Below are positions 1 through 64,000 of a DNA stretch of 64,000 nucleotides, one piece after another (position 1 is the first letter of the stretch; the number at the start of each line of letters is the position of its first letter). Under the pieces are notes generated by a model. The model had not been told where the DNA came from. It saw only the letters and a program-made list of their open reading frames with translations, and did no database searches. The DNA is taken from the NCBI GenBank assembly GCA_031292625.1, contig JARLGU010000050.1, positions 1 to 64,000 of the forward strand, given 5' to 3'. Both the position numbers and the translations under genes were made by a program. Source of the stretch: Capsulimonadaceae bacterium. GTDB taxonomy: Bacteria > Armatimonadota > Armatimonadia > Armatimonadales > Capsulimonadaceae.

Positions 1-246
1 GATCCGGCAGCCCCATTGATGGGGATTGACATCTCAGACCGGTCGTTAACGGCCGGAAACCGCGCCAGTAGTGATGACGATCGTTGATATTAATGGATGC
101 GATCAACCGTGTCCGGTCCTGAAAGGGCCGGCCTGGGTTGGGCAAACCCTGTGAACAGGGTTAATCGTCAGACGGCCAGCGTTTTCGCGATCCGGCATCC
201 CCATTGATGGGGATTGACATCTCAGACCGGTCGTTAACGGCCGGGG
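1..246. repeat. R1 structured repeat, two adjacent partial copies
   Basis: Two copies of an approximately 190-bp unit lie head to tail. The first enters from the window edge and the second begins near 113. Each holds a series of short inverted repeats: CCGGTCCTGAAAGGGCCGG, CCCTGTGAACAGGG, CCCCATTGATGGGG and CCGGTCGTTAACGGCCGG. Further copies occur at 3595-3990 and 6956-7160, always between prophage tail genes. I do not recognise the family. The regular chain of stems suggests an RNA-level or recombination role, which is inference. Confidence 0.8.
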
Positions 247-325
247 ACCGCTCCGGATCTCCTCCCGTATCGGGAGGAAGGGGCCCACCGTCCTCGGTGG
301 GAAGGTAGGTCAGAAAATTCTCGCC
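247..325. repeat. R2 hairpin repeat
   Basis: Two hairpins stand in series, CTCCTCCCGTATCGGGAGGA and CCCACCGTCCTCGGTGGG, followed by AAGGTAGGT. Related copies lie at 5815-5955, 6870-6940 and 7155-7275. The stretch from here to 547 shows no supported gene. Confidence 0.7.
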
Positions 326-484
326 GCGCCCAATTTCGCCCCCGATCGCGCGCAAGCCCCGCCGATCGCATTTTCCGCCGCCGCAAACCCGGACGCAATC
401 GCAACCAATCATTGACGATCACGCGCAAGCGCGAGATAATGAGCCAGCATGAGCCCAAAAATATCACAAACAGCCCTGCCCAAT

Positions 485-545
485 TCCCCGTCGAAGACCC
501 TGTCGAAGATCCCGAGCGCAGTCGAAGGGCGCGCTGAGTCTCCCG
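485..545. repeat. Short interspersed motif with repeated TCGAAG
   Basis: The stretch contains TCGAAGACCCTGTCGAAGAT and a further CAGTCGAAGGG, the style of motif often scattered between genes as a degenerate repeat. It stays open into the following gene, so a start at 449 is possible, but those first 33 residues read like repeat sequence rather than protein. Confidence 0.4.
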
Positions 546-547
546 GC

Positions 548-1714
548 ATGGACACGATCACCGCCGCGCCTGTCGCCGATCCCGCGCCTATTGCGCCCAC
601 CGGAAAGCCCAGCGCCGATCAATGGGCCGTCCTCGGAGGGCTCAGGTTCTTCCTCGCGATGGTAATAGTCGTCTTCGCTGTCAATTGGCAGTTCGTCAAC
701 CACTGCTCAAGCGCGGAAGTAACCCACATGACGGATGTGCCTGCAACAATTAGCGCGTCAAGTCAAATACATTCGCTAGTAGATACGTTCAGATGGTGGA
801 CCGGGTCATGGTGTAATTCCGATACCAATTATTACCGACCGCTCGGAAGCTACATCTGCTACATCGAAACGATCATAGGGCTTCGCTTAGGGTTCATATT
901 TGACGGTTGGCTTGGCGTATTTTGGCTTGCCGCCCTTTGCGGGGCTACGACGAAGCTTGTAAGACGATACACATCCAGCGGATGGCTGATATGGTTCTCG
1001 GTTTTATTTGTGGCATGCAACCGGATCTATGTCCGGTCCTACGGTGCGACACCCGATGATGGTGGTTCTCTCGCGTGGTATGCATACCACTACGACATAG
1101 CTTGTGCAGCTGCATTTACTATGGCCTGTGCAACGTTTGACGAATGGTGGACGGATAAGCGTAAGTCGTCGCTGAGTTGGTCGGCGTTTTGGTTCATCGT
1201 CTGCCTCCTTATTAAAGAAGTAGGTTTTATCTTTCCAGTCGCTGCCGCGACTATTTGCCTTCGGCCAAGCCCGCGACGCCAAACAGAAGCACTACTAGCT
1301 GTCGGATCGTTTGGTATCGCGGCCTTCGTTCTGTTTGCCGTTCGTGCGCATTTTGTGGGCCACAGTGCAGGCAGCAACCCGCTTATTGACAAGGCCATAC
1401 TGCACTGGTTACGTTACATCTGTGCACCGATCTTCGTTCCTGCTGATACCGGATCGATTACAACGCTAGGGGTGTTTAAGGCAATACTGGCCATAGTTGC
1501 GTTGGCGTGGTTGGCATTTCGAGCAAAAATTGAACCATCACTAATAGTCATTTGGTCCCTGGTCGCAATTGCCTATATTCCCGGATCAGGACAACCAGAA
1601 TGGTGGAACACGCTAGCAGCAGTCCCGTTTCGCGCCGTAGCGTGGGCATATTTGGCGATAAGCATCGGAAGCTATTGGCACCACGGGAAGAGACAAATTA
1701 TCACGGCGCAATAG
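548..1714 (+). CDS. Polytopic membrane protein, GT-C glycosyltransferase-like
   Basis: This 388-residue protein has a Pro/Ala-rich N-terminus (1-25) and then about eight to ten hydrophobic segments. A YYRPL motif (95-99) between the first membrane segments and a KEVGFIFP motif (223-230) resemble signatures of GT-C fold transferases that use lipid-linked sugars, so transfer of sugar to a surface polymer is possible. That assignment is inference. ATG 548 is preferred over ATG 449 because the extra residues are repeat-derived. The gene is AT-richer than its neighbours, faces the prophage genes and overlaps the fibre gene tail-to-tail by 14 bp. It may be a conversion-type cargo gene. Confidence 0.6.
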   Translation: MDTITAAPVADPAPIAPTGKPSADQWAVLGGLRFFLAMVIVVFAVNWQFVNHCSSAEVTHMTDVPATISASSQIHSLVDTFRWWTGSWCNSDTNYYRPLGSYICYIETIIGLRLGFIFDGWLGVFWLAALCGATTKLVRRYTSSGWLIWFSVLFVACNRIYVRSYGATPDDGGSLAWYAYHYDIACAAAFTMACATFDEWWTDKRKSSLSWSAFWFIVCLLIKEVGFIFPVAAATICLRPSPRRQTEALLAVGSFGIAAFVLFAVRAHFVGHSAGSNPLIDKAILHWLRYICAPIFVPADTGSITTLGVFKAILAIVALAWLAFRAKIEPSLIVIWSLVAIAYIPGSGQPEWWNTLAAVPFRAVAWAYLAISIGSYWHHGKRQIITAQ

Positions 1715-3566
1715 ATATCAAATAGCCCTGACCAGACGATGGTACGTTGTAATCTACCACCGTCCCCGCGCTAGTCGTTGAGCCCGTGAACAGATCAAAG
1801 TGGACATTCTCGTCGTGCCCGTTATTCCAGTTCGTATCCGTGAAGTCGCTTGGAAGCCCAGAAGGAGCCCCAGTGGTATTTCCGGGACCAGCATTGAAAG
1901 CGAGGATCGCGGCGTTTGCAACGCCGGTAGTAATTACGCCGTTCGTGCTATACGTATCGATCGGTGCACTCATCAAAGCCCCAGTGTATTCGACGATCGC
2001 AATGGAAGACTCGCTACCTCCAGCGTTGTTGGCATTGAGCGTGAGGCTTGACGTACTTGGGGCAACCAACCATCCAGCCGTCCATCCACCAGACGAGAAT
2101 ATGTTCGTAATAGTCTGTCCAGATATGGTCAACTCGCCGCCATTTTCAAAATGTCCGAGCACTATCAGCAGATTTCCGGCAGCTGCAGGTGTGTACGAAA
2201 CATTTACGTTAGCGCCCCCCATGAAGCCGCCCGAAGCCGTAGCTGAACCGACATAAGCTAACGCAGGCGTGCTCGCTCCAAAGCTCCCCCCGCTCGTAGC
2301 CGCCCCCGCAGCCGTCGTCACGACCACCGCCCCCGCGCTAAAGCTGCTCGGGCTTACGCACGTGATCTCCGTGTCGCTCACCACCACCACGCTCGTGCAC
2401 GCGACGCCATTGATCGTCACCCCGGTCGCGCCCGTGAACCCGCTGCCCGTGATCGTGATAGCGACGCCCTCGCCGTAGCTTGGCGAGACGCCCGTAATCA
2501 GCGGCAACGCGGCGCACGTCGTGATGCCCGACCCGCTCCCAAGCGCCATATACGACACCCGCGACGACGCCGGGATGTACGTGCCGAGAGAGTAAATCTG
2601 AAGCTGCCCGATGCCCGTGTAGCCGTCGCCGCCGTTGTTCGCCGTAATGTTCAGGCGGTAATATGCGTACGCCGTCGTGTTCGTGAACGAAAAGACGCTC
2701 AGCGTGCCGGTCGCAAGCGTGGAGATGCCCGTGCGCGTGTCCAGCGTGGTCCATGTCGATCCGTCGTTGCTGCCCTCGAACGTCCATGCGGACGGGTTTC
2801 GCGCGGTGTTGTATCCAGATCCCCCATTGCCGCTGATGCCATAGCTCGTTGCGAGCACGGCGCTCGGAAACTGATATTGCAGCCATCCGGTTGTCGTCCC
2901 GTTCAGGAAGAACGCATTCGACCAGCCGGACGGCGTGAGGTTCCCCGTGAACGCCTCGTAGAAGTCGGTGCCGCTGTAATTGCTGCTGCCGCTTGCGGTC
3001 CCCGATGGCGCGGTATCGCTCGTCATCGCGGGTACGAGGTTCGCCCCCGCGATCGTAATGCGCCCCGGCACGCTCCCCCGAGCCGCCGTGTTGTTCACCG
3101 CCCACACCTGGATCACCGACGCCGCCGCGACATACACAAGCTGGTCGATCACGATCTGCCCCAGCGCCGACGCCGCCAAGCTCCCCGCGCACTGCTCGCT
3201 GCCTCCGATGGCCGCTCCAAGCGTCGCGTTGTACAGCTTGACGCGGATATCGTCGTTCGCCGTCGTCCCCGCCTGTATCTGCACGACCGCCGAGATCTTG
3301 TAGTACCCCGCCGCCGGGAGACTAACCGCCAACGGAGCCTGCCCCGCAGGCGCGATCGCCGCGTACGTCGTCGTCAGCGGATACGCCAGCGCGCCCATCG
3401 TGACCTCGGACGCAGTAGCCGTCCCGCTCGACGCCCCCCCGCCGCCCGAAGACCCCGAGCCCGTCGCGCTCAGCGTCCCATCCGCCGCCGCCGCCAGCCC
3501 CGATCCAACCTTCACCAGCCCCAATACCCCAGCCGAAGCCGGTCCATATATCCTGCTAATATGCAT
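1701..3566 (-). CDS. Prophage tail fibre or adhesin with discoidin-like and IPT/TIG domains
   Basis: The 621-residue protein starts at ATG 3566, eight bases after AGAGGA; an upstream TTG at 3572 is less likely. Residues 1-60 are Gly/Ser-rich, a probable attachment segment. Residues 60-180 look like a beta-sandwich. Residues 185-330 resemble an F5/8 type C (discoidin) domain, with the typical run NPSAWTFEGSNDGSTW. Residues 354-428 are an IPT/TIG domain (ITGVSPSYGEG, ITGSGFTGAT). The C-terminus is Gly/Ser/Thr-rich. Discoidin and IPT domains usually bind glycans or form fibre shafts, so host recognition is likely. It is the last gene of the leftward tail module. Confidence 0.75.
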   Translation of the reverse strand: MHISRIYGPASAGVLGLVKVGSGLAAAADGTLSATGSGSSGGGGASSGTATASEVTMGALAYPLTTTYAAIAPAGQAPLAVSLPAAGYYKISAVVQIQAGTTANDDIRVKLYNATLGAAIGGSEQCAGSLAASALGQIVIDQLVYVAAASVIQVWAVNNTAARGSVPGRITIAGANLVPAMTSDTAPSGTASGSSNYSGTDFYEAFTGNLTPSGWSNAFFLNGTTTGWLQYQFPSAVLATSYGISGNGGSGYNTARNPSAWTFEGSNDGSTWTTLDTRTGISTLATGTLSVFSFTNTTAYAYYRLNITANNGGDGYTGIGQLQIYSLGTYIPASSRVSYMALGSGSGITTCAALPLITGVSPSYGEGVAITITGSGFTGATGVTINGVACTSVVVVSDTEITCVSPSSFSAGAVVVTTAAGAATSGGSFGASTPALAYVGSATASGGFMGGANVNVSYTPAAAGNLLIVLGHFENGGELTISGQTITNIFSSGGWTAGWLVAPSTSSLTLNANNAGGSESSIAIVEYTGALMSAPIDTYSTNGVITTGVANAAILAFNAGPGNTTGAPSGLPSDFTDTNWNNGHDENVHFDLFTGSTTSAGTVVDYNVPSSGQGYLISIAP

Positions 3567-3594
3567 CGTCAAATCCTCTCTGTATCACCCTCGC

Positions 3595-3990
3595 CCGGCC
3601 CCGAAAGGGCCGGCCTGGGTTGGGCAAGCCCTGTGAACAGGCTAGTCGCTAGACGACCAGCGTTTTCGCGATCCGGCAGCCCCATTGATGGGGATTGACA
3701 TCTCAGACCGGTCGTTAACGGCCGGAAACCGCGCCAGTAGTGATGACGATCGTTGATATTAATTGATGCGATTGCCCCTCGCCCGGTCCTGAAAGGGCCG
3801 GTCTGTGTTGGGGCAAGCCCTGTGAACAGGACTAATCGTTAGACGACCAGCGTTATCGCGATCCGGCAGCCCCATTGATGGGGATTGACATCTCAGACCG
3901 GTCGTTAACGGCCGGAAACCGCGCCGATATCGGTGACGATCCTTGATATTAATTGATGCGATTGCCCTGCGCCGAGTTGGTTTCGGGCGG
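3595..3990. repeat. R1 structured repeat, two tandem copies
   Basis: Two near-complete R1 units (about 3595-3782 and 3783-3990) lie in tandem between two tail genes. They share the same ordered stems as the copies at the window start. Differences between the copies are mainly point changes, for example near 3940 where GCCAGTAGT becomes GCCGATATC. No gene is seen between 3567 and 4061. Confidence 0.85.
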
Positions 3991-4016
3991 CCAGCGACGC
4001 GGGAAGGTGAACAACT

Positions 4017-4041
4017 CCCTCGCCCATCCGAGGGGCGAGGG
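4017..4041 (-). terminator. Hairpin downstream of the 4062-4652 gene
   Basis: An 8-bp perfect stem CCCTCGCC/GGCGAGGG lies about 20 bp past the stop of the leftward gene. No clear T tract follows, so it may be a pausing or processing hairpin, or another member of the region's dispersed hairpins, rather than a classic terminator. Confidence 0.35.
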
Positions 4042-4061
4042 TCCGTCCTCCAGGAATCCTC

Positions 4062-4652
4062 CTAGCTCGCGGTCACCGTGACCTGCGCGGTCCAAACGTT
4101 GGAACCGCTCTTGGTGCCCTGGTTCTGCACGACGCGGTTAAGGACAACGCCCGACGCGGCGTTTTTGATCGCCATCTCGTTCCACGTATACAGGGCGCTG
4201 GTCGCCCCGATCGTCGCCTGGAACGTAATGGACTGCCCGCTCACCGTGGGGAAGCCCGTGTCGACGGCCTGCCAGTACAGATTCGTGCTCGCCTGCAGTC
4301 CAGTCTGAGTCGCGGCGAATGCGGTCGAGCTATCGCCAATGCCGATCTGGCAGTTCACGTGCGACCAGAGGTTCGTCGATCCGCCGGTCAGGACATTCCA
4401 CAGTTCGGTAATGCCAGCGTCGAGGAATCCGTTTTCGGTCATCACGACTTCATACGGAAGCGCTTCCGGATCGCCGGCAAGCGACGCGGCGTGGGCGCCC
4501 TCGTTCTCAAATTTGCAGACCTTCCAGAATCCGCGAACGCCAAGCGCCTCTCGATGCGACGACTGGGCGACAAAATCGCGGACGACGCCGACGATCCTGC
4601 CGCCCGGCGCAACGATGTCTCTCTCTATCGGTATATTCAGGTTATGTGACAT
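4062..4652 (-). CDS. Prophage virion protein of the ITELWNVLTGG / GIGDSSTA type
   Basis: This 196-residue protein has a C-terminal half typical of an unnamed phage protein family. It shows ITELWNVLTGG, then IGIGDSSTAFAATQTGLQA, a WNEMAI segment and a closing NRVVQNQGTKSG beta-strand region. Its position between a tail-tube candidate and a tail fibre suggests a tail or adhesion component, but the function is unknown. ATG 4652 is chosen by sense of sequence. No good ribosome site stands in front of it, while a good one (AAAGGGAGA) sits before an out-of-frame ATG at 4675. The frame also stays open to a TTG at 4742. Confidence 0.65.
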   Translation of the reverse strand: MSHNLNIPIERDIVAPGGRIVGVVRDFVAQSSHREALGVRGFWKVCKFENEGAHAASLAGDPEALPYEVVMTENGFLDAGITELWNVLTGGSTNLWSHVNCQIGIGDSSTAFAATQTGLQASTNLYWQAVDTGFPTVSGQSITFQATIGATSALYTWNEMAIKNAASGVVLNRVVQNQGTKSGSNVWTAQVTVTAS

Positions 4653-4657
4653 GACAA

Positions 4658-4664
4658 TAAAAAA
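4658..4664 (-). promoter_or_regulatory. Possible -1 frameshift heptamer T TTT TTA
   Basis: On the minus strand an ATG at 4675 behind AAAGGGAGA opens the frame ATG AGC GGG GCT TTT TTA. A -1 slip on T TTT TTA would join it to the 4062-4652 frame just before that gene's ATG. The layout fits a slippery site by position and sequence only. A sequencing error or chance are simple alternatives. Confidence 0.2.
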
Positions 4665-4763
4665 GCCCCGCTCATCACGGTGGCATTCTCCCTTTCCATA
4701 TTCAATGCGATGCCGCGCAGTGCGGCTTATTGCAATCCACAAAACGATCCGCCCGGCGCGCTC

Positions 4764-5231
4764 TTAGAGCGGCATCGGCGCAAGCATGCCTCCGGTCGAT
4801 GCCGTAATCTGCGGTACGCCGACCACCGATGCGCTGATCTGTCCGTCGATCCCGTTGTCGTTGAACGAGAGCTTTAGCTCATGCATGCTGATTTCAACCT
4901 GGAGCTGCCTGCCGTTCGCGCTGAGGGTGGCCTGAACCAAGCCGCGCGATCCCGCCGCGTACACGTCCGCAAGCGTCGCGCCCGACGCCAGCTCGAAGCC
5001 GGTCGCGGTGAACGTCCCCTTATCCCACGATGTCGCGCGCTCGGAGTAGCCCGTATCGCTGAGCGCCTTCGTCGCCACCATGTGACGCTGAAGAGTGATG
5101 TCGGCGGACTTCCAGTATCCGAGAATCGATTCCGCCGTGCCGACCGATCCGTCCGAGGCGCTAATCGGCGAGACCGAAAAGAGCGTCACATCCGTGCAAA
5201 CGAGCCTGTTGTTAGCTGAAAAACCTGACAT
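4764..5231 (-). CDS. Prophage tail protein, possible tail tube subunit
   Basis: The 155-residue protein is beta-rich and has no membrane segment. ATG 5231 follows GAAGGAGAT at ideal spacing. Length, strand content and position directly after a tail-terminator-like gene match a major tail (tube) protein, and the C-terminus (QLQVEISMHELKLSF...) reads like a repeated Greek-key strand set. No diagnostic motif was found, so the tube role rests on gene order. Confidence 0.55.
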   Translation of the reverse strand: MSGFSANNRLVCTDVTLFSVSPISASDGSVGTAESILGYWKSADITLQRHMVATKALSDTGYSERATSWDKGTFTATGFELASGATLADVYAAGSRGLVQATLSANGRQLQVEISMHELKLSFNDNGIDGQISASVVGVPQITASTGGMLAPMPL

Positions 5232-5274
5232 ATCGTATCTCCTTCGTTAATTACCCTGCCGCCCCAAAAGGCGG

Positions 5275-5763
5275 TCACTGCCATCGAAACTCGTCCCACG
5301 CTACCTCAAGTTCGAGAACGGCATGGGCGATGCTGACATTCTGCAGAGATTGAAACATATCGCTATTTCCTGAAACCGCCGGCAGCTTCGGTCGCGTCTC
5401 GTGCATCGAAACCGGCGGATCCATCAACGAGAGTTTCGGATCGTTTTCGATCGTCGCCGCGAGATGGGCGAGCAAACCGAGCGCGACGGTTTCCGCGCTC
5501 GCTCCCGCCTCTCTACACCGGTAGTGATGAACGACGAGAGGCAAGCGAAACGAGCGCGTATTGATCCCCTGCCCGCGCTCAACCTGACCGTCCTTCACTT
5601 CGATCACCGTAAGCGGAAGCTCGCCCGAGCTCGTCACTGCGTATTGCGCGGCAGTAAACGAATAAGGGACGCTGCCCGGCGGTTGTCCCTGCGCGGTCAG
5701 ATCTCCCACGACAAGCTGGCGGATCAGATCGAGCACCGTTGTAATCGAATAAGCGTACGACAT
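5275..5763 (-). CDS. Prophage tail terminator / completion-like protein
   Basis: The 162-residue protein begins at ATG 5763 behind GGGAGAG. Its layout is a helical N-terminus (LDLIRQLVVGDL), strands (LPLTVIEVKDG), then FRLPLVVHH, a helix (ALGLLAHLAATIENDPKL) and a final strand set. This resembles small siphophage tail-terminator or head-tail joining proteins (gpU-like), which cap the tail tube. It lies upstream of the tube candidate, the usual order. Confidence 0.55.
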   Translation of the reverse strand: MSYAYSITTVLDLIRQLVVGDLTAQGQPPGSVPYSFTAAQYAVTSSGELPLTVIEVKDGQVERGQGINTRSFRLPLVVHHYRCREAGASAETVALGLLAHLAATIENDPKLSLMDPPVSMHETRPKLPAVSGNSDMFQSLQNVSIAHAVLELEVAWDEFRWQ

Positions 5764-5779
5764 CAATCTCTCCCATTGC

Positions 5780-6015
5780 CTCGCCCTGCTCTCCGGGAGA
5801 GCTGGGTGAGGATCCTATCCGGAGCTCCTCCCGTTTCGGGAGGAAGGGGCCCGCTCCCTCGGCCTCGCTCGGGACCCTGAGGGTCTCGAAGGGGAAGCGG
5901 GAAGGTAGGTATCCTGAAAGTGCCCGCCGTCCTCGGTGGGAAGGTAGGTATTCCAAACCCCCTCGCCCAGCTCTCCGGCAGATGGCCGGGTACCCGTCTG
6001 GCGGGTGGGTGAGGA
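5780..6015. repeat. R2 hairpin repeats with flanking gagagctgggtgag elements
   Basis: The gap between two tail genes holds CTCCTCCCGTTTCGGGAGGA, then a GCTCCCTCGGCCTCGCTCGGGA element, a CTCGAAGGGG motif, AAGGTAGGTATCCTGAAA and the CCCACC-type hairpin again. At each end stands an imperfect hairpin built from CTCTCC and GGTGAGGATC. It appears to be a mosaic of short dispersed modules. No gene is supported here. Confidence 0.7.
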
Positions 6016-6017
6016 TC

Positions 6018-6851
6018 TCACGCCAGCGAATACCCGAGCACCACGATCAGATTGCTCCCCGGCGTCGTCGATCCCGCCTGCGTCAGATCCACGCTGACGA
6101 TCGTGCCGGCGACGCAGTTATACGCCCCGTCCGGAGACGTCGCGCTCCCGCCCGCCGATGCCCCCGGCGCGATCGACGGGTAATGCGCGCTCAGCCACAC
6201 ATCGACGCCCGATCGCTGCACGCGCGCGATAATCGCCTGCCCTGTTGGCGGCGTCTGCACATACAGCCCGAGCGACGTTATGTTCAGCGCTGTCGGGCAC
6301 GCAAAGAGGACCGGCGACGGCAGCGGAGCCGAGAGCGCGCCGTAAACCGTCGTCTCCTTCGTGCAAAGCCGCGTGATCGTCGATGTCATCTGCGCGGGCG
6401 TCGGCAGGATCGTCCGCTTATCCGCGACGCTGACGACCGTTCCAGCCGAAAGCGTAACCGTTGCCAGCAGGACGGCATCCGTCCGCGTCGAGAGCGTGGG
6501 CGATGTAAAGTACGCCGGCGCATCCGCCCCCGACGCCGCAGGAGCTCCCGCGGTCACCGTCCCGATCGACGTATACGCGACACTCGCCGGAGCCGCGTAC
6601 AAATACAGCGTCCCGGTATTCGCGCTGCCGGCCACGCTGACGGCGCTTCCCGGCTCAACAAGCACATGTCCCGAGAGCACGGCCCCCGCCGCCACGTTGA
6701 CCGTGCCCGCAACCGATCCCGCCGACACGCCCATTCCCGCAAGCACGCCGTTCCCGAACAACTGCCGCAGCGAATAATCCAGCGCCATCAAAGACCCCGC
6801 CATCGCCGCCGAGTCCCCGACCATCGATTTCCGTGGCTGATAAAGTCCCAT
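6018..6851 (-). CDS. Prophage tail or baseplate fibre-like protein
   Basis: The 277-residue protein has a GMGVSAGSVAGTVNVAAGAVLSG-type start region (about 38-62) and a closing LLATVTLSAGTVVSVADKR segment (about 128-146). Both are common at the N-terminus of tail or baseplate fibres and in short tail proteins. The remaining half is beta-rich. GGAGGGAGAT lies about 13 bp before ATG 6851. Specific role unknown. Confidence 0.55.
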   Translation of the reverse strand: MGLYQPRKSMVGDSAAMAGSLMALDYSLRQLFGNGVLAGMGVSAGSVAGTVNVAAGAVLSGHVLVEPGSAVSVAGSANTGTLYLYAAPASVAYTSIGTVTAGAPAASGADAPAYFTSPTLSTRTDAVLLATVTLSAGTVVSVADKRTILPTPAQMTSTITRLCTKETTVYGALSAPLPSPVLFACPTALNITSLGLYVQTPPTGQAIIARVQRSGVDVWLSAHYPSIAPGASAGGSATSPDGAYNCVAGTIVSVDLTQAGSTTPGSNLIVVLGYSLA

Positions 6852-6869
6852 AAATTCGTTCCAATCTCC

Positions 6870-6945
6870 CTCCGGAACTCCTCCCGTTTCGGGAGGAAGG
6901 GGCCCGCGAAGCGGGAAGGTAGGTATCCTGAAAGGGTCCCGACGC
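6870..6945. repeat. R2 hairpin repeat
   Basis: It contains CTCCTCCCGTTTCGGGAGGA, then GGGGCCCGCGAAGCGGGAAGG and GTAGGTATCCTGAAA. It is shorter than the copy at 5815 and abuts an R1 unit. Confidence 0.7.
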
Positions 6946-6955
6946 AGGAGCGTGC

Positions 6956-7160
6956 CCGGTCCTGAAAGGGCCGGCCTGGATTAGGCAAGCCCTGTGAACA
7001 GGACTAATCGTTAGACGGCCAGCTTTATCGCGATCCGGCAGTCCCATTGATGGGGCTTGACATCTCAGACCGGTCGTTCACGGCCGGAAATCGGGCCAGT
7101 ATCGGTGCCGATCGTTGATATTAATGGATGCGCTTGCCCTGGGCCAATGTGGTTTCGGGC
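6956..7160. repeat. R1 structured repeat, single copy
   Basis: This is a complete unit with the same stem order as the other copies. One stem base change is visible, TCGTTCACGGCCGG in place of TCGTTAACGGCCGG, along with GGGGCTTGAC for GGGGATTGAC. It ends near GTGGTTTCGGG, as does the copy ending near 3990. Confidence 0.85.
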
Positions 7161-7275
7161 ACCCGCTCCCTCGGCCTCGCTCGGGACCCTGAAGGGGCCC
7201 ACCGTCCTCGGTGGGAAGGTAGGTATCCTGAAGACGCCCGCTCCCTCGGCCTCGCTCGGTTCCCTGAAGAAATCT
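7160..7275. repeat. R2-type mosaic repeat
   Basis: Two copies of GCTCCCTCGGCCTCGCTCGG flank a CCCACCGTCCTCGGTGGG hairpin with AAGGTAGGTATCCTGAA. The order of modules differs from the copy at 5815, so the modules appear to shuffle. No gene is seen between 6852 and 7306. Confidence 0.7.
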
Positions 7276-7306
7276 CTCTTCCCTCTCGAAATCTACCCCT
7301 ACCCCC

Positions 7307-10300
7307 TCAGTCGCCGCTCGCCGCCGGTACAACCGTCCAGCTCTCTCCCATCGGCATCCCGCTTCCCCCGGCGCTCTGGTACAGGTCGTTCCCGTGCAAA
7401 AGCACGAGATTCCGGCTCGTTCCAAACTCATCCAATATAACGCTCTCGGTTCCTTCCGGCGCAAGTCCGGTCAGTCCGGTAAGCGCTTTCTCGAGACTGC
7501 CATCGGACCACGCCAACCAGGTTGAATTGTCTCTTGCTAGGCGACGCCCCCAGATATCTTCGGTGCCCCCATCCGCCGCCGCGACGATCTGGTAGTAATA
7601 GGTGATCCCGGAGCTCCGATCTAAGAGGGCGACAGGCGCTGTCCCATCGAGTTGAAAGACCTGCATTTCAGTCCCCAGCGTCTTGAACTGATCGACGCTC
7701 CGTGCACGCACGACCAGCCCGGCGTCATTAATATAGACGATCTCATACGTCGCGGTATCGTCGTCGATTAAGAGCGCGGGGCTGCTGCCGTCCCGGTTTA
7801 GCGGGCGAGCTTCCCCGTCCTGAACCAAATCGCACCCACGGTGCGGAGTAGCGGTTAGCTGCCCGTTCTCATCGACGCCGGCAATCCAGATACGGCCAGT
7901 CGCCCGGCTGATCGCCATGGCCTGAGGCAGTCCCGCATCCGCAACGGTCGTATAGTCCGACCACGGAAAGTCCAGTTCGCTGAGCAGCGTAAAGAACTGC
8001 GTCGTCGTCCGCGTCTTCGACATCGCGATCTGGAGCGCACCCGCTAGCGGCATGCCAACGAACCGGTAGAAGTTCGGTATCCCCGTCGCCGAAAGCACCG
8101 GGCTCGTGGTGGACTGCGCCTGCCAGCTCCCGTCAGCGTTCTGCACCTCGATCGATGCCGGGGCGGGAGACGCGCTTCCTGTCCTTGCGCTGCCCCACAT
8201 GAACCCCTGCTGCCCGTCGCCGTGGATGAACCGGCAGATCACCGGGCCAAGCAGTGGGTTATGCACGTACGATCCAAAAATCTCAAGCATCGGAAGCGTT
8301 GCGCGGACACGGTACGTCTTACTGCCCATCCACAAGCTCGGAACGCTGGAACGCGTTGGGAACCGGCCATCGCAGATCAAGGGTGCGGAATCGCTAAAGA
8401 CGGGGGACGGTGTCCCGCTGAGCATCTCCGTCCATCCCGAATCCTGCGCGTACGACACCGTATAGTTCATGAGCAGGCTATTCAGCCCGCTTATCGTCTC
8501 TTTGGAAAGGTTGTAAATCCGTTCGACAAGCTTCCCGTCGCACAGGATCTCCAATTTCGTCGGCGCGGGAATAGTATAGTTTGGGTTATCGGTCGGCGTC
8601 CCCTCGCAAACGACCTCGGACCCGTAAAGGACGATCGGCGTCAACGTGGCGACCTTGACCGGCGTGCTGCCCGCGACAAGAAGGCTAACCATCCCCAACG
8701 TGCCAAGCCCCGCGTCGTGCGTCCCTTCTATGGCGTGACACAGATCGATGACATATTCACCGCTGGTCATGTCGATGTTGTACGTCAGGTGCGGTGACGA
8801 GCCCGTTGTGGACGGCGCGGCATAAACCCAGGTTGACGGCCAATTCGTGCCTCCCGGCGTAAACTGCAACTGCGCAATTCCACCCGATCCCGTCACCTTC
8901 AGATAGCGGTAGCCGAAAACGTTGGTCGCATACGCGTTTGCGGTTGTTACGTTCTTGCTCGAATCGAGACCGACATTAACCGGCGGCACAACCGTCTTCG
9001 TGAACGTCGCGTTTCCGTACGGGATGCCGTCGTACGCGATGTTGCCGGTAAGCAAGCCCTGTGGGACAAAGTAAGGCAGGCTGTTATCCGACGTGGACAC
9101 TCCCGTCAGCGGAACGGAGAACGTTGCGGCGAATGGCCCCGTCAAGGTTCCCGAGAGCGTTCCGGTAACCTCGCGGGAGACGACTCCGGTTACTGGAATG
9201 CCCGTGGTTGCGACGCTTCCGATATATACGGCGCTCGGCTGTACATAGAGGATGCCGTTGATCGCCTCGGACAACGTAATGTTCAGCGAACACATAGCCC
9301 CGGTCGTGTGGCCGTGAGCATCCGTGATGAGCGACGTAATTGACCCCGTGATCGTTCCCGCCACCGTCCCCATGCTCGCGCCGGTGACAGCATCCTTGAC
9401 GGTTCCCGAGACCGTTCCCGTGACCGCGAGGCCCTTCTTGAGAGTGACGCCTGAATTAAGCGACGCGCCTGAAATCGTGGCATTGCCGCTCACAGTGGCG
9501 GCTCGATAGAACGCCCCGGTCCCAATTCCATTGAGCGACACCGGAAGCATCGGACGCGCGCCAACCTGGTAGATCGCCGGGCTGCCCCAAGGGCTCACTA
9601 TGTTGTAGCCGTTGTAGCTGTAGCTGTAATAGTAGCCCGCCGCGAATCCGCCTCCGAACCCTCCGAGCGTCGAACCATCCGTCATGGTGCTGTTGTAAAC
9701 ATACTGTTTCGGATGGTTGATATTCTGGATCCACGCTTGCATGGCCCCGCAGGAGACGGGATGCCCATCCCACATCTTGTCATCGAGCGTCAGCAGCGGA
9801 TCGAGAACCGGCGAGATCCATGCGTGGTATCCGGTAGAAGGCCATGACCAACCCGAATCGGCGGGGGGGGCCATCGTCTGAGTGCCGCCTTGTGAGATTT
9901 CCGCGCGTATCCCCGTAGCCGAAATAGTGAGAACGCTATTATAATTGGTTGCCGGTTGCCCCAGCCAGGGATAGGCCGGTGTCGTGCGCTCATCTACAAA
10001 CTGAGCATAGGGAGGCCCCGAGCAAACGAACCCATCAACGGACATCGTGACGCCCGAAACCTCATTGACGCGCCCGAGCGTCTGTGCCAAGAAAACAGCA
10101 CCTTCTGAGTCGGCCGGATCGCCGTCCGTTGAGATTCTCAGGACGGCGTTGTCATCTACGCTAAAATCAAGGTACACCGGGAAGACCACTTCATCGAAAC
10201 CCGGACCGGTTGTAGTATAAATGTCCCTCCAGCCATTCGGAAGATTAAGGCTAAACCCTCCACACTGCAAGGAGATGCTGCTTGGGAGGACGCCAGCCTG

Positions 10301-11002
10301 CCCGTAGTCGAGATGAGTTTCGTAACTTACGGCGATGGAGAAGGGGACCGAAATGTCCACGAGCGAGTTGTAAACAGAATACGAGATCGGACTGTAAGAA
10401 AACACCTTACCATCCGGCATTCCGCTCGCAACATAGAAGCCGCCTGCCGACCCCCACGTCCATTTGATGGTAACCTGCGCGCCAACTTCCGCCGGGTAAT
10501 ATTTCCACGCGGTTGACGGAAACCCATTATTTTCAAGCCAAGCAGCACCGGGAGGTCCATAGAACGAAATTCCGTAAGTGACATCGTAGATGGTGCCTTT
10601 GGACCCAAAGGAATTCCCCGGTAAAAGAGATGAAACCCATATCGCGGGCTTGTAAACAGGGTAGGCTGAAAATGGACCTGCGATCGCCCGGGCGCTATCG
10701 GTATACGACGGGCGGCTCTCCTCGACCGCATCGATATTGTGGTCCGACAAGTACGCCGTCAGCTGTTCAAACGTCGGGTTGCCGTCCGGCCCTGCTCCAA
10801 TGATGGACTCAAATGCCGTATTCGTGTAAACTCCATTACTGGGCAAACTATCCGATTCAGAGATATCCATAAATGGACCGCAAGGCCCCGTGTATGCGCC
10901 AACTCCAGTCCCAGTATAGTAGAAAGTCCAAGCCGGACGCACAAAATGAAGCGTCCCCGACGCCCGCATCTTCGGCCCCGCCCCAATAATCTTGATGCCC
11001 AT
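7307..11002 (-). CDS. Very large prophage tail-associated protein, beta-rich
   Basis: The 1231-residue protein is the largest of the module. It contains many aromatic, beta-rich segments, and near residues 497-640 a run of GTVSGTV, GTVAGTITGSITS and VTGTLSGTLTGP repeats that could form a beta-solenoid or fibre shaft. It lacks the long coiled coils and membrane segments of a tape-measure protein. A tail tip, baseplate hub or fibre role is possible but unproven. ATG 11002 lies 7 bp past the stop of the small gene before it and has only a weak ribosome site, so translation is probably coupled. Confidence 0.7.
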   Translation of the reverse strand: MGIKIIGAGPKMRASGTLHFVRPAWTFYYTGTGVGAYTGPCGPFMDISESDSLPSNGVYTNTAFESIIGAGPDGNPTFEQLTAYLSDHNIDAVEESRPSYTDSARAIAGPFSAYPVYKPAIWVSSLLPGNSFGSKGTIYDVTYGISFYGPPGAAWLENNGFPSTAWKYYPAEVGAQVTIKWTWGSAGGFYVASGMPDGKVFSYSPISYSVYNSLVDISVPFSIAVSYETHLDYGQAGVLPSSISLQCGGFSLNLPNGWRDIYTTTGPGFDEVVFPVYLDFSVDDNAVLRISTDGDPADSEGAVFLAQTLGRVNEVSGVTMSVDGFVCSGPPYAQFVDERTTPAYPWLGQPATNYNSVLTISATGIRAEISQGGTQTMAPPADSGWSWPSTGYHAWISPVLDPLLTLDDKMWDGHPVSCGAMQAWIQNINHPKQYVYNSTMTDGSTLGGFGGGFAAGYYYSYSYNGYNIVSPWGSPAIYQVGARPMLPVSLNGIGTGAFYRAATVSGNATISGASLNSGVTLKKGLAVTGTVSGTVKDAVTGASMGTVAGTITGSITSLITDAHGHTTGAMCSLNITLSEAINGILYVQPSAVYIGSVATTGIPVTGVVSREVTGTLSGTLTGPFAATFSVPLTGVSTSDNSLPYFVPQGLLTGNIAYDGIPYGNATFTKTVVPPVNVGLDSSKNVTTANAYATNVFGYRYLKVTGSGGIAQLQFTPGGTNWPSTWVYAAPSTTGSSPHLTYNIDMTSGEYVIDLCHAIEGTHDAGLGTLGMVSLLVAGSTPVKVATLTPIVLYGSEVVCEGTPTDNPNYTIPAPTKLEILCDGKLVERIYNLSKETISGLNSLLMNYTVSYAQDSGWTEMLSGTPSPVFSDSAPLICDGRFPTRSSVPSLWMGSKTYRVRATLPMLEIFGSYVHNPLLGPVICRFIHGDGQQGFMWGSARTGSASPAPASIEVQNADGSWQAQSTTSPVLSATGIPNFYRFVGMPLAGALQIAMSKTRTTTQFFTLLSELDFPWSDYTTVADAGLPQAMAISRATGRIWIAGVDENGQLTATPHRGCDLVQDGEARPLNRDGSSPALLIDDDTATYEIVYINDAGLVVRARSVDQFKTLGTEMQVFQLDGTAPVALLDRSSGITYYYQIVAAADGGTEDIWGRRLARDNSTWLAWSDGSLEKALTGLTGLAPEGTESVILDEFGTSRNLVLLHGNDLYQSAGGSGMPMGESWTVVPAASGD

Positions 11003-11008
11003 CTCTGC

Positions 11009-11254
11009 CTAATCCCATTCCCCGCTATCCCATCCAAACGGCGACTGCAGATCCCACAGAAAGCGCTCGCCGCCATCCTCCGCGTTCAGCGACACCGTCG
11101 TTCCCGCCGCGCCGCCGATCGTCGCAAGCATCGCATCCACGTCGCTAGTCGCTTGGCGCGTTGTCACCATGGGCCGCTGGACCTGGGCTTTAACCTGCCC
11201 GGACGCTTGCCTGTCCAGGCTTCGTACGAGTTTCCACTTGTCGATCGTTGACAC
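11009..11254 (-). CDS. Small prophage protein, 81 residues
   Basis: It starts with GTG at 11254 behind GAGGATGCG. The sequence is mixed: a basic N-terminus (MSTIDKWKLVRSLDRQ), then an acidic C-terminus ending WDLQSPFGWDSGEWD. It sits between two large tail genes in the same direction. I do not recognise it. Confidence 0.6.
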   Translation of the reverse strand: MSTIDKWKLVRSLDRQASGQVKAQVQRPMVTTRQATSDVDAMLATIGGAAGTTVSLNAEDGGERFLWDLQSPFGWDSGEWD

Positions 11255-11332
11255 GAACGCATCCTCACAACATGACGGCGCCCGCCATGTTCAACGAACT
11301 GGCGGGCGCTATACCAAGATTGCAGAAGTCTC

Positions 11333-13630
11333 TTAGACGAGCTCGACCATGTATTGCGTCGTGCGCGCCCGGTCGCCCGTTGAGCCATCGAGCGCTCCGA
11401 AACTCGCGGATATCGCAGTCACCAACGAGTTGCCGTACGCCTCAAGGTAGCAGGGAGAGTTGATCAAAAACTCCCTGCGATAGTCGGGCAGCGCAAATTC
11501 AATCTTCCGAGTCGGCTTCGTCAGGCGGGCGGCCAAATTCGCGCAAGCAGCGACGACTGCGTCTTGGGTGGTCAGCGACGCATCTAGCAGCGTGTAGATC
11601 CACCGGTCGCCAACGTAAAACGGGTTGCTTCGGTCCGTCATCAGCGCCGTCGCCACATAGTGCGCCGTCAGCGAGTTGCCCTGATCATCCATTCCCACAA
11701 CGAAAATATCGTTCGCGACCAGTTCCTCCGTAAATTGGCGCACAGGGGGATCCGCAAGCGCCGCAAGGCCAGACACGCTACAATTGGGCTCACTCTGTAG
11801 CGTCGTTCCCCCTAAATGAGACAGGCTCGTGTTGGACAAGTGGACAATGGGCACGCCGTACTGCCACATCAGTGACGAAATCTCGAAATCCTTGGGCATG
11901 TAGTAGAACACGCCGCCATATTCAAAGAGGTCCCACCCACTCCAATTCACGATCTCGTTCAAAAACTCTTCAGCCGTCGTCCCGTCTCGCGGCCGCCAAG
12001 CTGGTTCCGATCCAACCGTCGCGGGAGGCAAAGGCGCATTGATGCCGTCGTTATAGATGCTGATTTCCGCCCGAGAGACGTTCAATGCCGTGCCGCCCGC
12101 GAAATCGGACGCATCCACGAGCCCGGCAGCCATGAGGATATTGCGAACGACTTCGGTATGCGCCGTGTTGTCCCAGTCACGCTGTGACGATAATATGCAG
12201 TGACGCAGCTTCTTGGATAATCCCGCGCAGCTTACATCAACCGCCGAACACTGTCCATCCGCGAAATCGATGCGCTCCGTAAAGCCGTCAAATATCGTCA
12301 CCGGTCCTTGATTGGCCGCTACAATCGCCCTGTCAGGATCAGTTTCGTCGGTCAGTCGTCCTCCAAATCCCTGAGCAGCTTCGGGATGATTGCTCGGAAG
12401 ATCTAGATAAGCCGAAATCCGCAAGTTCTGCGCATCCTTCAGGGATTTCCAGATGCCGTCCGGGTTATCGAGGGTGAACTTAAAGACCGATTTGCCGCGG
12501 TCCTTATCCAGATGCATCTCCGCGCTCGTTGCCAATACGATCGTCGTCTTTAAGGCGGTGCGATTTGCCAGCTCGCGTCTGGCATCAATTCGGTTCAAAT
12601 AATCCATCGGGGAGTAGAACTTGCCGAAGACAGCCGGCGATCCCGCGAGGTCGCCGTATCCTTCGCTTCCGTTGGCGGAGCGAAGGGTGATCAGGTACCG
12701 GTACGTGACCGGCGGCGACGATGGATCAATCGTGGTCAGCGGCGCCAGCGCAATTGATGTTCCCATCTCCTGGTCTGCCTGAGCGATCGTCAATGCCGGC
12801 TGCTTAAGTATGGGATAGCTCGACGGATAGGATTGCGTCGTCAACATCGCCTCTGCGGGATATTGCAGAACCGAGAGGGAAAACGTGGCCGAGGGAGGCG
12901 TGCACGTGTTGTACAAGCTCACGGCCGCCGCCTCGGTAATCACGTAAACGCCGCCCGTATCCGGTCCCTTGTCCGCCGTATTCACGTCGGCATCAAGCGT
13001 GCCCCCAACGTTCGCGACAAAATAGCCGCCCAGGTTCGACCAAATCAGCAAACATTGGCGGCGAAACGGCAGCACAAGGATCTGCACGAACTTTCCGGAA
13101 ACCGGAGCGCCGCCGCTAAGATTGCCGGAGGCAACCGGCGCTCCTGGGGAGCGCACGTCGAAAAGATCCGCGTTCCCGTCACTGTGCAAGAACAACGAGA
13201 AATATCCGCCGAATGTCATGTCGAACAGGTCGTAGACACGCTGATCCGCCGGCGCGTAAAGCCACGCCTCCACGAAGAACCCCGCATTGCGAGGAAAGAA
13301 GTGTTGCGTTATTACACCGCCGCTAACCTGTCCGAGCGACTGCAAAAAGTAGTCCGTGCTTGCACGCCGCGCAACCTGCTCCCAGTTTGGCTGTCCTCCG
13401 TTTGCAGAGCTAAGGTCAGAATAATCCGCTAATGTAAACTTCGTCCGGCTCGCCCAATCGTCCATCAATTGATAAGGCTGTATCAACAGCGCCGAACCAT
13501 CAGGCGTGCGCCAACACCCCTCGTTGATCGTGCCGTTCGATGACAACGGAAGCCTGTCAACGCTCCCGTTGAGAGAAAACCCGGGAACGGACACGTACAC
13601 GTCCGGGACATCCAAATCGATTATCAACAT
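11333..13630 (-). CDS. Prophage minor tail / tip-like protein
   Basis: The 765-residue protein starts at ATG 13630 (GGAGCG upstream); an in-frame ATG at 13669 overlaps the previous gene and lacks a site. Residues 1-250 are beta-rich with a lectin-like look (FFVEAWLYAP, YSLFLHSDGNADLF). The middle and C-terminal parts resemble tail-tip proteins with a hub-like fold (SVFKFTLDNPDGIWKS, VTIFDGFTERIDF, GGVFYYMPKDF). Gene order before the 1231-residue protein suits a distal tail role. Assignment is tentative. Confidence 0.6.
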   Translation of the reverse strand: MLIIDLDVPDVYVSVPGFSLNGSVDRLPLSSNGTINEGCWRTPDGSALLIQPYQLMDDWASRTKFTLADYSDLSSANGGQPNWEQVARRASTDYFLQSLGQVSGGVITQHFFPRNAGFFVEAWLYAPADQRVYDLFDMTFGGYFSLFLHSDGNADLFDVRSPGAPVASGNLSGGAPVSGKFVQILVLPFRRQCLLIWSNLGGYFVANVGGTLDADVNTADKGPDTGGVYVITEAAAVSLYNTCTPPSATFSLSVLQYPAEAMLTTQSYPSSYPILKQPALTIAQADQEMGTSIALAPLTTIDPSSPPVTYRYLITLRSANGSEGYGDLAGSPAVFGKFYSPMDYLNRIDARRELANRTALKTTIVLATSAEMHLDKDRGKSVFKFTLDNPDGIWKSLKDAQNLRISAYLDLPSNHPEAAQGFGGRLTDETDPDRAIVAANQGPVTIFDGFTERIDFADGQCSAVDVSCAGLSKKLRHCILSSQRDWDNTAHTEVVRNILMAAGLVDASDFAGGTALNVSRAEISIYNDGINAPLPPATVGSEPAWRPRDGTTAEEFLNEIVNWSGWDLFEYGGVFYYMPKDFEISSLMWQYGVPIVHLSNTSLSHLGGTTLQSEPNCSVSGLAALADPPVRQFTEELVANDIFVVGMDDQGNSLTAHYVATALMTDRSNPFYVGDRWIYTLLDASLTTQDAVVAACANLAARLTKPTRKIEFALPDYRREFLINSPCYLEAYGNSLVTAISASFGALDGSTGDRARTTQYMVELV

Positions 13631-13658
13631 CGTATGCGCTCCAAAACGACGCCGAGCC

Positions 13659-14279
13659 TCACCCTGCACCAGGCAGCCCTACCTTTTCCAGACGCATCGT
13701 AGCTACGTAGTCGTCTGTCACCGGATAATGCTCGGAACCCGACACCGCAATCCAGATCGAGCCGTCGTCACCCTGAATTGCGTCGTTGCTCTTGAGCGGC
13801 GCCGTGCTGTACGCTTGCGCGGTTCGTGCATCAATGTTCCCCGCCTGCTCGGCCAAATGCCTCGCGTCAGTCGGCTCAAGGTACGCATAGATGGTCGATG
13901 GCGATGAATACGCCGCATCCGTGACGCCGAACGTCGACGACGATGTCGCCTGCGCCAAGGTCGGAGCGCTCCAATAAGAGAGCGCTTGATACGGGATCCA
14001 TTGCAATTCGCATTGTAACCGTGTCCGGTAACGGCGAACGTCGATCACCTTCCGAAAACTCCCATCAGGCATCGCGGCCATGTCCCCGACACGCACATCG
14101 GCCGCCAGATCGCTCACCGAGAGCGACAACGGCCGGGCCGCGCGGCTCACGGGAGGAACGATCTCCCCCCTCTTGCTCCCGCGAACCGCCGGATAGTAAA
14201 CCCGACAAGAAAATGGCGATCCCGGCGCCGCCAGTCCGCCGCGCGTAATCGCAACAGACGATTTGCTATTAAACGCCAT
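13659..14279 (-). CDS. Prophage structural protein, unknown
   Basis: The 206-residue protein has a basic N-terminus and a central VGDMAAMPDGSFRKVIDVRRYRT segment that looks like a beta-barrel with a loop. A GGGGGAAAGG sequence precedes ATG 14279. It lies in the head-to-tail transition zone. Head-tail joining or a small tail component are both possible. It overlaps none of its neighbours once the next gene starts at 13630. Confidence 0.55.
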   Translation of the reverse strand: MAFNSKSSVAITRGGLAAPGSPFSCRVYYPAVRGSKRGEIVPPVSRAARPLSLSVSDLAADVRVGDMAAMPDGSFRKVIDVRRYRTRLQCELQWIPYQALSYWSAPTLAQATSSSTFGVTDAAYSSPSTIYAYLEPTDARHLAEQAGNIDARTAQAYSTAPLKSNDAIQGDDGSIWIAVSGSEHYPVTDDYVATMRLEKVGLPGAG

Positions 14280-14412
14280 TCTTCACGCCTTTCCCCCTCA
14301 ACCCACCCCGAGCGGATTTCGCCCCGCGAAGCATTATTGCCGGGCCACCGTGTACGCCGCCGCCTCCCCCGCATGAGGGACTGCCGGAGGCGCCTTCAAC
14401 CCGCGCGTTCGC

Positions 14413-15306
14413 CTATTCCCACTCATCCGCCTGCTCGTAATCCGGATACGCCTCGTCCAACACGCCAACCTTGTCCGTCAGCAACTCGATCACGTCCCCC
14501 AGTAACGTCTGTACGCGCCCGCTTGCCGCTGCCGCGCGGCTGGGACCGTTGACGCGAAATGGGTTAAACGCGCCACGCGCCGACACCGCCTGAGAAACCC
14601 ACGTGATCGCCCCAATCCGTTCCGCAGCTTCGTGAAGCCACCGGCGACGTTCGCCGGCTCCGCCATACCCGCCGGGCCCAGTTCCGGCATCGCCCGGGGC
14701 ATGCAGTGCGCCGGCCGAAGTATCGGGAGCAAACGAATACTGCTCGTCACCCGCCTTTCCCGCCGCCAGATCCGACGCCGCGCCGCCGCTCGTCAGCGGG
14801 CCAACCAGCCTGACGCAAACCATGAGCGCAGCGGCCTCATCGAAGTTCGCCTGGTCGTCCAGCAACGCGAGCGCGGCATAGTTGCCACTTGCGGCGCTTG
14901 TGCCAAGTCCGTTGCCGATCTGCGGCCAGCGTAAAAGAATCGAACGCGCCACGGATGCCAATTCCCGCTCAAACAGCGCGTCCCGCACCTCTGCGTTCGT
15001 CCGCTGAAGCCTCGTCAGCGCCAGGCATTTGGCGTCAGTGAACGTCGCAAATCGCGTTTCGACCACCGCATGGCTCGCGCCCGTGCCGTCCGTATAGCTC
15101 CAGCGAAATCCATAGCGACCGGCAATCGCTGGCGTGAACGACGACGCCAGCGTTTGAATCTCGCTCGCTGCCGCCGGGAAAATGCTCGCCGCCTGCGTCA
15201 CAACCGTCCCGTCCGGCGCGGTCACGCCCAGTCCGCCCGACGACGCCTGCCATGCGGTAGACCTGTACACCTCTAACTCAACGTTCGATGTCACGCCAAC
15301 TATCAC
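14413..15306 (-). CDS. Prophage connector-like protein
   Basis: The 297-residue protein starts with GTG 15306 behind a strong GAGGAGGAC. Residues 1-85 form an Ig-like beta region (GRYGFRWSYTDGTG). Residues 85-180 are helical (LALTRLQRTNAEVRDALFERELASVARSILLRW), reminiscent of head-tail connector adaptors. The C-terminus is Gly/Ala-rich with an acidic end. It lies directly past the capsid genes, which fits a connector. Confidence 0.5.
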   Translation of the reverse strand: MIVGVTSNVELEVYRSTAWQASSGGLGVTAPDGTVVTQAASIFPAAASEIQTLASSFTPAIAGRYGFRWSYTDGTGASHAVVETRFATFTDAKCLALTRLQRTNAEVRDALFERELASVARSILLRWPQIGNGLGTSAASGNYAALALLDDQANFDEAAALMVCVRLVGPLTSGGAASDLAAGKAGDEQYSFAPDTSAGALHAPGDAGTGPGGYGGAGERRRWLHEAAERIGAITWVSQAVSARGAFNPFRVNGPSRAAAASGRVQTLLGDVIELLTDKVGVLDEAYPDYEQADEWE

Positions 15307-15353
15307 GTACCGTCCTCCTCACCGCTAGAAACCGACTAATCGCCCAGAGGCAA

Positions 15354-15605
15354 TCAGTACAGTGCGGTCACGCCAGTTGCCGTCGTTCCCGACTTGTACA
15401 CCTTGGTCGCCTCGACAAACACGTGTCCCACGGGGACCGCAATCGTCACATGTGTATCGCCGCCCGGCGTGTCGATTACCAGATTGCCCGCCGAGGCCAC
15501 CAGAAAGCCGCGCGCATGCGGAAATCCAGTATCCACGAACAGTGTATGGTCGCTGCTGGTTACATCCACCGCAACGGCGCGAGTATAGCTAAATGGATAA
15601 CTCAT
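15354..15605 (-). CDS. Small phage protein, spike-base-like
   Basis: The 83-residue protein starts at ATG 15605; residues before it in the open frame look non-coding. The pattern VDVTSSDHTL, GFLVASAGNLVIDTPGG, VTIAVPVGHVFVEATKVY and a terminal TTATGVTALY matches small phage proteins described as spike-base or similar, built of one beta-domain. AGGAGTGAG lies about 17 bp upstream, rather far. Confidence 0.6.
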   Translation of the reverse strand: MSYPFSYTRAVAVDVTSSDHTLFVDTGFPHARGFLVASAGNLVIDTPGGDTHVTIAVPVGHVFVEATKVYKSGTTATGVTALY

Positions 15606-15725
15606 TCGGTCGTTTCTCACTCCTGCAAGTTCGCAGGCGTCTGCCCGCCCGTGGGCAGACGCCAAATAGCGGCGAGGGAGGCGGGGTTCTTAAGTTCCTT
15701 TGGACCACGCCCCCTGCACGCTGGC

Positions 15726-16694
15726 CTAGCTCGTCGCGTTCGATCCATACGCCGTCTGCCACAGTCCATAACCCTGAACGTAGCGTCCGCGAATCGATAT
15801 GTTGTAGCGCTCCTTGATCTTGGCGCTTGGCTGATCCATATCCGTCTCCAGCGTGACCGGGACGTCCTGGCGATTCTGGATCACAATCGGTTTGCTGCGG
15901 CTTGTATCAAGCAGAAACCAATTGTAGGCCGAGTTGTAAGTCGCATCGTCGATCGTTCCATTGATCAGATAGGGGCTGACGACGACGTTGTATTTCCCCC
16001 GGAAGTAGTTATCGTAGCTTGTCGATGCCGTTGCGCCGGCGCCGGCCGTCCCGTCGCCGACCTTCGTGATGACGACCGAAGAGCCGACCAAATCCTCGGC
16101 GACGCGCTTAAGCGCGGGGCCGACAACAAGCGTGTCCGGTACGATTTCCAGCGGACGTCCTTTATCGTCGACGTAGCTCATCATCGCCGCCTCGGCCGCC
16201 TGAAGCGCCGCGTCGCTCAGCGAACTGCCAGTCGCGTTAGTCTGTACCGGGCTGTCGCCCTCCTGATGGCTCGCGCTGAAATAAGGCGAGTCGTCATAGC
16301 ACAGAGAGCTAAACCCCGAAGCGAGCCCAGTGAACGCCAACTGGTTCCAGTGGCGCACGGGTTCCTGCGCCAGATCGCGCGCCTTCTTCATGAGCAGACC
16401 ATATTGGTCATCCTCAAGCGTCTTCCTCCACACAGTGAGGTTGCCCTTGTAAATCTTGTCCGCGAGCGTGTATGTCTTCTCGAAGAGGCTCTGCTCCGCA
16501 ACCTCGTCCACGAACTCCTGCATAACGGCGCCACGCCCCAGCCACGCATAATTCTGGATCGGGAGGGTCGTCGGAATCTCCTCGGCGATCAGTCTCCAGC
16601 GCGCCTGCTCCTGAGCCCGGATATACGCGGCATCAAACTCGGTCTTGACGCCCGCGAACGTAAGCGCGAGTACGTCGGATGTAACCACGGCCAT
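15726..16694 (-). CDS. Major capsid protein, Mu gpT-like
   Basis: The 322-residue protein builds the head shell. It carries the pattern of the Mu-like major head subunit gpT family: YAWLG with a following MQEFV (about 48-60), a LEDDQYG segment near residue 93, the SPYFSASHQ loop near 135, and GRPLEIVPDTLVVGPAL (about 180-196). ATG 16694 follows AAGGAGAT at good spacing. It is preceded by the decoration gene and by the protease/scaffold gene, the usual head order. Confidence 0.9.
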   Translation of the reverse strand: MAVVTSDVLALTFAGVKTEFDAAYIRAQEQARWRLIAEEIPTTLPIQNYAWLGRGAVMQEFVDEVAEQSLFEKTYTLADKIYKGNLTVWRKTLEDDQYGLLMKKARDLAQEPVRHWNQLAFTGLASGFSSLCYDDSPYFSASHQEGDSPVQTNATGSSLSDAALQAAEAAMMSYVDDKGRPLEIVPDTLVVGPALKRVAEDLVGSSVVITKVGDGTAGAGATASTSYDNYFRGKYNVVVSPYLINGTIDDATYNSAYNWFLLDTSRSKPIVIQNRQDVPVTLETDMDQPSAKIKERYNISIRGRYVQGYGLWQTAYGSNATS

Positions 16695-16774
16695 TGCTTA
16701 TAATCTCCTTGGCAAAAAATATGGTCCCGCCATCATACATGGCCGGACCGAAATCATCGGCGCCCTCGCGGAAG

Positions 16775-17194
16775 CTACTGCGCCGCGCGGTCGATTTTCA
16801 CCCGAATGGTTGCCGTATCGACCAGCTCGGTCGCGTATCCCACGAACACGGCATTCGTGCTCGCGCTTGAAACCGTCGCGTCATCCAATCCGTAAAAGGG
16901 CTGGGCGATGTCCGACTCGACCGCCGACGCTTTGCTCACGAGATACGTGCCGGTCTTAAGCACGTGAATGCTCGCGGCCCCGTTAGCGCCGGTCGTGTTG
17001 TCAACGGTCTCGTCGGCCAAGCCTAGAAAGACATCCGGCTGCGATGCCGCGGGGGCTCGCAAGTTGTACACAAAACCGTCGCCGCGCGTAACAACCAGCG
17101 CGCCTTTAAAAATCTTCTGACCCGCCGCCACTCCGTAGAGGACTGTGTCGCCCTGTTTGCGGCCGGGCTCGCGTGGTGCAATGAGTGCGGTCAT
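16775..17194 (-). CDS. Head decoration-like protein
   Basis: The 139-residue protein is beta-rich (VLYGVAAGQKIFKGALVV, VFVGYATELVDTATIRVKID), similar in size and pattern to small capsid-associated proteins encoded between protease/scaffold and major capsid genes. ATG 17194 overlaps the stop of the preceding gene as ATGA and has AAAGGAGAAT upstream, so translation is coupled. Confidence 0.65.
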   Translation of the reverse strand: MTALIAPREPGRKQGDTVLYGVAAGQKIFKGALVVTRGDGFVYNLRAPAASQPDVFLGLADETVDNTTGANGAASIHVLKTGTYLVSKASAVESDIAQPFYGLDDATVSSASTNAVFVGYATELVDTATIRVKIDRAAQ

Positions 17195-17679
17195 TCGTAA
17201 TTCTCCTTTGTGAACGCCGGTCTATTGCCGGCACTGGTAAGCACCGTCGCGGCAAACGCCTCGCGCAGCGCCGGATCCGTAATGCCCATCTTCTCAGCTT
17301 GGGCCTGCTGTTCATCGGTTAACTGCTGCCAGCAACCGCCATCCTCGTAGAGGTCCCCGTCCGTCGCAGACGGCAGATTCAACGCCGTCGGCGCTGACTT
17401 GCGAACCGCGCCCGCTGCCTCGATTCCGTAGCGCGCATCCGCCTCTGCCCGCCATCCATCTCGTAGCGCGGTGACCGCATCGATCGGAAGCACCTCGCAC
17501 TGCCCCTGTAGACGAAGGCCCACTTCAGGTCCGTAGGCCCGGACCGCCTGCCCCTTCGCGTCAGCCCGAACCTGTGACGCGTACTGACGTCCCAGCGCCG
17601 CATCCGCCCACAGCGCCTCAAGCTCCTTACGCGACGTGATCCCAATCTCGCGACACATTTCCATCAATTCAGCATCCAT
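17191..17679 (-). CDS. Scaffold protein from an in-frame internal start
   Basis: ATG 17679 lies inside the protease gene in the same frame, directly behind AAAGGAGGAACG, one of the strongest ribosome sites of the module. The 162-residue product (MDAELMEMCREIGITSRKEL...) is charged and mostly helical, as scaffolds are, and shares its C-terminus with the full protease. In lambda the scaffold Nu3 is made in the same way from gene C. The role is inferred from this arrangement. Confidence 0.75.
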   Translation of the reverse strand: MDAELMEMCREIGITSRKELEALWADAALGRQYASQVRADAKGQAVRAYGPEVGLRLQGQCEVLPIDAVTALRDGWRAEADARYGIEAAGAVRKSAPTALNLPSATDGDLYEDGGCWQQLTDEQQAQAEKMGITDPALREAFAATVLTSAGNRPAFTKENYE

Positions 17680-18687
17680 CGTTCCTCCTTTCACTCCGTC
17701 TCCGTCGCAGACCTGAGGCCCTCGAACGACAGGAGGGGACCCGCTTGCTAGACGATGGGATTCTTCGTTGCCAACCGTCCCGTGCAGAGCGGCGAAGAAC
17801 TCATCCACGCTCGCCACCTTGTCGACCAACCCCTTCGCCACGGCCGCTTTACCAACATATGTTCGTGCTTCGAGCGCAGATATGGCCTCTCCGCTGATGC
17901 CTCGCATCAGCGACACGCTCGACACGAACTGCGCATTGATCTCTTCGGTTAGCCGTCTAAAATCGTCCGCCTGATCGTCCGTTAGCGGCGCGCCGTCCAC
18001 GCCTGCGCCTTTGAACTTGCCCGTTCCAATCACGTGCACCGCAATGCCCGCCGTTTCATGCGCCTTGCTCGAGTCCTCGACTACGAGCAGCGTTCCGATA
18101 CTCCCAACCTGCGCTGTCCGATTGCAATAGATAAAGTCCGCCTGCGAGGCCGCCCAGTACGCCGCCGAACAGCCCACATCCTCGATGTAAGCTCCGACCG
18201 GCTTTCTGCCACGTGCAGCTCGAATCTCGTCAGCAAGATCCGCTGTCCCCGAGACCTGCCCGCCAGGCGAATCCACAATCAACGCAATTGCTCTCACGGC
18301 CTCGTCCATCGCAGCCTGGCGGATCGCCCGCCTGAGCAACACGGTGCTCGTATTTTGCCCCCAGGATACCGGTCGCTTCGTCATCACGCCGGCGACGCAC
18401 AAGCATGCAACTCCGTTGTCATCCAGCGTGTACGGCCGATCGGAGGACGCTCCTTCTTCCGCTCTCGCGTCGAGATTTTGCTGCGCGATGTCGGTTTCCG
18501 CCTCGGCAAACTCAGCCGAATGCGCCGCAAAATCCAGCCGGTCCAGCGCCTTTCGCAAGCCCGCCGCGGCACGCGGCTCAATCGCCCAAACGCTGTCGAT
18601 CCCAGCAATCACAGCCAGCGCCCCGCCATCGATGCATATCTTCGGACTCACTCGCCCAGTAAATCGTCCCAATGAAGGCAGTATCAT
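17191..18687 (-). CDS. Prohead protease, S49 (SppA/lambda C-like), with C-terminal scaffold region
   Basis: The 498-residue protein matures the capsid. It has a DSPGG motif (139-143), the nucleophile Ser174 in GCSAAYWAA, and Lys226 in GKFKG. The 52-residue Ser-Lys spacing equals that of the SppA dyad. From residue 337 an unrelated helical, charged segment follows, which can be made separately from an internal ATG. ATG 18687 follows GGAGGAATGG and overlaps the stop of a small gene as ATGA; an alternative ATG at 18783 lacks a good site but would give a plausible longer N-terminus. The arrangement parallels lambda C with Nu3. Confidence 0.9.
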   Translation of the reverse strand: MILPSLGRFTGRVSPKICIDGGALAVIAGIDSVWAIEPRAAAGLRKALDRLDFAAHSAEFAEAETDIAQQNLDARAEEGASSDRPYTLDDNGVACLCVAGVMTKRPVSWGQNTSTVLLRRAIRQAAMDEAVRAIALIVDSPGGQVSGTADLADEIRAARGRKPVGAYIEDVGCSAAYWAASQADFIYCNRTAQVGSIGTLLVVEDSSKAHETAGIAVHVIGTGKFKGAGVDGAPLTDDQADDFRRLTEEINAQFVSSVSLMRGISGEAISALEARTYVGKAAVAKGLVDKVASVDEFFAALHGTVGNEESHRLASGSPPVVRGPQVCDGDGVKGGTMDAELMEMCREIGITSRKELEALWADAALGRQYASQVRADAKGQAVRAYGPEVGLRLQGQCEVLPIDAVTALRDGWRAEADARYGIEAAGAVRKSAPTALNLPSATDGDLYEDGGCWQQLTDEQQAQAEKMGITDPALREAFAATVLTSAGNRPAFTKENYE

Positions 18688-18827
18688 CCATTCCTCCACC
18701 CTGTCGCGCCAGCGCCGGATCGCACGCCAGCCCATCCAACCCAACGAGCTGACGTCGCGAAGCGGCAATCGAAAAATGGCCATCCGGCCACGGAGAACTT
18801 CTGATCCCTTTTCACTCTCTCATTCAT
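18684..18827 (-). CDS. Possible 47-residue protein coupled to portal and protease
   Basis: ATG 18827 overlaps the portal stop as ATGA and has GGGGGAGAC in front. Its own stop overlaps ATG 18687 of the protease as ATGA. The product begins MNERVKRDQKFSV and ends Gly/Trp-rich. It resembles nothing I know. The two coupled overlaps argue for translation, perhaps only to carry ribosomes from portal to protease. The competing reading is a longer protease starting at 18783. Confidence 0.45.
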   Translation of the reverse strand: MNERVKRDQKFSVAGWPFFDCRFATSARWVGWAGVRSGAGATGWRNG

Positions 18828-20182
18828 GTCTCCCCCTGCCCCACCGGTCCGCTGCCGGTCACTGCCATCGCAGCCGTTTCCTGCGATGTCCATCCCTCGT
18901 CACGCTTCCTGGCCTCGTTCGCAATCTCAAGCGCCTCCGCCTGCGCATCGGTAAGCCGCTGATTGGCTCGTACGGGTTCGATCTCTACTGCCGCCTTCAG
19001 GGGCAGCCCCAGGAGCCGCAAGTGCAAATTCGCCGACTTGACGAGAGGGGCCGCAGCCTTCGACACAATGCTCTCCAACCCCTTCGCGTAGATCTGCCAG
19101 TCTACGTTGCTCCACGTCTCCGTCGATCCTTCGACGACGCCCATCAGCGACGGCATCTGCTTCAGGCCCTGGATCAAACGCAACCGCAACATCGACCAGA
19201 TCCCCGGCAAGTCCGGCATCTTGTCGCCAGCGCCCACCGAGTTCACCTTGTCGTTCACGCCATGGAAAAATGCATCGTCCGGTTGCAGCCCCGCGAAGAT
19301 GTTGACCACCTCCTGCTGCTTCTGCACCACCCAGTTGTCAATCTCCGTCGGGTCCGTGATCCCGACAACATCCCGAGCCGTGCGCGCCCAGCCCTCGTAA
19401 TCAAGCGCGACATCGATCTTCGGCATGCCGATCCGGTGGAACGCGAGCGTCATGTCCCGGATAAACGCCAGACATTCGAGCACCGGCGTCAAAGCCGCCG
19501 CGAATGGCGCACGACCGTAAGGGTCGTCGGGAAAGCCATCCATCGTCGCATAAAAGAACCGTTCCATTGGCATCGGCTCATAGACGCCGCCCATGCCCGA
19601 CGAAAAGATCCCTATGCCATTCGGATCAGCCGTTTGCCGCTGATAGAGTGCAAGGGTTCCATCGTCCTCGCGACGGAAACGGAGTGTGAGAGAATTCACC
19701 GGCCATACCTGCGCCAAGCCTGATCCCTGACGCCCAGGCACGGCCTCAACCGCGCACATTCCCGAGAACATCACCATCAGAAAATTGCGCGAAAGGCAAT
19801 CGTTGAAATTCCCAACTTCGTCAGGGAGACCGTCAAAAAGCGCGTTAATAGCAGCCGTCCCTGTCGCATCTTCCTCGCTGCCTCCATCTGCCCGAACCGT
19901 CATCGCCTTAATACGGACGCTTCCCGGCGCACAGCCCAGCCGCACGCCGTTCCAAACCGCCAGGCCCACTTCGGGCACGACATCGGGGAGAAGGGAAATC
20001 AGCTCGAGCGGCTGCTGCACCGCCATCCGCGCAAGGCCTTCGAGGCTCTGGACCGCCGCTGACGTCCCCATGTCGACCCCGCGCCGCGCAATATAGCCAA
20101 GCCCGCCCTTCCCAAACAGCACCTGTCCGGCGCCTTGACTCACCCGGCTTTGTCTCACTCTTTGAGCGATCGGCATTCTCAT
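18824..20182 (-). CDS. Portal protein, Mu gp29-like (DUF935 type)
   Basis: The 452-residue protein forms the DNA entry ring at one vertex of the head. Typical parts are RFRREDDGTLALYQR (about 167-181), ERFFYATMDGFPDDPYGRA (about 207-225), a long helical wing and a C-terminal Gln/Glu-rich tail. ATG 20182 follows GAAGAGAT. It lies between the large terminase and the protease, as expected. No gp30-like minor head gene follows it, unlike in Mu. Confidence 0.85.
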   Translation of the reverse strand: MRMPIAQRVRQSRVSQGAGQVLFGKGGLGYIARRGVDMGTSAAVQSLEGLARMAVQQPLELISLLPDVVPEVGLAVWNGVRLGCAPGSVRIKAMTVRADGGSEEDATGTAAINALFDGLPDEVGNFNDCLSRNFLMVMFSGMCAVEAVPGRQGSGLAQVWPVNSLTLRFRREDDGTLALYQRQTADPNGIGIFSSGMGGVYEPMPMERFFYATMDGFPDDPYGRAPFAAALTPVLECLAFIRDMTLAFHRIGMPKIDVALDYEGWARTARDVVGITDPTEIDNWVVQKQQEVVNIFAGLQPDDAFFHGVNDKVNSVGAGDKMPDLPGIWSMLRLRLIQGLKQMPSLMGVVEGSTETWSNVDWQIYAKGLESIVSKAAAPLVKSANLHLRLLGLPLKAAVEIEPVRANQRLTDAQAEALEIANEARKRDEGWTSQETAAMAVTGSGPVGQGET

Positions 20183-20246
20183 ATTCGTATCTCTTCCGCC
20201 TCTCCGACCAGAACCTTACCGCACGCGGCTCGGCTGCGGCCAGCCG

Positions 20247-21644
20247 CTAAGCCCGATGCACCGCCGCATAGACCGGACGCGCCGAGGCCAGCTTTGCCTC
20301 GTCCGGCTGCACCAGTTCCACGAACGCATCGCTTGCGGCGTCCACCTGATCGTCGTGCTTGCCAAGCGGAAACGTCCGCAACTCCTCGATCAACGCACTG
20401 TTCCAGTCTCCGCGAACGAGCCGGACATTCCCTGCGTTTACCTGAGCCGAAAACGGGTCAGCCCGCAGACTCTTCTTCCCGCTCACCGGATGAACATGGA
20501 CGCTGTACCCCCGAAGCATGCGCACAAAAGACGTCGACGCTTCCTTACCCGCCGCGCCGGGGTCCTGAGGTCCTCGGATCGCGACACCGCGGCCGTCCAT
20601 CGTGGCCACCTTCCGGATCCGTGCATTTCGCTCGTCCGTCGACCATTGTCCACGCGCAACGTCGATTACATAAAAGACACCGCAGGCATCGACACCCATT
20701 AAAACTCCGGCCGTGTAGTCTCCCTCGCGCTCCGTCGCCGCAAGATCCCACGCACGAACACGGCGAACCGTTTCCGGAAGATCCGCCGCGTCCACGATAT
20801 CCAGCCGGTCGACCTTGAAGAACACTCCCTCGCGCGGCGTCGGATTCTGCTGGTACAGCGCCTGCCACGATCGCTCCCCGTGCTTAGCGGACAGCACGGA
20901 GCGCAGGCGCTTGAGCGCCGGAACATCGTAGCGCTCCGGCCACAATGCCTCCCCGGGCGCGCGTCCCAAAGGATCGTCCTCCTCCGCAATCGCCGGCAAT
21001 TTCAATACCGTCCAACGACCAGGCTCCGATGCCACCGCCTGCGACCCAATGTCGTCCTCGTGCCATAGCGTCATGATCAAGACAATCGCGCCGCTTGGTT
21101 CAAGCCGAGTATAGATGTCGTTTGAATACCAGTCCCAGGCATTCTCGCGAAAGACCTCGCTCTCCGCATCTTCGCGACGCTTAATCGGGTCATCGATCAC
21201 CACCAGAGAAAAGCCGATCCCAGTCGGCGGCGAGCCAACTCCTCGGGCAACAAACAAGCCGCCGCTTGTCGTCTCCCATTCATCGGCCGCCTTCTTGTCC
21301 GGTGCCAGAATCCCCCACTCCTTCGCGTGATTCCGCGCCCGCCGCCCGAGTTTGCTTGCAAACCGCTGGTTGTAGCCCGTCACCAGAACATTTGTTCCCA
21401 CATTCCGCAGCAACCACTTCAATGGCAAACGATAGGTCACCGTTTCGCTTTTGCCATGGCGCGGAGGCATATGGATCGCCAACCGGTCGATCTCTCCGCG
21501 CTCCAAAGCATCGATGTGCCCGGCAATCATACGAATGTGCGGCGGATCTACCGTCCAACCTTCAGGCAGCGTCGCACGGAGAAACTCGAGATAATCGGTG
21601 GCCTCTGCCGACGACGTAATCCGGCCAATATCCACAGGGTTCAA
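20247..21644 (-). CDS. Terminase large subunit
   Basis: The 465-residue protein drives genome packaging. The ATPase half shows Walker A PPRHGKS (60-66) and Walker B SLVVIDD (146-152), with a MTLWHEDD segment after it. The nuclease half shows WDLAATE and the C-terminal GKHDDQVDAASDA, the usual metal-binding acid positions. The start is TTG 21644 behind GAAGGGCGG; an in-frame GTG stands four codons on. Size and domain order are normal, so the gene looks intact. Confidence 0.92.
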   Translation of the reverse strand: MNPVDIGRITSSAEATDYLEFLRATLPEGWTVDPPHIRMIAGHIDALERGEIDRLAIHMPPRHGKSETVTYRLPLKWLLRNVGTNVLVTGYNQRFASKLGRRARNHAKEWGILAPDKKAADEWETTSGGLFVARGVGSPPTGIGFSLVVIDDPIKRREDAESEVFRENAWDWYSNDIYTRLEPSGAIVLIMTLWHEDDIGSQAVASEPGRWTVLKLPAIAEEDDPLGRAPGEALWPERYDVPALKRLRSVLSAKHGERSWQALYQQNPTPREGVFFKVDRLDIVDAADLPETVRRVRAWDLAATEREGDYTAGVLMGVDACGVFYVIDVARGQWSTDERNARIRKVATMDGRGVAIRGPQDPGAAGKEASTSFVRMLRGYSVHVHPVSGKKSLRADPFSAQVNAGNVRLVRGDWNSALIEELRTFPLGKHDDQVDAASDAFVELVQPDEAKLASARPVYAAVHRA

Positions 21645-21689
21645 TGTCCGCCCTTCGCTCCCGAGCAGCGGCGTGCTTGAAGCCGACGC

Positions 21690-21989
21690 CTATTTCATCG
21701 ACGCCACGGCGGCGCCCTCGCGCGCGCTCACGCTCCGCAGCGCATACTCGCCAAGCGCCTCGGCTCGCAACGTCTCCCCCGAACGGTTTGCCGACGGCGT
21801 GTCGATTACCGTCAGTCGGCATTCCCGAGCAATCGTCCGGTAATCCGGCATCCTAAGGCCCCGCGCTTCAGCCAACCATCGATACCAGCGGCGAACGTTC
21901 CGCCTGCCGATACGTGGAAGCAAGGCACATGCCGCGTCGACATCGACGCGCGAGCGATACAATTCAACGACTTCGCCGGGAATATCCAT
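21690..21989 (-). CDS. Probable terminase small subunit
   Basis: The 99-residue protein holds an N-terminal helix-turn-helix-like region (VVELYRSRVDVDAACALLPRIGRRNVRRWYRWLAEAR, given in part) and a helical C-terminus, which suits DNA recognition for packaging. It lies directly upstream of the large subunit, 45 bp away. The assignment rests mainly on position and size. ATG 21989 has AAGGAT about 13 bp upstream. Confidence 0.55.
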   Translation of the reverse strand: MDIPGEVVELYRSRVDVDAACALLPRIGRRNVRRWYRWLAEARGLRMPDYRTIARECRLTVIDTPSANRSGETLRAEALGEYALRSVSAREGAAVASMK

Positions 21990-22056
21990 GAAGACGCAAT
22001 CCTTGCTCGAATCAAAATTGACGTTTACGGTGACGTCAGCCGATCAATATTCTCGA

Positions 22057-22209
22057 TCACGGAACGGTGGATGAACACGATTGCAATAGCATCGCGTCTT
22101 CCACTTTCATATTGCCTTTCTCCTCGAACGGCGTAAACAAACGTCGCGAAATTTGGCACACGGCTTCGCGGTCCAACAGCGTCCGGCACGAAAAATACAG
22201 GCTCAGCAT
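22057..22209 (-). CDS. Possible 50-residue protein at the prophage edge
   Basis: A frame from ATG 22209 ends at 22057 and reads MLSLYFSCRTLLDREAV... An internal ATG (22108) has GGAGAAAGGCAAT before it and would give 17 residues. No known family. It may be a remnant of a longer gene at the border of prophage and chromosome. Confidence 0.25.
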   Translation of the reverse strand: MLSLYFSCRTLLDREAVCQISRRLFTPFEEKGNMKVEDAMLLQSCSSTVP

Positions 22210-22233
22210 GGCTAGGGGGAACGGGGATCGAGT

Positions 22234-24672
22234 CTAATTCGAGACGCCGCCCAGACGGAGGATGAATACGCCCAGAAGGACCTCTTCTGCTGCAATCGAG
22301 ATGGAAGTCTCCGCACGATCCGCAATCGCAGCGAGCACGAGGTGCCCCGGATCGTCGCCGCGACCGCCCGCCTTATTGGAGTCGAGCGACCGCAACAGGC
22401 AGGACGCCTTGTAAAGATGAATCGCCGCTCGATCGTACTGTCCGTCCAGGTACTCGTAAAGCGCCTGACGAATTCTCACCGCCGCCCGGGCGTTGCTTGC
22501 CGAGCCGGCTTTTCGATAAAGCTTCTGCAGGTTCGTGAGAATCTTCCGCACCGTCTCGTCCCGCGCATCGCCATCGAGCACAAGATACGCATAGAACGAG
22601 TCCTGACCGCCAAGCAGCGATCCCGTGGAGTTTAGGATCTCCCGCTCGACAAGGGGAGAAACGACTCTGTCATAAACGTCAAGCAGGCGAGGCGCAAGCT
22701 CGGCGCGGCCTGTTGCCGCCAGCGCTTCCGCCAGCGACGGCAGTACGGTGGCGTCCATCTCGATCTGCCATTGATCGAGAAGCGCGGCCACGACGCGATC
22801 GGAGTGCATCGCCTCCGGAAACCCGGAAAGCGCACGCGTTGCGGCAACCCGCACCGATGAATCGCGCTCGGAAACGATCGGCAACAAGATATCCGGAACC
22901 CGCCGGTCCTGCAGGCGGCCGAGTGCTTCGATCGCTGCCAACCGGCGTAGCGACGGCCCTCCCAGCTGGATCACCGCCGCGAGCGCGGGCAACGCCGACT
23001 TGTCCCCGATCTTGCCCAGCGCGACGGCAGCCTCGGGAGCAATGCCCGAGGCCACATCAGTGAGTTTGGTCACCAACGGCTGTACGGCTCGCGCATCGCC
23101 GATCTCGCCAAGCGATGTTGCCGCCTGCTCGCGAACCGGCAGTGAAACATCGTCAAGCGCTTTGACAAGTTCTTCAACCGCAACGGGCGTCTTCAGACGG
23201 CCCAACTGCTCAGCGGCCTTAACTCGCGTGCGGCTGTCGCCGGATCGTCCCAACCGGTGGATGGCGGTGAACGAACCGACCGGACGCGCTGCGCGCAATT
23301 GCCCTAATACGTATCGCGCGGACCGGCTTTCAGGCTCGTCCAGGCGCATCGCGTACGCAATCATAAGAAAACGCAATATCCCCGCCAGAAAGAACAACGC
23401 GTGGTAGCCGTTGCGGATCAGCCCATAGTCAGGATACGGCAGGGTCTTGAAGAAGTCGAGCAGTCCGCCGCCGATCAGCGGACAAATGCCGCCGACCAAT
23501 CCCACGAGCGCCGAATTGGCGCCCACATACGACGTGCGATCTTCGGACGGAGCCGCATTGACAATGATGTTGAACTGCGTGATCCCAACGCCCGCCCAGC
23601 CGATACCGCTAATCAGGTTAAGCAGTATGATAATCAGCTTGGAGTTCGAAAGCAGCAAGTGGCCGTGCGACATCGTCCACATTCCGGCGTATGCGTCAGG
23701 AACCGTCAAGCACCACATAAAGGGCGCGAAGATCACGAATACACAGGAGAGGACGAGAATCGGTTTATTCCCGTACTTATCCGCCAAGTAGCCCACCAAC
23801 GGCATGGCGACAAAACTCGCTACCGACGCCACCGTGCCGAGCAGCTGAATCGCGCTGTAAGACATGCGGAGATACTGCAGCATGTAGACGAGGAAAAACT
23901 GTCCCGCGATGGTCTGACAAACGACGTTCGCAAGCGTGAAATTCAGAACCCCCCGAAACTTGGCGTCCGCGAACGGAGTGCGAAGCAGCGACAACAGTGA
24001 TCGATTGGGCTGGAGTGGCTTCGCTGGAACGTCCGGACTCATCCGGCAGCAAATGAAGGATCCAAGCGCGAAAAGCAGGCCGATCGCAAACAAAAGGCTC
24101 GATGCTTGCAACTTGTTCCAATGGTATGAACGCAGCGCATGATCGAAGAACAGACCGCCTGCAACCGATACGACCATGCCGGTCACGCCAAGATAGACCG
24201 CGCGCAAGCCGAAATAGCGGCCCCGGTTCTCGAACGGGACGAGATCGCTCATCCAGTCCACCCACGTCGCCGCGGGAATTGCGCCAATTACGCTCGACAC
24301 GAAAGTCAGACCGAGAAGCGCGGGTACCCAGAGATGCCTCGGCAGAACGTAGGGGATCAATAAAAGAGGCAGCCAAACAAAGCGCGCGATCACGGAAAAG
24401 AAGGCGACAAAATCGCGGCGCGACGCGAAGCGGCGCATAACGCTCGGTCCCGCCAGCTGAAGGAGACCGAGCATCGCTGGGATACCGGTCAGTAAACCGA
24501 TCAGCACATTTGAGCAGCCGAGGGCGATTGCATAGCCTGTTTGAAAAGGCCCAGTCGTCAAAGTCCCGTAGACTGTAGCGATCGATCCCTCGATGATCCA
24601 CAGCCGGAGAGCCCCGCGCAAACGAGTGCGGCTTAGTCCATCAGGTCGATTGTCCGTGGCGTCTTCGATCAT
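22234..24672 (-). CDS. MFS transporter fused to HEAT repeats
   Basis: The 812-residue protein has twelve hydrophobic segments with MFS features (VDWMSDLVPFENRGRYFGLR loop, and VGYLADKYGNK between segments 6-7 of the fold) over roughly residues 1-440. From about 450 to 690 there are repeated helical pairs of the PBS-lyase HEAT type, such as VREQAATSLGEIGDARAVQPL and VRVAATRALSGF. A short helical tail follows. HEAT repeats generally bind partners, so a regulated or complex-bound transporter is likely; the substrate is unknown. ATG 24672 is used; a TTG stands two codons before. It is a single gene on this side of the prophage. Confidence 0.8.
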   Translation of the reverse strand: MIEDATDNRPDGLSRTRLRGALRLWIIEGSIATVYGTLTTGPFQTGYAIALGCSNVLIGLLTGIPAMLGLLQLAGPSVMRRFASRRDFVAFFSVIARFVWLPLLLIPYVLPRHLWVPALLGLTFVSSVIGAIPAATWVDWMSDLVPFENRGRYFGLRAVYLGVTGMVVSVAGGLFFDHALRSYHWNKLQASSLLFAIGLLFALGSFICCRMSPDVPAKPLQPNRSLLSLLRTPFADAKFRGVLNFTLANVVCQTIAGQFFLVYMLQYLRMSYSAIQLLGTVASVASFVAMPLVGYLADKYGNKPILVLSCVFVIFAPFMWCLTVPDAYAGMWTMSHGHLLLSNSKLIIILLNLISGIGWAGVGITQFNIIVNAAPSEDRTSYVGANSALVGLVGGICPLIGGGLLDFFKTLPYPDYGLIRNGYHALFFLAGILRFLMIAYAMRLDEPESRSARYVLGQLRAARPVGSFTAIHRLGRSGDSRTRVKAAEQLGRLKTPVAVEELVKALDDVSLPVREQAATSLGEIGDARAVQPLVTKLTDVASGIAPEAAVALGKIGDKSALPALAAVIQLGGPSLRRLAAIEALGRLQDRRVPDILLPIVSERDSSVRVAATRALSGFPEAMHSDRVVAALLDQWQIEMDATVLPSLAEALAATGRAELAPRLLDVYDRVVSPLVEREILNSTGSLLGGQDSFYAYLVLDGDARDETVRKILTNLQKLYRKAGSASNARAAVRIRQALYEYLDGQYDRAAIHLYKASCLLRSLDSNKAGGRGDDPGHLVLAAIADRAETSISIAAEEVLLGVFILRLGGVSN

Positions 24673-24759
24673 CCCCAACTAGTTCCGCGACTTCCCAGCA
24701 AATCCTTCCGCGTATTCAACAGTTTGTCATACGCCAATGTCGCGCACACAATAAAAACA

Positions 24760-24788
24760 CCGCCTCTTTCATGACACAAAAGAGGCGG
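24760..24788 (-). terminator. Rho-independent terminator
   Basis: A 10-bp stem CCGCCTCTTT/AAAGAGGCGG with a 9-nt loop lies 26 bp past the lipoprotein stop. Read leftward it is followed by TGTTTTTATT, so it ends the transcript of the 24814-25401 gene. Confidence 0.85.
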
Positions 24789-24813
24789 CACAAGCGAATT
24801 TTTGCGTTTCAGC

Positions 24814-25401
24814 CTATTGCGCGTGCCTGAGGTTCGCCGCGGCGCCGACATAGGTTAGAGTAATCACTTCTCCAACCTCCCTCTGGTATTTGCTGTTTGT
24901 TCCCGTCACTCCCGTCGTGCCGGTGAGCGTGAGCGTCAACGTCGAGCCAACTTGAGGTTGGCCATTTGCATTCGCATTCTCGAGGTTTGCAGTAAACGTG
25001 TCTACTTCAACAAGTGTCGAAGATCCCGAACTCCAATCCCACTGAACGGAAACCGTACTGCCCGATACGTTGTAAATACTGCCCGCCCCAACAGTCGTCC
25101 CGCCGAGACCGCTAACAGACGTCGTCAGGTCGTCGTTAAAAATGATCTCGTCGCCGGAGCCGCATGCATCGGTCCCCGTCACCTTAGTGAGCGTAAGGGT
25201 TCCGGGACAAGTCTGCTTCGTCGCCCCCTCATTGGTGAGCGATGTGATTTGCCAGGTTCCAATCACTGGCACGTTCGCTGTCGTCGTCGTTACAGGCGTC
25301 GAATACGTCGTGCCGCTACTGCTGCTGCTACTGCTGCTGCCGCCACAACCCGCAATCAGGAGAGAAAGGCATAGTACAATCAGGACCGCGAATATTCTCA
25401 C
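24814..25401 (-). CDS. Lipoprotein with Ser-rich linker
   Basis: The 195-residue protein begins with GTG 25401 behind GGAAGAGGTGAGAT. A signal sequence ends in the lipobox LIAGC (Cys at 19), followed by GG and eight Ser residues coded by a run of AGC/AGT-type triplets. The rest is a beta-rich domain (VIGTWQITSLTN...) that may be calycin-like. Location is a membrane, probably outer, surface. Function unknown. Confidence 0.8.
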   Translation of the reverse strand: MRIFAVLIVLCLSLLIAGCGGSSSSSSSSGTTYSTPVTTTTANVPVIGTWQITSLTNEGATKQTCPGTLTLTKVTGTDACGSGDEIIFNDDLTTSVSGLGGTTVGAGSIYNVSGSTVSVQWDWSSGSSTLVEVDTFTANLENANANGQPQVGSTLTLTLTGTTGVTGTNSKYQREVGEVITLTYVGAAANLRHAQ

Positions 25402-25666
25402 ATCTCACCTCTTCCCAAACCGTCGTTCACACGACCGTCCGTGTTGACCCGCGCCGACGCAAGCCGCGTGATCCGGCGTCATTTTACCGCGCCGACAGCG
25501 TCCTGTCTAGAGCGTCCGGTGCCTGTCCCGGGCGGATTGCTTTCGCAGAAGAACCGATGCCACTTTTGGTCGCCGCCAGCGCTCTCGGGACCAAGGGGTT
25601 TGCGTCCTTTCCTTCCGCATTCGGGCAAAGTCTCCGAAAGACGCGAGTCGTCGACATTGCAGTATC

Positions 25667-26551
25667 ATGTTATCTATGACCATTCGCATTGAGACGCCAG
25701 ATGATTTCGACTTCACGCAATGCCTCAACGCCCACGGCTGGAAGAGCCTGCTCCCGTTCAAGTGGGACGCCGCCGCCGGAACATTGGAGCGCGTCGAAGC
25801 GTTTGCCCGGAACAACACCGTCCTACTCCGTGTTCGCGCTTTTGAAAGCGTTATCGAGGTGGAGACCGCCGAGGATATTGACGCGAACGAAATCGCTCGT
25901 CGCGTCCGCCACATGCTGCAACTCGACCTTGCCATCGACAGGTTTCACTCATATTGCGCCGCTTCGCCGGTACTCCAACACATCCCCTCCGCCCGTCAAG
26001 GTCGCATGCTGCGAAGCGCAACGCTATTTGAAGACGTAACCAAAGTTATAGCCACAACCAATACCTCGTGGTCGCAGACAAAAGGGATGGTCGCCCGCAT
26101 CGTGGACGCCTTTGGCAGCCCGTTGCCGGACGATCCCACGCGCCGCGCATTCCCGCGCCCCGATCAGATCGCCGCCGTGTCGCTCGACACGTTCTCGGAG
26201 CAGGCGCGCATGGGATACCGCAACGCCGCCGTTCACCGGATTGCAACCGATGTCGCGAGCGGCGCGCTCGATCTCGAATCGTGGCTCGATCAGGAGATCG
26301 CGTCCGCGGACCTATATAAACGATTCGTCTCGCTCCCTGGAGTCGGCCCGTACGCCGCTTCCTGCCTGATGATCTACTCAGGTCGGTATGATCGCGTCAA
26401 CATCGATAGCTGGGCGCGCATGATGGTCGGTAAGGAACTTGGCCGCCCGGTGTCTGATAAGGAGGTGCAAGCGTTCTTTGAACCCTATGGGGAGTGGAAA
26501 GCGCTCGTGTACCATTTCTACCCATGGCGAGAAGCCGAACCGGAGTATTGA
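25667..26551 (+). CDS. HhH-GPD family DNA glycosylase
   Basis: The 294-residue protein excises damaged bases. The C-terminal half has the helix-hairpin-helix LPGVGPYAASC (about 223-233) and the catalytic Asp in NIDSW (about 246-250). Tyr stands at the place of the Lys found in OGG1-type lyases, so a monofunctional enzyme of the AlkA/3-methyladenine type is more likely. The N-terminal half matches the beta-rich region of that group. An ATG three codons later is an alternative start; no clear ribosome site is seen for either. Confidence 0.75.
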   Translation: MLSMTIRIETPDDFDFTQCLNAHGWKSLLPFKWDAAAGTLERVEAFARNNTVLLRVRAFESVIEVETAEDIDANEIARRVRHMLQLDLAIDRFHSYCAASPVLQHIPSARQGRMLRSATLFEDVTKVIATTNTSWSQTKGMVARIVDAFGSPLPDDPTRRAFPRPDQIAAVSLDTFSEQARMGYRNAAVHRIATDVASGALDLESWLDQEIASADLYKRFVSLPGVGPYAASCLMIYSGRYDRVNIDSWARMMVGKELGRPVSDKEVQAFFEPYGEWKALVYHFYPWREAEPEY

Positions 26552-26610
26552 CCACCCCCTGAGGGCGATAGATCGCGAAGGTGGTATCGTCGGCAGTCCG
26601 CCCCACGGCA

Positions 26611-26644
26611 AAAGACCGCTTGCCCGAAGGCAAGCGGTCTTTTG
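26611..26644. terminator. Bidirectional terminator
   Basis: A perfect 15-bp stem (AAAAGACCGCTTGCC with its complement) closes on CGAA. It begins with AAAA and ends with TTTT, so it can end transcripts from both sides. It lies between the convergent glycosylase and beta-barrel genes. Confidence 0.92.
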
Positions 26645-26663
26645 CAAACGATCTGACTGCGTA

Positions 26664-27857
26664 TTAGATCTTGAACGAAGCGCTCAAACCGACGCGCTGA
26701 TCGATGCTCGATCCGGCGGCAAAGTCGACGTTAATCACAAAAAGGTGAAGACCAACGCCGTAGACGAATTTGCCATCGTCAAATCCAGCCCGCAGAGCAA
26801 GCGTATTGACAAGCGTCTTCTGCAGACCTAAGTGATCCGTAACCCCGGCGCCCGAGTTGCCGACATTGGACGCCGTAAGGTTGTGAGCTTCCGCGTATCC
26901 GTCAAGACCGTAATACTTCGCATGGACGCCAAAGTCCACCTCGGGATTCAGCTTGATCGTATCGCCCGATTCTACCGAAAGGCTCGGGAAGAACAAGTGG
27001 CGAACCACGACGGATGCATCGAGCGTATCGGGAAGAACGTTCATGCTTGCGCCCGCATCCAGGTCAACCGTCTGCTTGCCTTCATACGGCACGTTCGTCC
27101 GGCTAGGAGTACCGCCTTGGTCGTCAATCGAATAAGCATATCCAACATAGTCCGCTCGCAGAATTTTCGGGTAGAGGCCATACGTGATTTTGTTAACGGG
27201 AGTCGCAAAGGCAACGCCAGCGGATGTCAGACCTACTGCGCCGCCGCCGACGCTCAACTGCTTCGTCGACCCCGTCTGGTTGCGGTAGATGTTCGCAACC
27301 GCCTGCACATTGCTTTCGCCAATCAGCGCCCACCGGCCGCCAAGACTCGCGCCGATCACCGGGTCAATACGGACGCTTAAGCTACCCGGGTTCTTGTACG
27401 TTCCGATCGGGTTTACAGCGGCGCCCGCGGAACCGGCGTAATTCCAAACATCGTTAAACGCAGAGTTTGCAGCCGAAATACCACTACTGGATTTCGAGCT
27501 ATCGTTCAAGTTGCTTAACTGATTGATCAAGTTCTGAGCATTGTTAACATTGATGTTCGAGTCGGAAACAACTGCGCCAACACTGATGGATGGTTGGAGA
27601 TCGTTGTTCACCTGAGAAGGGTTGGCCGCGCCAGCTTCCGGACCTTTCAAAGATAACAAGTAGGAGCCGCCCAGCGCCTCCGCGGTCGGACTGCCTGACT
27701 GGTACGAATAATCAAAGTCCGATGCCTTTTGAGCTGGAGGCGTTGTGGCACAATAGCCATTCGCGCACGTTAGAACGAGGGCTGCGGTTGCCAAAGCCAA
27801 CCCCATGGCATCCGCATGTGGACGACCAGACCGGCCGCCGCGTAGGTCAAGTTTCAT
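26664..27857 (-). CDS. Outer-membrane beta-barrel protein, TraF/FadL-like
   Basis: The 397-residue protein has a basic N-terminus, a hydrophobic stretch (LALATAALVLTCANGY) and a likely cleavage site after ANGYCA. The mature part alternates strands (LSVRIDPVIGASLGGRWALIGE, TYGLYPKILRADYVGYAYS, VYGVGLHLFVINVDF) and ends in a terminal Phe-Lys-Ile strand, as barrels inserted by BamA do. It resembles proteins named plasmid transfer TraF type but with no conjugation genes nearby, so transport or adhesion is more likely. ATG 27857 follows GGAGG at 8 bp. Confidence 0.7.
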   Translation of the reverse strand: MKLDLRGGRSGRPHADAMGLALATAALVLTCANGYCATTPPAQKASDFDYSYQSGSPTAEALGGSYLLSLKGPEAGAANPSQVNNDLQPSISVGAVVSDSNINVNNAQNLINQLSNLNDSSKSSSGISAANSAFNDVWNYAGSAGAAVNPIGTYKNPGSLSVRIDPVIGASLGGRWALIGESNVQAVANIYRNQTGSTKQLSVGGGAVGLTSAGVAFATPVNKITYGLYPKILRADYVGYAYSIDDQGGTPSRTNVPYEGKQTVDLDAGASMNVLPDTLDASVVVRHLFFPSLSVESGDTIKLNPEVDFGVHAKYYGLDGYAEAHNLTASNVGNSGAGVTDHLGLQKTLVNTLALRAGFDDGKFVYGVGLHLFVINVDFAAGSSIDQRVGLSASFKI

Positions 27858-28282
27858 CTATCAAGTCCTCCAATGAAAAATACAGCGTCGCATTGCACCC
27901 CGGAGGCCCCGCTTGGGAAGATCAAACGAATGAAGAGGTTAAGTACAGTCTGTCCATTGTTTCGACTGCCTTATCCGTATATCGTTCGATGGAGTAGGGT
28001 CATAGCAAGTCCGCAAAACAACACTGCCAGCGATGTACAACTCACCTGAGGTCGGATTGATACTGGCCAGTTCCCTCGCCCACGGAACGCGGCGAGAGCA
28101 TTCGCAATGCCGCAACCACGACGAGAAGCCACACAGAATTGACCAATACAACGCACGTATTCGCGCAATTACTCGCTTAGTGAGCGCACAGACCCATTAT
28201 AACATGGAGGGAGGAGGTATTTTAGCAAAAATTATTGCGTGTCAGTGCCGTACGGGAACAAACAGGTGCCGGATAACAGTAC
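27858..28282. other. Intergenic region, no gene seen
   Basis: 425 bp between two leftward genes. It must hold the promoter of the beta-barrel gene and the 3' end region of nfo. I find no tRNA, no strong hairpin and no credible small gene. A GGAGGGAGGAGG purine run at 28205 stands before a short rightward frame that only overlaps the nfo end. Confidence 0.6.
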
Positions 28283-29158
28283 TCAACCGCCGGCGGCATC
28301 GTTCGCCAGAACGCGCAGATGGGCAAGATTGACCGCATGCATCTCGTCAGCATCTGGAGTTTCGATGATCAACGGCTTGCCTACGAGACGCGGGTCAGAC
28401 AAGATGTTGCAAAAAGCGGCATCACCTAACTCGCCCTGGCCAATGTGGGCATGACGGTCGACTCGGGATCCCAAACCCTTTTGAGAATCGTTGCAGTGAA
28501 TGACCTTCAGCTTGTCGAACCCGATATGACGCTCGAACTGTCCCATCGTCTCCGCATACGCTTCCGGAGTCCGTAAGTCATACCCGGCAGCAAACATGTG
28601 ACACGTATCCATGCAGATCACCAGGCGCTCCGGAGCATGGACGCCATTGAAAATCATCGGGAATTCCGCCAAATCCGCGCCAAGACACGTCCCCTGCCCC
28701 GCCGTCGTCTCAAGGGCGACACGCACTTTGTAACCGGGGAGTTCGCCGTGAAGCAAATCGAGCGATTCGACCAGCCGCGCTAATCCCGCATCGACGCCGG
28801 CGCCCAAGTGCGCCCCCATATGCGTCACCAGGTAGTCGATCCCAAGCGCCTCGGCGCGCTCCATCTCCTCCCGGAAGGCAGCGTGCGATTTTTCGCGCAC
28901 GGCACCGTCGGGAGCCGCCAGGTTGATCAAATACGAGTCGTGCGCAATCGTCGTCCCAATACCATGCTCCTCGCATGCCCGCCGGTAGAGCTCAATGACA
29001 TCAGCCTTCAGAGGAGCCGAACGCCACTGGCGAGGGCTGGCCGTAAAAACCTGCACGACTTCACAGCCGATTGCCTTGCCGGACGAAATTGCATTCTGCA
29101 GCCCACCTGCCGTAGGCATATGGGCGCCCAATAACGGTCGCAACGAGGTCCGCGCCAT
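28283..29158 (-). CDS. nfo: Endonuclease IV
   Basis: The 291-residue protein cuts the DNA backbone at abasic sites. The metal-site motifs of the family are in order: AHDSYLINLA, VTHMGAHLG, VALETTAGQG, CMDTCHMFAAGYDL, HCNDS and VDRHAHIGQG, with the final IIETP. The start is placed at ATG 29158 by comparison with the family's beginning (LLGAHMP...); ATG 29170 is also possible. It stands last in the cysM-mec-cysO group, 163 bp after cysO, so co-transcription is likely but not sure. Confidence 0.92.
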   Translation of the reverse strand: MARTSLRPLLGAHMPTAGGLQNAISSGKAIGCEVVQVFTASPRQWRSAPLKADVIELYRRACEEHGIGTTIAHDSYLINLAAPDGAVREKSHAAFREEMERAEALGIDYLVTHMGAHLGAGVDAGLARLVESLDLLHGELPGYKVRVALETTAGQGTCLGADLAEFPMIFNGVHAPERLVICMDTCHMFAAGYDLRTPEAYAETMGQFERHIGFDKLKVIHCNDSQKGLGSRVDRHAHIGQGELGDAAFCNILSDPRLVGKPLIIETPDADEMHAVNLAHLRVLANDAAGG

Positions 29159-29321
29159 AACTACCCGCATCCTATGCCAAGTCAGCCGCAATTTACGCGC
29201 GACTGCGCCGAAAAACCCTAATCGCGCATAGCGGCTGGCTCCGATCTGAGCCAATCCTCCACGCTAATTATATACGTCCCGTGCCGCTCACGAGCAGCTT
29301 CATCCAGGACCGCCGCGTCCA

Positions 29322-29600
29322 TCACTCCCCGCCAGCGATGCTCGGTACGATCGTCAACGTGTCCCCATCCTTGACCGCCGTCGATTCTCCCTGAAGATAA
29401 CGCGTATCGTCGTCGCCCAGATACACGTTTACAAACGACCGTATCTGCCCCTTTGCGTCAAATAGATGCTTCGCCAACTGCGGAGCCTGTTCGATCACCG
29501 AAGCGAGCACCTCTCCGACGCTCTCGCCACTGGCGTCCAATTGTTCCTTGTTCTCCGCAAAACGCTGCAGAGCCGTCGGTAATAGCACAGTCACACCCAT
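29322..29600 (-). CDS. cysO: Sulfur carrier protein, CysO/ThiS/MoaD family
   Basis: The 92-residue ubiquitin-like protein carries sulfur as a C-terminal thiocarboxylate used by CysM. It matches CysO at both ends: VTVLLPTALQRFA at the start and a C-terminal TIVPSIAGG, with the middle FVNVYLGDDDTRYLQG also typical. One extra residue, Glu92, follows the GlyGly, whereas actinobacterial CysO ends on GG. Removal would be needed before activation, and the JAMM protease next door could do it (inference). AAAGGAGT precedes ATG 29600. Confidence 0.9.
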   Translation of the reverse strand: MGVTVLLPTALQRFAENKEQLDASGESVGEVLASVIEQAPQLAKHLFDAKGQIRSFVNVYLGDDDTRYLQGESTAVKDGDTLTIVPSIAGGE

Positions 29601-29642
29601 CAGTTACTCCTTTATATTCCCGTAAAGCGGCAGCAACCGCTC

Positions 29643-30080
29643 TTACCCCAAAATCTGAATTCCTTCCGAATCGTAACGAGCGCCCTCGGAAGCCAGCCGC
29701 CAACTTGTCCATTCCGCGACGACCCCGTTCCTAACGGACACAATCGCGTAGCTGTATTCCGGCCACGCCGCCGCCAGATCCGTCGCCGACGGATGGGCCG
29801 GATGATCGGGATGCGAATGATAAAACCCGATCAGCCTGCGCTCGGTTCCTCGCTCGCAACGCATCAATCTCAACATGTCCGCCGGTCGAACCTCAAACCG
29901 GTCCATCCGGTCCGGCGGAGCAGCGTTTTCAAGCGCAATCACCTCTTCAACACGCCGCGCCCCCGCCTCCAAAGCACCCAGCAACGCCCCGCAGGCCTCG
30001 CGAGGATACGCCGCGACACAATGCTCAAGCATCGTCCGTTCCAATGCATCCGGGATCGAAAGCGTCAAATGACTGGCCAT
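29643..30080 (-). CDS. mec: JAMM/MPN+ metalloprotease, Mec-like
   Basis: The 145-residue protein is a zinc protease. Glu28 (in PREACGALLG) and the HSHP...D signature (His88, His90, Asp101) are all present. In actinobacteria Mec releases cysteine from the CysO-cysteine adduct, and other members trim residues after GlyGly on ThiS-like proteins. ATG 30080 overlaps the end of cysM by 16 bp, so the two are translationally linked. It lies 42 bp ahead of cysO. Confidence 0.9.
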   Translation of the reverse strand: MASHLTLSIPDALERTMLEHCVAAYPREACGALLGALEAGARRVEEVIALENAAPPDRMDRFEVRPADMLRLMRCERGTERRLIGFYHSHPDHPAHPSATDLAAAWPEYSYAIVSVRNGVVAEWTSWRLASEGARYDSEGIQILG

Positions 30081-31000
30081 GGCTCATCCGTCCAGAACCG
30101 CTCGCTCAGATATCGATCGCCGCCATCACAAAGGATCGTGACCACAACGCCTTCGTCGAGTCCCTTTGCGACATCGAGCGCCGCAACAACATTCCCGCCG
30201 CTGGATGGCCCTACGAACAGCCCCTCCTGCCGCGCAAGACGACGGCACATTGCGTACGCGTCCTCCGTAAATACCTCAACGCACTCGTCCGCAACCGTAG
30301 GATCGTAAATCCCCGGCACGATCGCGGTTTCGAGGTGCTTCATCCCCTCCAAACCGTGGATCGGCGACGCCGGTTGCATCGAGATAAGTTTAATTCCGGC
30401 GGCTTGCTGCTTAAGGTAGCGAGCCGTGCCGATAAAAGTCCCGCTCGTACCAATCCCCGCCACAAAATGCGTCACCGCACCGCCAGTCTGCTGCCAGATT
30501 TCCGGGCCCGTGCCCTCAAAATGCGCCCGCCAGTTGGCGTCGTTGTTGTACTGATCGGGATAAAAAAAACGATCCGGCTGCGCCGCCGCAAGCTCCTTCG
30601 CCATCATTTGGGAGCCATCCGTGCTTCGACGCGCATCCGTAAGAATCAATTCCGTCCCATAGGCCTGCAACGTCTTCTGCCGCTCAGGAGATGCGTTCGC
30701 CGGCAAACAGAGCGTCACCTTGTATCCTCTGCTCGCACCGATCCACGAGTACGCAATGCCCGTATTTCCGCTCGTCGCGTCGAGAATCGTCTTTCCCTTG
30801 GTCAATAACCCGGAACGCTCCCCCGCCAGAACCATGCCCAACGCCGCACGGTCCTTTACCGAACCGCCCGGATTGAGATGCTCTGCCTTGGCGAATAACC
30901 GAACCCCCTCCGGCAACTCGGCGCCAAAGGAACTCAACTCAAGAAGCGGTGTATTCCCAACCAGTCCAACCGCGGGTATCGCTTGAATCTTCATCCCCAT
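30065..31000 (-). CDS. cysM: Cysteine synthase, CysM type
   Basis: The 311-residue PLP enzyme joins O-phosphoserine or O-acetylserine with sulfur. The PLP lysine lies in NPGGSVKDR, with the substrate loop TSGNTG and the phosphate loop GIGTSGT. The nearby cysO and mec genes point to use of thiocarboxylated CysO as sulfur donor, as in Mycobacterium. ATG 31000 is used; the open frame upstream is not convincing. A divergent gene starts at 31288, so a promoter pair is expected between them. Confidence 0.9.
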   Translation of the reverse strand: MGMKIQAIPAVGLVGNTPLLELSSFGAELPEGVRLFAKAEHLNPGGSVKDRAALGMVLAGERSGLLTKGKTILDATSGNTGIAYSWIGASRGYKVTLCLPANASPERQKTLQAYGTELILTDARRSTDGSQMMAKELAAAQPDRFFYPDQYNNDANWRAHFEGTGPEIWQQTGGAVTHFVAGIGTSGTFIGTARYLKQQAAGIKLISMQPASPIHGLEGMKHLETAIVPGIYDPTVADECVEVFTEDAYAMCRRLARQEGLFVGPSSGGNVVAALDVAKGLDEGVVVTILCDGGDRYLSERFWTDEPWPVI

Positions 31001-31287
31001 AATTGTACCCACATCAAAACCCTCTTTGCACAGCGGATAAGTAGGATAGACGCTCCAGCTATGCGGCAGCGAGTCCTGAGTGCGGTCACAACTCTTGCCG
31101 CGAGGCCATCTCGGGACAATCGCGACGCCCATTTCCGCCCTGGCGCGACGCCGGTACGGACGAACCGCTATCCCGAATAACCCGCATTGCGCCCACAAAC
31201 AGAGGAGATCGCGACGCCCGCGACGAACGAACCTCCATCTGCCAGCGTGGCCGCCTTTTTGCCGGCCACATGAAGGACCTTCAATCG

Positions 31288-32379
31288 ATGACGAACAAAG
31301 CGGCATTCCTGTCCGCGCCACTACTTACTGTGTGCGTGGCGCTTTGCGCGATTGCGGCGGCCCGCGCCGATGCCCTGGACGCCCCTTGGAACGGGATGGA
31401 CCTTGGACATCCGGCGACCGCAGGCAGCGCGACTCTCTCCAACGGTACGTTCACGCTCACCGGAAGCGGGACGGGCATCGCAGGCCCATCGGACCAATTT
31501 CACTATGTATACCAGGCAACGACGGGTGACTTTGCCCTCGTCGCTCATGCGACGCTCGCCCTCAACGCGCCCGACGGCGCCGTAGCCGGCCTCATGGTGC
31601 GCGATGCGCTTGCCGCAACATCCCATTTCGTCGCCGCGCTAACCACGCCAAAGACCGGCGCTATACTGCGTTACCGCAACGAATGGGTTCCAGACACTGC
31701 GTCGGATCCTCCCTCGGCAACAAGCGCAGCGTGGCTCAAGCTGACCCGTATCGGGACGCAGGTTACCGGTTATACGGCGCAAGATTCAAACGGATCGCCG
31801 GGACCGTGGAAGAAGATAGCTTCCTCCAAGCCGATCGCCGGCGGCATGATCTACGCAGGCCTTGTTGCAAGCGGCGGCGCACCTGGCGCAACGGCAACCG
31901 CGTCATTCGATCACGTAGCCGTAACGTTCGGGGCCTTCCCGATCATCGACCCAGGTCTGTATACGCTCCGGCCTTTCGCCGCGCAGGCTGTCCTCGTCGC
32001 CCCCGACTCGCCTAAAGACGGAGGTGTCGCGAGAATCATGCCCGATGCCAAGTCGTCCGCGCAGGAATGGAGCTTCGCGAAGAGAGGTGATTTCTACGCG
32101 ATCCTCCTGGCCGCCGATACGACTCTCGCGCTTACGGTGCAGGACCCCAAACCAAGCGATGGCACTCGGGTTATCCTCCAGCAGGACAAGGGCCTCGATT
32201 CCCAGCTCTGGCAAGTGCTTCCGGCACAAAACGACTCGATAGCGCTTGCGCCAAAGTGTGCGCCGAAATCCGGATTGGATGATTTCGGCGGCAAGTTCAC
32301 GCCCGGCTCCGCCGTCGATATCTGGACGCTGTCGTTAAATGACGCCCACCTGCTTTGGATAGCCAAGCCGGTCGAATAA
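31288..32379 (+). CDS. Secreted protein, beta-sandwich plus ricin-like trefoil
   Basis: The 363-residue protein has a signal peptide (AAFLSAPLLTVCVALCAIAA) cleaved near ARA-DA. Residues about 30-200 form a concanavalin/LamG-like beta-sandwich (FHYVYQATTGDFALVAHATL). Residues about 210-355 look like a ricin-type beta-trefoil with QEW and QLWQV repeats. Such pairs bind carbohydrates. ATG 31288 follows AAGGACC at 9 bp. The next gene starts 94 bp downstream in the same direction. Confidence 0.6.
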   Translation: MTNKAAFLSAPLLTVCVALCAIAAARADALDAPWNGMDLGHPATAGSATLSNGTFTLTGSGTGIAGPSDQFHYVYQATTGDFALVAHATLALNAPDGAVAGLMVRDALAATSHFVAALTTPKTGAILRYRNEWVPDTASDPPSATSAAWLKLTRIGTQVTGYTAQDSNGSPGPWKKIASSKPIAGGMIYAGLVASGGAPGATATASFDHVAVTFGAFPIIDPGLYTLRPFAAQAVLVAPDSPKDGGVARIMPDAKSSAQEWSFAKRGDFYAILLAADTTLALTVQDPKPSDGTRVILQQDKGLDSQLWQVLPAQNDSIALAPKCAPKSGLDDFGGKFTPGSAVDIWTLSLNDAHLLWIAKPVE

Positions 32380-32472
32380 TTGGCGATCATGAAACGATTC
32401 CGCAATGAGAATAGCCGCGGGAGACGAACACGCCCGGCGGATAGGTGGAGTTTCCCTCACGTGAGGAACAAT

Positions 32473-34263
32473 ATGAACCAACAGATCCGAACAGTATTCG
32501 CGGCCCTCGCGGGCCTCGTCCTCCTTGTCAACGCGCCAAGTCCATGCATCGCGCAAACGAAATACGAACTTACGCCCGATTCGCAGGTGCAGCCGGATGT
32601 CCCGAAGGGCGAAATGCTCGCGTACGACGTCGTTAGCCCGCACAATGCTCCACAGTACCCAGGCATCAAGTACCACGTTACCGTCTACGTCCCAGCCCAA
32701 TATACGCCGGACAAGCCTGCCTGTCTGTGCGTCGGCCTCGATGGCCCCGGAAACCATCCGAGTATCGTTTTCGACAACCTGATCGCTAAGAAGCAGATCC
32801 CGGTCATCATAGGAGTCTTTCTCTCCTCCGGCACGATCGCGAGCGAGACCACTAAAAAGCCGCTGCGCTTCGACCGCTGCTACGAATGGGATAGCACGAA
32901 CGGCAATCTCGACCGGTTTCTCGAAGGGACCGTGCTCCCGGAAGTTGAAAACCACGCGACAAGGGACGGACGGCAGATCCACTTGTCGCACGATCCCAAC
33001 GACCGCATGATCTACGGCGGCAGCAGCGGCGGCGTTTGCGCATTCACCGCGGCGTGGCAGCGTCCCGACCTGTTCCGTCGCGTCTACTCATCGATCGGCA
33101 CATTCGTCGGCATGCGCGGCGCGGATTCTTACCCGACGCTCATCCGCAAAACCGAACCAAAGCCGATCCGCATTTTTCTTCAAGACGGCGAAAAAGACTC
33201 CTGGAACCCGCTATTCGATAACTGGTACACACAGAACCGCTCCATGGAAGAGTCGCTAAGCTGGGCAGGCTACGACGTCAACCACTCATGGGGTACGCTT
33301 GGGCACGAAGGATCGCACTCCGATTCCGTTTTCCCGGACGCCGTTAAATGGCTCTGGCGCGATTATCCGCAGCCGATCGAGGCCGGTTGGTCGCCGAATA
33401 GCATGCTGAATGCCGTCCTCAACAAAGGCGAAGGCTGGAGCCTCGTTTCCGGTTCCTACTCCGCTCCAACATTGTTGACTGTCAGTCCCAAAGGCGAAAT
33501 CTACTTCGCGGACTCCGCTGGGGCTATCTTTCGCCTGGAAGAAGCTGGATCCGTATCGTTGATCGCACGCACCGGATCGCCGGTCACCGCCGCACAGTTC
33601 GACAAGGATGGGCGCCTTTATATTGCGCACGCCAGCCTCAAGCGCATCGATGCCATTGAAACCAACGGCAAGATAACCCGAATCGCCGAAGGCATCGCGG
33701 CCCATGGAATGACCGTCCTCGACGACAAGACGATTTATGCCGCTGAGCCGGGTGAGCATGACGAGCTCCCAAGCAAAATCTGGCGAATTAAGGATAAAAC
33801 GAAAACACTCGTCGACACCGGATTACACGACGCGTCCGGTATCATCCTGACGCCAGAGCATGCCATGCTGTTCGCTGCGGAGAAGCACACCCAATGGGTA
33901 TACACGTACATCGTGCAGCCTGATGGAACCCTGATAGATAAACAACGCTACTACTGGCTGCACATCGCGGAAAGCGCCGACGGCGAGCCCGGCTGGTCCG
34001 ACGCGACGGACCTGGTTGACGATCGCAGCGGGTATCTATACGTTGCAACGCGAATGGGCGTCCAAATCTGTGACCGCAACGGACGCGTCGAAGGAATCTT
34101 GACCCTGCCGCAAGGCCCAGTCACTAGCCTCGCATTCGGCGGTCCCGACTCCAACATCCTGTACGTCGTAAGCGGAGGCAAGGTCTACAGGCGAACCATG
34201 GCCGCCCGTGGCGTGCCTTGCTTCGCCGACCCGATCCCGCTCGCCGTGCATGGCGGAGGCTAG
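32473..34263 (+). CDS. Secreted esterase fused to SMP-30/gluconolactonase-like propeller
   Basis: The 596-residue protein starts with a signal peptide (VFAALAGLVLLVNAPSPCIA). The first half (about 30-305) is an alpha/beta-hydrolase of the Fes/esterase-D type: nucleophile Ser in YGGSSGG, a likely Asp in QDGEKD and His in HEGSH. The second half (about 315-590) is a SMP-30-like propeller (GEIYFADSAGAIFRLE, GRLYIAHA, GYLYVATRMGVQICDRNG). A sugar-ester or lactone substrate is likely. GAGGA precedes ATG 32473. Confidence 0.75.
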   Translation: MNQQIRTVFAALAGLVLLVNAPSPCIAQTKYELTPDSQVQPDVPKGEMLAYDVVSPHNAPQYPGIKYHVTVYVPAQYTPDKPACLCVGLDGPGNHPSIVFDNLIAKKQIPVIIGVFLSSGTIASETTKKPLRFDRCYEWDSTNGNLDRFLEGTVLPEVENHATRDGRQIHLSHDPNDRMIYGGSSGGVCAFTAAWQRPDLFRRVYSSIGTFVGMRGADSYPTLIRKTEPKPIRIFLQDGEKDSWNPLFDNWYTQNRSMEESLSWAGYDVNHSWGTLGHEGSHSDSVFPDAVKWLWRDYPQPIEAGWSPNSMLNAVLNKGEGWSLVSGSYSAPTLLTVSPKGEIYFADSAGAIFRLEEAGSVSLIARTGSPVTAAQFDKDGRLYIAHASLKRIDAIETNGKITRIAEGIAAHGMTVLDDKTIYAAEPGEHDELPSKIWRIKDKTKTLVDTGLHDASGIILTPEHAMLFAAEKHTQWVYTYIVQPDGTLIDKQRYYWLHIAESADGEPGWSDATDLVDDRSGYLYVATRMGVQICDRNGRVEGILTLPQGPVTSLAFGGPDSNILYVVSGGKVYRRTMAARGVPCFADPIPLAVHGGG

Positions 34264-34490
34264 AAGTAGTTACCCCAAATTGATGCTGGACCATTTTTCA
34301 AGCGCTTCGCGTGCGGCTTGCCAACACGCTGAGTGTTAAGCCGCTTAAGAAAAATGGCCAGCCCGGCCACAGAGGGCATCTTAATCCTTATCTTCTCTTA
34401 ATAAACGAAGATCCTAACAGGTTTCGACACCATTTGCGGAACAGAAAAGGCGCCCTATCCTGCGACGGAGAGGTTTTCACCCTCACTCGC
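34264..34490. other. Convergent intergenic region with hairpins
   Basis: It lies between the rightward esterase and leftward glnE. A stem GCGGCTT/AAGCCGC (34312-34345) encloses an inner AACAC/GTGTT stem, and TGGCCAGCCCGGCCA follows. These can end transcription on both sides, though no long T run is present. No gene is seen. Confidence 0.5.
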
Positions 34491-37478
34491 CTAGTCGCGC
34501 AAAAACAGCCGTTCAAACGCCTCGCGCACCCGGGTTCGCTGATCCGAGAGGCTCTCCGGCAAGCTTGCATCCACGTCCGTGCCCCGGCCATCACGGAGCC
34601 AGAGACGGTTACGCGTACGCGTCAGCGTGACATACGTTTCCGAGAGCGTCTCCCAATCGTCCTGCCGCAGCATACCCGCATCGCGAAGGGCCGATAGCGC
34701 AGCCAACGTATTCGGCGTGCGAGCCTTGCGCCAACGCAAGCCGTGACGCCATTGCAAGAGCTGAGCGACCCACTCCACATCGCTCAAACCGCCAGGCCCC
34801 AGTTTCAAATCTCTGCGATCCTTGCAGCGCTCGCGCTCGATCCTGCCCTTCATATGGCGCATCGACGCGATCTGATCCGGCTTGATCGGCGCCGCGTATA
34901 CAAGCCGCTCGGCAAGTTCCTCGAACGCCGCGCCGACGTCAGGGTTGCCGGCGACCGCGCGCGCCTTGATCAAAGCCTGAAACTCCCATGCATCCGCGCC
35001 GCCGCCCACATAGTACGCCTCGTAATCGGAAACCGTGCGCACCAGGCTGCCCACGCGGCCGTCGGGTCGTAGACGCGCATCGGTTTCCCAGTGAATGCCA
35101 TGCGCTTTCATCCCCTCGGTAAGCAGCGATGTAATCGCCGTGGCAAGCTGCCCCGCGCGACCGTAATCGCCGCCCTCTTCCAGCACCCAAAGCACATCCA
35201 GATCCGATCCGTAGCCGAGCTCGCGACCGCCGAGTTTGCCCATGCCGACAATAGCAAGGCTTTGCGCAACATCCTCATAGCCCGGCATGCGCAGCGCGAA
35301 GGCAAGCGTTTCCTCCGCTAGGCGCGTGATGTCCTCCGTGACCTCCTGCGTCGTCGTAATCTCCCACAGGTCCCGCGCGCCGATGCGAAGGCGCTCGCGG
35401 CGAATGTATGACGCGAGGTCGCGCGCTGTATTCTCTCCCGCAAACTCTGGAGGCGCAACAGCTCGCTCAACCTCGCCATCATCGCTCAGCAGGTCGAGAT
35501 ACTCCATGTGACCGAGAATAACTTCCCATAGGAACGGCGCTTTCGCCGCAAACAGCGACAAACGCCGCAACATCTCCGGCTCATCGGCCAGCGACCGGTA
35601 CAATGCAGCCCGCGATGGCGCTGCCTCGGCCAGCCGGTCCATCCCCCGCAGCGCTTCGTCCGGGTCGCCGCTCGCCGACGCCGATTCCAAAAGCGCGGGG
35701 GCAATCTGGATAAATCCTTCGCGCGCCGCCGGAATGAACTCGCCGTAATTCGTGCCGAGAGTCGAGCGTCGCAGGATTTCGAGGGCATCGTGAACATTGC
35801 GAAACCCATATGACCGCAGGATCTCCTGCAATGCCTGCTCCGAAGCGGGATCGCGAATGGTATGCAGCAAATCGCGCGTCTCATCGCCATCGGCAAGCTC
35901 AATCGAGGCGGCCGGCGAACCATCCCCCGCGCCGCCATCGAAGATCTCCTTGAAGAGCCGATGCACGCGGACCGTGTGACGCCGGTAATCCTCCATGAAC
36001 GCATCGCCGCTCGGATAACTTAGCCGGCGGGCGAACTTCGTTAGCTCCAGCGAATTCGCGACCGGAATGTTCCGCACGGGACGCTCGTCGAGGATTTGAA
36101 GACGATGCTCCACATTTCGCAAGAAGAGATAGGACTCGGCCAGGAGCTGTCGCTCGTCACCCGATATGAGGCCGTGCGCAGCAAGTCGGCTTAGCGCGTC
36201 AATCGTATTGCCTGTCCGCAACTCCGGATGCTTGCCGCCCGCAAGCAGTTGGAGGAGTTGCACGGCGAACTCAACGTCCCGGATCCCGCCGATGCCCTGC
36301 TTGACGTTGGTAAGCGCCTCTTCATGGCGCGCCGTCTGGCGCTCGAGCATCCTCTTATTCGCCCGGATTTCTTCGACGAACTCAGCCTGGACGTGTTTCG
36401 CGAACACAAACTTCTCGGCGATCCGTAGAAACTCGCCGCCAACGCGCTCGTCCCCCGCAACCAGCCGCGCCTTCAGCAAAGCCTGCCGCTCCCACGTCTC
36501 CGCCCACGATTCGTAGTAGGCGCGACATGCGCTGATCGACCGGGAGATTGGTCCGAACCGTCCCTCGGGACGTAGGCGCAGGTCGACCCGGAAAACGAAA
36601 CCTGCGGGCGTCGCGTGCGCGAGAGTGTCTCGAACGGCTTCCGCCATTTTGATCGCCTCTGGTTGCGCAAGCGTATCGTCGTGCACAAAAATCAGGTCAA
36701 TATCGGACGCATAGTTCAGCTCCCGGCCACCGAGCTTTCCCATCGCAATGACCGCGAAGCCCCGGTCGATTTCGCTAATCTCCAGTGCAACACGTACACA
36801 GGCTTCGGCAAAGTCAGAAATCTCGCTCACCGTCTCCTCGACAGTCGCGTATCCAAGCAGGTCGCGCGCCCCAATCCGCAGGACTTCAGGCGGCTTAAAG
36901 CGCCGAAGAGCATCGCGCTTCATGCCGAGCGTCTTCGCCACGGCAATGCGTCGACGCGCATCCGCAAGAAAGTCCGCCATCGTCCGATTGCGGTCTCTAA
37001 TCGCGGGATTGGCCAGCACCTCAAAATATTCCGGGTTGCCGAGCAGTAGGTCGGCAAGAAATTGGGAAGCGCCGAAAATGGTTAGAAGCGAAGCCAGGAC
37101 AGCATGATGCGTGGCAAAAAGGTCGTAGTACATCGCCCGGCTGCCTGCCCGCTCAAGCCAGGTCGCGAAGTTCACCAAAGCGCGCGTTGGGTCCGCATTG
37201 GCTTCAAGAGAGGGGATGAGTGACGCCAGTAGCCGCTCAAAGGTTGAGTCGGCCACATCGTGCCCCGCAAGATCGCGCAGTAAGTGCAGAGCCTGCGAGG
37301 CGTCGTCGAACGGAATAGGAGCAAGAGCGTCCTCGGTCAAGTCCAGATAGGTCCGTATCATGCTCCTATTATGCCCTGATTGCAAGCTCGACGCGAGAGC
37401 ACGGTCGAGTTCGCGCGTTGGGACGGCGAATATCAATTGTCGAACCAAATCTTGCAGCGAAAGCACCGCTGGTTCCAT
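34491..37478 (-). CDS. glnE: Bifunctional glutamine synthetase adenylyltransferase/deadenylase
   Basis: The 995-residue protein sets glutamine synthetase activity by adding or removing AMP. It has two nucleotidyltransferase modules, with the acidic motifs GGRELNYASDIDLIFV (N-terminal) and GGRELGYGSDLDVLWVLEE (C-terminal), each followed by a helical domain. ATG 37478 stands 20 bp after the ppk1 stop; an inner ATG at 37363 with AGGAGC in front is an alternative giving a protein 38 residues shorter. Length fits the family. Confidence 0.93.
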   Translation of the reverse strand: MEPAVLSLQDLVRQLIFAVPTRELDRALASSLQSGHNRSMIRTYLDLTEDALAPIPFDDASQALHLLRDLAGHDVADSTFERLLASLIPSLEANADPTRALVNFATWLERAGSRAMYYDLFATHHAVLASLLTIFGASQFLADLLLGNPEYFEVLANPAIRDRNRTMADFLADARRRIAVAKTLGMKRDALRRFKPPEVLRIGARDLLGYATVEETVSEISDFAEACVRVALEISEIDRGFAVIAMGKLGGRELNYASDIDLIFVHDDTLAQPEAIKMAEAVRDTLAHATPAGFVFRVDLRLRPEGRFGPISRSISACRAYYESWAETWERQALLKARLVAGDERVGGEFLRIAEKFVFAKHVQAEFVEEIRANKRMLERQTARHEEALTNVKQGIGGIRDVEFAVQLLQLLAGGKHPELRTGNTIDALSRLAAHGLISGDERQLLAESYLFLRNVEHRLQILDERPVRNIPVANSLELTKFARRLSYPSGDAFMEDYRRHTVRVHRLFKEIFDGGAGDGSPAASIELADGDETRDLLHTIRDPASEQALQEILRSYGFRNVHDALEILRRSTLGTNYGEFIPAAREGFIQIAPALLESASASGDPDEALRGMDRLAEAAPSRAALYRSLADEPEMLRRLSLFAAKAPFLWEVILGHMEYLDLLSDDGEVERAVAPPEFAGENTARDLASYIRRERLRIGARDLWEITTTQEVTEDITRLAEETLAFALRMPGYEDVAQSLAIVGMGKLGGRELGYGSDLDVLWVLEEGGDYGRAGQLATAITSLLTEGMKAHGIHWETDARLRPDGRVGSLVRTVSDYEAYYVGGGADAWEFQALIKARAVAGNPDVGAAFEELAERLVYAAPIKPDQIASMRHMKGRIERERCKDRRDLKLGPGGLSDVEWVAQLLQWRHGLRWRKARTPNTLAALSALRDAGMLRQDDWETLSETYVTLTRTRNRLWLRDGRGTDVDASLPESLSDQRTRVREAFERLFLRD

Positions 37479-37497
37479 AACCGGACATCTGCCGCTC

Positions 37498-39687
37498 CTA
37501 CGCTTCCAAGGGCGGGTAGTCGCGCGATAGGAACCAATCCTGGGCGCTAAACGGCTCCTCGCCCTCCGGGGGACGGACGCGAACCCAGACACCGTCGGGC
37601 ATAAGGCGGCGCGCCTGAGCCGTGTCGGCAAGACTCACTTCCAATACGTCGTCGCGCACATAAGCAAGCAAATTAGGGGACTCGATCGGAAAGAGAATCT
37701 CGACTCGCCGATCCAGGTTACGCTGCATCAGGTCCGCACTGCCTAGATACAACTGCGGCGTGTCGCCGCCGTTGTGGAAATAATAAGCACGGCTATGCTC
37801 CAGGAACCGTCCGACGATTGAGATCACGCGAATGCGCTCGGATACGCCGCTGACGCCGGGACGCAAGCAGCAAATGCCCCGCACCAGGAGATCGACCTGA
37901 ACCCCTGCCTGCGCAGCCGCGTAAAGCGAACGGATCATCTGCGGATCGACGAGCGCGTTCATCTTGAAGATGATGCGCGCCGGACGGCCGGCCCGAGCAT
38001 GCTCCGCCTCGCGCTCGATCATTTGCGTGAGCCGCGCGCGCATATTGACCGGCGCAACCAACAGCTTGCGATACTCGTGCTGCAGCGAGTATCCCGTAAG
38101 CAGGTTGAATACGTCCGAAACATCCGAAGCCAGTTCTTCGCTTGCCGTAAAAAGCGAAAAGTCGGTATAGATGCGCGCAGTGGTTGGATTGTAGTTGCCC
38201 GTCCCCAAATGCAGGTACCGCCGGATCCCGTTGCGCTCCTTCTTGACGATCAACGCAACCTTGCAATGGGTCTTCAAACCCACAAGACCGTACACGACGT
38301 GCACGCCGGATTCTTCCAGCGACTTGGCCCACTCGATGTTGTTTTCCTCATCGAACCGCGCCTTGAGCTCCACAAGAACCGCCACCTGCGTATCCTCGTC
38401 CCGCGCTTCCGCAAGCGCCTTAACGATTGGGGAATTCGACCCTACACGGTAGAGCGTCTGCTTGATCGCCAAGACGTCGTTGCTGTGCGCCGCAAGCGAA
38501 ATGAACGAGATCACGGGCCGGAACGAATCGTACGGATGGTGCAGAAGAATGTCCCGCTGCTCGATCGCGCCCAGAAACGCGTCGAGAGACCGACCCTCCA
38601 TGGCCGACGCCAATTCCGGCGGAACCGAGGTCACCAGAGGAGCGTCCTTGATGTCGGGCTTGTCTACCTTCGTCAGCTCCATCACGTCTGAAAGCCCGAG
38701 CGGCCCCGCTTGCTCGTAAACATCCGCGGGCTTTACGAGAAGGTTGCTGATCAGGAGGTCCCGAAGATGCGACGGAAGGTTTGGATTGATCTCCAGCCTC
38801 GCAACGGCGCCGAAATGACGCTGGCGCAATCCCAACTCAATCGTTCGCAGCAAGTCGCTCGCTTCGTCTTCCTGGATCTCAATATCAGCGTTGCGAGTGA
38901 CGCGGAACGGAAAGCTCGCCAAAACATGGAGGCCTGGAAAGAGAGCGTCCAGATTCGCCGCAATCACCTGCTCGATCCATACAAAAGACGCGACGCCGTC
39001 AGGCGAGGCAGCTTTGGGCGAGTCCGGCGGAACCGGAGCCAGTCGCGGCAGCACGCCAGGCACCTTCATTCGGGCGAAGCGCTCCCCGTGCTCATCGTCA
39101 CTAACAACAACCGCAAGATTCAAGCTAAGATTTGAAATGTGCGGAAATGGATGGCCAGGATCGATCGCAAGCGGCGTCAGCACCGGAAAAATCTGCCGCT
39201 CAAAATACTCACGCATCGCGCCGCGCTGCGTCTCGGAGAGATCGGCGTAATCCAGAACGTGAATGTGCGCCGCCGTCAGCGACGGCTCTAAATCGTCGCG
39301 CCAGAGAGATGTCGCTTCCTCCAGCATCTCCGTGCACCGTTCCCGCACTGCCGCAAGCTGCTCCTCGGACGTTAAGCCGTCTGGCGAAATATCGCTTTGA
39401 CCGGACTGGCACTGCGCCTGAAGACCGGAAACGCGAATCATCGTGAACTCATCGAGGTTCGCAAACGCAATCGAGAGAAACTTAACCCTCTCCAGGAGTG
39501 GATGCCGTTTGTCCCGCGCCTCATCGATCACACGCTGGTTAAACTCGAGCCATGAAAGCTCCCGATTGATGTACAACGCAGGGTCGTCAAGCGCTATCTG
39601 CGTCGCCGCGGCCGGATCGTACGCATTGGTCTCACCTTCGGAGTGAGACGCTCCGCGCGAGTGTGTTCGTAGAGTTTCAGTGGTCAT
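37498..39687 (-). CDS. ppk1: Polyphosphate kinase 1
   Basis: The 729-residue enzyme makes polyphosphate from ATP. The N-terminus has SWLEFNQRVIDEA, and the catalytic region shows YLHLGTGNYNPTTARIYTD (first phospho-His region) and later DLMQRNLDRRVE. All conserved regions seem intact. ATG 39687 has GGGAGA 12 bp before. It is transcribed with glnE behind it, joining phosphate storage and nitrogen control in one unit. Confidence 0.95.
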   Translation of the reverse strand: MTTETLRTHSRGASHSEGETNAYDPAAATQIALDDPALYINRELSWLEFNQRVIDEARDKRHPLLERVKFLSIAFANLDEFTMIRVSGLQAQCQSGQSDISPDGLTSEEQLAAVRERCTEMLEEATSLWRDDLEPSLTAAHIHVLDYADLSETQRGAMREYFERQIFPVLTPLAIDPGHPFPHISNLSLNLAVVVSDDEHGERFARMKVPGVLPRLAPVPPDSPKAASPDGVASFVWIEQVIAANLDALFPGLHVLASFPFRVTRNADIEIQEDEASDLLRTIELGLRQRHFGAVARLEINPNLPSHLRDLLISNLLVKPADVYEQAGPLGLSDVMELTKVDKPDIKDAPLVTSVPPELASAMEGRSLDAFLGAIEQRDILLHHPYDSFRPVISFISLAAHSNDVLAIKQTLYRVGSNSPIVKALAEARDEDTQVAVLVELKARFDEENNIEWAKSLEESGVHVVYGLVGLKTHCKVALIVKKERNGIRRYLHLGTGNYNPTTARIYTDFSLFTASEELASDVSDVFNLLTGYSLQHEYRKLLVAPVNMRARLTQMIEREAEHARAGRPARIIFKMNALVDPQMIRSLYAAAQAGVQVDLLVRGICCLRPGVSGVSERIRVISIVGRFLEHSRAYYFHNGGDTPQLYLGSADLMQRNLDRRVEILFPIESPNLLAYVRDDVLEVSLADTAQARRLMPDGVWVRVRPPEGEEPFSAQDWFLSRDYPPLEA

Positions 39688-39809
39688 TGCGAAAGCCAGT
39701 CTCCCTTTTCCGACGTCAGGCCCAACGAAGCGTGAGGCCGCAGAATTATTCGATTATTCATACCACCCTGATCAGGTATCCTTAGGCATTGCGTTAGCAA
39801 GGAGCCAAA

Positions 39810-41060
39810 ATGGGATTCCGTGCGGTCTGCATTTTCATTGTATGCTACGCCATCATCGTCGCCGGAGAGCACTCGCCCAGGAAACTCGATCGCCCCGCCG
39901 CAGGCCTATTAGGCGCAATAGCGATGGTCGCGCTTGGCGTTCTCTCCCGGCACGAAGCCGTGCAGGCGATAGACTTTTCTACGCTAGCGATCCTGTTTGG
40001 CATAATGATAGTCATCCATTTTGCGCGGATTTCCGGCTTGCTGGACACTCTAGCGCTCGCTCTGCTTAAGCGTAGCCACAACACGCATCAGTTCCTATGC
40101 GTCGTCTGTGCCGTATCGGGCATCCTCTCCGCTCTTTTTATCAATGATACCATCTGTCTGCTCATGACGCCGCTTCTTCTAGAGGCAACAAAGCACGCCA
40201 GGATCAATCCTGAGCCCTATCTCCTCGCGCTCGCAACGAGTAGTAATGTCGGCTCCGTGATGACCCTCACGGGCAACCCGCAGAATATTCTTGTCGGTCA
40301 GGCTTCCACTTGGACATGGATCGGATTCGCCTGTCGCATGGCGCCCCTTGGATTGACGTGCCTGCTTATCAATTACGCCGTCATCGCCATCGTGTATCGC
40401 AAAACTCTCGCGAAGAGCATAATGTCCGTCAGCAATCTCCCAATTGAGGCCGCCACACCCTTGCGCAAGAAACTTGCCCTTAAAACGCTCATCGTGCTGA
40501 GCGGTCTACTCATATCCTTTGTAGCCGGACTGCCGCTCGATCTCAGCGCAATGGTCGCTGCTGGCATCCTCCTTGTGTGGGCCAACAGTCCATCGGAAGA
40601 CGCCCTCGCGGGAGTGGATTGGCCGCTCCTGCTCTTTTTCGCGGGCCTGTTCGTACTCATGAAGGGCGTTGTAAAAACACAGTCTCATTGGATTGTGACA
40701 CTCCTTCCAACAATGGCCGGCGCTGGCGAAAACGGACACACGTTCAGCGTCTTTTGCATAGGTGCGATCATAGGCAGCAATATTTTCAGCAACGTCCCGT
40801 TCGTCATGGTGGCACGCCACTTTGTCGGGCTTGTGCCTAATGCGAAGCTACTCTGGCTGGCCCTGGCCATGGCATCTACGTTCGCGGGCAATCTCACAAT
40901 TCTCGGAAGCGTCGCAAACCTCATCGTCGCCCAAGGAGCGCGACAGGTATACCCCCTGTCTTTTGTCAAATTCCTCAAGGTCGGCATCCCGGTAACCATC
41001 TTGACGTCTGCGGCCGGCGGCGGCATTCTGTGGCTCTACCACTATCTCGCCTGGGCATAA
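39810..41060 (+). CDS. Ion/anion permease, ArsB/NhaD-like superfamily
   Basis: The 416-residue protein has ten to eleven hydrophobic segments. The half-repeats FINDTICLLMTPLLLE and NVPFVMVARHF, with SSNVGSVMTLTGNPQNILVG, are the hairpin-and-Asn motifs of the IT superfamily that holds arsenite, citrate/sodium and NhaD-type antiporters. The substrate cannot be told. AGGAGCC precedes ATG 39810. It stands alone, opposite to ppk1. Confidence 0.85.
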   Translation: MGFRAVCIFIVCYAIIVAGEHSPRKLDRPAAGLLGAIAMVALGVLSRHEAVQAIDFSTLAILFGIMIVIHFARISGLLDTLALALLKRSHNTHQFLCVVCAVSGILSALFINDTICLLMTPLLLEATKHARINPEPYLLALATSSNVGSVMTLTGNPQNILVGQASTWTWIGFACRMAPLGLTCLLINYAVIAIVYRKTLAKSIMSVSNLPIEAATPLRKKLALKTLIVLSGLLISFVAGLPLDLSAMVAAGILLVWANSPSEDALAGVDWPLLLFFAGLFVLMKGVVKTQSHWIVTLLPTMAGAGENGHTFSVFCIGAIIGSNIFSNVPFVMVARHFVGLVPNAKLLWLALAMASTFAGNLTILGSVANLIVAQGARQVYPLSFVKFLKVGIPVTILTSAAGGGILWLYHYLAWA

Positions 41061-41299
41061 CCACGATGCAAACCACGCCTGACCAAACGGCGGGATAATA
41101 GTCGCTCCTTTGCGATAACAATTCCGAAATAATTCCATGGAGCCCGCCATTTCGCTGATGATCATAAAGAAGAATCGTGGGAAAATGGAACTAGTGAAGA
41201 CTACTTGTCAATGCGCTTTCGAGCTGTTTAACATCAAGTAAAATTGCGGGTTCAGAGGTCCGGCGGCAAAGCCGACAATAAAAGCGGAGGGATGTCTCA

Positions 41300-41473
41300 A
41301 TGGTCTGGTTTTTTGGCGGATATGTCCTGGTCGCAGTCGCGTTTTACTCCTACATCACGATGACGGCAAAGGAAGAGCCCGAGCCGCGCGAGATGCCCGC
41401 CGGTTTGTCTGCGCCTGGCACACAGCCTGCTTACGCGAAGGCGAGTGCGCACACCGGACGCAAAGCGGCCTGA
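41300..41473 (+). CDS. Small single-pass membrane protein, 57 residues
   Basis: ATG 41300 reads MVWFFGGYVLVAVAFYSYITM, a single membrane segment, followed by an acidic-Pro piece (EEPEPREMPAG) and a basic end (TGRKAA). GCGGAGGG lies 10 bp upstream, and a terminator follows at 41577. An overlapping frame at 41292 gives a Ser-rich 23-residue peptide and is less likely. No known family. Confidence 0.6.
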   Translation: MVWFFGGYVLVAVAFYSYITMTAKEEPEPREMPAGLSAPGTQPAYAKASAHTGRKAA

Positions 41474-41576
41474 CGATCGTCGCCAAGCCCGCAGCCTAAG
41501 CCCCTGTCACCGCGGTTCGTTAGACCGCGATTGTCTCCGGCGGAGGCGCTACGCAAGCTATCGCGCACAAAATTTT

Positions 41577-41612
41577 AAGCAGCCCGGAACGATCTGTTCG
41601 GGCTGCTTTTGC
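41577..41612. terminator. Rho-independent terminator, probably both directions
   Basis: The 10-bp stem AAGCAGCCCG/CGGGCTGCTT is followed by TTTT on the plus strand and, on the minus strand, by AAAATTTT-type sequence. It lies past the stop of the small membrane protein gene and past the leftward lipoprotein genes. Confidence 0.88.
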
Positions 41613-41647
41613 ATGCCAATACGGACTGCGCCGCGGATCACGACAGG

Positions 41648-41941
41648 CTAGCGAATCTTTATCAATGGCACGCATGGCGGCGACGTTGAACTGCTATCCG
41701 TTGAATCGCAATTGGAAACGCTGCTCGATGTGCTGGTCGAAGTACTCGATGTCGTCGTGGTCGTAGTTGTTGTCGTGGAAGATGACGCGCTCGACGTGCT
41801 CGTGGTTGAGTTCGTCAGAGTGCCGCCTGCGCTGCTCGTTCCCCCAATCATGCCGTCGCTCCCGCATCCCAAAGCGACTGCGGCCAACACTCCAGCCAGC
41901 AGATAGCCGACGAAAGTCAGCAGGGCGGACATTCGCTTCAT
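41648..41941 (-). CDS. Small Ser/Thr-rich lipoprotein
   Basis: The 97-residue product has a signal piece (LLTFVGYLLAGVLAAVALGC, Cys26) and then a run of Ser and Thr with nine Thr in a row and a final CPP-type Cys pair. The start overlaps the stop of the similar gene behind it as ATGA. It is most likely a surface lipoprotein with a disordered tail. Confidence 0.65.
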   Translation of the reverse strand: MKRMSALLTFVGYLLAGVLAAVALGCGSDGMIGGTSSAGGTLTNSTTSTSSASSSTTTTTTTTTSSTSTSTSSSVSNCDSTDSSSTSPPCVPLIKIR

Positions 41942-42138
41942 TGATGCACCTTAGCCAAGGAAGGGGGCGCTGGAGGCGCCAGCGACGAACTCGATGTCGA
42001 ACTCGTTGAACTTGTCGAACTCGTTGAGCTTGTGCTCGATGAACTCGAGGAACCGCCGCCGCATCCTAGCGCGACAGTCGCGATCGCAGCTGCAAGGAGA
42101 TAACCTATTAGCGTGAGGAGCGTAGAAAATCGCTTCAT
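41938..42138 (-). CDS. Small Ser-rich lipoprotein, paralogue of the next gene
   Basis: The 66-residue product starts MKRFSTLLTLIGYLLAAAI and has Cys26 in VALGC, then GGG and a run of Ser with TSS repeats. Its signal region matches that of the neighbour (MKRMSALLTFVGYLLAG), so the two are tandem duplicates with different tails. The repeat is coded by a 9-bp GAACTCGTT-like period. AAGG stands near ATG 42138. Confidence 0.65.
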   Translation of the reverse strand: MKRFSTLLTLIGYLLAAAIATVALGCGGGSSSSSSTSSTSSTSSTSSTSSSSLAPPAPPSLAKVHQ

Positions 42139-42261
42139 ATGAGTACCTTCGCCAGCATGACTCTTGGCCGCATAAGAGGAGGGAGCCGCCAACTAAACAC
42201 AACAGTCGAGTATGCTTGCCGGAAACAATCGCGCGCTCAACTTCGCGCCCTGGCCCTTACG

Positions 42262-42513
42262 CTAAAACGACGGGTAACGGGACCACACAAGCGCGATAAG
42301 GAAACAGAGCAAGAACCAGGCCGCAGATACATACACGGTCCATGTACGCACCTGCTCCTCCATCCCCGGCTTTCCCTTGAACGACGGCGTCATCTGCCCG
42401 CCAATTGAGCCCGTCAACCCCTCATTCTTCGTCGTCTGCGCCGTAACGATAAAAATCAGAGTTATGCTGATCAGTGCCTGAACGATGAGCAGAACATATT
42501 TAAGAATCTCCAC
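42262..42513 (-). CDS. secG: Preprotein translocase subunit SecG
   Basis: The 83-residue protein assists SecYE. Two hydrophobic segments surround an amphipathic middle with GLTGSIGGQMTPSF, typical of SecG. GTG 42513 follows GGGGAG at 9 bp. It lies 5 bp after tatA. Confidence 0.88.
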   Translation of the reverse strand: MEILKYVLLIVQALISITLIFIVTAQTTKNEGLTGSIGGQMTPSFKGKPGMEEQVRTWTVYVSAAWFLLCFLIALVWSRYPSF

Positions 42514-42518
42514 GAATG

Positions 42519-42755
42519 CTACTCCCCTTTGTCAGGCTTCACAGCCGACGCCTCGTCTTTTTTTGCATCTTGAGCCTTGCTGGAATCGTCAGACTCGCTG
42601 ATCGCCTTCTTAAACTCACGCATTCCCTCGCCCAGCGACTTGCCAAACCCGGCAAGCTTATTCCCGCCAAAGAGAAGGACTACCACGAATGCGACCACCA
42701 ACAAACCAAACGGTGTTTCCAGCATCCACAAGTTGCCGAATATCGGTTGTATCAC
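42519..42755 (-). CDS. tatA: Twin-arginine translocase TatA/E-type protein
   Basis: The 78-residue protein has a membrane helix ending at VVLLFGGNKLAGFGKSLGEGMREFKKA, the TatA hinge and amphipathic helix, then an acidic/Lys tail. Folded cargo export is the known role. ATG 42755 overlaps the stop of the gene before it. Confidence 0.88.
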   Translation of the reverse strand: MIQPIFGNLWMLETPFGLLVVAFVVVLLFGGNKLAGFGKSLGEGMREFKKAISESDDSSKAQDAKKDEASAVKPDKGE

Positions 42756-43120
42756 TTTGCTTGATCCTCACCGGCCGGCTGATCCGGCGGCACGGTCGAA
42801 AGCTTGAGCCCGCGACGCCCAACATAAGGCGCGGGGAGCTCCCTCGGAGTATTCTCTCCAGTCAAATGCTCAACTGGCGAAGCGACCTCCGAAAAATCCG
42901 CTCCAGAAATCGACCGGCGCGCCTCTTCGTTAATGCCGGTCATCTCATCCCGCAGCCCGGAAAACGTCCCAGTAAACTCGCCCGAAAGCTTGCGCAACTC
43001 ACGTAACGCCGCTCCGACCTGGCGGCCAACATCTGGGAGCTTCTTCGGCCCAAATACCAGCAGCGCCACGATAAAGACGATCGACAGATCGCCCGGGCTA
43101 AGGTTTGCAAACACTATCAT
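42752..43120 (-). CDS. tatB: TatB/TatA-like protein
   Basis: The 122-residue protein has a hydrophobic start (LSIVFIVALLVFGPKKLPDVGRQVG), an amphipathic helix and a longer polar tail than tatA, which suits a TatB-like receptor part. No tatC is in the window. The symbol is tentative; a second TatA is possible. Confidence 0.72.
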   Translation of the reverse strand: MIVFANLSPGDLSIVFIVALLVFGPKKLPDVGRQVGAALRELRKLSGEFTGTFSGLRDEMTGINEEARRSISGADFSEVASPVEHLTGENTPRELPAPYVGRRGLKLSTVPPDQPAGEDQAK

Positions 43121-43147
43121 CGCGATCCTACCACCGTGATACGCGAA

Positions 43148-44098
43148 TCACACAAGCTCGATCGAATTTATTCTACCCCACATCGCCGAAATGTCGCCAA
43201 TAGACAACCAGCCTGCGCCCGCGCGCAACGTATTGGCTGTTCCCGCCGCAACTCCCCAGCGCAACGCATTTGCGAAATCGCCCGGCCGCTCCGCGAGCCC
43301 CCAGAGAATCCCAGCCGTCATACTATCGCCCGAGCCCAATGTCGTAACCGCCCGCACAGACGGCGCGTCGGCCCGCCACGCATGGGACGCGGTCGCCGCA
43401 ATAGCTCCCCGATCGCCGCCGGAGATCACAAGATATTCGATCCCGCTCGCGCGGCAAATCTTCATCGCCTCAACAGGCGCATCGTCCCACGCCTCTATCG
43501 GCTCCCCAAGAGAAGCGGCCTCATCAATGTTAACCTTAACATAATTGGGCCGGCCCGCAACCGCCGCCTTGAGGTTCTCGCCCCAAAGGTCTACCAGGAC
43601 CCGCGCTCCCGCCCCCGCGCAAAGCTCCACGAGAGTCCGGTAAAACTCCGCTGCCACGCCTACGGCCGCGCTGCCGCAAATCGCTACCAGCGGAGAAGCT
43701 CTAAGAAGACCGGAGAACTCCGCCAGGAACTCTGCCTGCTCCGCCTCCGTCGCCGCCGGCCCCTGTTCGTTAATCACGAGCTCGCGGCCCGACGAAGGAT
43801 CCGCAGCGGCTACCGTCCAGCGCGTCTCGTCCTTGATCCGCACAAACCGGTTCTCGATCCCCTCGGTCTCAATCGCGGCGCAGAGAAAATCGCCGCTCGT
43901 CCCGCCGGCAAGGCCCGTCGCAACCGCACGACCGCCTAGAGCGTTCCACACCCTCGCAACATTGACGCCCTTGCCGCCAGCCGTCACGCGGACGCACGCG
44001 GCGCGGTGAACGCCTTCGCCCTTAAGGCCATCGACGCAGTAATTGCGATCGACGGCAGGGTTGAGAGTAACGGTCAAAAGTGTAGGCGTGCTCTGCAT
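43148..44098 (-). CDS. PfkB-family sugar kinase, 1-phosphofructokinase-like
   Basis: The 316-residue kinase has TLNPAVDR near the start, the AGGKGVNVAR substrate loop and the catalytic TLGSGDSMTAGI (GxGD). This places it with 1-phosphofructokinase/tagatose-6-phosphate kinases. The gene has no sugar transporter near it, so the substrate stays open. A 27-bp gap leads to the tatB-like gene. Confidence 0.85.
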   Translation of the reverse strand: MQSTPTLLTVTLNPAVDRNYCVDGLKGEGVHRAACVRVTAGGKGVNVARVWNALGGRAVATGLAGGTSGDFLCAAIETEGIENRFVRIKDETRWTVAAADPSSGRELVINEQGPAATEAEQAEFLAEFSGLLRASPLVAICGSAAVGVAAEFYRTLVELCAGAGARVLVDLWGENLKAAVAGRPNYVKVNIDEAASLGEPIEAWDDAPVEAMKICRASGIEYLVISGGDRGAIAATASHAWRADAPSVRAVTTLGSGDSMTAGILWGLAERPGDFANALRWGVAAGTANTLRAGAGWLSIGDISAMWGRINSIELV

Positions 44099-44118
44099 GA
44101 CTCCGGCGAAATACCGAA

Positions 44119-44149
44119 AAATGGCCCTTCCAGCAGGAGAGGGCCATTA
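44119..44149 (-). terminator. Terminator of the ribosomal cluster
   Basis: The 9-bp stem AATGGCCCT/AGGGCCATT lies 142 bp past rpsI and just before the kinase start. Read leftward it is followed by TTTTTCGG. It probably ends most of the ribosomal transcript. Confidence 0.8.
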
Positions 44150-44290
44150 TAACCTGCACAAAACAACAAGCAACTTGCCCTTTGCCATGCCAAGGCTCCC
44201 TCCACATCGAAAGAAAGGAGCCCGACCAACGGCGCAGAGGTCCTGGAAGGTCCCGTATGGGAACTCAAATGGACAAGCAAACCGCCAGGT

Positions 44291-44686
44291 TTAACGCTTG
44301 CTGAACTGGAACGCGCGTCGCGCTCGCTTGCGGCCAAACTTCTTGCTTTCCTTAACACGCGGGTCGCGCGTCAGAAGGCCAAGCTTGCGCAAAACCGGCC
44401 GCAGATCCGGGTTCGCTTCGATAAGCGCCTTCGAGATGCCGTGTCGCAACGCGCCGGCCTGTCCCGATATGCCCCCGCCATTCGCGGTAGCCCAGACATC
44501 GTATTTCCCCGCGGTGTCCGTAACCTGGAACGGCTGATTGATCAGCGTTTGTAACGTCGAGCGGCCGAAGTATGCACCGGCCTCACGATCGTTGATGATG
44601 ATATTGCCTGCGCCCGGAGCAATCCAGACGCGCGCGGTCGCATTCTTCCGGTGACCGGTTCCGTAATATCGAGTGGCTGTGGCCAT
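44291..44686 (-). CDS. rpsI: 30S ribosomal protein S9
   Basis: The 131-residue protein shows [14 protein letters not shown] at the start and ends in the [17 protein letters not shown] tail that reaches the P-site tRNA in family members. ATG 44686 is used rather than 44710. It follows L13 by 5 bp, the normal pair. Confidence 0.95.
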
Positions 44687-44691
44687 TTGGT

Positions 44692-45132
44692 CTATGCCCC
44701 TCCCTTCCATTCGACAGGGTTCTGCGGCCCGTGCGGATGCTCGGCTCCGGCATAAACCCGCAACTTCTTCAACATGTGCGCCCCCAACGTATTGTGGGGC
44801 AGCATCCCCTTAACCACGCGCAACACTGCGGTTTCGGGAGACTTCTCCAACTCACGCCCACGTGCGATCGAGCGAATCCCGCCCGGATACAGCGTGTGGT
44901 GGTAGATCGGTTCGAGCCCCTTGCTGTTGCCGGTTAGGCGAACACGGGACGCATTGATGATGATGACATGGTCTCCGCAGTCCACATGAGGCGTAAAGAT
45001 CGCCTTATGTTTCCCGCGCAGCAGGCGGGCAGCATCGGCTGCCAAACGGCCCAAAGGCCGATTGGTCGCATCGAGCACGTACCACTTGCGGCTCAGCTCC
45101 ATATCTTTTGGTTTTGCACTTAACGTCTTCAT
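44692..45132 (-). CDS. rplM: 50S ribosomal protein L13
   Basis: The 146-residue protein has [17 protein letters not shown] and [19 protein letters not shown], with [17 protein letters not shown] near the end. ATG 45132 with AAGGA six bases before is preferred to ATG 45138. Confidence 0.95.
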
Positions 45133-45226
45133 CGTCATTCCTTCCAGGCTCTGAACCCAGCGCTCCCGCCAGCCTCACTCGCCCACTTCTCGCTGCCAAC
45201 GCGCCCACCGACGGCGCGGTCACATC

Positions 45227-46054
45227 CTACGCATTCTTCCCGGCCCGCTCGGTAGGTAGGCCGTAATCTACTCGAAGCAGACACAACCCCTCCGGCTTCG
45301 CCGTCTCACATCGATTGAGATCGCGCCGCGCTGCCCCCGCAATCGCGGCAACATCCACGCCCGAAACCTCGTGCTTACCAGCCGCTATTAGTACGGCCAC
45401 GATGTTTCTGACCATCGACCGGAGAAACCCGTTGGCCGTCGCTTCGATCGCAATCAGCGGTCCTCGTCCAAGCTGCCGTACTCGCAGCCTGCGCAAATCA
45501 CGAACAGTCGTACTTCCCGGGTCCCCGCCCGCGTTGGCAAAAGGCGCGAAATCCCTGATGCCAGTCAGCAGTCCCGCCGCATCCCGCATCGCGTCCAGAT
45601 CGAGCGCGTACCGCTCCCAGGTCGCGAAGCGCCCCCATAGCGCCGACCGCTGCCCGTCGTTCCAAATCAGATAAACGTATGTCCTCTGACTGGCCGAAAA
45701 ACGGGCATGAAAGCCCGGTCCGACTTCCTCCGCCGTACGAACCGCAATGTCGCGCGGCAACGCGCTGTTGGCGGCGATCGCAATCCGATTGCTCGGGATG
45801 CGCCCTCTCAGATCGAAATGCACGACCTGTCCCCGAGCGTGCACCCCGCAATCGGTCCGGCCAGCAGCGACGACTCCAACTGGATGACCAGCGATACTCG
45901 CCAGCGCTTCCTCCAGCGTCCCCTGAATCGTACGCTCCCCTTTGGCCTGCCGCTGGAACCCGGCATAGCCGGTTCCATCATACTCCAGGATCAACTTGAT
46001 CCTGCGCGCACCGGCCTCTCGAGGCGTCCGTTCCTCTCCGGCTGGCGCATCCAT
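45227..46054 (-). CDS. truA: tRNA pseudouridine synthase A
   Basis: The 275-residue enzyme changes uridines 38-40 of the tRNA anticodon arm to pseudouridine. The catalytic Asp stands in AAGRTDCGVHARGQ, and FLRSMVRNIV occurs near the C-terminus. It lies between L17 and L13, the common place in Gram-positive type gene order. Confidence 0.94.
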   Translation of the reverse strand: MDAPAGEERTPREAGARRIKLILEYDGTGYAGFQRQAKGERTIQGTLEEALASIAGHPVGVVAAGRTDCGVHARGQVVHFDLRGRIPSNRIAIAANSALPRDIAVRTAEEVGPGFHARFSASQRTYVYLIWNDGQRSALWGRFATWERYALDLDAMRDAAGLLTGIRDFAPFANAGGDPGSTTVRDLRRLRVRQLGRGPLIAIEATANGFLRSMVRNIVAVLIAAGKHEVSGVDVAAIAGAARRDLNRCETAKPEGLCLLRVDYGLPTERAGKNA

Positions 46055-46056
46055 CC

Positions 46057-46476
46057 TTAGATGCTGTTAGACTTCGCAGTGCCGATCTTCTCGGGCGCAA
46101 CCGGCGAGCCAAGGTCGGCATCGGTCGCCAACTCAAGCACGACTAGCTTGGCGGCATCGCCACGGCGTATGCCAACATGCGTAATTCTCGTGTAGCCGCC
46201 ATGAACGTCCTTGAACTCCGGCGCAATAACCGTATAAAGGTGATGAACCAAAGTCTCGCTCGTCAAATAGCGGTTCGCTTGCCGTCTGCCGTGCAAATCG
46301 TTCCGGTTCTTCGCTTGAGTAATCAATCGCTCCGCGATAATCTTGACGTCCTTCGCCCGTGTATCCGTCGTCGTAATCTTATGACTGATAAACAGGGAGC
46401 GGACGAGTGCCTTGAGCAGGGCGCGGCGCTGATCGCTCGGCAATCCAAACTGCCGTCCCCCAATTCGATGTCTCAT
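46057..46476 (-). CDS. rplQ: 50S ribosomal protein L17
   Basis: The 139-residue protein starts MRHRIGGRQFGLPSDQRRALLKAL, typical of L17, and has a longer C-terminal part than the 116-128-residue standard. It lies 2 bp from truA and 12 bp after rpoA. Confidence 0.95.
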   Translation of the reverse strand: MRHRIGGRQFGLPSDQRRALLKALVRSLFISHKITTTDTRAKDVKIIAERLITQAKNRNDLHGRRQANRYLTSETLVHHLYTVIAPEFKDVHGGYTRITHVGIRRGDAAKLVVLELATDADLGSPVAPEKIGTAKSNSI

Positions 46477-46488
46477 TTCGAGTCCTTT

Positions 46489-47541
46489 CTAAGCTTCCTC
46501 GTCCACGCCGTTTTCGGCGGAGTCGTCATCGGTCTCGTCATCGTCACTGTCATCGAAGGTCTCGCCATCCGTCGACCCCTTCAGACTCATGCCCAATCCC
46601 GAGAGCTTCTCCTTAACCTCAGTGAGCGACTTCTTGCCGAAGTTGCGGATCTGCATCAGATCGCCTTCCGACAGTAACGCCAACTCGCCGATGGTCAGGA
46701 CGTTCGCCTTCTTAAGGCAATTGTAAGTCCGCACGGAGAAGTCGAGCTCCTCAATGCGCGCATCCGGCGCCCCGCTGCCAATGCCGGCAGCATGTCCGCC
46801 GCCGTCGAGACCGCCGAACGGGATCAAGCTTCCAAGCGGAGCCTCGACAAACCGATGGAAGTAACCTTCCAGCGTATGCGCGGCTTGCGCCAACGCGTCC
46901 GCCGGGGAGATCGTGCCGTTGGTCCAGATCTCGAGGACCAACCGGTCAAAGTCCGTCTTGAAGCCGACGCGCGTCGCTTCGACCGTATACGAGACCTTCC
47001 GGACGGGAGTAAACGCCGCGCCGATCGGGATCACTCCGATCACCTGGCGCGTCTTGTCGTGCTTATCCGGCAGGACATAACCGCGTCCAATGTCGATCGT
47101 CAGCTCCATGGATAGCCGCGCGTTTCCGTCCGAAACGCTCGCCAAGTACAGATCCGGGTTTACGACATCGAGATCGGGAGGGCACTGAACATCCCCGCCC
47201 GTCACCGTGCCTTCGCCACGAACGTCGATATGCGCCGTGCGAGGCTCGCCCTGGCCGGTAAAAGCCGCCAGATCGTGTACCTTGAACGAAAGGTTCTTGA
47301 TGTTGAGCAGAAGCTCCGTCGTGTCTTCCTTGATTCCCGGTATAGTCGAGAACTCATGCAGCACGCCGTCGATCTTCACGGAGGTGACCGCAGCGCCCGG
47401 GATAGACGAAAGTAGGACCCGGCGCAGGGAGTTGCCCAGAGTGACGCCGTAGCCTCGCTCAAGCGGCTCGACCACGAACTTAGCATAGCTATCGTTCTGC
47501 TCCAGCGCTTTAATTTCCGGTACCGTTAAGGTGTCAGCCAT
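46489..47541 (-). CDS. rpoA: RNA polymerase alpha subunit
   Basis: The 350-residue subunit has the N-terminal assembly domain (FVVEPLERGYGVTLGNSLRRVLLSS, in part) and the C-terminal domain with helix-hairpin-helix repeats (ELALLSEGDLMQIRNFGKKS). The last 30 residues are acidic (DDSDDDETDDDSAENG). Confidence 0.97.
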   Translation of the reverse strand: MADTLTVPEIKALEQNDSYAKFVVEPLERGYGVTLGNSLRRVLLSSIPGAAVTSVKIDGVLHEFSTIPGIKEDTTELLLNIKNLSFKVHDLAAFTGQGEPRTAHIDVRGEGTVTGGDVQCPPDLDVVNPDLYLASVSDGNARLSMELTIDIGRGYVLPDKHDKTRQVIGVIPIGAAFTPVRKVSYTVEATRVGFKTDFDRLVLEIWTNGTISPADALAQAAHTLEGYFHRFVEAPLGSLIPFGGLDGGGHAAGIGSGAPDARIEELDFSVRTYNCLKKANVLTIGELALLSEGDLMQIRNFGKKSLTEVKEKLSGLGMSLKGSTDGETFDDSDDDETDDDSAENGVDEEA

Positions 47542-47649
47542 TGTGTATCTTCTTTGTTTGTATGCGAACTCGCCGCGAACCCGCAGTGTCCTGATTAGCC
47601 AAGCAGCGCCATCAAGGAACCACTGCCATCCAATCCAAGGAGCGGCATC

Positions 47650-48276
47650 CTAGCGGGAGTAGTATTCGACGATGAGCTGCTCTTCAACTGGCGCATCGAT
47701 CTGATCGCGGCTCGGCGCGGCAAGCACCTTGCCCGACAGCGAATTGACGTCGAAGGACAACCAATCGGGGACCCGCCGGCCTGTCCCGCGTAGAGAATCG
47801 AGAACCGACGGCAACTTGCGGCTGTCCTCGTGTACGGAGACCTGATCGCCAGGACGGGTGATATAGGAAGCAATGTTGACGCGCCGGCCGTTGACCTTGA
47901 TATGGCCATGGCTGACGATCTGCCGAGCCTGAGCTCGTGACGCTGCCAAGCCCAACCGGTACACAACATTGTCCAGTCGCAGCTCGAGCAGGACCAGCAG
48001 GTTCTCGCCGGTAACGCCCCGGCGGCGCTCAGCCTCGACAAGATAATTGTGGAACGGCTTCTCAAGCACGCGGTAATAACGCTTCATCTTCTGCTTCTCC
48101 CGAAGCTGCGTCGCGTACTCCGTCATCTTCTTCTGCATACCGCCGCCATGCTGCCCCGGCGGGAAATTGCGCCGGTCAATGGCGCACTTCTTGGTATAGC
48201 AGCGGCTACCCTTTAAAAACAGCTTAAGCCCTTCGCGTCGGCACTGGCGACACTTGGGATCGTGGTTACATGCCAT
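47650..48276 (-). CDS. rpsD: 30S ribosomal protein S4, zinc form
   Basis: The 208-residue protein begins [16 protein letters not shown] with four or more Cys in the first 31 residues, the zinc-holding form. The S4 RNA-binding domain has [20 protein letters not shown]. It lies 324 bp from rpsK, an unusual gap. Confidence 0.96.
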
Positions 48277-48600
48277 GGTGTATTCTATTAACCTTTATCG
48301 GTGGGACGTGCGCGAACGTACGCGACGCCATCCCTTCGTAGTTTACGCCTCGGGGGAGCAGATCGAAATCTGCCACCGCAGGTGTCTTCCTAGAGTGGGC
48401 GGGGATTGCTCCCCATCGGGATGTCCCGATCCGTCCGAGTATCCTTGCCCGAGCTTGCAGAATGGCCAAGGACTGCAGACGGCTCTGATCTTGAGCGCGC
48501 CCCCAGGCATAAACCTGAACGCGCTCAGCGCGGCTTGCTCCCGCCGGGTGGCGGCAGCCCTCCGCGCCTGGCCGGCTCGAAAGCCGGCAACAACTAAAAG
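48277..48600 (-). promoter_or_regulatory. Structured leader region of rpsD
   Basis: A 324-bp gap in an otherwise tight cluster contains stems. GCCGGCT/AGCCGGC with a CGAA loop (48571-48588) lies just past the rpsK stop. A nested stem GAGCGCG/CGCGCTC encloses CAGG/CCTG (48493-48526). ATCGGGATGTCCCGAT stands near 48415. S4 is a known autogenous repressor in other bacteria, so a regulatory leader or a promoter for rpsD-rpoA is likely. That use is inference. No gene is seen. Confidence 0.45.
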
Positions 48601-49017
48601 CTAGACGCGGCGGCGCTTGGGCGGACGGCAGCCGTTGTGCGGCAGCGGCGTCACATCGCGGATCACCGTAACTTCAATACCCGTCTGCTGCAACGCGCGA
48701 ATTGCCGTCTCGCGACCCGCTCCGGGCCCCTTAACCAGCACTTCCACGCGGCGAAGGCCATGCTCAGTCGCCTTTCGCGCGGCGTTCTCAGCGGCGAGCT
48801 GCGCGGCAAACGGCGTGCTCTTCTTAGAGCCCTTGAAACCGACCATGCCGGCGCTTGCCCACGAAATCAAATCGCCCTTGACATCCGTGATGCTAACAAT
48901 CGTGTTGTTGAAGGTTGACTGGATATGAACCAGACCGGACGCAATATTCTTGCGCTCTTTTGGCTTCCCAACACGCTTTGTGGCGCTACTACCTGACGTT
49001 TGTTGTTTGCGTGCCAT
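48601..49017 (-). CDS. rpsK: 30S ribosomal protein S11
   Basis: The 138-residue protein has [28 protein letters not shown], and the end [13 protein letters not shown]. It lies 3 bp from rpsM. Confidence 0.97.
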
Positions 49018-49020
49018 AGT

Positions 49021-49401
49021 TTACTTCTTGCCCACCTTCTTCTTACCCGCGACTGGCCGGCGCTTGCCGCGAAGCGTTCGCGCATTGGACTTCGTCTTCT
49101 GTCCGCGCACCGGCAAGTGACGCATATGCCGGATGCCGCGGTAGCAGCGAATCTCCTGCAGGCGCCGAATGCTCATGCCGATCTGGCGCCGCAGGTCGCC
49201 TTCGACCCGATACTCGCGCTCGATGATCTCGCGCAAACGGTTCACCGCCGATTCCGTCAGGTCTCGCACCCGAGTATCCGGATCGACATCAGCCGTTTTT
49301 AGGATCTGACGGCTACTCGTCAAACCGATCCCAAAGATGGACAAAAGCGCGAACTCAACCCGCTTATCGCGCGGTAGATCGACGCCCGCTATACGTGCCA
49401 C
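49021..49401 (-). CDS. rpsM: 30S ribosomal protein S13
   Basis: The 126-residue protein starts [16 protein letters not shown] and carries [22 protein letters not shown] with a Lys-rich tail, as expected of S13. Confidence 0.97.
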
Positions 49402-49454
49402 TCAGTAACCCTCCACGCCGGCCCAGGCTCTGCCCGGAACGCGGCGAAACTCGC

Positions 49455-49568
49455 TTAGCCCTGGCGCTGCTTGTGCTTCGGATTCTTGCAAATCACCCGG
49501 ACAACGCCCTCGCGCTTGATAACCTTGCACTTCTCGCACATTTTCTTTACGGAAGCTCTGACTTTCAC
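49455..49568 (-). CDS. rpmJ: 50S ribosomal protein L36
   Basis: The 37-residue protein reads [20 protein letters not shown] and ends NPKHKQRQG, the zinc form with CxxC and later Cys and His. It uses GTG at 49568 with GGAG before it. It lies between IF-1 and S13, the standard place. Confidence 0.95.
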
Positions 49569-49615
49569 CGGAAACTCCTCCACGGCGATCCTCGCCGCCC
49601 GCGCGCACTCGCGCA

Positions 49616-49942
49616 CTACTTGTATCGATACTGAATGCGGCCTCTGGTTAGATCGTAAGGAGAGAGCTCCATTCGAACCCGGTCCCCAGGCAGAATCTTG
49701 ATGAAGTGCATTCGCATCTTCCCGGAAACCTGCGCTAGAACCTCGTGACCACTCTCGAGTTTGACGCGAAACATGGCGTTCGGAAGAGTCTCGGAGACTA
49801 CCCCCTCGACTTCCACCGCCTTCTCTTTCTCGTACGTCTGCTTTTCTTTCGGCTCGGGTCTGGGCCTCGGAGGTCCGCCCCCTCGCCCGCGATTTCCGCC
49901 ACCGCCGCGGTAACCGCCTCCGCCGCCTCTAGGACCTGGCAT
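49616..49942 (-). CDS. infA: Initiation factor IF-1 with RGG-type N-terminal extension
   Basis: The 108-residue protein is about 36 longer than normal IF-1. The OB fold (about 44-108, [20 protein letters not shown] and the final [12 protein letters not shown]) is normal. The extra N-terminus is [20 protein letters not shown] and a Pro/Arg/Lys part. ATG 49942 has AGAGG four bases before. A GTG near the OB fold could start a short form, but the extension is in frame and has its own site. Confidence 0.9.
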
Positions 49943-49950
49943 AAAACCTC

Positions 49951-50733
49951 TTATTCGCGCGGAGCGGGCAGGGTCAAAAGATCCGGTCCGTTCTCGGTAA
50001 TCGCCACCGTATGCTCGAAGTGGGCCGAAAGCGAGCGATCGCTCGTCACTATCGTCCAGTCGTCGCCCGGGACGTGCGCAACATCGTAACCCCGCGCATT
50101 AATCATCGGCTCGATGCAAATGACCATGCCCGGCTTCAGTAACATTCCCCGCCCCGGACGCCCATAGTTGGGCACCTGCGGCTCTTCATGCGGCTCACGA
50201 CCAATGCCGTGCCCGACCAAACTGCGGACTACCCCGTACCGCGCGCGCTCCGCGTGACGCTGCACCGCAGCCGAAATGTCTTCAATGCGATTGCCTGGGC
50301 GCGCCTGAGCAATGCCTTTGAACATCGCCTCCTGCGTCACCGTCAGCAGGTTCTTCGCTGCCGAACTAATCTCGCCAACCGGAACCGTAATCGCCGAGTC
50401 TCCGTACCAACCGTCAATCGCGGCCCCCGTATCCAGGCTCACGATGTCGCCCGTCCGCAATACCCGGCTACCCGGAATACCATGCACAACCTGCTCGTTT
50501 ACCGAAATGCACGTGTTGTGCCGGTAAGGGACGTCGCTAAACGACGGCCGATACCCCAAAAATGCCGACTTCGCATTGTGCCGCCGAAAAACTTCCGCCG
50601 CGACATCGTCCAAATCTTGCGTCGTAGTGACGTCGGGGACAATAGCGTCCCGCATCGCAGTCAGCGCTTCAGCGACTACACGCCCCGCTAACCGCATCAT
50701 TTCGATCTCTTGAGCGCTCTTCAGGCGTACCAT
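49951..50733 (-). CDS. map: Methionine aminopeptidase
   Basis: The 260-residue enzyme removes the first Met from new proteins. The metal ligands lie in [16 protein letters not shown], in [13 protein letters not shown] and in VICIEPMI, with the last acidic residue further on. It precedes infA by 9 bp. Confidence 0.96.
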
Positions 50734-50823
50734 CGAAACATTATACCCTTGGCGACCTGCCTATCCGTCAACTCTTGCGCAAATCGCGCCCGAGTCCACA
50801 AGAATCGACAATGCGTCCCATTC

Positions 50824-51537
50824 TTACTTATCGTTCGTAACACCTAGCAGCGCTTGCAATCGGTCGTGAACATCCGCGGGCGTCCCGCTCGCGTCGATCC
50901 GGCTCAGACACTCCTGATCCTCGTAAAACTCAATCAACGGACGTGTCTTCTCATCGTACGTCTGCAACCTCTGACGAATCGCAACGGGCTCGTCATCGAC
51001 CCGCCGCACCAAAGCGCCGCCACAGTTATCGCAGACGCCGGTCTTCTTTACAGGCGGCCGATACTTCTCATGGTAGCTTGCGCCGCAACCTAAACATGTC
51101 AACCGTCCGCTCAAACGCTCCACCAACAACTCAACCGGGATCTCAAGCGCAATCGCTGCCTGCAGCGTGGCCCCCGCGCGCGTCGCGGCGAACAACCTCG
51201 CCTGCTCCAGCGAACGCGGAAAACCGTCCAACAGATAACCCCGCGCTGCGTCCGGCTTGCTCAAGCGCTTATCGACAATCGCGACAACATCCTCGTCCGG
51301 AACGAACACGCCCGTCGCCATAATCGCCTTAAACCGTTCGGCATCCTCGCCGCCGGCCTCGACAATCTCCCGGATCAAGTCTCCCGTCGCAACGTGCGGA
51401 ATACCCAGCTCCTTCGCCAAGACCTGTCCCTGCGTGCCCTTGCCCGAGCCCGGAGGTCCAATGAGCACCAACCTGCTCAACAGCGCGATACCGGTCGCTC
51501 CGGTCTGGCCGGCCGAGCCGGCGTTCGTGTCATCCAT
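50824..51537 (-). CDS. adk: Adenylate kinase, zinc-LID type
   Basis: The 237-residue enzyme interconverts ATP, AMP and ADP. GPPGSGKGTQ is its P-loop, DGFPRS lies in the middle and the LID shows CLGCGASYHE and CDNCGG, a Cys4 zinc site. The first 22 residues are extra to the usual start. It begins 5 bp after secY. Confidence 0.96.
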   Translation of the reverse strand: MDDTNAGSAGQTGATGIALLSRLVLIGPPGSGKGTQGQVLAKELGIPHVATGDLIREIVEAGGEDAERFKAIMATGVFVPDEDVVAIVDKRLSKPDAARGYLLDGFPRSLEQARLFAATRAGATLQAAIALEIPVELLVERLSGRLTCLGCGASYHEKYRPPVKKTGVCDNCGGALVRRVDDEPVAIRQRLQTYDEKTRPLIEFYEDQECLSRIDASGTPADVHDRLQALLGVTNDK

Positions 51538-51541
51538 CAGC

Positions 51542-52945
51542 TTATCGTATAAACCCTTCGTAATGGCGCATCAACAACTGCGCCTCAATCGCTTGCATCG
51601 TGTCCAGCGCTACTCCCACAACGATCAGCAAGGACGTGCCGCCGACAAGGGTGAACGAGCGTCCCGTATTCGTGATCGCGGGGATCCAGTAGTTGAGAAG
51701 CGCGACAAGAGCGAGAAACAGCGCGCCCGCCATCGTGATGCGCGTCATCACCTTGTCGAGATATTCCTCTGTCGGACGGCCAGGACGTACCCCGGGGATA
51801 AACGAACCGTACTTCTTGAGATCCTCCGCGATGTGCTGGATGTCCATCGTGATTGCCGTATAGAAATACGTAAACCCGATAATGATCAGAGCGTAGACCA
51901 CGGACGACACCACGCCACCCACGGAAAACTGTCCGGGCGTAAACGCGTTCGACAACCAGTGGATCCAGTGTCCAACACCCGAGCGCGTCTCCGGTATGTA
52001 CTGCGCGAACGTCATCGGGAGCAGGACGATCGAAATCGCAAAGATGATGGGAATGACGCCGGCCGATGCTATGCGGAACGGCAGATAGCTCATGCCGCCT
52101 TGCGTCATCTTGTTGCCCACAATCCTCCGAACGTGCTGGATCGGAATCCGCCGCTGGCCGAGCGTCACGAACACGATCGCGATGACCGTCGCGAAAAACG
52201 AAATAATCAGCACCAGCGCCTGTAAAGGCGAAACCGAGTTGCCTGCCACCTGGCTCGCCACGCTGGCGATCTGAGCCGGCAGCCGAACCATAATGCCCGC
52301 GAAAATAATCAACGAAACACCGTTGCCGATGCCTTTGTCCGTGATCATCTCGCCAAGCCACATCAAGAACGACGTTCCGGCTACCAGCGTGACCACCATG
52401 TGAACAAATAGCCACGGGCTATGATGCAAGATGTTCTGCGCCCAAAGAAGTCCGCCCAAACCGCATGCCTGAACAATCGCCAACGCGACCGTCAAGTAGC
52501 GCGTGTACTGAGCGATGCGCTTGCGTCCCGTCTCTCCCTCTCGTGCGAGCTCCTGCCATTGCGGAATAGCAAACGTCAGCAGCTGCATGATAATGCTGGA
52601 GTTAATATACGGAACGATCCCCATCGCAAAAACGGTAAAGTTCTTCAGAGCGCCGCCCGAAAACACGTCAACCAGGTTCAGGATGCCCCCGCCGCCCTTT
52701 GAATCGAAAAAGCGACGCAAAGCGTCGTGATCGATCGTCGGCAACGGAACGTGCAAGCCGACAACATAGACGCCGAACATTGCGAACACGAACGTGATCC
52801 GGTTCCGCAGCTCGGGAATCGACCACGCGGCCGCGATCGACTCGACAAATGTCGTCGTGCTTGTCGACTTCCCAATCGGAGGCGTTTTGCGCTTCGTCGG
52901 TTCAGTCGGCCCTTGATTTGCGTTTGTAGTTCGGGACACACCCAT
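51542..52945 (-). CDS. secY: Preprotein translocase channel SecY
   Basis: The 467-residue protein forms the Sec channel. Ten membrane helices are seen, with YINSSIIMQLL near helix 2 and GKGIGNGVSLIIFAGI in the middle, typical of SecY. Its last part (ALDTMQAIEAQLLMRHYEGF) is normal. About 30 extra polar residues stand at the N-terminus. Confidence 0.96.
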   Translation of the reverse strand: MGVSRTTNANQGPTEPTKRKTPPIGKSTSTTTFVESIAAAWSIPELRNRITFVFAMFGVYVVGLHVPLPTIDHDALRRFFDSKGGGGILNLVDVFSGGALKNFTVFAMGIVPYINSSIIMQLLTFAIPQWQELAREGETGRKRIAQYTRYLTVALAIVQACGLGGLLWAQNILHHSPWLFVHMVVTLVAGTSFLMWLGEMITDKGIGNGVSLIIFAGIMVRLPAQIASVASQVAGNSVSPLQALVLIISFFATVIAIVFVTLGQRRIPIQHVRRIVGNKMTQGGMSYLPFRIASAGVIPIIFAISIVLLPMTFAQYIPETRSGVGHWIHWLSNAFTPGQFSVGGVVSSVVYALIIIGFTYFYTAITMDIQHIAEDLKKYGSFIPGVRPGRPTEEYLDKVMTRITMAGALFLALVALLNYWIPAITNTGRSFTLVGGTSLLIVVGVALDTMQAIEAQLLMRHYEGFIR

Positions 52946-53006
52946 AGTGTTGATTCGGTCCTGCGGGGACGCATCTCCTATCGCATGACGCAGGCGGCTG
53001 CGCTCT

Positions 53007-53447
53007 CTACTCGATCGTCTGGGCCGTGCCGCCTAGCGCCTCAATCTTCTCCTGCGCACTCTTCGAAAAGTGATGCGCGCGGACGCTAAGCTTCTTCGTC
53101 AGTTCGCCGTTGCCCAAAATCTTCAATCCATCGCGAATGTCGCTGATCACTCTCTTCTCGATCAAGAACTCCGGAGTGACCTCCGTGCCGTTATCGAACT
53201 TTTCGAGAGCCGACAGGTTGACGATGGCAAAGACCTTATGGTCGAACGCCGTAAAACCGCGGCGATGCGGAAGCCGGCGATGGAGCGGAGTCTGACCGCC
53301 CTCAAACCCGGCTCTCATCGAACCGCGAGCCATATCACCCTTATGTCCGCGACCGGACGTCTTGCCGTGCCCCGAACCGATCCCGCGACCGATTCGCTTG
53401 CGACGATGGGTTGAGCCGGCATTCGGCTGCAAATCACTGAGATCCAT
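53007..53447 (-). CDS. rplO: 50S ribosomal protein L15
   Basis: The 146-residue protein begins [20 protein letters not shown] with the [16 protein letters not shown] loop. Its ATG overlaps the L30 stop as TAATG. Confidence 0.96.
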
Positions 53448-53662
53448 TACTTCGTTCCTTTACTGGCAGCGGCGGCGACAGGCTCGTCAGGAACGACCTC
53501 GCACTCGACCACATGCTTGAGCTTAAAAACCATTCCGCGCACGGCGCCATTGTCCGGCCGAAGAACGGTCTTTTGCAATTTGGTTAAGCCGAGAGCGGCC
53601 GCAGTGCGCCGCTGGACCTCGGGAAAGCCGATCAGGCTCTTCTTCAGAGTGATCTTAAGCAT
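53447..53662 (-). CDS. rpmD: 50S ribosomal protein L30
   Basis: The 71-residue protein reads [20 protein letters not shown] and ends [10 protein letters not shown] plus a short Ala/Lys tail. ATG 53662 overlaps the S5 end by 8 bases with GAGGGT in front, so translation is coupled. Confidence 0.93.
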
Positions 53663-54380
53663 TAGGTTCACCCTCCGCGACCGGGGCAACTGCCTCGGCT
53701 GCCACAGCCGGCGCCTCTACAGGCTCGCCGGCAACCGCTTCAGCGGTAACGGCCTCGGCGGTCTCGGCAGCCTCGGCGGCCGCCTCCAACGCAACAACGC
53801 TCACGCCGGATGTCGTCTCAACGCCCTCGTGCACCGCAGTGTCATGCGCCTCGGCCTCGACCGTCATCAAAGCCACGGAACGGGGTACAAGATCCCCCAC
53901 AACCTTGCCGCGCAGTCGAGCGACATCCGTCGCCCGCTTCAGGCTGCGTAGCGCAGCCATGGTTGCCCACGCCGTGTTGATTGGGTTGTTCGAGCCTAGG
54001 CTCTTGGCAAGAATGTCCTTGATGCCCGCGGCCTCGAGAAGAGCGCGAACGGAACCGCCCGCAACAACTCCCGTACCTGGCGCAGCCGGCTTCAGCAGAA
54101 CTTTCGCGGCCGAAATGCGGCACGTGATTTCATGCGGAATCGTTGAACCGACAATCGGGACGTGAATCAAATTGCGCTTCGCCGCTTCGACGCCTTTGCG
54201 GATCGCATCGGGAATGGCGCGAGCCTTGCCGACACCAGCGCCGACATACCCTTCGCCGTCGCCGACGACTACAAGGACGTTCCACGACATGGTGCGTCCA
54301 CCCTTGTGCGTTTTCTGCACTTTGTTAGTACGGATAACTCGCTCACTCAAGTTGAGCGTATCCGGATCGATCAGTGGCAT
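53655..54380 (-). CDS. rpsE: 30S ribosomal protein S5 with acidic C-terminal tail
   Basis: The 241-residue protein is about 70 longer than usual. The core (1-171) holds [22 protein letters not shown] and [14 protein letters not shown]. The tail (172-241) is Glu/Ala/Val-rich ([19 protein letters not shown]) and likely unfolded. It may project from the 30S face. Confidence 0.95.
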
Positions 54381-54385
54381 AGTCG

Positions 54386-54745
54386 TTAAAACTCCAGTCC
54401 GGCTTCGCGCGCCGCATCGGCAAGGTTCGCAACCCGGCCATGATAAAGATAACCGCCCCGGTCGAAGACGACCTTGGTAATGCCCGCTTCCTTGCCGCGC
54501 TCGGCAATCGCCTTGCCAACCGCCTTGGCCGCGTCGACATTCCCGCCCGTCTTCAATTCTAGGCCCTTATCGAGCGACGATGCCGCCGCCAGGGTCTTCC
54601 CCGCCGCGTCATCGATGATCTGCGCATAGATGTGCTTCGTGCTGCGGTAGACATTCAGTCTGGGCCGCTCCGGATTGCCGGCTACGTTCTTGCGAACGCG
54701 AGCGTGACGCTTTTGGCGCGACTCGTTCTTGTTTATCAGCTTCAT
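54386..54745 (-). CDS. rplR: 50S ribosomal protein L18
   Basis: The 119-residue protein has [18 protein letters not shown] and ends [26 protein letters not shown], all typical. It lies 5 bp before rpsE in reading order. Confidence 0.97.
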
Positions 54746-54858
54746 AATCTTAGCGAGTTTCCTCTTCGCCCCTCATGCAAACGTATCAGCGTTCACGCAG
54801 GGAGCTCATCCTAGATCGGGCCTCGTTCCCATTACACGGACGGAAACGAAGCCAGCTA

Positions 54859-55440
54859 CTACTTCTTCGCGCCGCCCTTGCCGCCGGCCTTACCCGTCTT
54901 ACCTGCCTTGCGGCGAACAACTTCGCCACGATAGCGGACGCCCTTGCCCTTATAGGGTTCCGGCGGACGGAGCTTGCGGATAACTGCGGCCTGCTGGCCC
55001 ACAACCTCTTTGTCGATCCCATTCACCGCGATAAACGGCTTGCGAATCGCTGGGTCGATGCCAGCCTCGAAATCGATGCCCGGAAGCGGCTCGACGATCA
55101 CCTGATGCGAAAAGCCCAGGTTGAGCACCAGCTTGTCCCCGTCCTTTGCCGAACGGTAGCCGACGCCCTCAATCTCAAGCACCTTCCGGTAACCCGTGGA
55201 CACGCCGATCACCATGTTGTTGACCAGCGTCCGCGACAAACCATGCAGCGCGCGGTGGCGATCGTCGTCGGTCGGCCGAACCACTCGCAACACGGAATCC
55301 TCGCGCTCCACCTTCATATCAGGGTGCAACCTGCGCACCAAGGTCCCCTTCGGGCCCTTGATCGTCAGCGTGCCGTCCGCGTCCACCTTAACGTCGACGC
55401 CGGCGGGCACCGTAATGGGTAGTTTTCCTATACGCGACAT
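54859..55440 (-). CDS. rplF: 50S ribosomal protein L6
   Basis: The 193-residue protein starts [15 protein letters not shown] and has the GPKGTL loop and the C-terminal [20 protein letters not shown] run with a Lys/Gly tail. It is a normal L6. Confidence 0.97.
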
Positions 55441-55452
55441 TGTAAAGACTCC

Positions 55453-55854
55453 TTACCAGACGTATGCCAGGATTTCGCCGCCGATGCCGAGCTTGCGAGC
55501 CTGACGGTCGGTCATCAGACCTTGCGACGTACTCAAAATCGCTATACCAAGACCACGAAGAACACGTGGCAGCTTGTCGCGGCCAGCGTAAACTCGCAGG
55601 CCCGGCTTGCTGACGCGCTTCAAATCAGTGATCACGCGCTCGCGATTTCTGGCGCCGTACTTGAGGGTAATCTTAATGCGGTCCTGAACCGGAGTCTTGA
55701 CGATCTCGTAGGACTTAACGTATCCCTCTTCCTGAAGGATGCGAACGATCTCCGTCTTTATCCGTGAAGCGTCACACTCAAGCGAATCGTGGTTGGCGCG
55801 GTTGGCGTTTCTGATTCGCGTCAAGAGGTCGCCAATTGGGTCGGAAACAGGCAT
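55453..55854 (-). CDS. rpsH: 30S ribosomal protein S8
   Basis: The 133-residue protein has [16 protein letters not shown] and ends [28 protein letters not shown] (in part), as typical of S8. It lies 12 bp before rplF. Confidence 0.97.
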
Positions 55855-56001
55855 TGTTAGTTCCTTCCATCAGACGGGAGCCTAACCCTCAGCTCCCCGA
55901 TATGGCTGTAAAGCCGGTCGTGCAATGCCTCAATTGAGGCATCACGTACTTTCGGTTGTTCCCGAGGCCGTAGCCGTGCGGGATGCGCAATCGACGACGC
56001 T

Positions 56002-56187
56002 CTACCAGCTCGCCTTCGTCACGCCTGGAACATGACCACGGTGGGCCATCTCCCGGAAGCAGATACGGCAGATGCCGTAGTGCCGGATATAACCGCGAGG
56101 ACGCCCGCAGATCTTGCACCGGTTATAGGCGCGGACCTTGAACTTGGGCTTCCCGTTGGCCTTCTGTATCAGCGCTTGCTTTGCCAA
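56002..56187 (-). CDS. rpsN: 30S ribosomal protein S14, type Z
   Basis: The 61-residue zinc form has [20 protein letters not shown] and ends GVTKASW. It starts with TTG 56187 behind GGAGGGG. In a typical cluster L5 comes right before it; here an EF-G-like gene sits in between. Confidence 0.94.
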
Positions 56188-56346
56188 ATTCCCCTCCGAC
56201 CGTAATCGCGCACGGATCTTCCACGCGCGGTAAGACCGGCCCCTCTCCGTTACCCGGAAAAGGGCTCGGTCCGTTCGACTGCCTCGCCCGGCGAACCGGA
56301 CGCTCTATAAGCCATCTCCACCGGACCTATCTTAGTCCGGGGCCGG

Positions 56347-58458
56347 CTAATGCTCCACGTGGATCGAAAAGCCGTTCTTCACCGCTTCCTTCACCACCTC
56401 TTGCTCGACATGCTGCGGCGCTTCCTCGTAGTGCGAAAACTCCGCCGTGTACGAACCTCGCCCGTGTGTCAAAGATCTCAACTCAATCGCGTACGAAAGC
56501 AGCTCGCCTTGCGGAATCGAAGCGTTCACACGCTGCCGCACCGAGCCATCTGCGCCTTCGACGCGCTCCATGCCGAGAACCCGCCCACGCCTCGTGTTCA
56601 GGTCGCCCATCACGTCGCCCATGTACGCCTCGGGCACCGTAACGCTGACCTTCATCACCGGCTCCAGCAAGACCGGCTTGGCAATTGTCGCCGCATTCTG
56701 GAATGCCAGACTGCCGGCAATCTTAAACGCCGCTTCCGACGAGTCCACATCGTGGAACTTCCCGTCGTAAACCGTCGCCTTTACATCCACCACCGGATTT
56801 CCAGCAATGATCCCGCGGGCCATCGCCTCGCAGATGCCGTTCTTGACCGCCGGTATGTATTGGCGCGGAATCGCTCCGCCTACAACCGCATCGACGAACA
56901 CGAAGCCCGCTCCGCGCTCCGCCGGCTCAAGCTCAATCCAGCAATCGCCGAACTGCCCGCGGCCGCCTGTCTGCTTCTTGTGCTTGCCTTCCGCCTTAAC
57001 CTTGGCCTGGACCGTCTCGCGATACGGTACCCGCGGCGTGCTCGTTTGCACCTGCGCGCCGAACCGCTTCAAGCGATCGACCAAAATGTCAATCTGCGCT
57101 TCTCCAACGCCCGTTAGCAGTGTCTGCCCGGTCTCAGCATCGCGGCGTAATGAAAACGTCGGGTTCTCTTCTTCCAACCGATGTAACGCGGTGCCCAGCT
57201 TATCTTCGTCAGCCTTGGTCTTCGCGCTCACCGCAACCGTGAACATTGGCTGCGGAAACTCGATTGGGTCGAAGCGAATCGGCTTTGCCTTATCCGCAAG
57301 CGTATCGCTCGTTCTGGTCTCCGCCAGCTTACCAACCGCTCCAACATCCCCTGCGGCGATCTCCGTCACGGGAATCTGCTGCTTCCCCCGTAACATGAAC
57401 AACTGTCCAATCCGCTCTTCGTGCCCAGTACGCACATTTAGCACGCTAGAATCGGATTTTAGGAGCCCAGAGTATACCCTGAAATAGGTCAATTTGCCAA
57501 CATACGGATCAGAAACCGTCTTGAACACCTGCGCGCTGAACGGTTCCTCATCTTTGCACTGCCGAACAATCTCCTGCTCCGTGCGCGGATCTGCGCCGTG
57601 GCGCGGCGCATGTTCTCCCGGCTTGGGAAACTCCGAACGAATCAGATCGAGAAGGACCCGGACTCCCATGTCCTTCGTCGCAGCCCCGCACAGCACCGGA
57701 GCCACCTTGCCAAGCGACATTCCGTCGTGCAGTCCCCGCTCTATCTCCTCGTTGGTCAACTCCTCGCCGCTCAAATACTTTTCCAAAAGCTCGTCGTTGA
57801 ACTCGGCAGCGGATTCGATGAGTTGCTCTCGATACTGCTGGACGACATCCGTAAGGTCATCCGGAATGCCGTCAGGATGGTCGATCTTCTCACCCTCAAA
57901 AAACGTATAAGCCTTAAGATGGATTAAATCCACGACGCCATGAAAGGTTGCCCCGGACCCGATCGGGATCTCGGCAGCCGCGATCACCTTGCCGTAACGC
58001 GCTCTCAGCTTGTCGACAACCCGGAAGAAGTCAGCGTTTTCCTTGTCCATCTTGTTGATAAACACGGCACGCGCTAAACTTTCCTTGACCGCGTATTCCC
58101 ACGCGACCTCGAAACCGACGTCAACGCCACCCGATTGCGCGGCGGCGACGAAAATTGCGCCATCCGCGGCTCGAACCGCGCCGGCAACCTCGCCGACAAA
58201 GTCCGCGTAACCAGGAACGTCGATAAAATTGATCTTGGCGCCATCCCACTCAGCGCTTGCAATTGCAGCGTGAATGCTCATCTTGCGTCGGATCTCTTCG
58301 GGATCGTAGTCCGAGACGGTATTACCGTCCTCAACTCGTCCCTGACGCTCAGTTGCTCCAGCGACATAGAGGAGAGCCTCCATCAGAGAGGTTTTCCCCG
58401 CCCCGCCATGCGCGACAATCGCAACATTGCGGAGCTGTTCAGCGGCGTATCGTTTCAT
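56347..58458 (-). CDS. EF-G-like GTPase (EF-G2 type)
   Basis: The 703-residue protein has the domain order of EF-G. G1 is AHGGAGKT (16-23), G3 is DVPGYADF (80-87), G4 is NKMD (135-138). In EF-G proper G3 is DTPGH; here His is replaced by Tyr, as in the EF-G2 group, which may lack normal GTP-driven translocation. ATG 58458 follows GGAGGGGG. Its insertion between L5 and S14 suggests a link to ribosome biogenesis or recycling (inference). It is unlikely to be the main EF-G, which usually lies in the str operon outside this window. Confidence 0.9.
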   Translation of the reverse strand: MKRYAAEQLRNVAIVAHGGAGKTSLMEALLYVAGATERQGRVEDGNTVSDYDPEEIRRKMSIHAAIASAEWDGAKINFIDVPGYADFVGEVAGAVRAADGAIFVAAAQSGGVDVGFEVAWEYAVKESLARAVFINKMDKENADFFRVVDKLRARYGKVIAAAEIPIGSGATFHGVVDLIHLKAYTFFEGEKIDHPDGIPDDLTDVVQQYREQLIESAAEFNDELLEKYLSGEELTNEEIERGLHDGMSLGKVAPVLCGAATKDMGVRVLLDLIRSEFPKPGEHAPRHGADPRTEQEIVRQCKDEEPFSAQVFKTVSDPYVGKLTYFRVYSGLLKSDSSVLNVRTGHEERIGQLFMLRGKQQIPVTEIAAGDVGAVGKLAETRTSDTLADKAKPIRFDPIEFPQPMFTVAVSAKTKADEDKLGTALHRLEEENPTFSLRRDAETGQTLLTGVGEAQIDILVDRLKRFGAQVQTSTPRVPYRETVQAKVKAEGKHKKQTGGRGQFGDCWIELEPAERGAGFVFVDAVVGGAIPRQYIPAVKNGICEAMARGIIAGNPVVDVKATVYDGKFHDVDSSEAAFKIAGSLAFQNAATIAKPVLLEPVMKVSVTVPEAYMGDVMGDLNTRRGRVLGMERVEGADGSVRQRVNASIPQGELLSYAIELRSLTHGRGSYTAEFSHYEEAPQHVEQEVVKEAVKNGFSIHVEH

Positions 58459-58713
58459 TCATCCCCCTCCTGCTACAGACCTTGCGGGATCATGAACTTG
58501 AACCGATGCCAGCGACCATTCCGCGTCGCTACTCTCTACAGTTGTCAAAGGGCAGACGGGTGTCTCCCGCGCGTCTGTCCATCGACCTGATCGGTCTGGC
58601 CATGCCCAATGGTCTATTCGCCACTGATGCGCGAGATTCCCTCCGGGCGATGCCCGGATTATTTTCCGAATGCGGGAGGGGCGGCGCCGGCTCTGCGAAA
58701 CCGCCCTGAAACA
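58459..58713. other. Gap between rplE and the EF-G-like gene
   Basis: 255 bp with several G/C-rich stems (GGGCGATGCCC near 58644, GGGCAGACGGGTG near 58550) and no gene. It may hold a promoter or leader for the EF-G-like gene. Confidence 0.4.
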
Positions 58714-59298
58714 CTACGCCTTGGTATTCGCCGTGCCACGGTCCCGATCGCCCCTGAAGGGCATGCCAAGCGCTCGCAAAAGACTCCGGCCCTCGGCATC
58801 GGTCTTCGCCGTGGTCGTAATAATAATGTCCATGCCCCGGATCTTGTCAATCTTGTCGTAGACGATCTCAGGGAAGATGAGCTGCTCTTTCAGGCCCATT
58901 GCAAAATTGCCGCGCCCATCGAACGACTTGGGGTTAACGCCGCCAAAGTCGCGAACGCGGGGAAGCGCCGAGTTGAACAGACGATCCAGGAATTCGTACA
59001 TGATCTGGCCGCGCAAAGTGACCTTGCATCCGACCTTCGCGCCTTCGCGAAGCTTGAAGTTCGCAATGGATTTCTTGGACAACGTCACCGTAGCCTTTTG
59101 GCCCGTGATCGTCTCCATGTCGGCGATCGCATGATCGAGAAGCTTGGGATCGCCGCCCGTCTGGCCCGCCGCGCCGACGCCCATGTTGACGACAACCTTC
59201 TCCAACTTCGGGATTTCCATCACATTCTTGTAGCCGAACTCCTTCTGGAGCGCGGGGATCGCATCGGTAAGATACTTTTCCTTGAGTCTAACAGCCAT
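58714..59298 (-). CDS. rplE: 50S ribosomal protein L5
   Basis: The 194-residue protein has [22 protein letters not shown] and [20 protein letters not shown], typical of L5 that binds 5S rRNA. Confidence 0.97.
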
Positions 59299-59391
59299 TT
59301 CTTTTCTCTCTGCCGGCGTAACAGCGCCAGCGATTCCGTCCAGTGCGCTTTACCGCCGGACGGGGGTTCCATATGACGGATCAGGGCAAGA

Positions 59392-59766
59392 CTAGTCGAC
59401 CTGCTTGCCGCATTTCTTGCAAGCGCGGAAACGCTCGCCGGCATCGCTAAACTTTACCGCGATGCGCGTCGGCTTACCGCACGCCGGACAGATCAACTGC
59501 ACCTTGGAAGCGTAAATGGGCGCTTCCTTCTCGATGCGACCATGCTCGTGCGGCCGGCTTGCCGGACTCGCATTCTGCTGGGAACGCTGGCGCTGATGCT
59601 TGATAATAATGTTGATGCCTTCGACTAACAGCCGTGTCGGGCGAGGCTTCTTGGGATTGGGGTCGGCGGCGATCGCGCGGATCACTTTACCTTCCTTGCC
59701 CAGATCCTTGCCGGTGATCACGCGAACCGTGTCGCCCTTGCGGATTCGGGTTGCAATATCGCTCAT
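59392..59766 (-). CDS. rplX: 50S ribosomal protein L24 with zinc ribbon
   Basis: The 124-residue protein has the KOW part (GDTVRVITGKDLGKEGKVIR) and a C-terminal CPACGKPTRIAV and CKKCGKQVD zinc pair, the C+ form. GGAGG precedes ATG 59766. Confidence 0.96.
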   Translation of the reverse strand: MSDIATRIRKGDTVRVITGKDLGKEGKVIRAIAADPNPKKPRPTRLLVEGINIIIKHQRQRSQQNASPASRPHEHGRIEKEAPIYASKVQLICPACGKPTRIAVKFSDAGERFRACKKCGKQVD

Positions 59767-60144
59767 TTAAATAACCTCCGGCGCGAGGGATACGATCTTC
59801 ATCGCACCGCCAAACTTCGCTTCGCGCATTTCACGGGCAATCGGCCCGAAGACGCGAGTCCCGCGCGGTTCCAATGCATTGGTCAAAACGACCGCGGCAT
59901 TCTCATCAAAACGCAGCGTCGATCCGTCGGCGCGACGAATGGCGTCCTTCGTCCGAACAACGACTGCCTTAACGACGTCGCCCTTCTTGACCGCGGCCCC
60001 CGGCGTCGCGGATTTCACAGCCCCGACAATCACATCGCCGACGTGCGCGTAGTGGGCGTTCGATCCCTTCAGCACGCGGATACAAAGGATCTCGCGCGCG
60101 CCGCTGTTGTCGGCTGCTTTCAGGCGTGTATACGGTTGAATCAT
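59767..60144 (-). CDS. rplN: 50S ribosomal protein L14
   Basis: The 125-residue protein starts [19 protein letters not shown], typical of L14, and ends [10 protein letters not shown]. It touches rplX directly. Confidence 0.97.
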
Positions 60145-60227
60145 TTCTTCGATCTCCTGGAGCCGCGCCGCCGCCTCCGCAAATGCGGCAGGCCTTCGGC
60201 GGCTCCTCTAGCCGGACAACGCGCGTG

Positions 60228-60545
60228 CTACTTGGCGCGCGACACAATTCGCAACAAGCGCCAGTTCTTCTCGCGAGAGAGAGGGCGAGTTTCCATTATC
60301 TCGACCGTATCGCCCACATGCGCATCGTTGGTCTCATCGTGCGCCTTGAACTTGCTCGTCCGCTTCATAATTCGACCGTACAGCGGGTGGCGAACCAGAT
60401 TCGTCACGGTGACAATCACGGTCTTTTCCATCTTGTCGCTGGTAACGATCCCCTCGCGGACCTTGCGCCGGCCGCGCGCCGCTTCAGCAGCCTCTGCCGC
60501 CGTCGCTTCCGTCGCTTCTATCGTTTCAGTTTGCGTTTTCGCCAT
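60228..60545 (-). CDS. rpsQ: 30S ribosomal protein S17 with N-terminal tail
   Basis: The 105-residue protein has an extra acidic Ala-rich start ([17 protein letters not shown]) before the OB fold ([18 protein letters not shown]). ATG 60545 is used; the TTG at 60551 is less likely. Confidence 0.94.
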
Positions 60546-60556
60546 GGTCAATCTCT

Positions 60557-60793
60557 TTACTTGGCTCCCTGTGCCTGTTGGGCCGCGATTTCGCGCTGGC
60601 GCCTGATCGTGAGAATTCGCGCAATCTCCTTGCGATGAGCCCTGGTCTCCCGAACATTGCTCTCGGGTTGACTCAACCGGGAACGACGGATATTGTATAT
60701 CGCCTTGCGCTTCTCGTCGATCGCCGCGGTCAATGCCGCATCATCCAGTCCGCGCAACTCCTTGAGCCGGTCGGCTGTCTTCTTCTCTGCCAT
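60557..60793 (-). CDS. rpmC: 50S ribosomal protein L29
   Basis: The 78-residue helical protein has [20 protein letters not shown] and a second helix with REIA, typical of L29. The gap to rpsQ is 11 bp. Confidence 0.95.
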
Positions 60794-60796
60794 ATC

Positions 60797-61267
60797 CTAA
60801 CCCTCCTCCGACGCCTGGACGGCAATGCCGGCCTCTTCCCTGGCGCGTACGGCTTCCGACTCCGCACGGGTCACAAAGCGCGTCGCAATCGGAAGCTTAT
60901 GCTGCGCCAGGCGCATCGCTTCCCGGGCCACGTCTTCGGCGACTCCCTGCATTTCAAATAAAATGCGGCCTGGCTTGACAACCGCAACCCAGCCTTCCGG
61001 AGCGCCCTTGCCAGACCCCATGCGAGTCTCGGCCGGCTTCTTCGTAAACGGCTTGTCCGGAAAAACGCGAATCCAGATTTTACCGCCGCGCTTGATATAG
61101 CGGGTCATTGCAATACGAGCCGCTTCAATCTGGTTGTTGGTCATCCAACACGATTCGATCGCCTGCAGAGCATAGTCGCCGAAATCGACATGCGTTCCGC
61201 CCGACGCCTTGCCGCGCCGATGACCGCGATGCACCTTGCGATGCTTGACTCTCTTTGGCATTAACAT
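60797..61267 (-). CDS. rplP: 50S ribosomal protein L16
   Basis: The 156-residue protein has [17 protein letters not shown] near the start and [20 protein letters not shown] in the middle, typical of L16. ATG 61267 lies 8 bp after GGAG. Confidence 0.97.
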
Positions 61268-61372
61268 AGCTAGAACTCCTTAACCCGGCCAACCGGGCGC
61301 TGGAAATCGCCTCGCCCTGCGGCGCGCATCGCGCACCCGGCATCGGCGATCCCCTCGCGTGGCACTCGGCGA

Positions 61373-62227
61373 CTAACGCCGGCCGCCCCCAAATCCGCCG
61401 CCAAATCCGCCGCCGCGACCACCCTGGCCGCCGCGACCGCCCTGACCGCCGCGACCACCCTGGCCGCCGCCGCCGCGACCGCCGCGACCACGTCCGCCGT
61501 CACGCCGCTCGCCGCCAAAGCCCTCTTCGGCATTCAACCGGCGCTGCTGCTGCTGCTGCAGCGCAATATCGGCCGTGGTAAGACGCTTCTGTCCGGGAAG
61601 AATGTCGCCCTTGTAGATCCACACCTTGATACCAATGTGACCGTAAGTCGTCAGCGCTTCCGTAAAACCATAGTCGATGTCCGCACGAAGGGTCTGAAGA
61701 GGAATCTTGCCCAAACGATCCGTCTCGCGACGAGCCATTTCCGAGCCGCCCAAACGGCCCGCGCACAAAATGCGAATACCCTTGGCGCCCAGCTTCATTG
61801 CGCGGGTGACTGCCTGACGCATCGCTCGCTTATACGAAATGCGCTTCTGAATCTGCTGCGCAATGCTCTCAGCCACGAGCTGCGCATCCAATTCGGGATG
61901 GCGCACCTCGGTGACATTGACAACCACTTCACGCTTCTTCGTCAAACGCCGAAGATCATGCGAGAGATCCTCGATCCCCTTGCCGGCCCGGCCGATGATG
62001 ATGCCCGGCTTGGCCGTATGCAGGTTGAGCTGCAGCTTATCCGGCCACCGCTCGATCTCGATGCGCGAGACCGACGCATTCGCCAGTTCGCGCTTCTTCT
62101 TCACAAAGGTGCGGATCTTCTGATCCTCCACCAAAGCATCCGAATAGCCCTTATCGAGATACCACTTACTGTCCCAGTCCCGGATCACGCCGATCCGAAA
62201 TCCAACAGGATGTACCTTTTGACCCAA
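61373..62227 (-). CDS. rpsC: 30S ribosomal protein S3 with RGG-type C-terminal tail
   Basis: The 284-residue protein has the KH domain with its GRAG loop (79-82) and the C-terminal domain ([19 protein letters not shown]). The last 50 residues are Gly/Arg/Gln-rich ([15 protein letters not shown]). It starts with TTG at 62227 behind AAGGGAGG. Confidence 0.95.
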
Positions 62228-62239
62228 AATCTGCCTCCC

Positions 62240-63067
62240 TTACGCCTGCTCGGCGGGCTTCTCGTCGCCCGCGGCAGTCGCTTGCTCGCCGGCGGCTTCC
62301 GCCGTCGCTTCAATGGCCGCTTCGGGCGCCGCGGCCTGGGGCGCCGCCGGAGCAATCACTTCCGGCGCGATTTGTGTGACCGGCTTTTCAACCGGCGTCT
62401 CGGGTTCGGCTTTCACCGCCGCCTTCGCGACCGGCGCAGCCTTGGGCTTGGGACGCGCGGCAGGGCGACGCTTGGGCGCTGGGCGCGGCGTCTCCAACAG
62501 CACGATCGTCAAATGCGTCGTGCGCTTGAGAATCCGGTAGGCCCGGCCCTGGGCGCGAGCTCGGATCCGCTTCAGCGTCGGACCGCCATCTGCAATCACC
62601 GCATGGACCTTGAGCTCATCTGTTGAGGCGCCCCACCCGTCAAGAGCGTTCGCGGCAGCGCTGCGCAGCACCTTTAGAATCGGGTCGGAAGCATGGTTGG
62701 GCACGAAACGAAGAATATCAATCGCCTCCGAAACCCGCTTGCCCTTGATCGCTTCAAGCACAAAGCGAGCCTTTCGCGGCGACATGCGAATAAACTTCGC
62801 AACAGCTCGCGCCTCTGCAACCACATTAACCTTAATCTGCTTGCCGTCCGCGTGCTGTGAGATGCCAGCCTCTATTTCGCGCGCTTCCATTCGCAAGACT
62901 TCAGGACGGCTGGTGAAGACATCGATGTTGACGATGCCCGTCTTCTTGTCTTTCTTCACCTTCACCCTGGACACCGGCGTGTGACGCTTCTCGGTGTTGC
63001 GAATGTGCTCCTCGATAACAGCCTGGGTCGCGCGGTCCTTCCCGGCCGTATTAATCGGTCGTTCCAT
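62240..63067 (-). CDS. rplV: 50S ribosomal protein L22 with S3 KH-like N-terminal domain
   Basis: The 275-residue protein is over twice normal size. Residues 84-195 are the L22 core (ARAVAKFIRMSPRKARFVL, in part, with RAQGRAYRILKRTTH). Residues 19-83 match the KH region of the neighbouring S3, e.g. VSRVKVKK versus VSRIEIER and the final KQIKVNVV versus REVVVNV; the GxxG loop is missing. Residues 196-275 are Pro/Ala/Glu-rich. ATG 63067 follows GGAGATTACA. A GTG at residue 82 with AAGG before it might make a short form. Confidence 0.92.
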   Translation of the reverse strand: MERPINTAGKDRATQAVIEEHIRNTEKRHTPVSRVKVKKDKKTGIVNIDVFTSRPEVLRMEAREIEAGISQHADGKQIKVNVVAEARAVAKFIRMSPRKARFVLEAIKGKRVSEAIDILRFVPNHASDPILKVLRSAAANALDGWGASTDELKVHAVIADGGPTLKRIRARAQGRAYRILKRTTHLTIVLLETPRPAPKRRPAARPKPKAAPVAKAAVKAEPETPVEKPVTQIAPEVIAPAAPQAAAPEAAIEATAEAAGEQATAAGDEKPAEQA

Positions 63068-63076
63068 TGTAATCTC

Positions 63077-63361
63077 CTAGCGCACCTTGCTGCGGGTATC
63101 TTTCGAACCCGCGTGGCCTTTAAACGTGCGCGTGAGCGCGAACTCACCCAGCTTATGGCCGACCATGTTCTCGGTGATGAACACGGGAATGTGCTTGCGG
63201 CCATCGTGAACCGCCAGCGTATGCCCGATCATCACCGGGAAAATCGTCGAGCGGCGGGACCACGTCTTGAGGATCCGCTTCTCGTTGCGGGCGTTCATAT
63301 CGTCGATTTTTTTCAGTAGTTTCGGGTCAGCGTACGGACCCTTCTTCAGTGAGCGTCCCAT
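63077..63361 (-). CDS. rpsS: 30S ribosomal protein S19
   Basis: The 94-residue protein starts [20 protein letters not shown] and has [21 protein letters not shown], typical of S19. Confidence 0.97.
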
Positions 63362-63364
63362 AGT

Positions 63365-64000
63365 TTACTTGCTCCCCCGGCGTCGGACACGGAACTTGTC
63401 GGTCTTCTTGTTGCGGCGAGTTCGGAAGCCATGCGCCAGTACGCCTGTCGCGGAGACAGGACCCTTCTTACGACCAACCGGAGACTTGGCTTCGCCGCCG
63501 CCGTGTGGATGGTCTCGCGGCGACATCACCACGCCTCTGTTGTGCATGTAGACGCCCAGCCAGCGATTCTTACCGGCCTTGCCGTGCTTGATGTTCTCGT
63601 GCTCGATATTGCCGACCTGCCCGATCGTCGCGATGCATTCCGCGAGAACGAGCCGCATTTCAGTCGAAGGAAGCCGGATCGTGCAGTACTTGCCTTCCTT
63701 AGCCACCAACTGAGCGAAGCCGCCCGCGCTACGAACAAGCTCCGCGCCCTTGCCGGGCTTGAGCTCAATATTGTGGATCGTCGTACCGACCGGAATGGCG
63801 CGCAACGGAAGCGAGTTACCCGGTTTAATATCCGAGCCTTCGCCCGAGCTGATCACGTCGCCCACACTCAGGCCGACCGGCCAAATAATGTAGCGCTTCT
63901 CGCCGTCGGCATAGTGGATCAAGGCAATCCGCGCGGAGCGATTGGGATCGTACTCGATCGTCGCCACCTTGCCGGGGATCCCAGCCTTGTCGCGCTTGAA
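63365..64000 (-). CDS. rplB: 50S ribosomal protein L2, N-terminal part outside the window
   Basis: The last 212 residues are in the window, from [20 protein letters not shown] on. The catalytic-region loop [17 protein letters not shown] is intact. The frame stays open to the window edge, so the start lies beyond it. Confidence 0.96.

Follow-up and report, generated by a model that had tools for sequence, protein, structure and literature searches.

The rplV gene in the window, by which we mean the whole stretch of 64,000 nucleotides analysed here (contig JARLGU010000050.1 of a Capsulimonadaceae bacterium), encodes a ribosomal protein L22 (uL22) whose ordinary core is preceded by an additional domain. 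It is best explained as a degenerate type II KH domain derived from ribosomal protein S3 (uS3), fused in frame to L22, translated, maintained by selection and serving a docking role, and to this explanation as a whole we assign a probability of about 0.7. The gene belongs to a series of ribosomal protein genes, identified by position and searches, which are transcribed from the minus strand in the order L2, S19, L22, S3, L16, L29, S17, L14, L24 and L5. The features of the region under discussion are as follows.

63077..63361, minus strand: rpsS (S19), directly upstream of rplV
62240..63067, minus strand: rplV (uL22), 275 aa, with KH-like N-terminal domain, L22 core and acidic Ala/Pro tail
62810..63067, minus strand: N-terminal S3-like domain, putative degenerate KH, residues 1-86 of L22
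62498..62806, minus strand: ordinary L22 core, residues 88-190 (PF00237)
62627..62638, minus strand: GWGA loop inside the L22 core
62243..62485, minus strand: Ala/Pro/Glu-rich C-terminal tail of L22, residues 195-275
61373..62227, minus strand: rpsC (uS3), starting with TTG, next gene downstream of rplV
61910..62128, minus strand: KH domain of S3, residues 34-106, the region homologous to the N-domain of L22, with G-R-A-G intact

The window L22 scores 115 bits against PF00237 (cut-off 28) and 122.6 bits against TIGR01044 (cut-off 73.65), and its gene sits between those of S19 and S3 in an S10-type operon, as befits a member of uL22. Since the Pfam match covers residues 88-190, residues 1-86 are extra; these will be referred to as the N-domain. 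The core is followed by a low-complexity stretch of about 80 residues. C-terminal tails of 30-120 residues are common on L22 in this phylum with the KH domain present or absent, and the Ala/Pro/Glu tail is not part of the KH trait. The neighbouring S3 protein also ends in a long tail (61376-61519), which is Gly/Arg-rich and RGG-like and measures about 50 residues here and up to about 100 in relatives; such tails occur in many families of the phylum, but not in all of them. A different basic N-terminal extension of L22, of about 40 residues (such as RPKTHRENRKKNRPRRVAKNQ), was seen in two proteins of family f9 (L021 and L023), and by eye it is unrelated to the KH domain.

The original prediction had lined up residues 19-83 of L22 with residues 34-106 of the adjacent S3. 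When only this pair of proteins is compared the match is borderline: a local alignment of the window L22 with S3 did not rise above shuffled sequences (p about 0.17), a global alignment of the segments chosen in that prediction gave p about 0.002, and Pfam scans of single sequences yielded no KH_2 match and nothing beyond chance hits, for the window L22 and for every other carrier of the N-domain. Relatives were therefore collected for a family profile. They were gathered through the L22 core and an open frame ahead of it, not through likeness to S3, so that the profile test against S3 is not circular. A profile of the N-domains of the 11 L22 proteins of the phylum which possess one was searched against all PDB chains, and the top 43 matches were S3 (best E 2.5e-5). 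Positions 10-73 of the profile fell on residues 37-102 of S3, and up to E 10 the matches included no KH protein other than S3, with Era, NusA and RbfA all absent. The score of the real profile against S3 is 38.3 bits, while 150 column-shuffled profiles gave a mean of 4.2 and a maximum of 12.2 bits. In the window's own genome rpsC is the sole match besides L22 (E 2.1e-4), and the strongest match in each of two Clostridium genomes lies next to L22, in a frame (228-233 aa) whose location and length are those of rpsC. Profiles of the families f1, f19 and f37, each used alone, found S3 separately, and the domain is still recognisable across families at about 25% identity. The register proposed earlier proved right, hhalign placing L22 20-83 on S3 46-106 (probability 88%, P 2.9e-6). 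Judged by sequence, the S3 homology is weak from one pair and decisive at the family level, and we are very nearly certain that the N-domain is homologous to S3 and fused to L22.

The predicted secondary structure elements of the N-domain are as follows.

62996..63046, minus strand: predicted first helix, residues 8-24 (AlphaFold)
62951..62974, minus strand: predicted strand, residues 32-39 (VSRVKVKK), S3 equivalent VSRIEIER (AlphaFold and hhalign)
62912..62932, minus strand: predicted strand, residues 46-52, then the T-S-R-P turn, S3 equivalent T-A-K-P (AlphaFold and hhalign)
62852..62905, minus strand: two predicted helices, residues 55-60 and 62-72, with R-M-E-A-R between them where S3 has GxxG
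62789..62836, minus strand: predicted strand, residues 78-93, in which the final KH strand passes into the first L22 strand with no linker (AlphaFold)

An AlphaFold model of the N-domain together with the L22 core (20 sequences) reached a pLDDT of 89.4 and a pTM of 0.80, with helices at 8-24, 55-60 and 62-72 and strands at 32-39, 46-52 and 78-93. The N-domain alone gave a middling pLDDT of 72.6 and the order helix-strand-strand-helix-strand, the two later helices being fused; both models were built on few sequences. The predicted order of elements is that of a type II KH domain, so that the KH topology expected from the original prediction was obtained. S3 chains head the Foldseek matches in the PDB for the N-domain alone (E 4.6e-4 for 5o5j_C; TM up to 0.74), and RbfA (2dyj) and the GTPase EngA rank below them; the longer model with the core returned L22 chains only, among the matches listed. 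The element-by-element correspondence claimed at the outset is borne out for the strands, the TSRP/TAKP turn and the last strand, while the first helix aligns only loosely. The replacement of the RNA-contacting GxxG loop of S3 by a Met-Glu-Ala-Arg stretch was also read correctly, for the window has R-M-E-A-R at this place and GxxG is absent from all 11 carriers. Because it is missing throughout, we speak of a degenerate KH domain and not of a canonical RNA-binding one. The PDB profile search, hhalign, the shuffled profiles, the AlphaFold topology and Foldseek agree on the degenerate KH module that had been proposed to lie ahead of L22, and a fold of this kind is, on the models, highly probable. 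In family f37 (L103 and L104) the N-domain is lengthened by an insertion, some seven residues long (EERDKDR and EERDKNR), near the position of S3's GxxG.

A survey of L22 across the phylum, recommended with the original prediction, found the N-domain in 11 of the 277 genomes in which L22 was detected. The carriers fall into four families: all six genomes of f1, the window's family, in which L22 was found (a seventh, 69% complete, gave no L22 match and is left out of this count), one of f19, two of f4 and two of f37. With the N-domain profile, E falls from 2.7e-19 among carriers to 4e-9 among the remaining matches, and those of the latter which were compared by position are rpsC. L22 of the sister family f2 is ordinary and lacks the N-domain. 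No carrier was present among 398 Bacillota genomes searched with the N-domain profile, where two matches near 1e-8 were both rpsC, and a search with the whole L22 yielded two Clostridium L22 proteins, both lacking the N-domain.

The carriers are spread over different parts of a FastTree phylogeny built from nine ribosomal proteins, several of whose deep branches are weakly supported. A tree of KH domains separates all 11 N-domains from every S3, also from the S3 encoded in the same genome (branch support 80/91, with long branches). Since the N-domains are not nested within the S3 proteins of their own genomes, they do not stem from a recent copying of the neighbouring rpsC. The partial duplication of rpsC suggested earlier thus holds as regards descent from the KH domain of S3, and fails, on this tree and on the scatter over four families, as regards a recent copy of the genome's own gene. 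One old origin followed by losses, gene transfer, or two origins are all possible. The fusion may have arisen more than once, in an ancestor of the f1, f19 and f4 domains and separately in f37, and we consider this to have a little less than an even chance; it concerns the history only. The profiles of f1, f19 and f4 match one another and that of f37 matches only S3, among the matches listed. The core motif WGA is found in all carriers of f1, f19 and f4 and was seen in no other L22, that of f37 included; f37 is placed elsewhere on the ribosomal tree, and its N-domains bear the insertion in the helix turn. Against a separate f37 origin stands the KH-domain tree, in which all of the N-domains group together apart from S3. 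The GWGA loop may contact the KH domain.

The rplV reading frame opens directly past the S19 stop codon, and its start is preceded by the following site.

63073..63078, minus strand: AGGAGA, Shine-Dalgarno-like, before the ATG of the N-domain and overlapping the S19 stop codon

A site resembling AGGAG or GGAG stands a few nucleotides ahead of the N-domain start in most carriers, that of f19 being poorer. The start codons which lie internally, near the L22 core, differ between genomes, and none is conserved among the carriers. The dN/dS of the N-domain is 0.05 for two genomes of one genus and 0.15-0.16 for other pairs within f1, with a value of 0.34 between the window and the relative closest to it; in the more distant pairs the synonymous sites approach saturation, and in f37 and f4 they are past it. 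Where measurable, dN/dS is lower in the core and higher in the tail than in the N-domain. On these signs the N-domain looks to be under purifying selection and to be made as protein. Its faster change than the core, taken with its absence in the sister family, indicates that it is dispensable over evolution.

These results allow several other explanations of the domain to be weighed. The extension might be an unrelated domain which resembles S3 by chance, or by convergence on a common alpha-beta fold; the single-pair alignment near chance level and the lack of a Pfam KH domain in any member would fit this. We regard it as very improbable given that S3 alone among the KH families was matched by the family profile, that shuffled profiles fell far short of the real score, that blind searches, L22 itself aside, ranked rpsC first, and that S3 heads the Foldseek list. 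An untranslated N-terminal part, with L22 starting at the internal GTG near residue 82, was the case named against the original prediction, and the window does have a weak AAGG ahead of that codon. It is scarcely credible when the upstream ATG follows a strong AGGAGA, most other carriers have similar sites, the candidate internal starts vary by genome, and the N-domain itself is under apparent purifying selection.

That the N-domain is a tolerated relic lacking a function would accord with its patchy distribution and its faster change than the core; we think it unlikely, as dN/dS lies well below 1 and the domain can be recognised across families at such low identity. Regulation is a further possibility, the N-domain binding RNA so as to control its own operon or another mRNA in place of any service on the ribosome. 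The domain is basic, and its gene lies in an operon for ribosomal proteins, of a type that L4 autoregulates in E. coli. The loss of GxxG in all carriers, the predicted stiff attachment to a structural protein and a scan of the window at Rfam gathering thresholds, which returned no RNA element, make this quite unlikely.

For the S3-derived domain fused to L22 we propose the following role and origin. As a part of uL22 the N-domain would belong to the 50S subunit and lie at its outer surface beside the tunnel exit. uL22 is described as lining the tunnel and, with uL23, uL24 and uL29, as encircling the exit (PMC5071890, PMC13338714). By analogy with this known placement of uL22, and given its N-terminal location and the stiff joint of the shared strand, the outer surface near the exit is the most likely position of the N-domain. 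The domain is basic (pI 8-10). Without GxxG it would not hold single-stranded RNA in the classical KH manner, and it could form an extra docking module for rRNA, a neighbouring protein or an assembly protein. Such docking, whether the partner is rRNA or a protein and whether it takes place during assembly or at the exit, we rate as an even chance. The fusion may have originated by a tandem duplication across the adjacent rplV and rpsC, which would have placed a truncated rpsC ahead of a copy of rplV, the first rplV copy then being lost. Adjacency of the two genes, duplication, truncation of rpsC and loss of the first rplV would together produce exactly the order of domains observed, and at the present divergence such an event would not be expected to leave a trace in the DNA. 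More tentatively, and with the odds somewhat against it, a domain of a small-subunit protein may have been moved to a large-subunit protein and reused as a lineage-specific docking platform at the tunnel exit, for exit-port factors or rRNA, possibly twice independently and with accompanying changes in the L22 core (GWGA loop).

An L22 with an S3-type degenerate KH domain at its front is apparently an undescribed design of ribosomal protein; in the papers searched we found no description of a KH-L22 fusion or of an L22 extension in Armatimonadota, and in NCBIfam no family with a KH-L22 architecture. To our knowledge the gain of whole folded domains by bacterial ribosomal proteins is uncommon, and we know of no case of domain exchange between the two ribosomal subunits, nor was one found in the literature searched. 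Two neighbouring ribosomal genes appear here to have produced a third architecture. If located at the exit port, the N-domain would alter a docking place of chaperones, processing enzymes and targeting factors, and carriers and non-carriers in sister families permit a comparison. KH domains lacking GxxG easily escape prediction from sequence (PMC9603430), and other ribosomal "extensions" may therefore hide similar domains.

Among known systems, bacterial uL22 (PF00237, TIGR01044) has the same core, to which the window protein adds an N-terminal domain of 86 residues that is predicted to be folded. The NCBIfam family NF008917 (L22/unknown domain fusion) likewise joins L22 to an added domain, but there L22 stands in front and the added part follows; the window protein matches it only in the L22 portion and along some of the tail, far below the cut-off (81 bits against 526). 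Chloroplast uL22c, as described in the excerpt consulted (PMC5071890), is nearly doubled in length by N- and C-terminal extensions, for which that excerpt mentions no KH domain, and on this description it would differ from the window protein. RbfA, FMRP KH0 and MTH1203 are degenerate KH domains lacking GxxG (PMC9603430) and so resemble the N-domain in fold, but none of them is part of uL22; with RbfA the likeness is one of fold alone (2dyj), the N-domain profile giving no match to it up to E 10. The closest counterpart is the KH domain of uS3 (PF07650, KH_2), the only KH family matched by the N-domain profile, which shares with it the type II order, the VSR(I/V) strand, the T-x-(R/K)-P turn and the final strand. 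Unlike that of uS3, the KH domain of L22 is carried by a large-subunit protein, lacks GxxG, and comes without the N-terminal segment and the C-terminal domain of S3.
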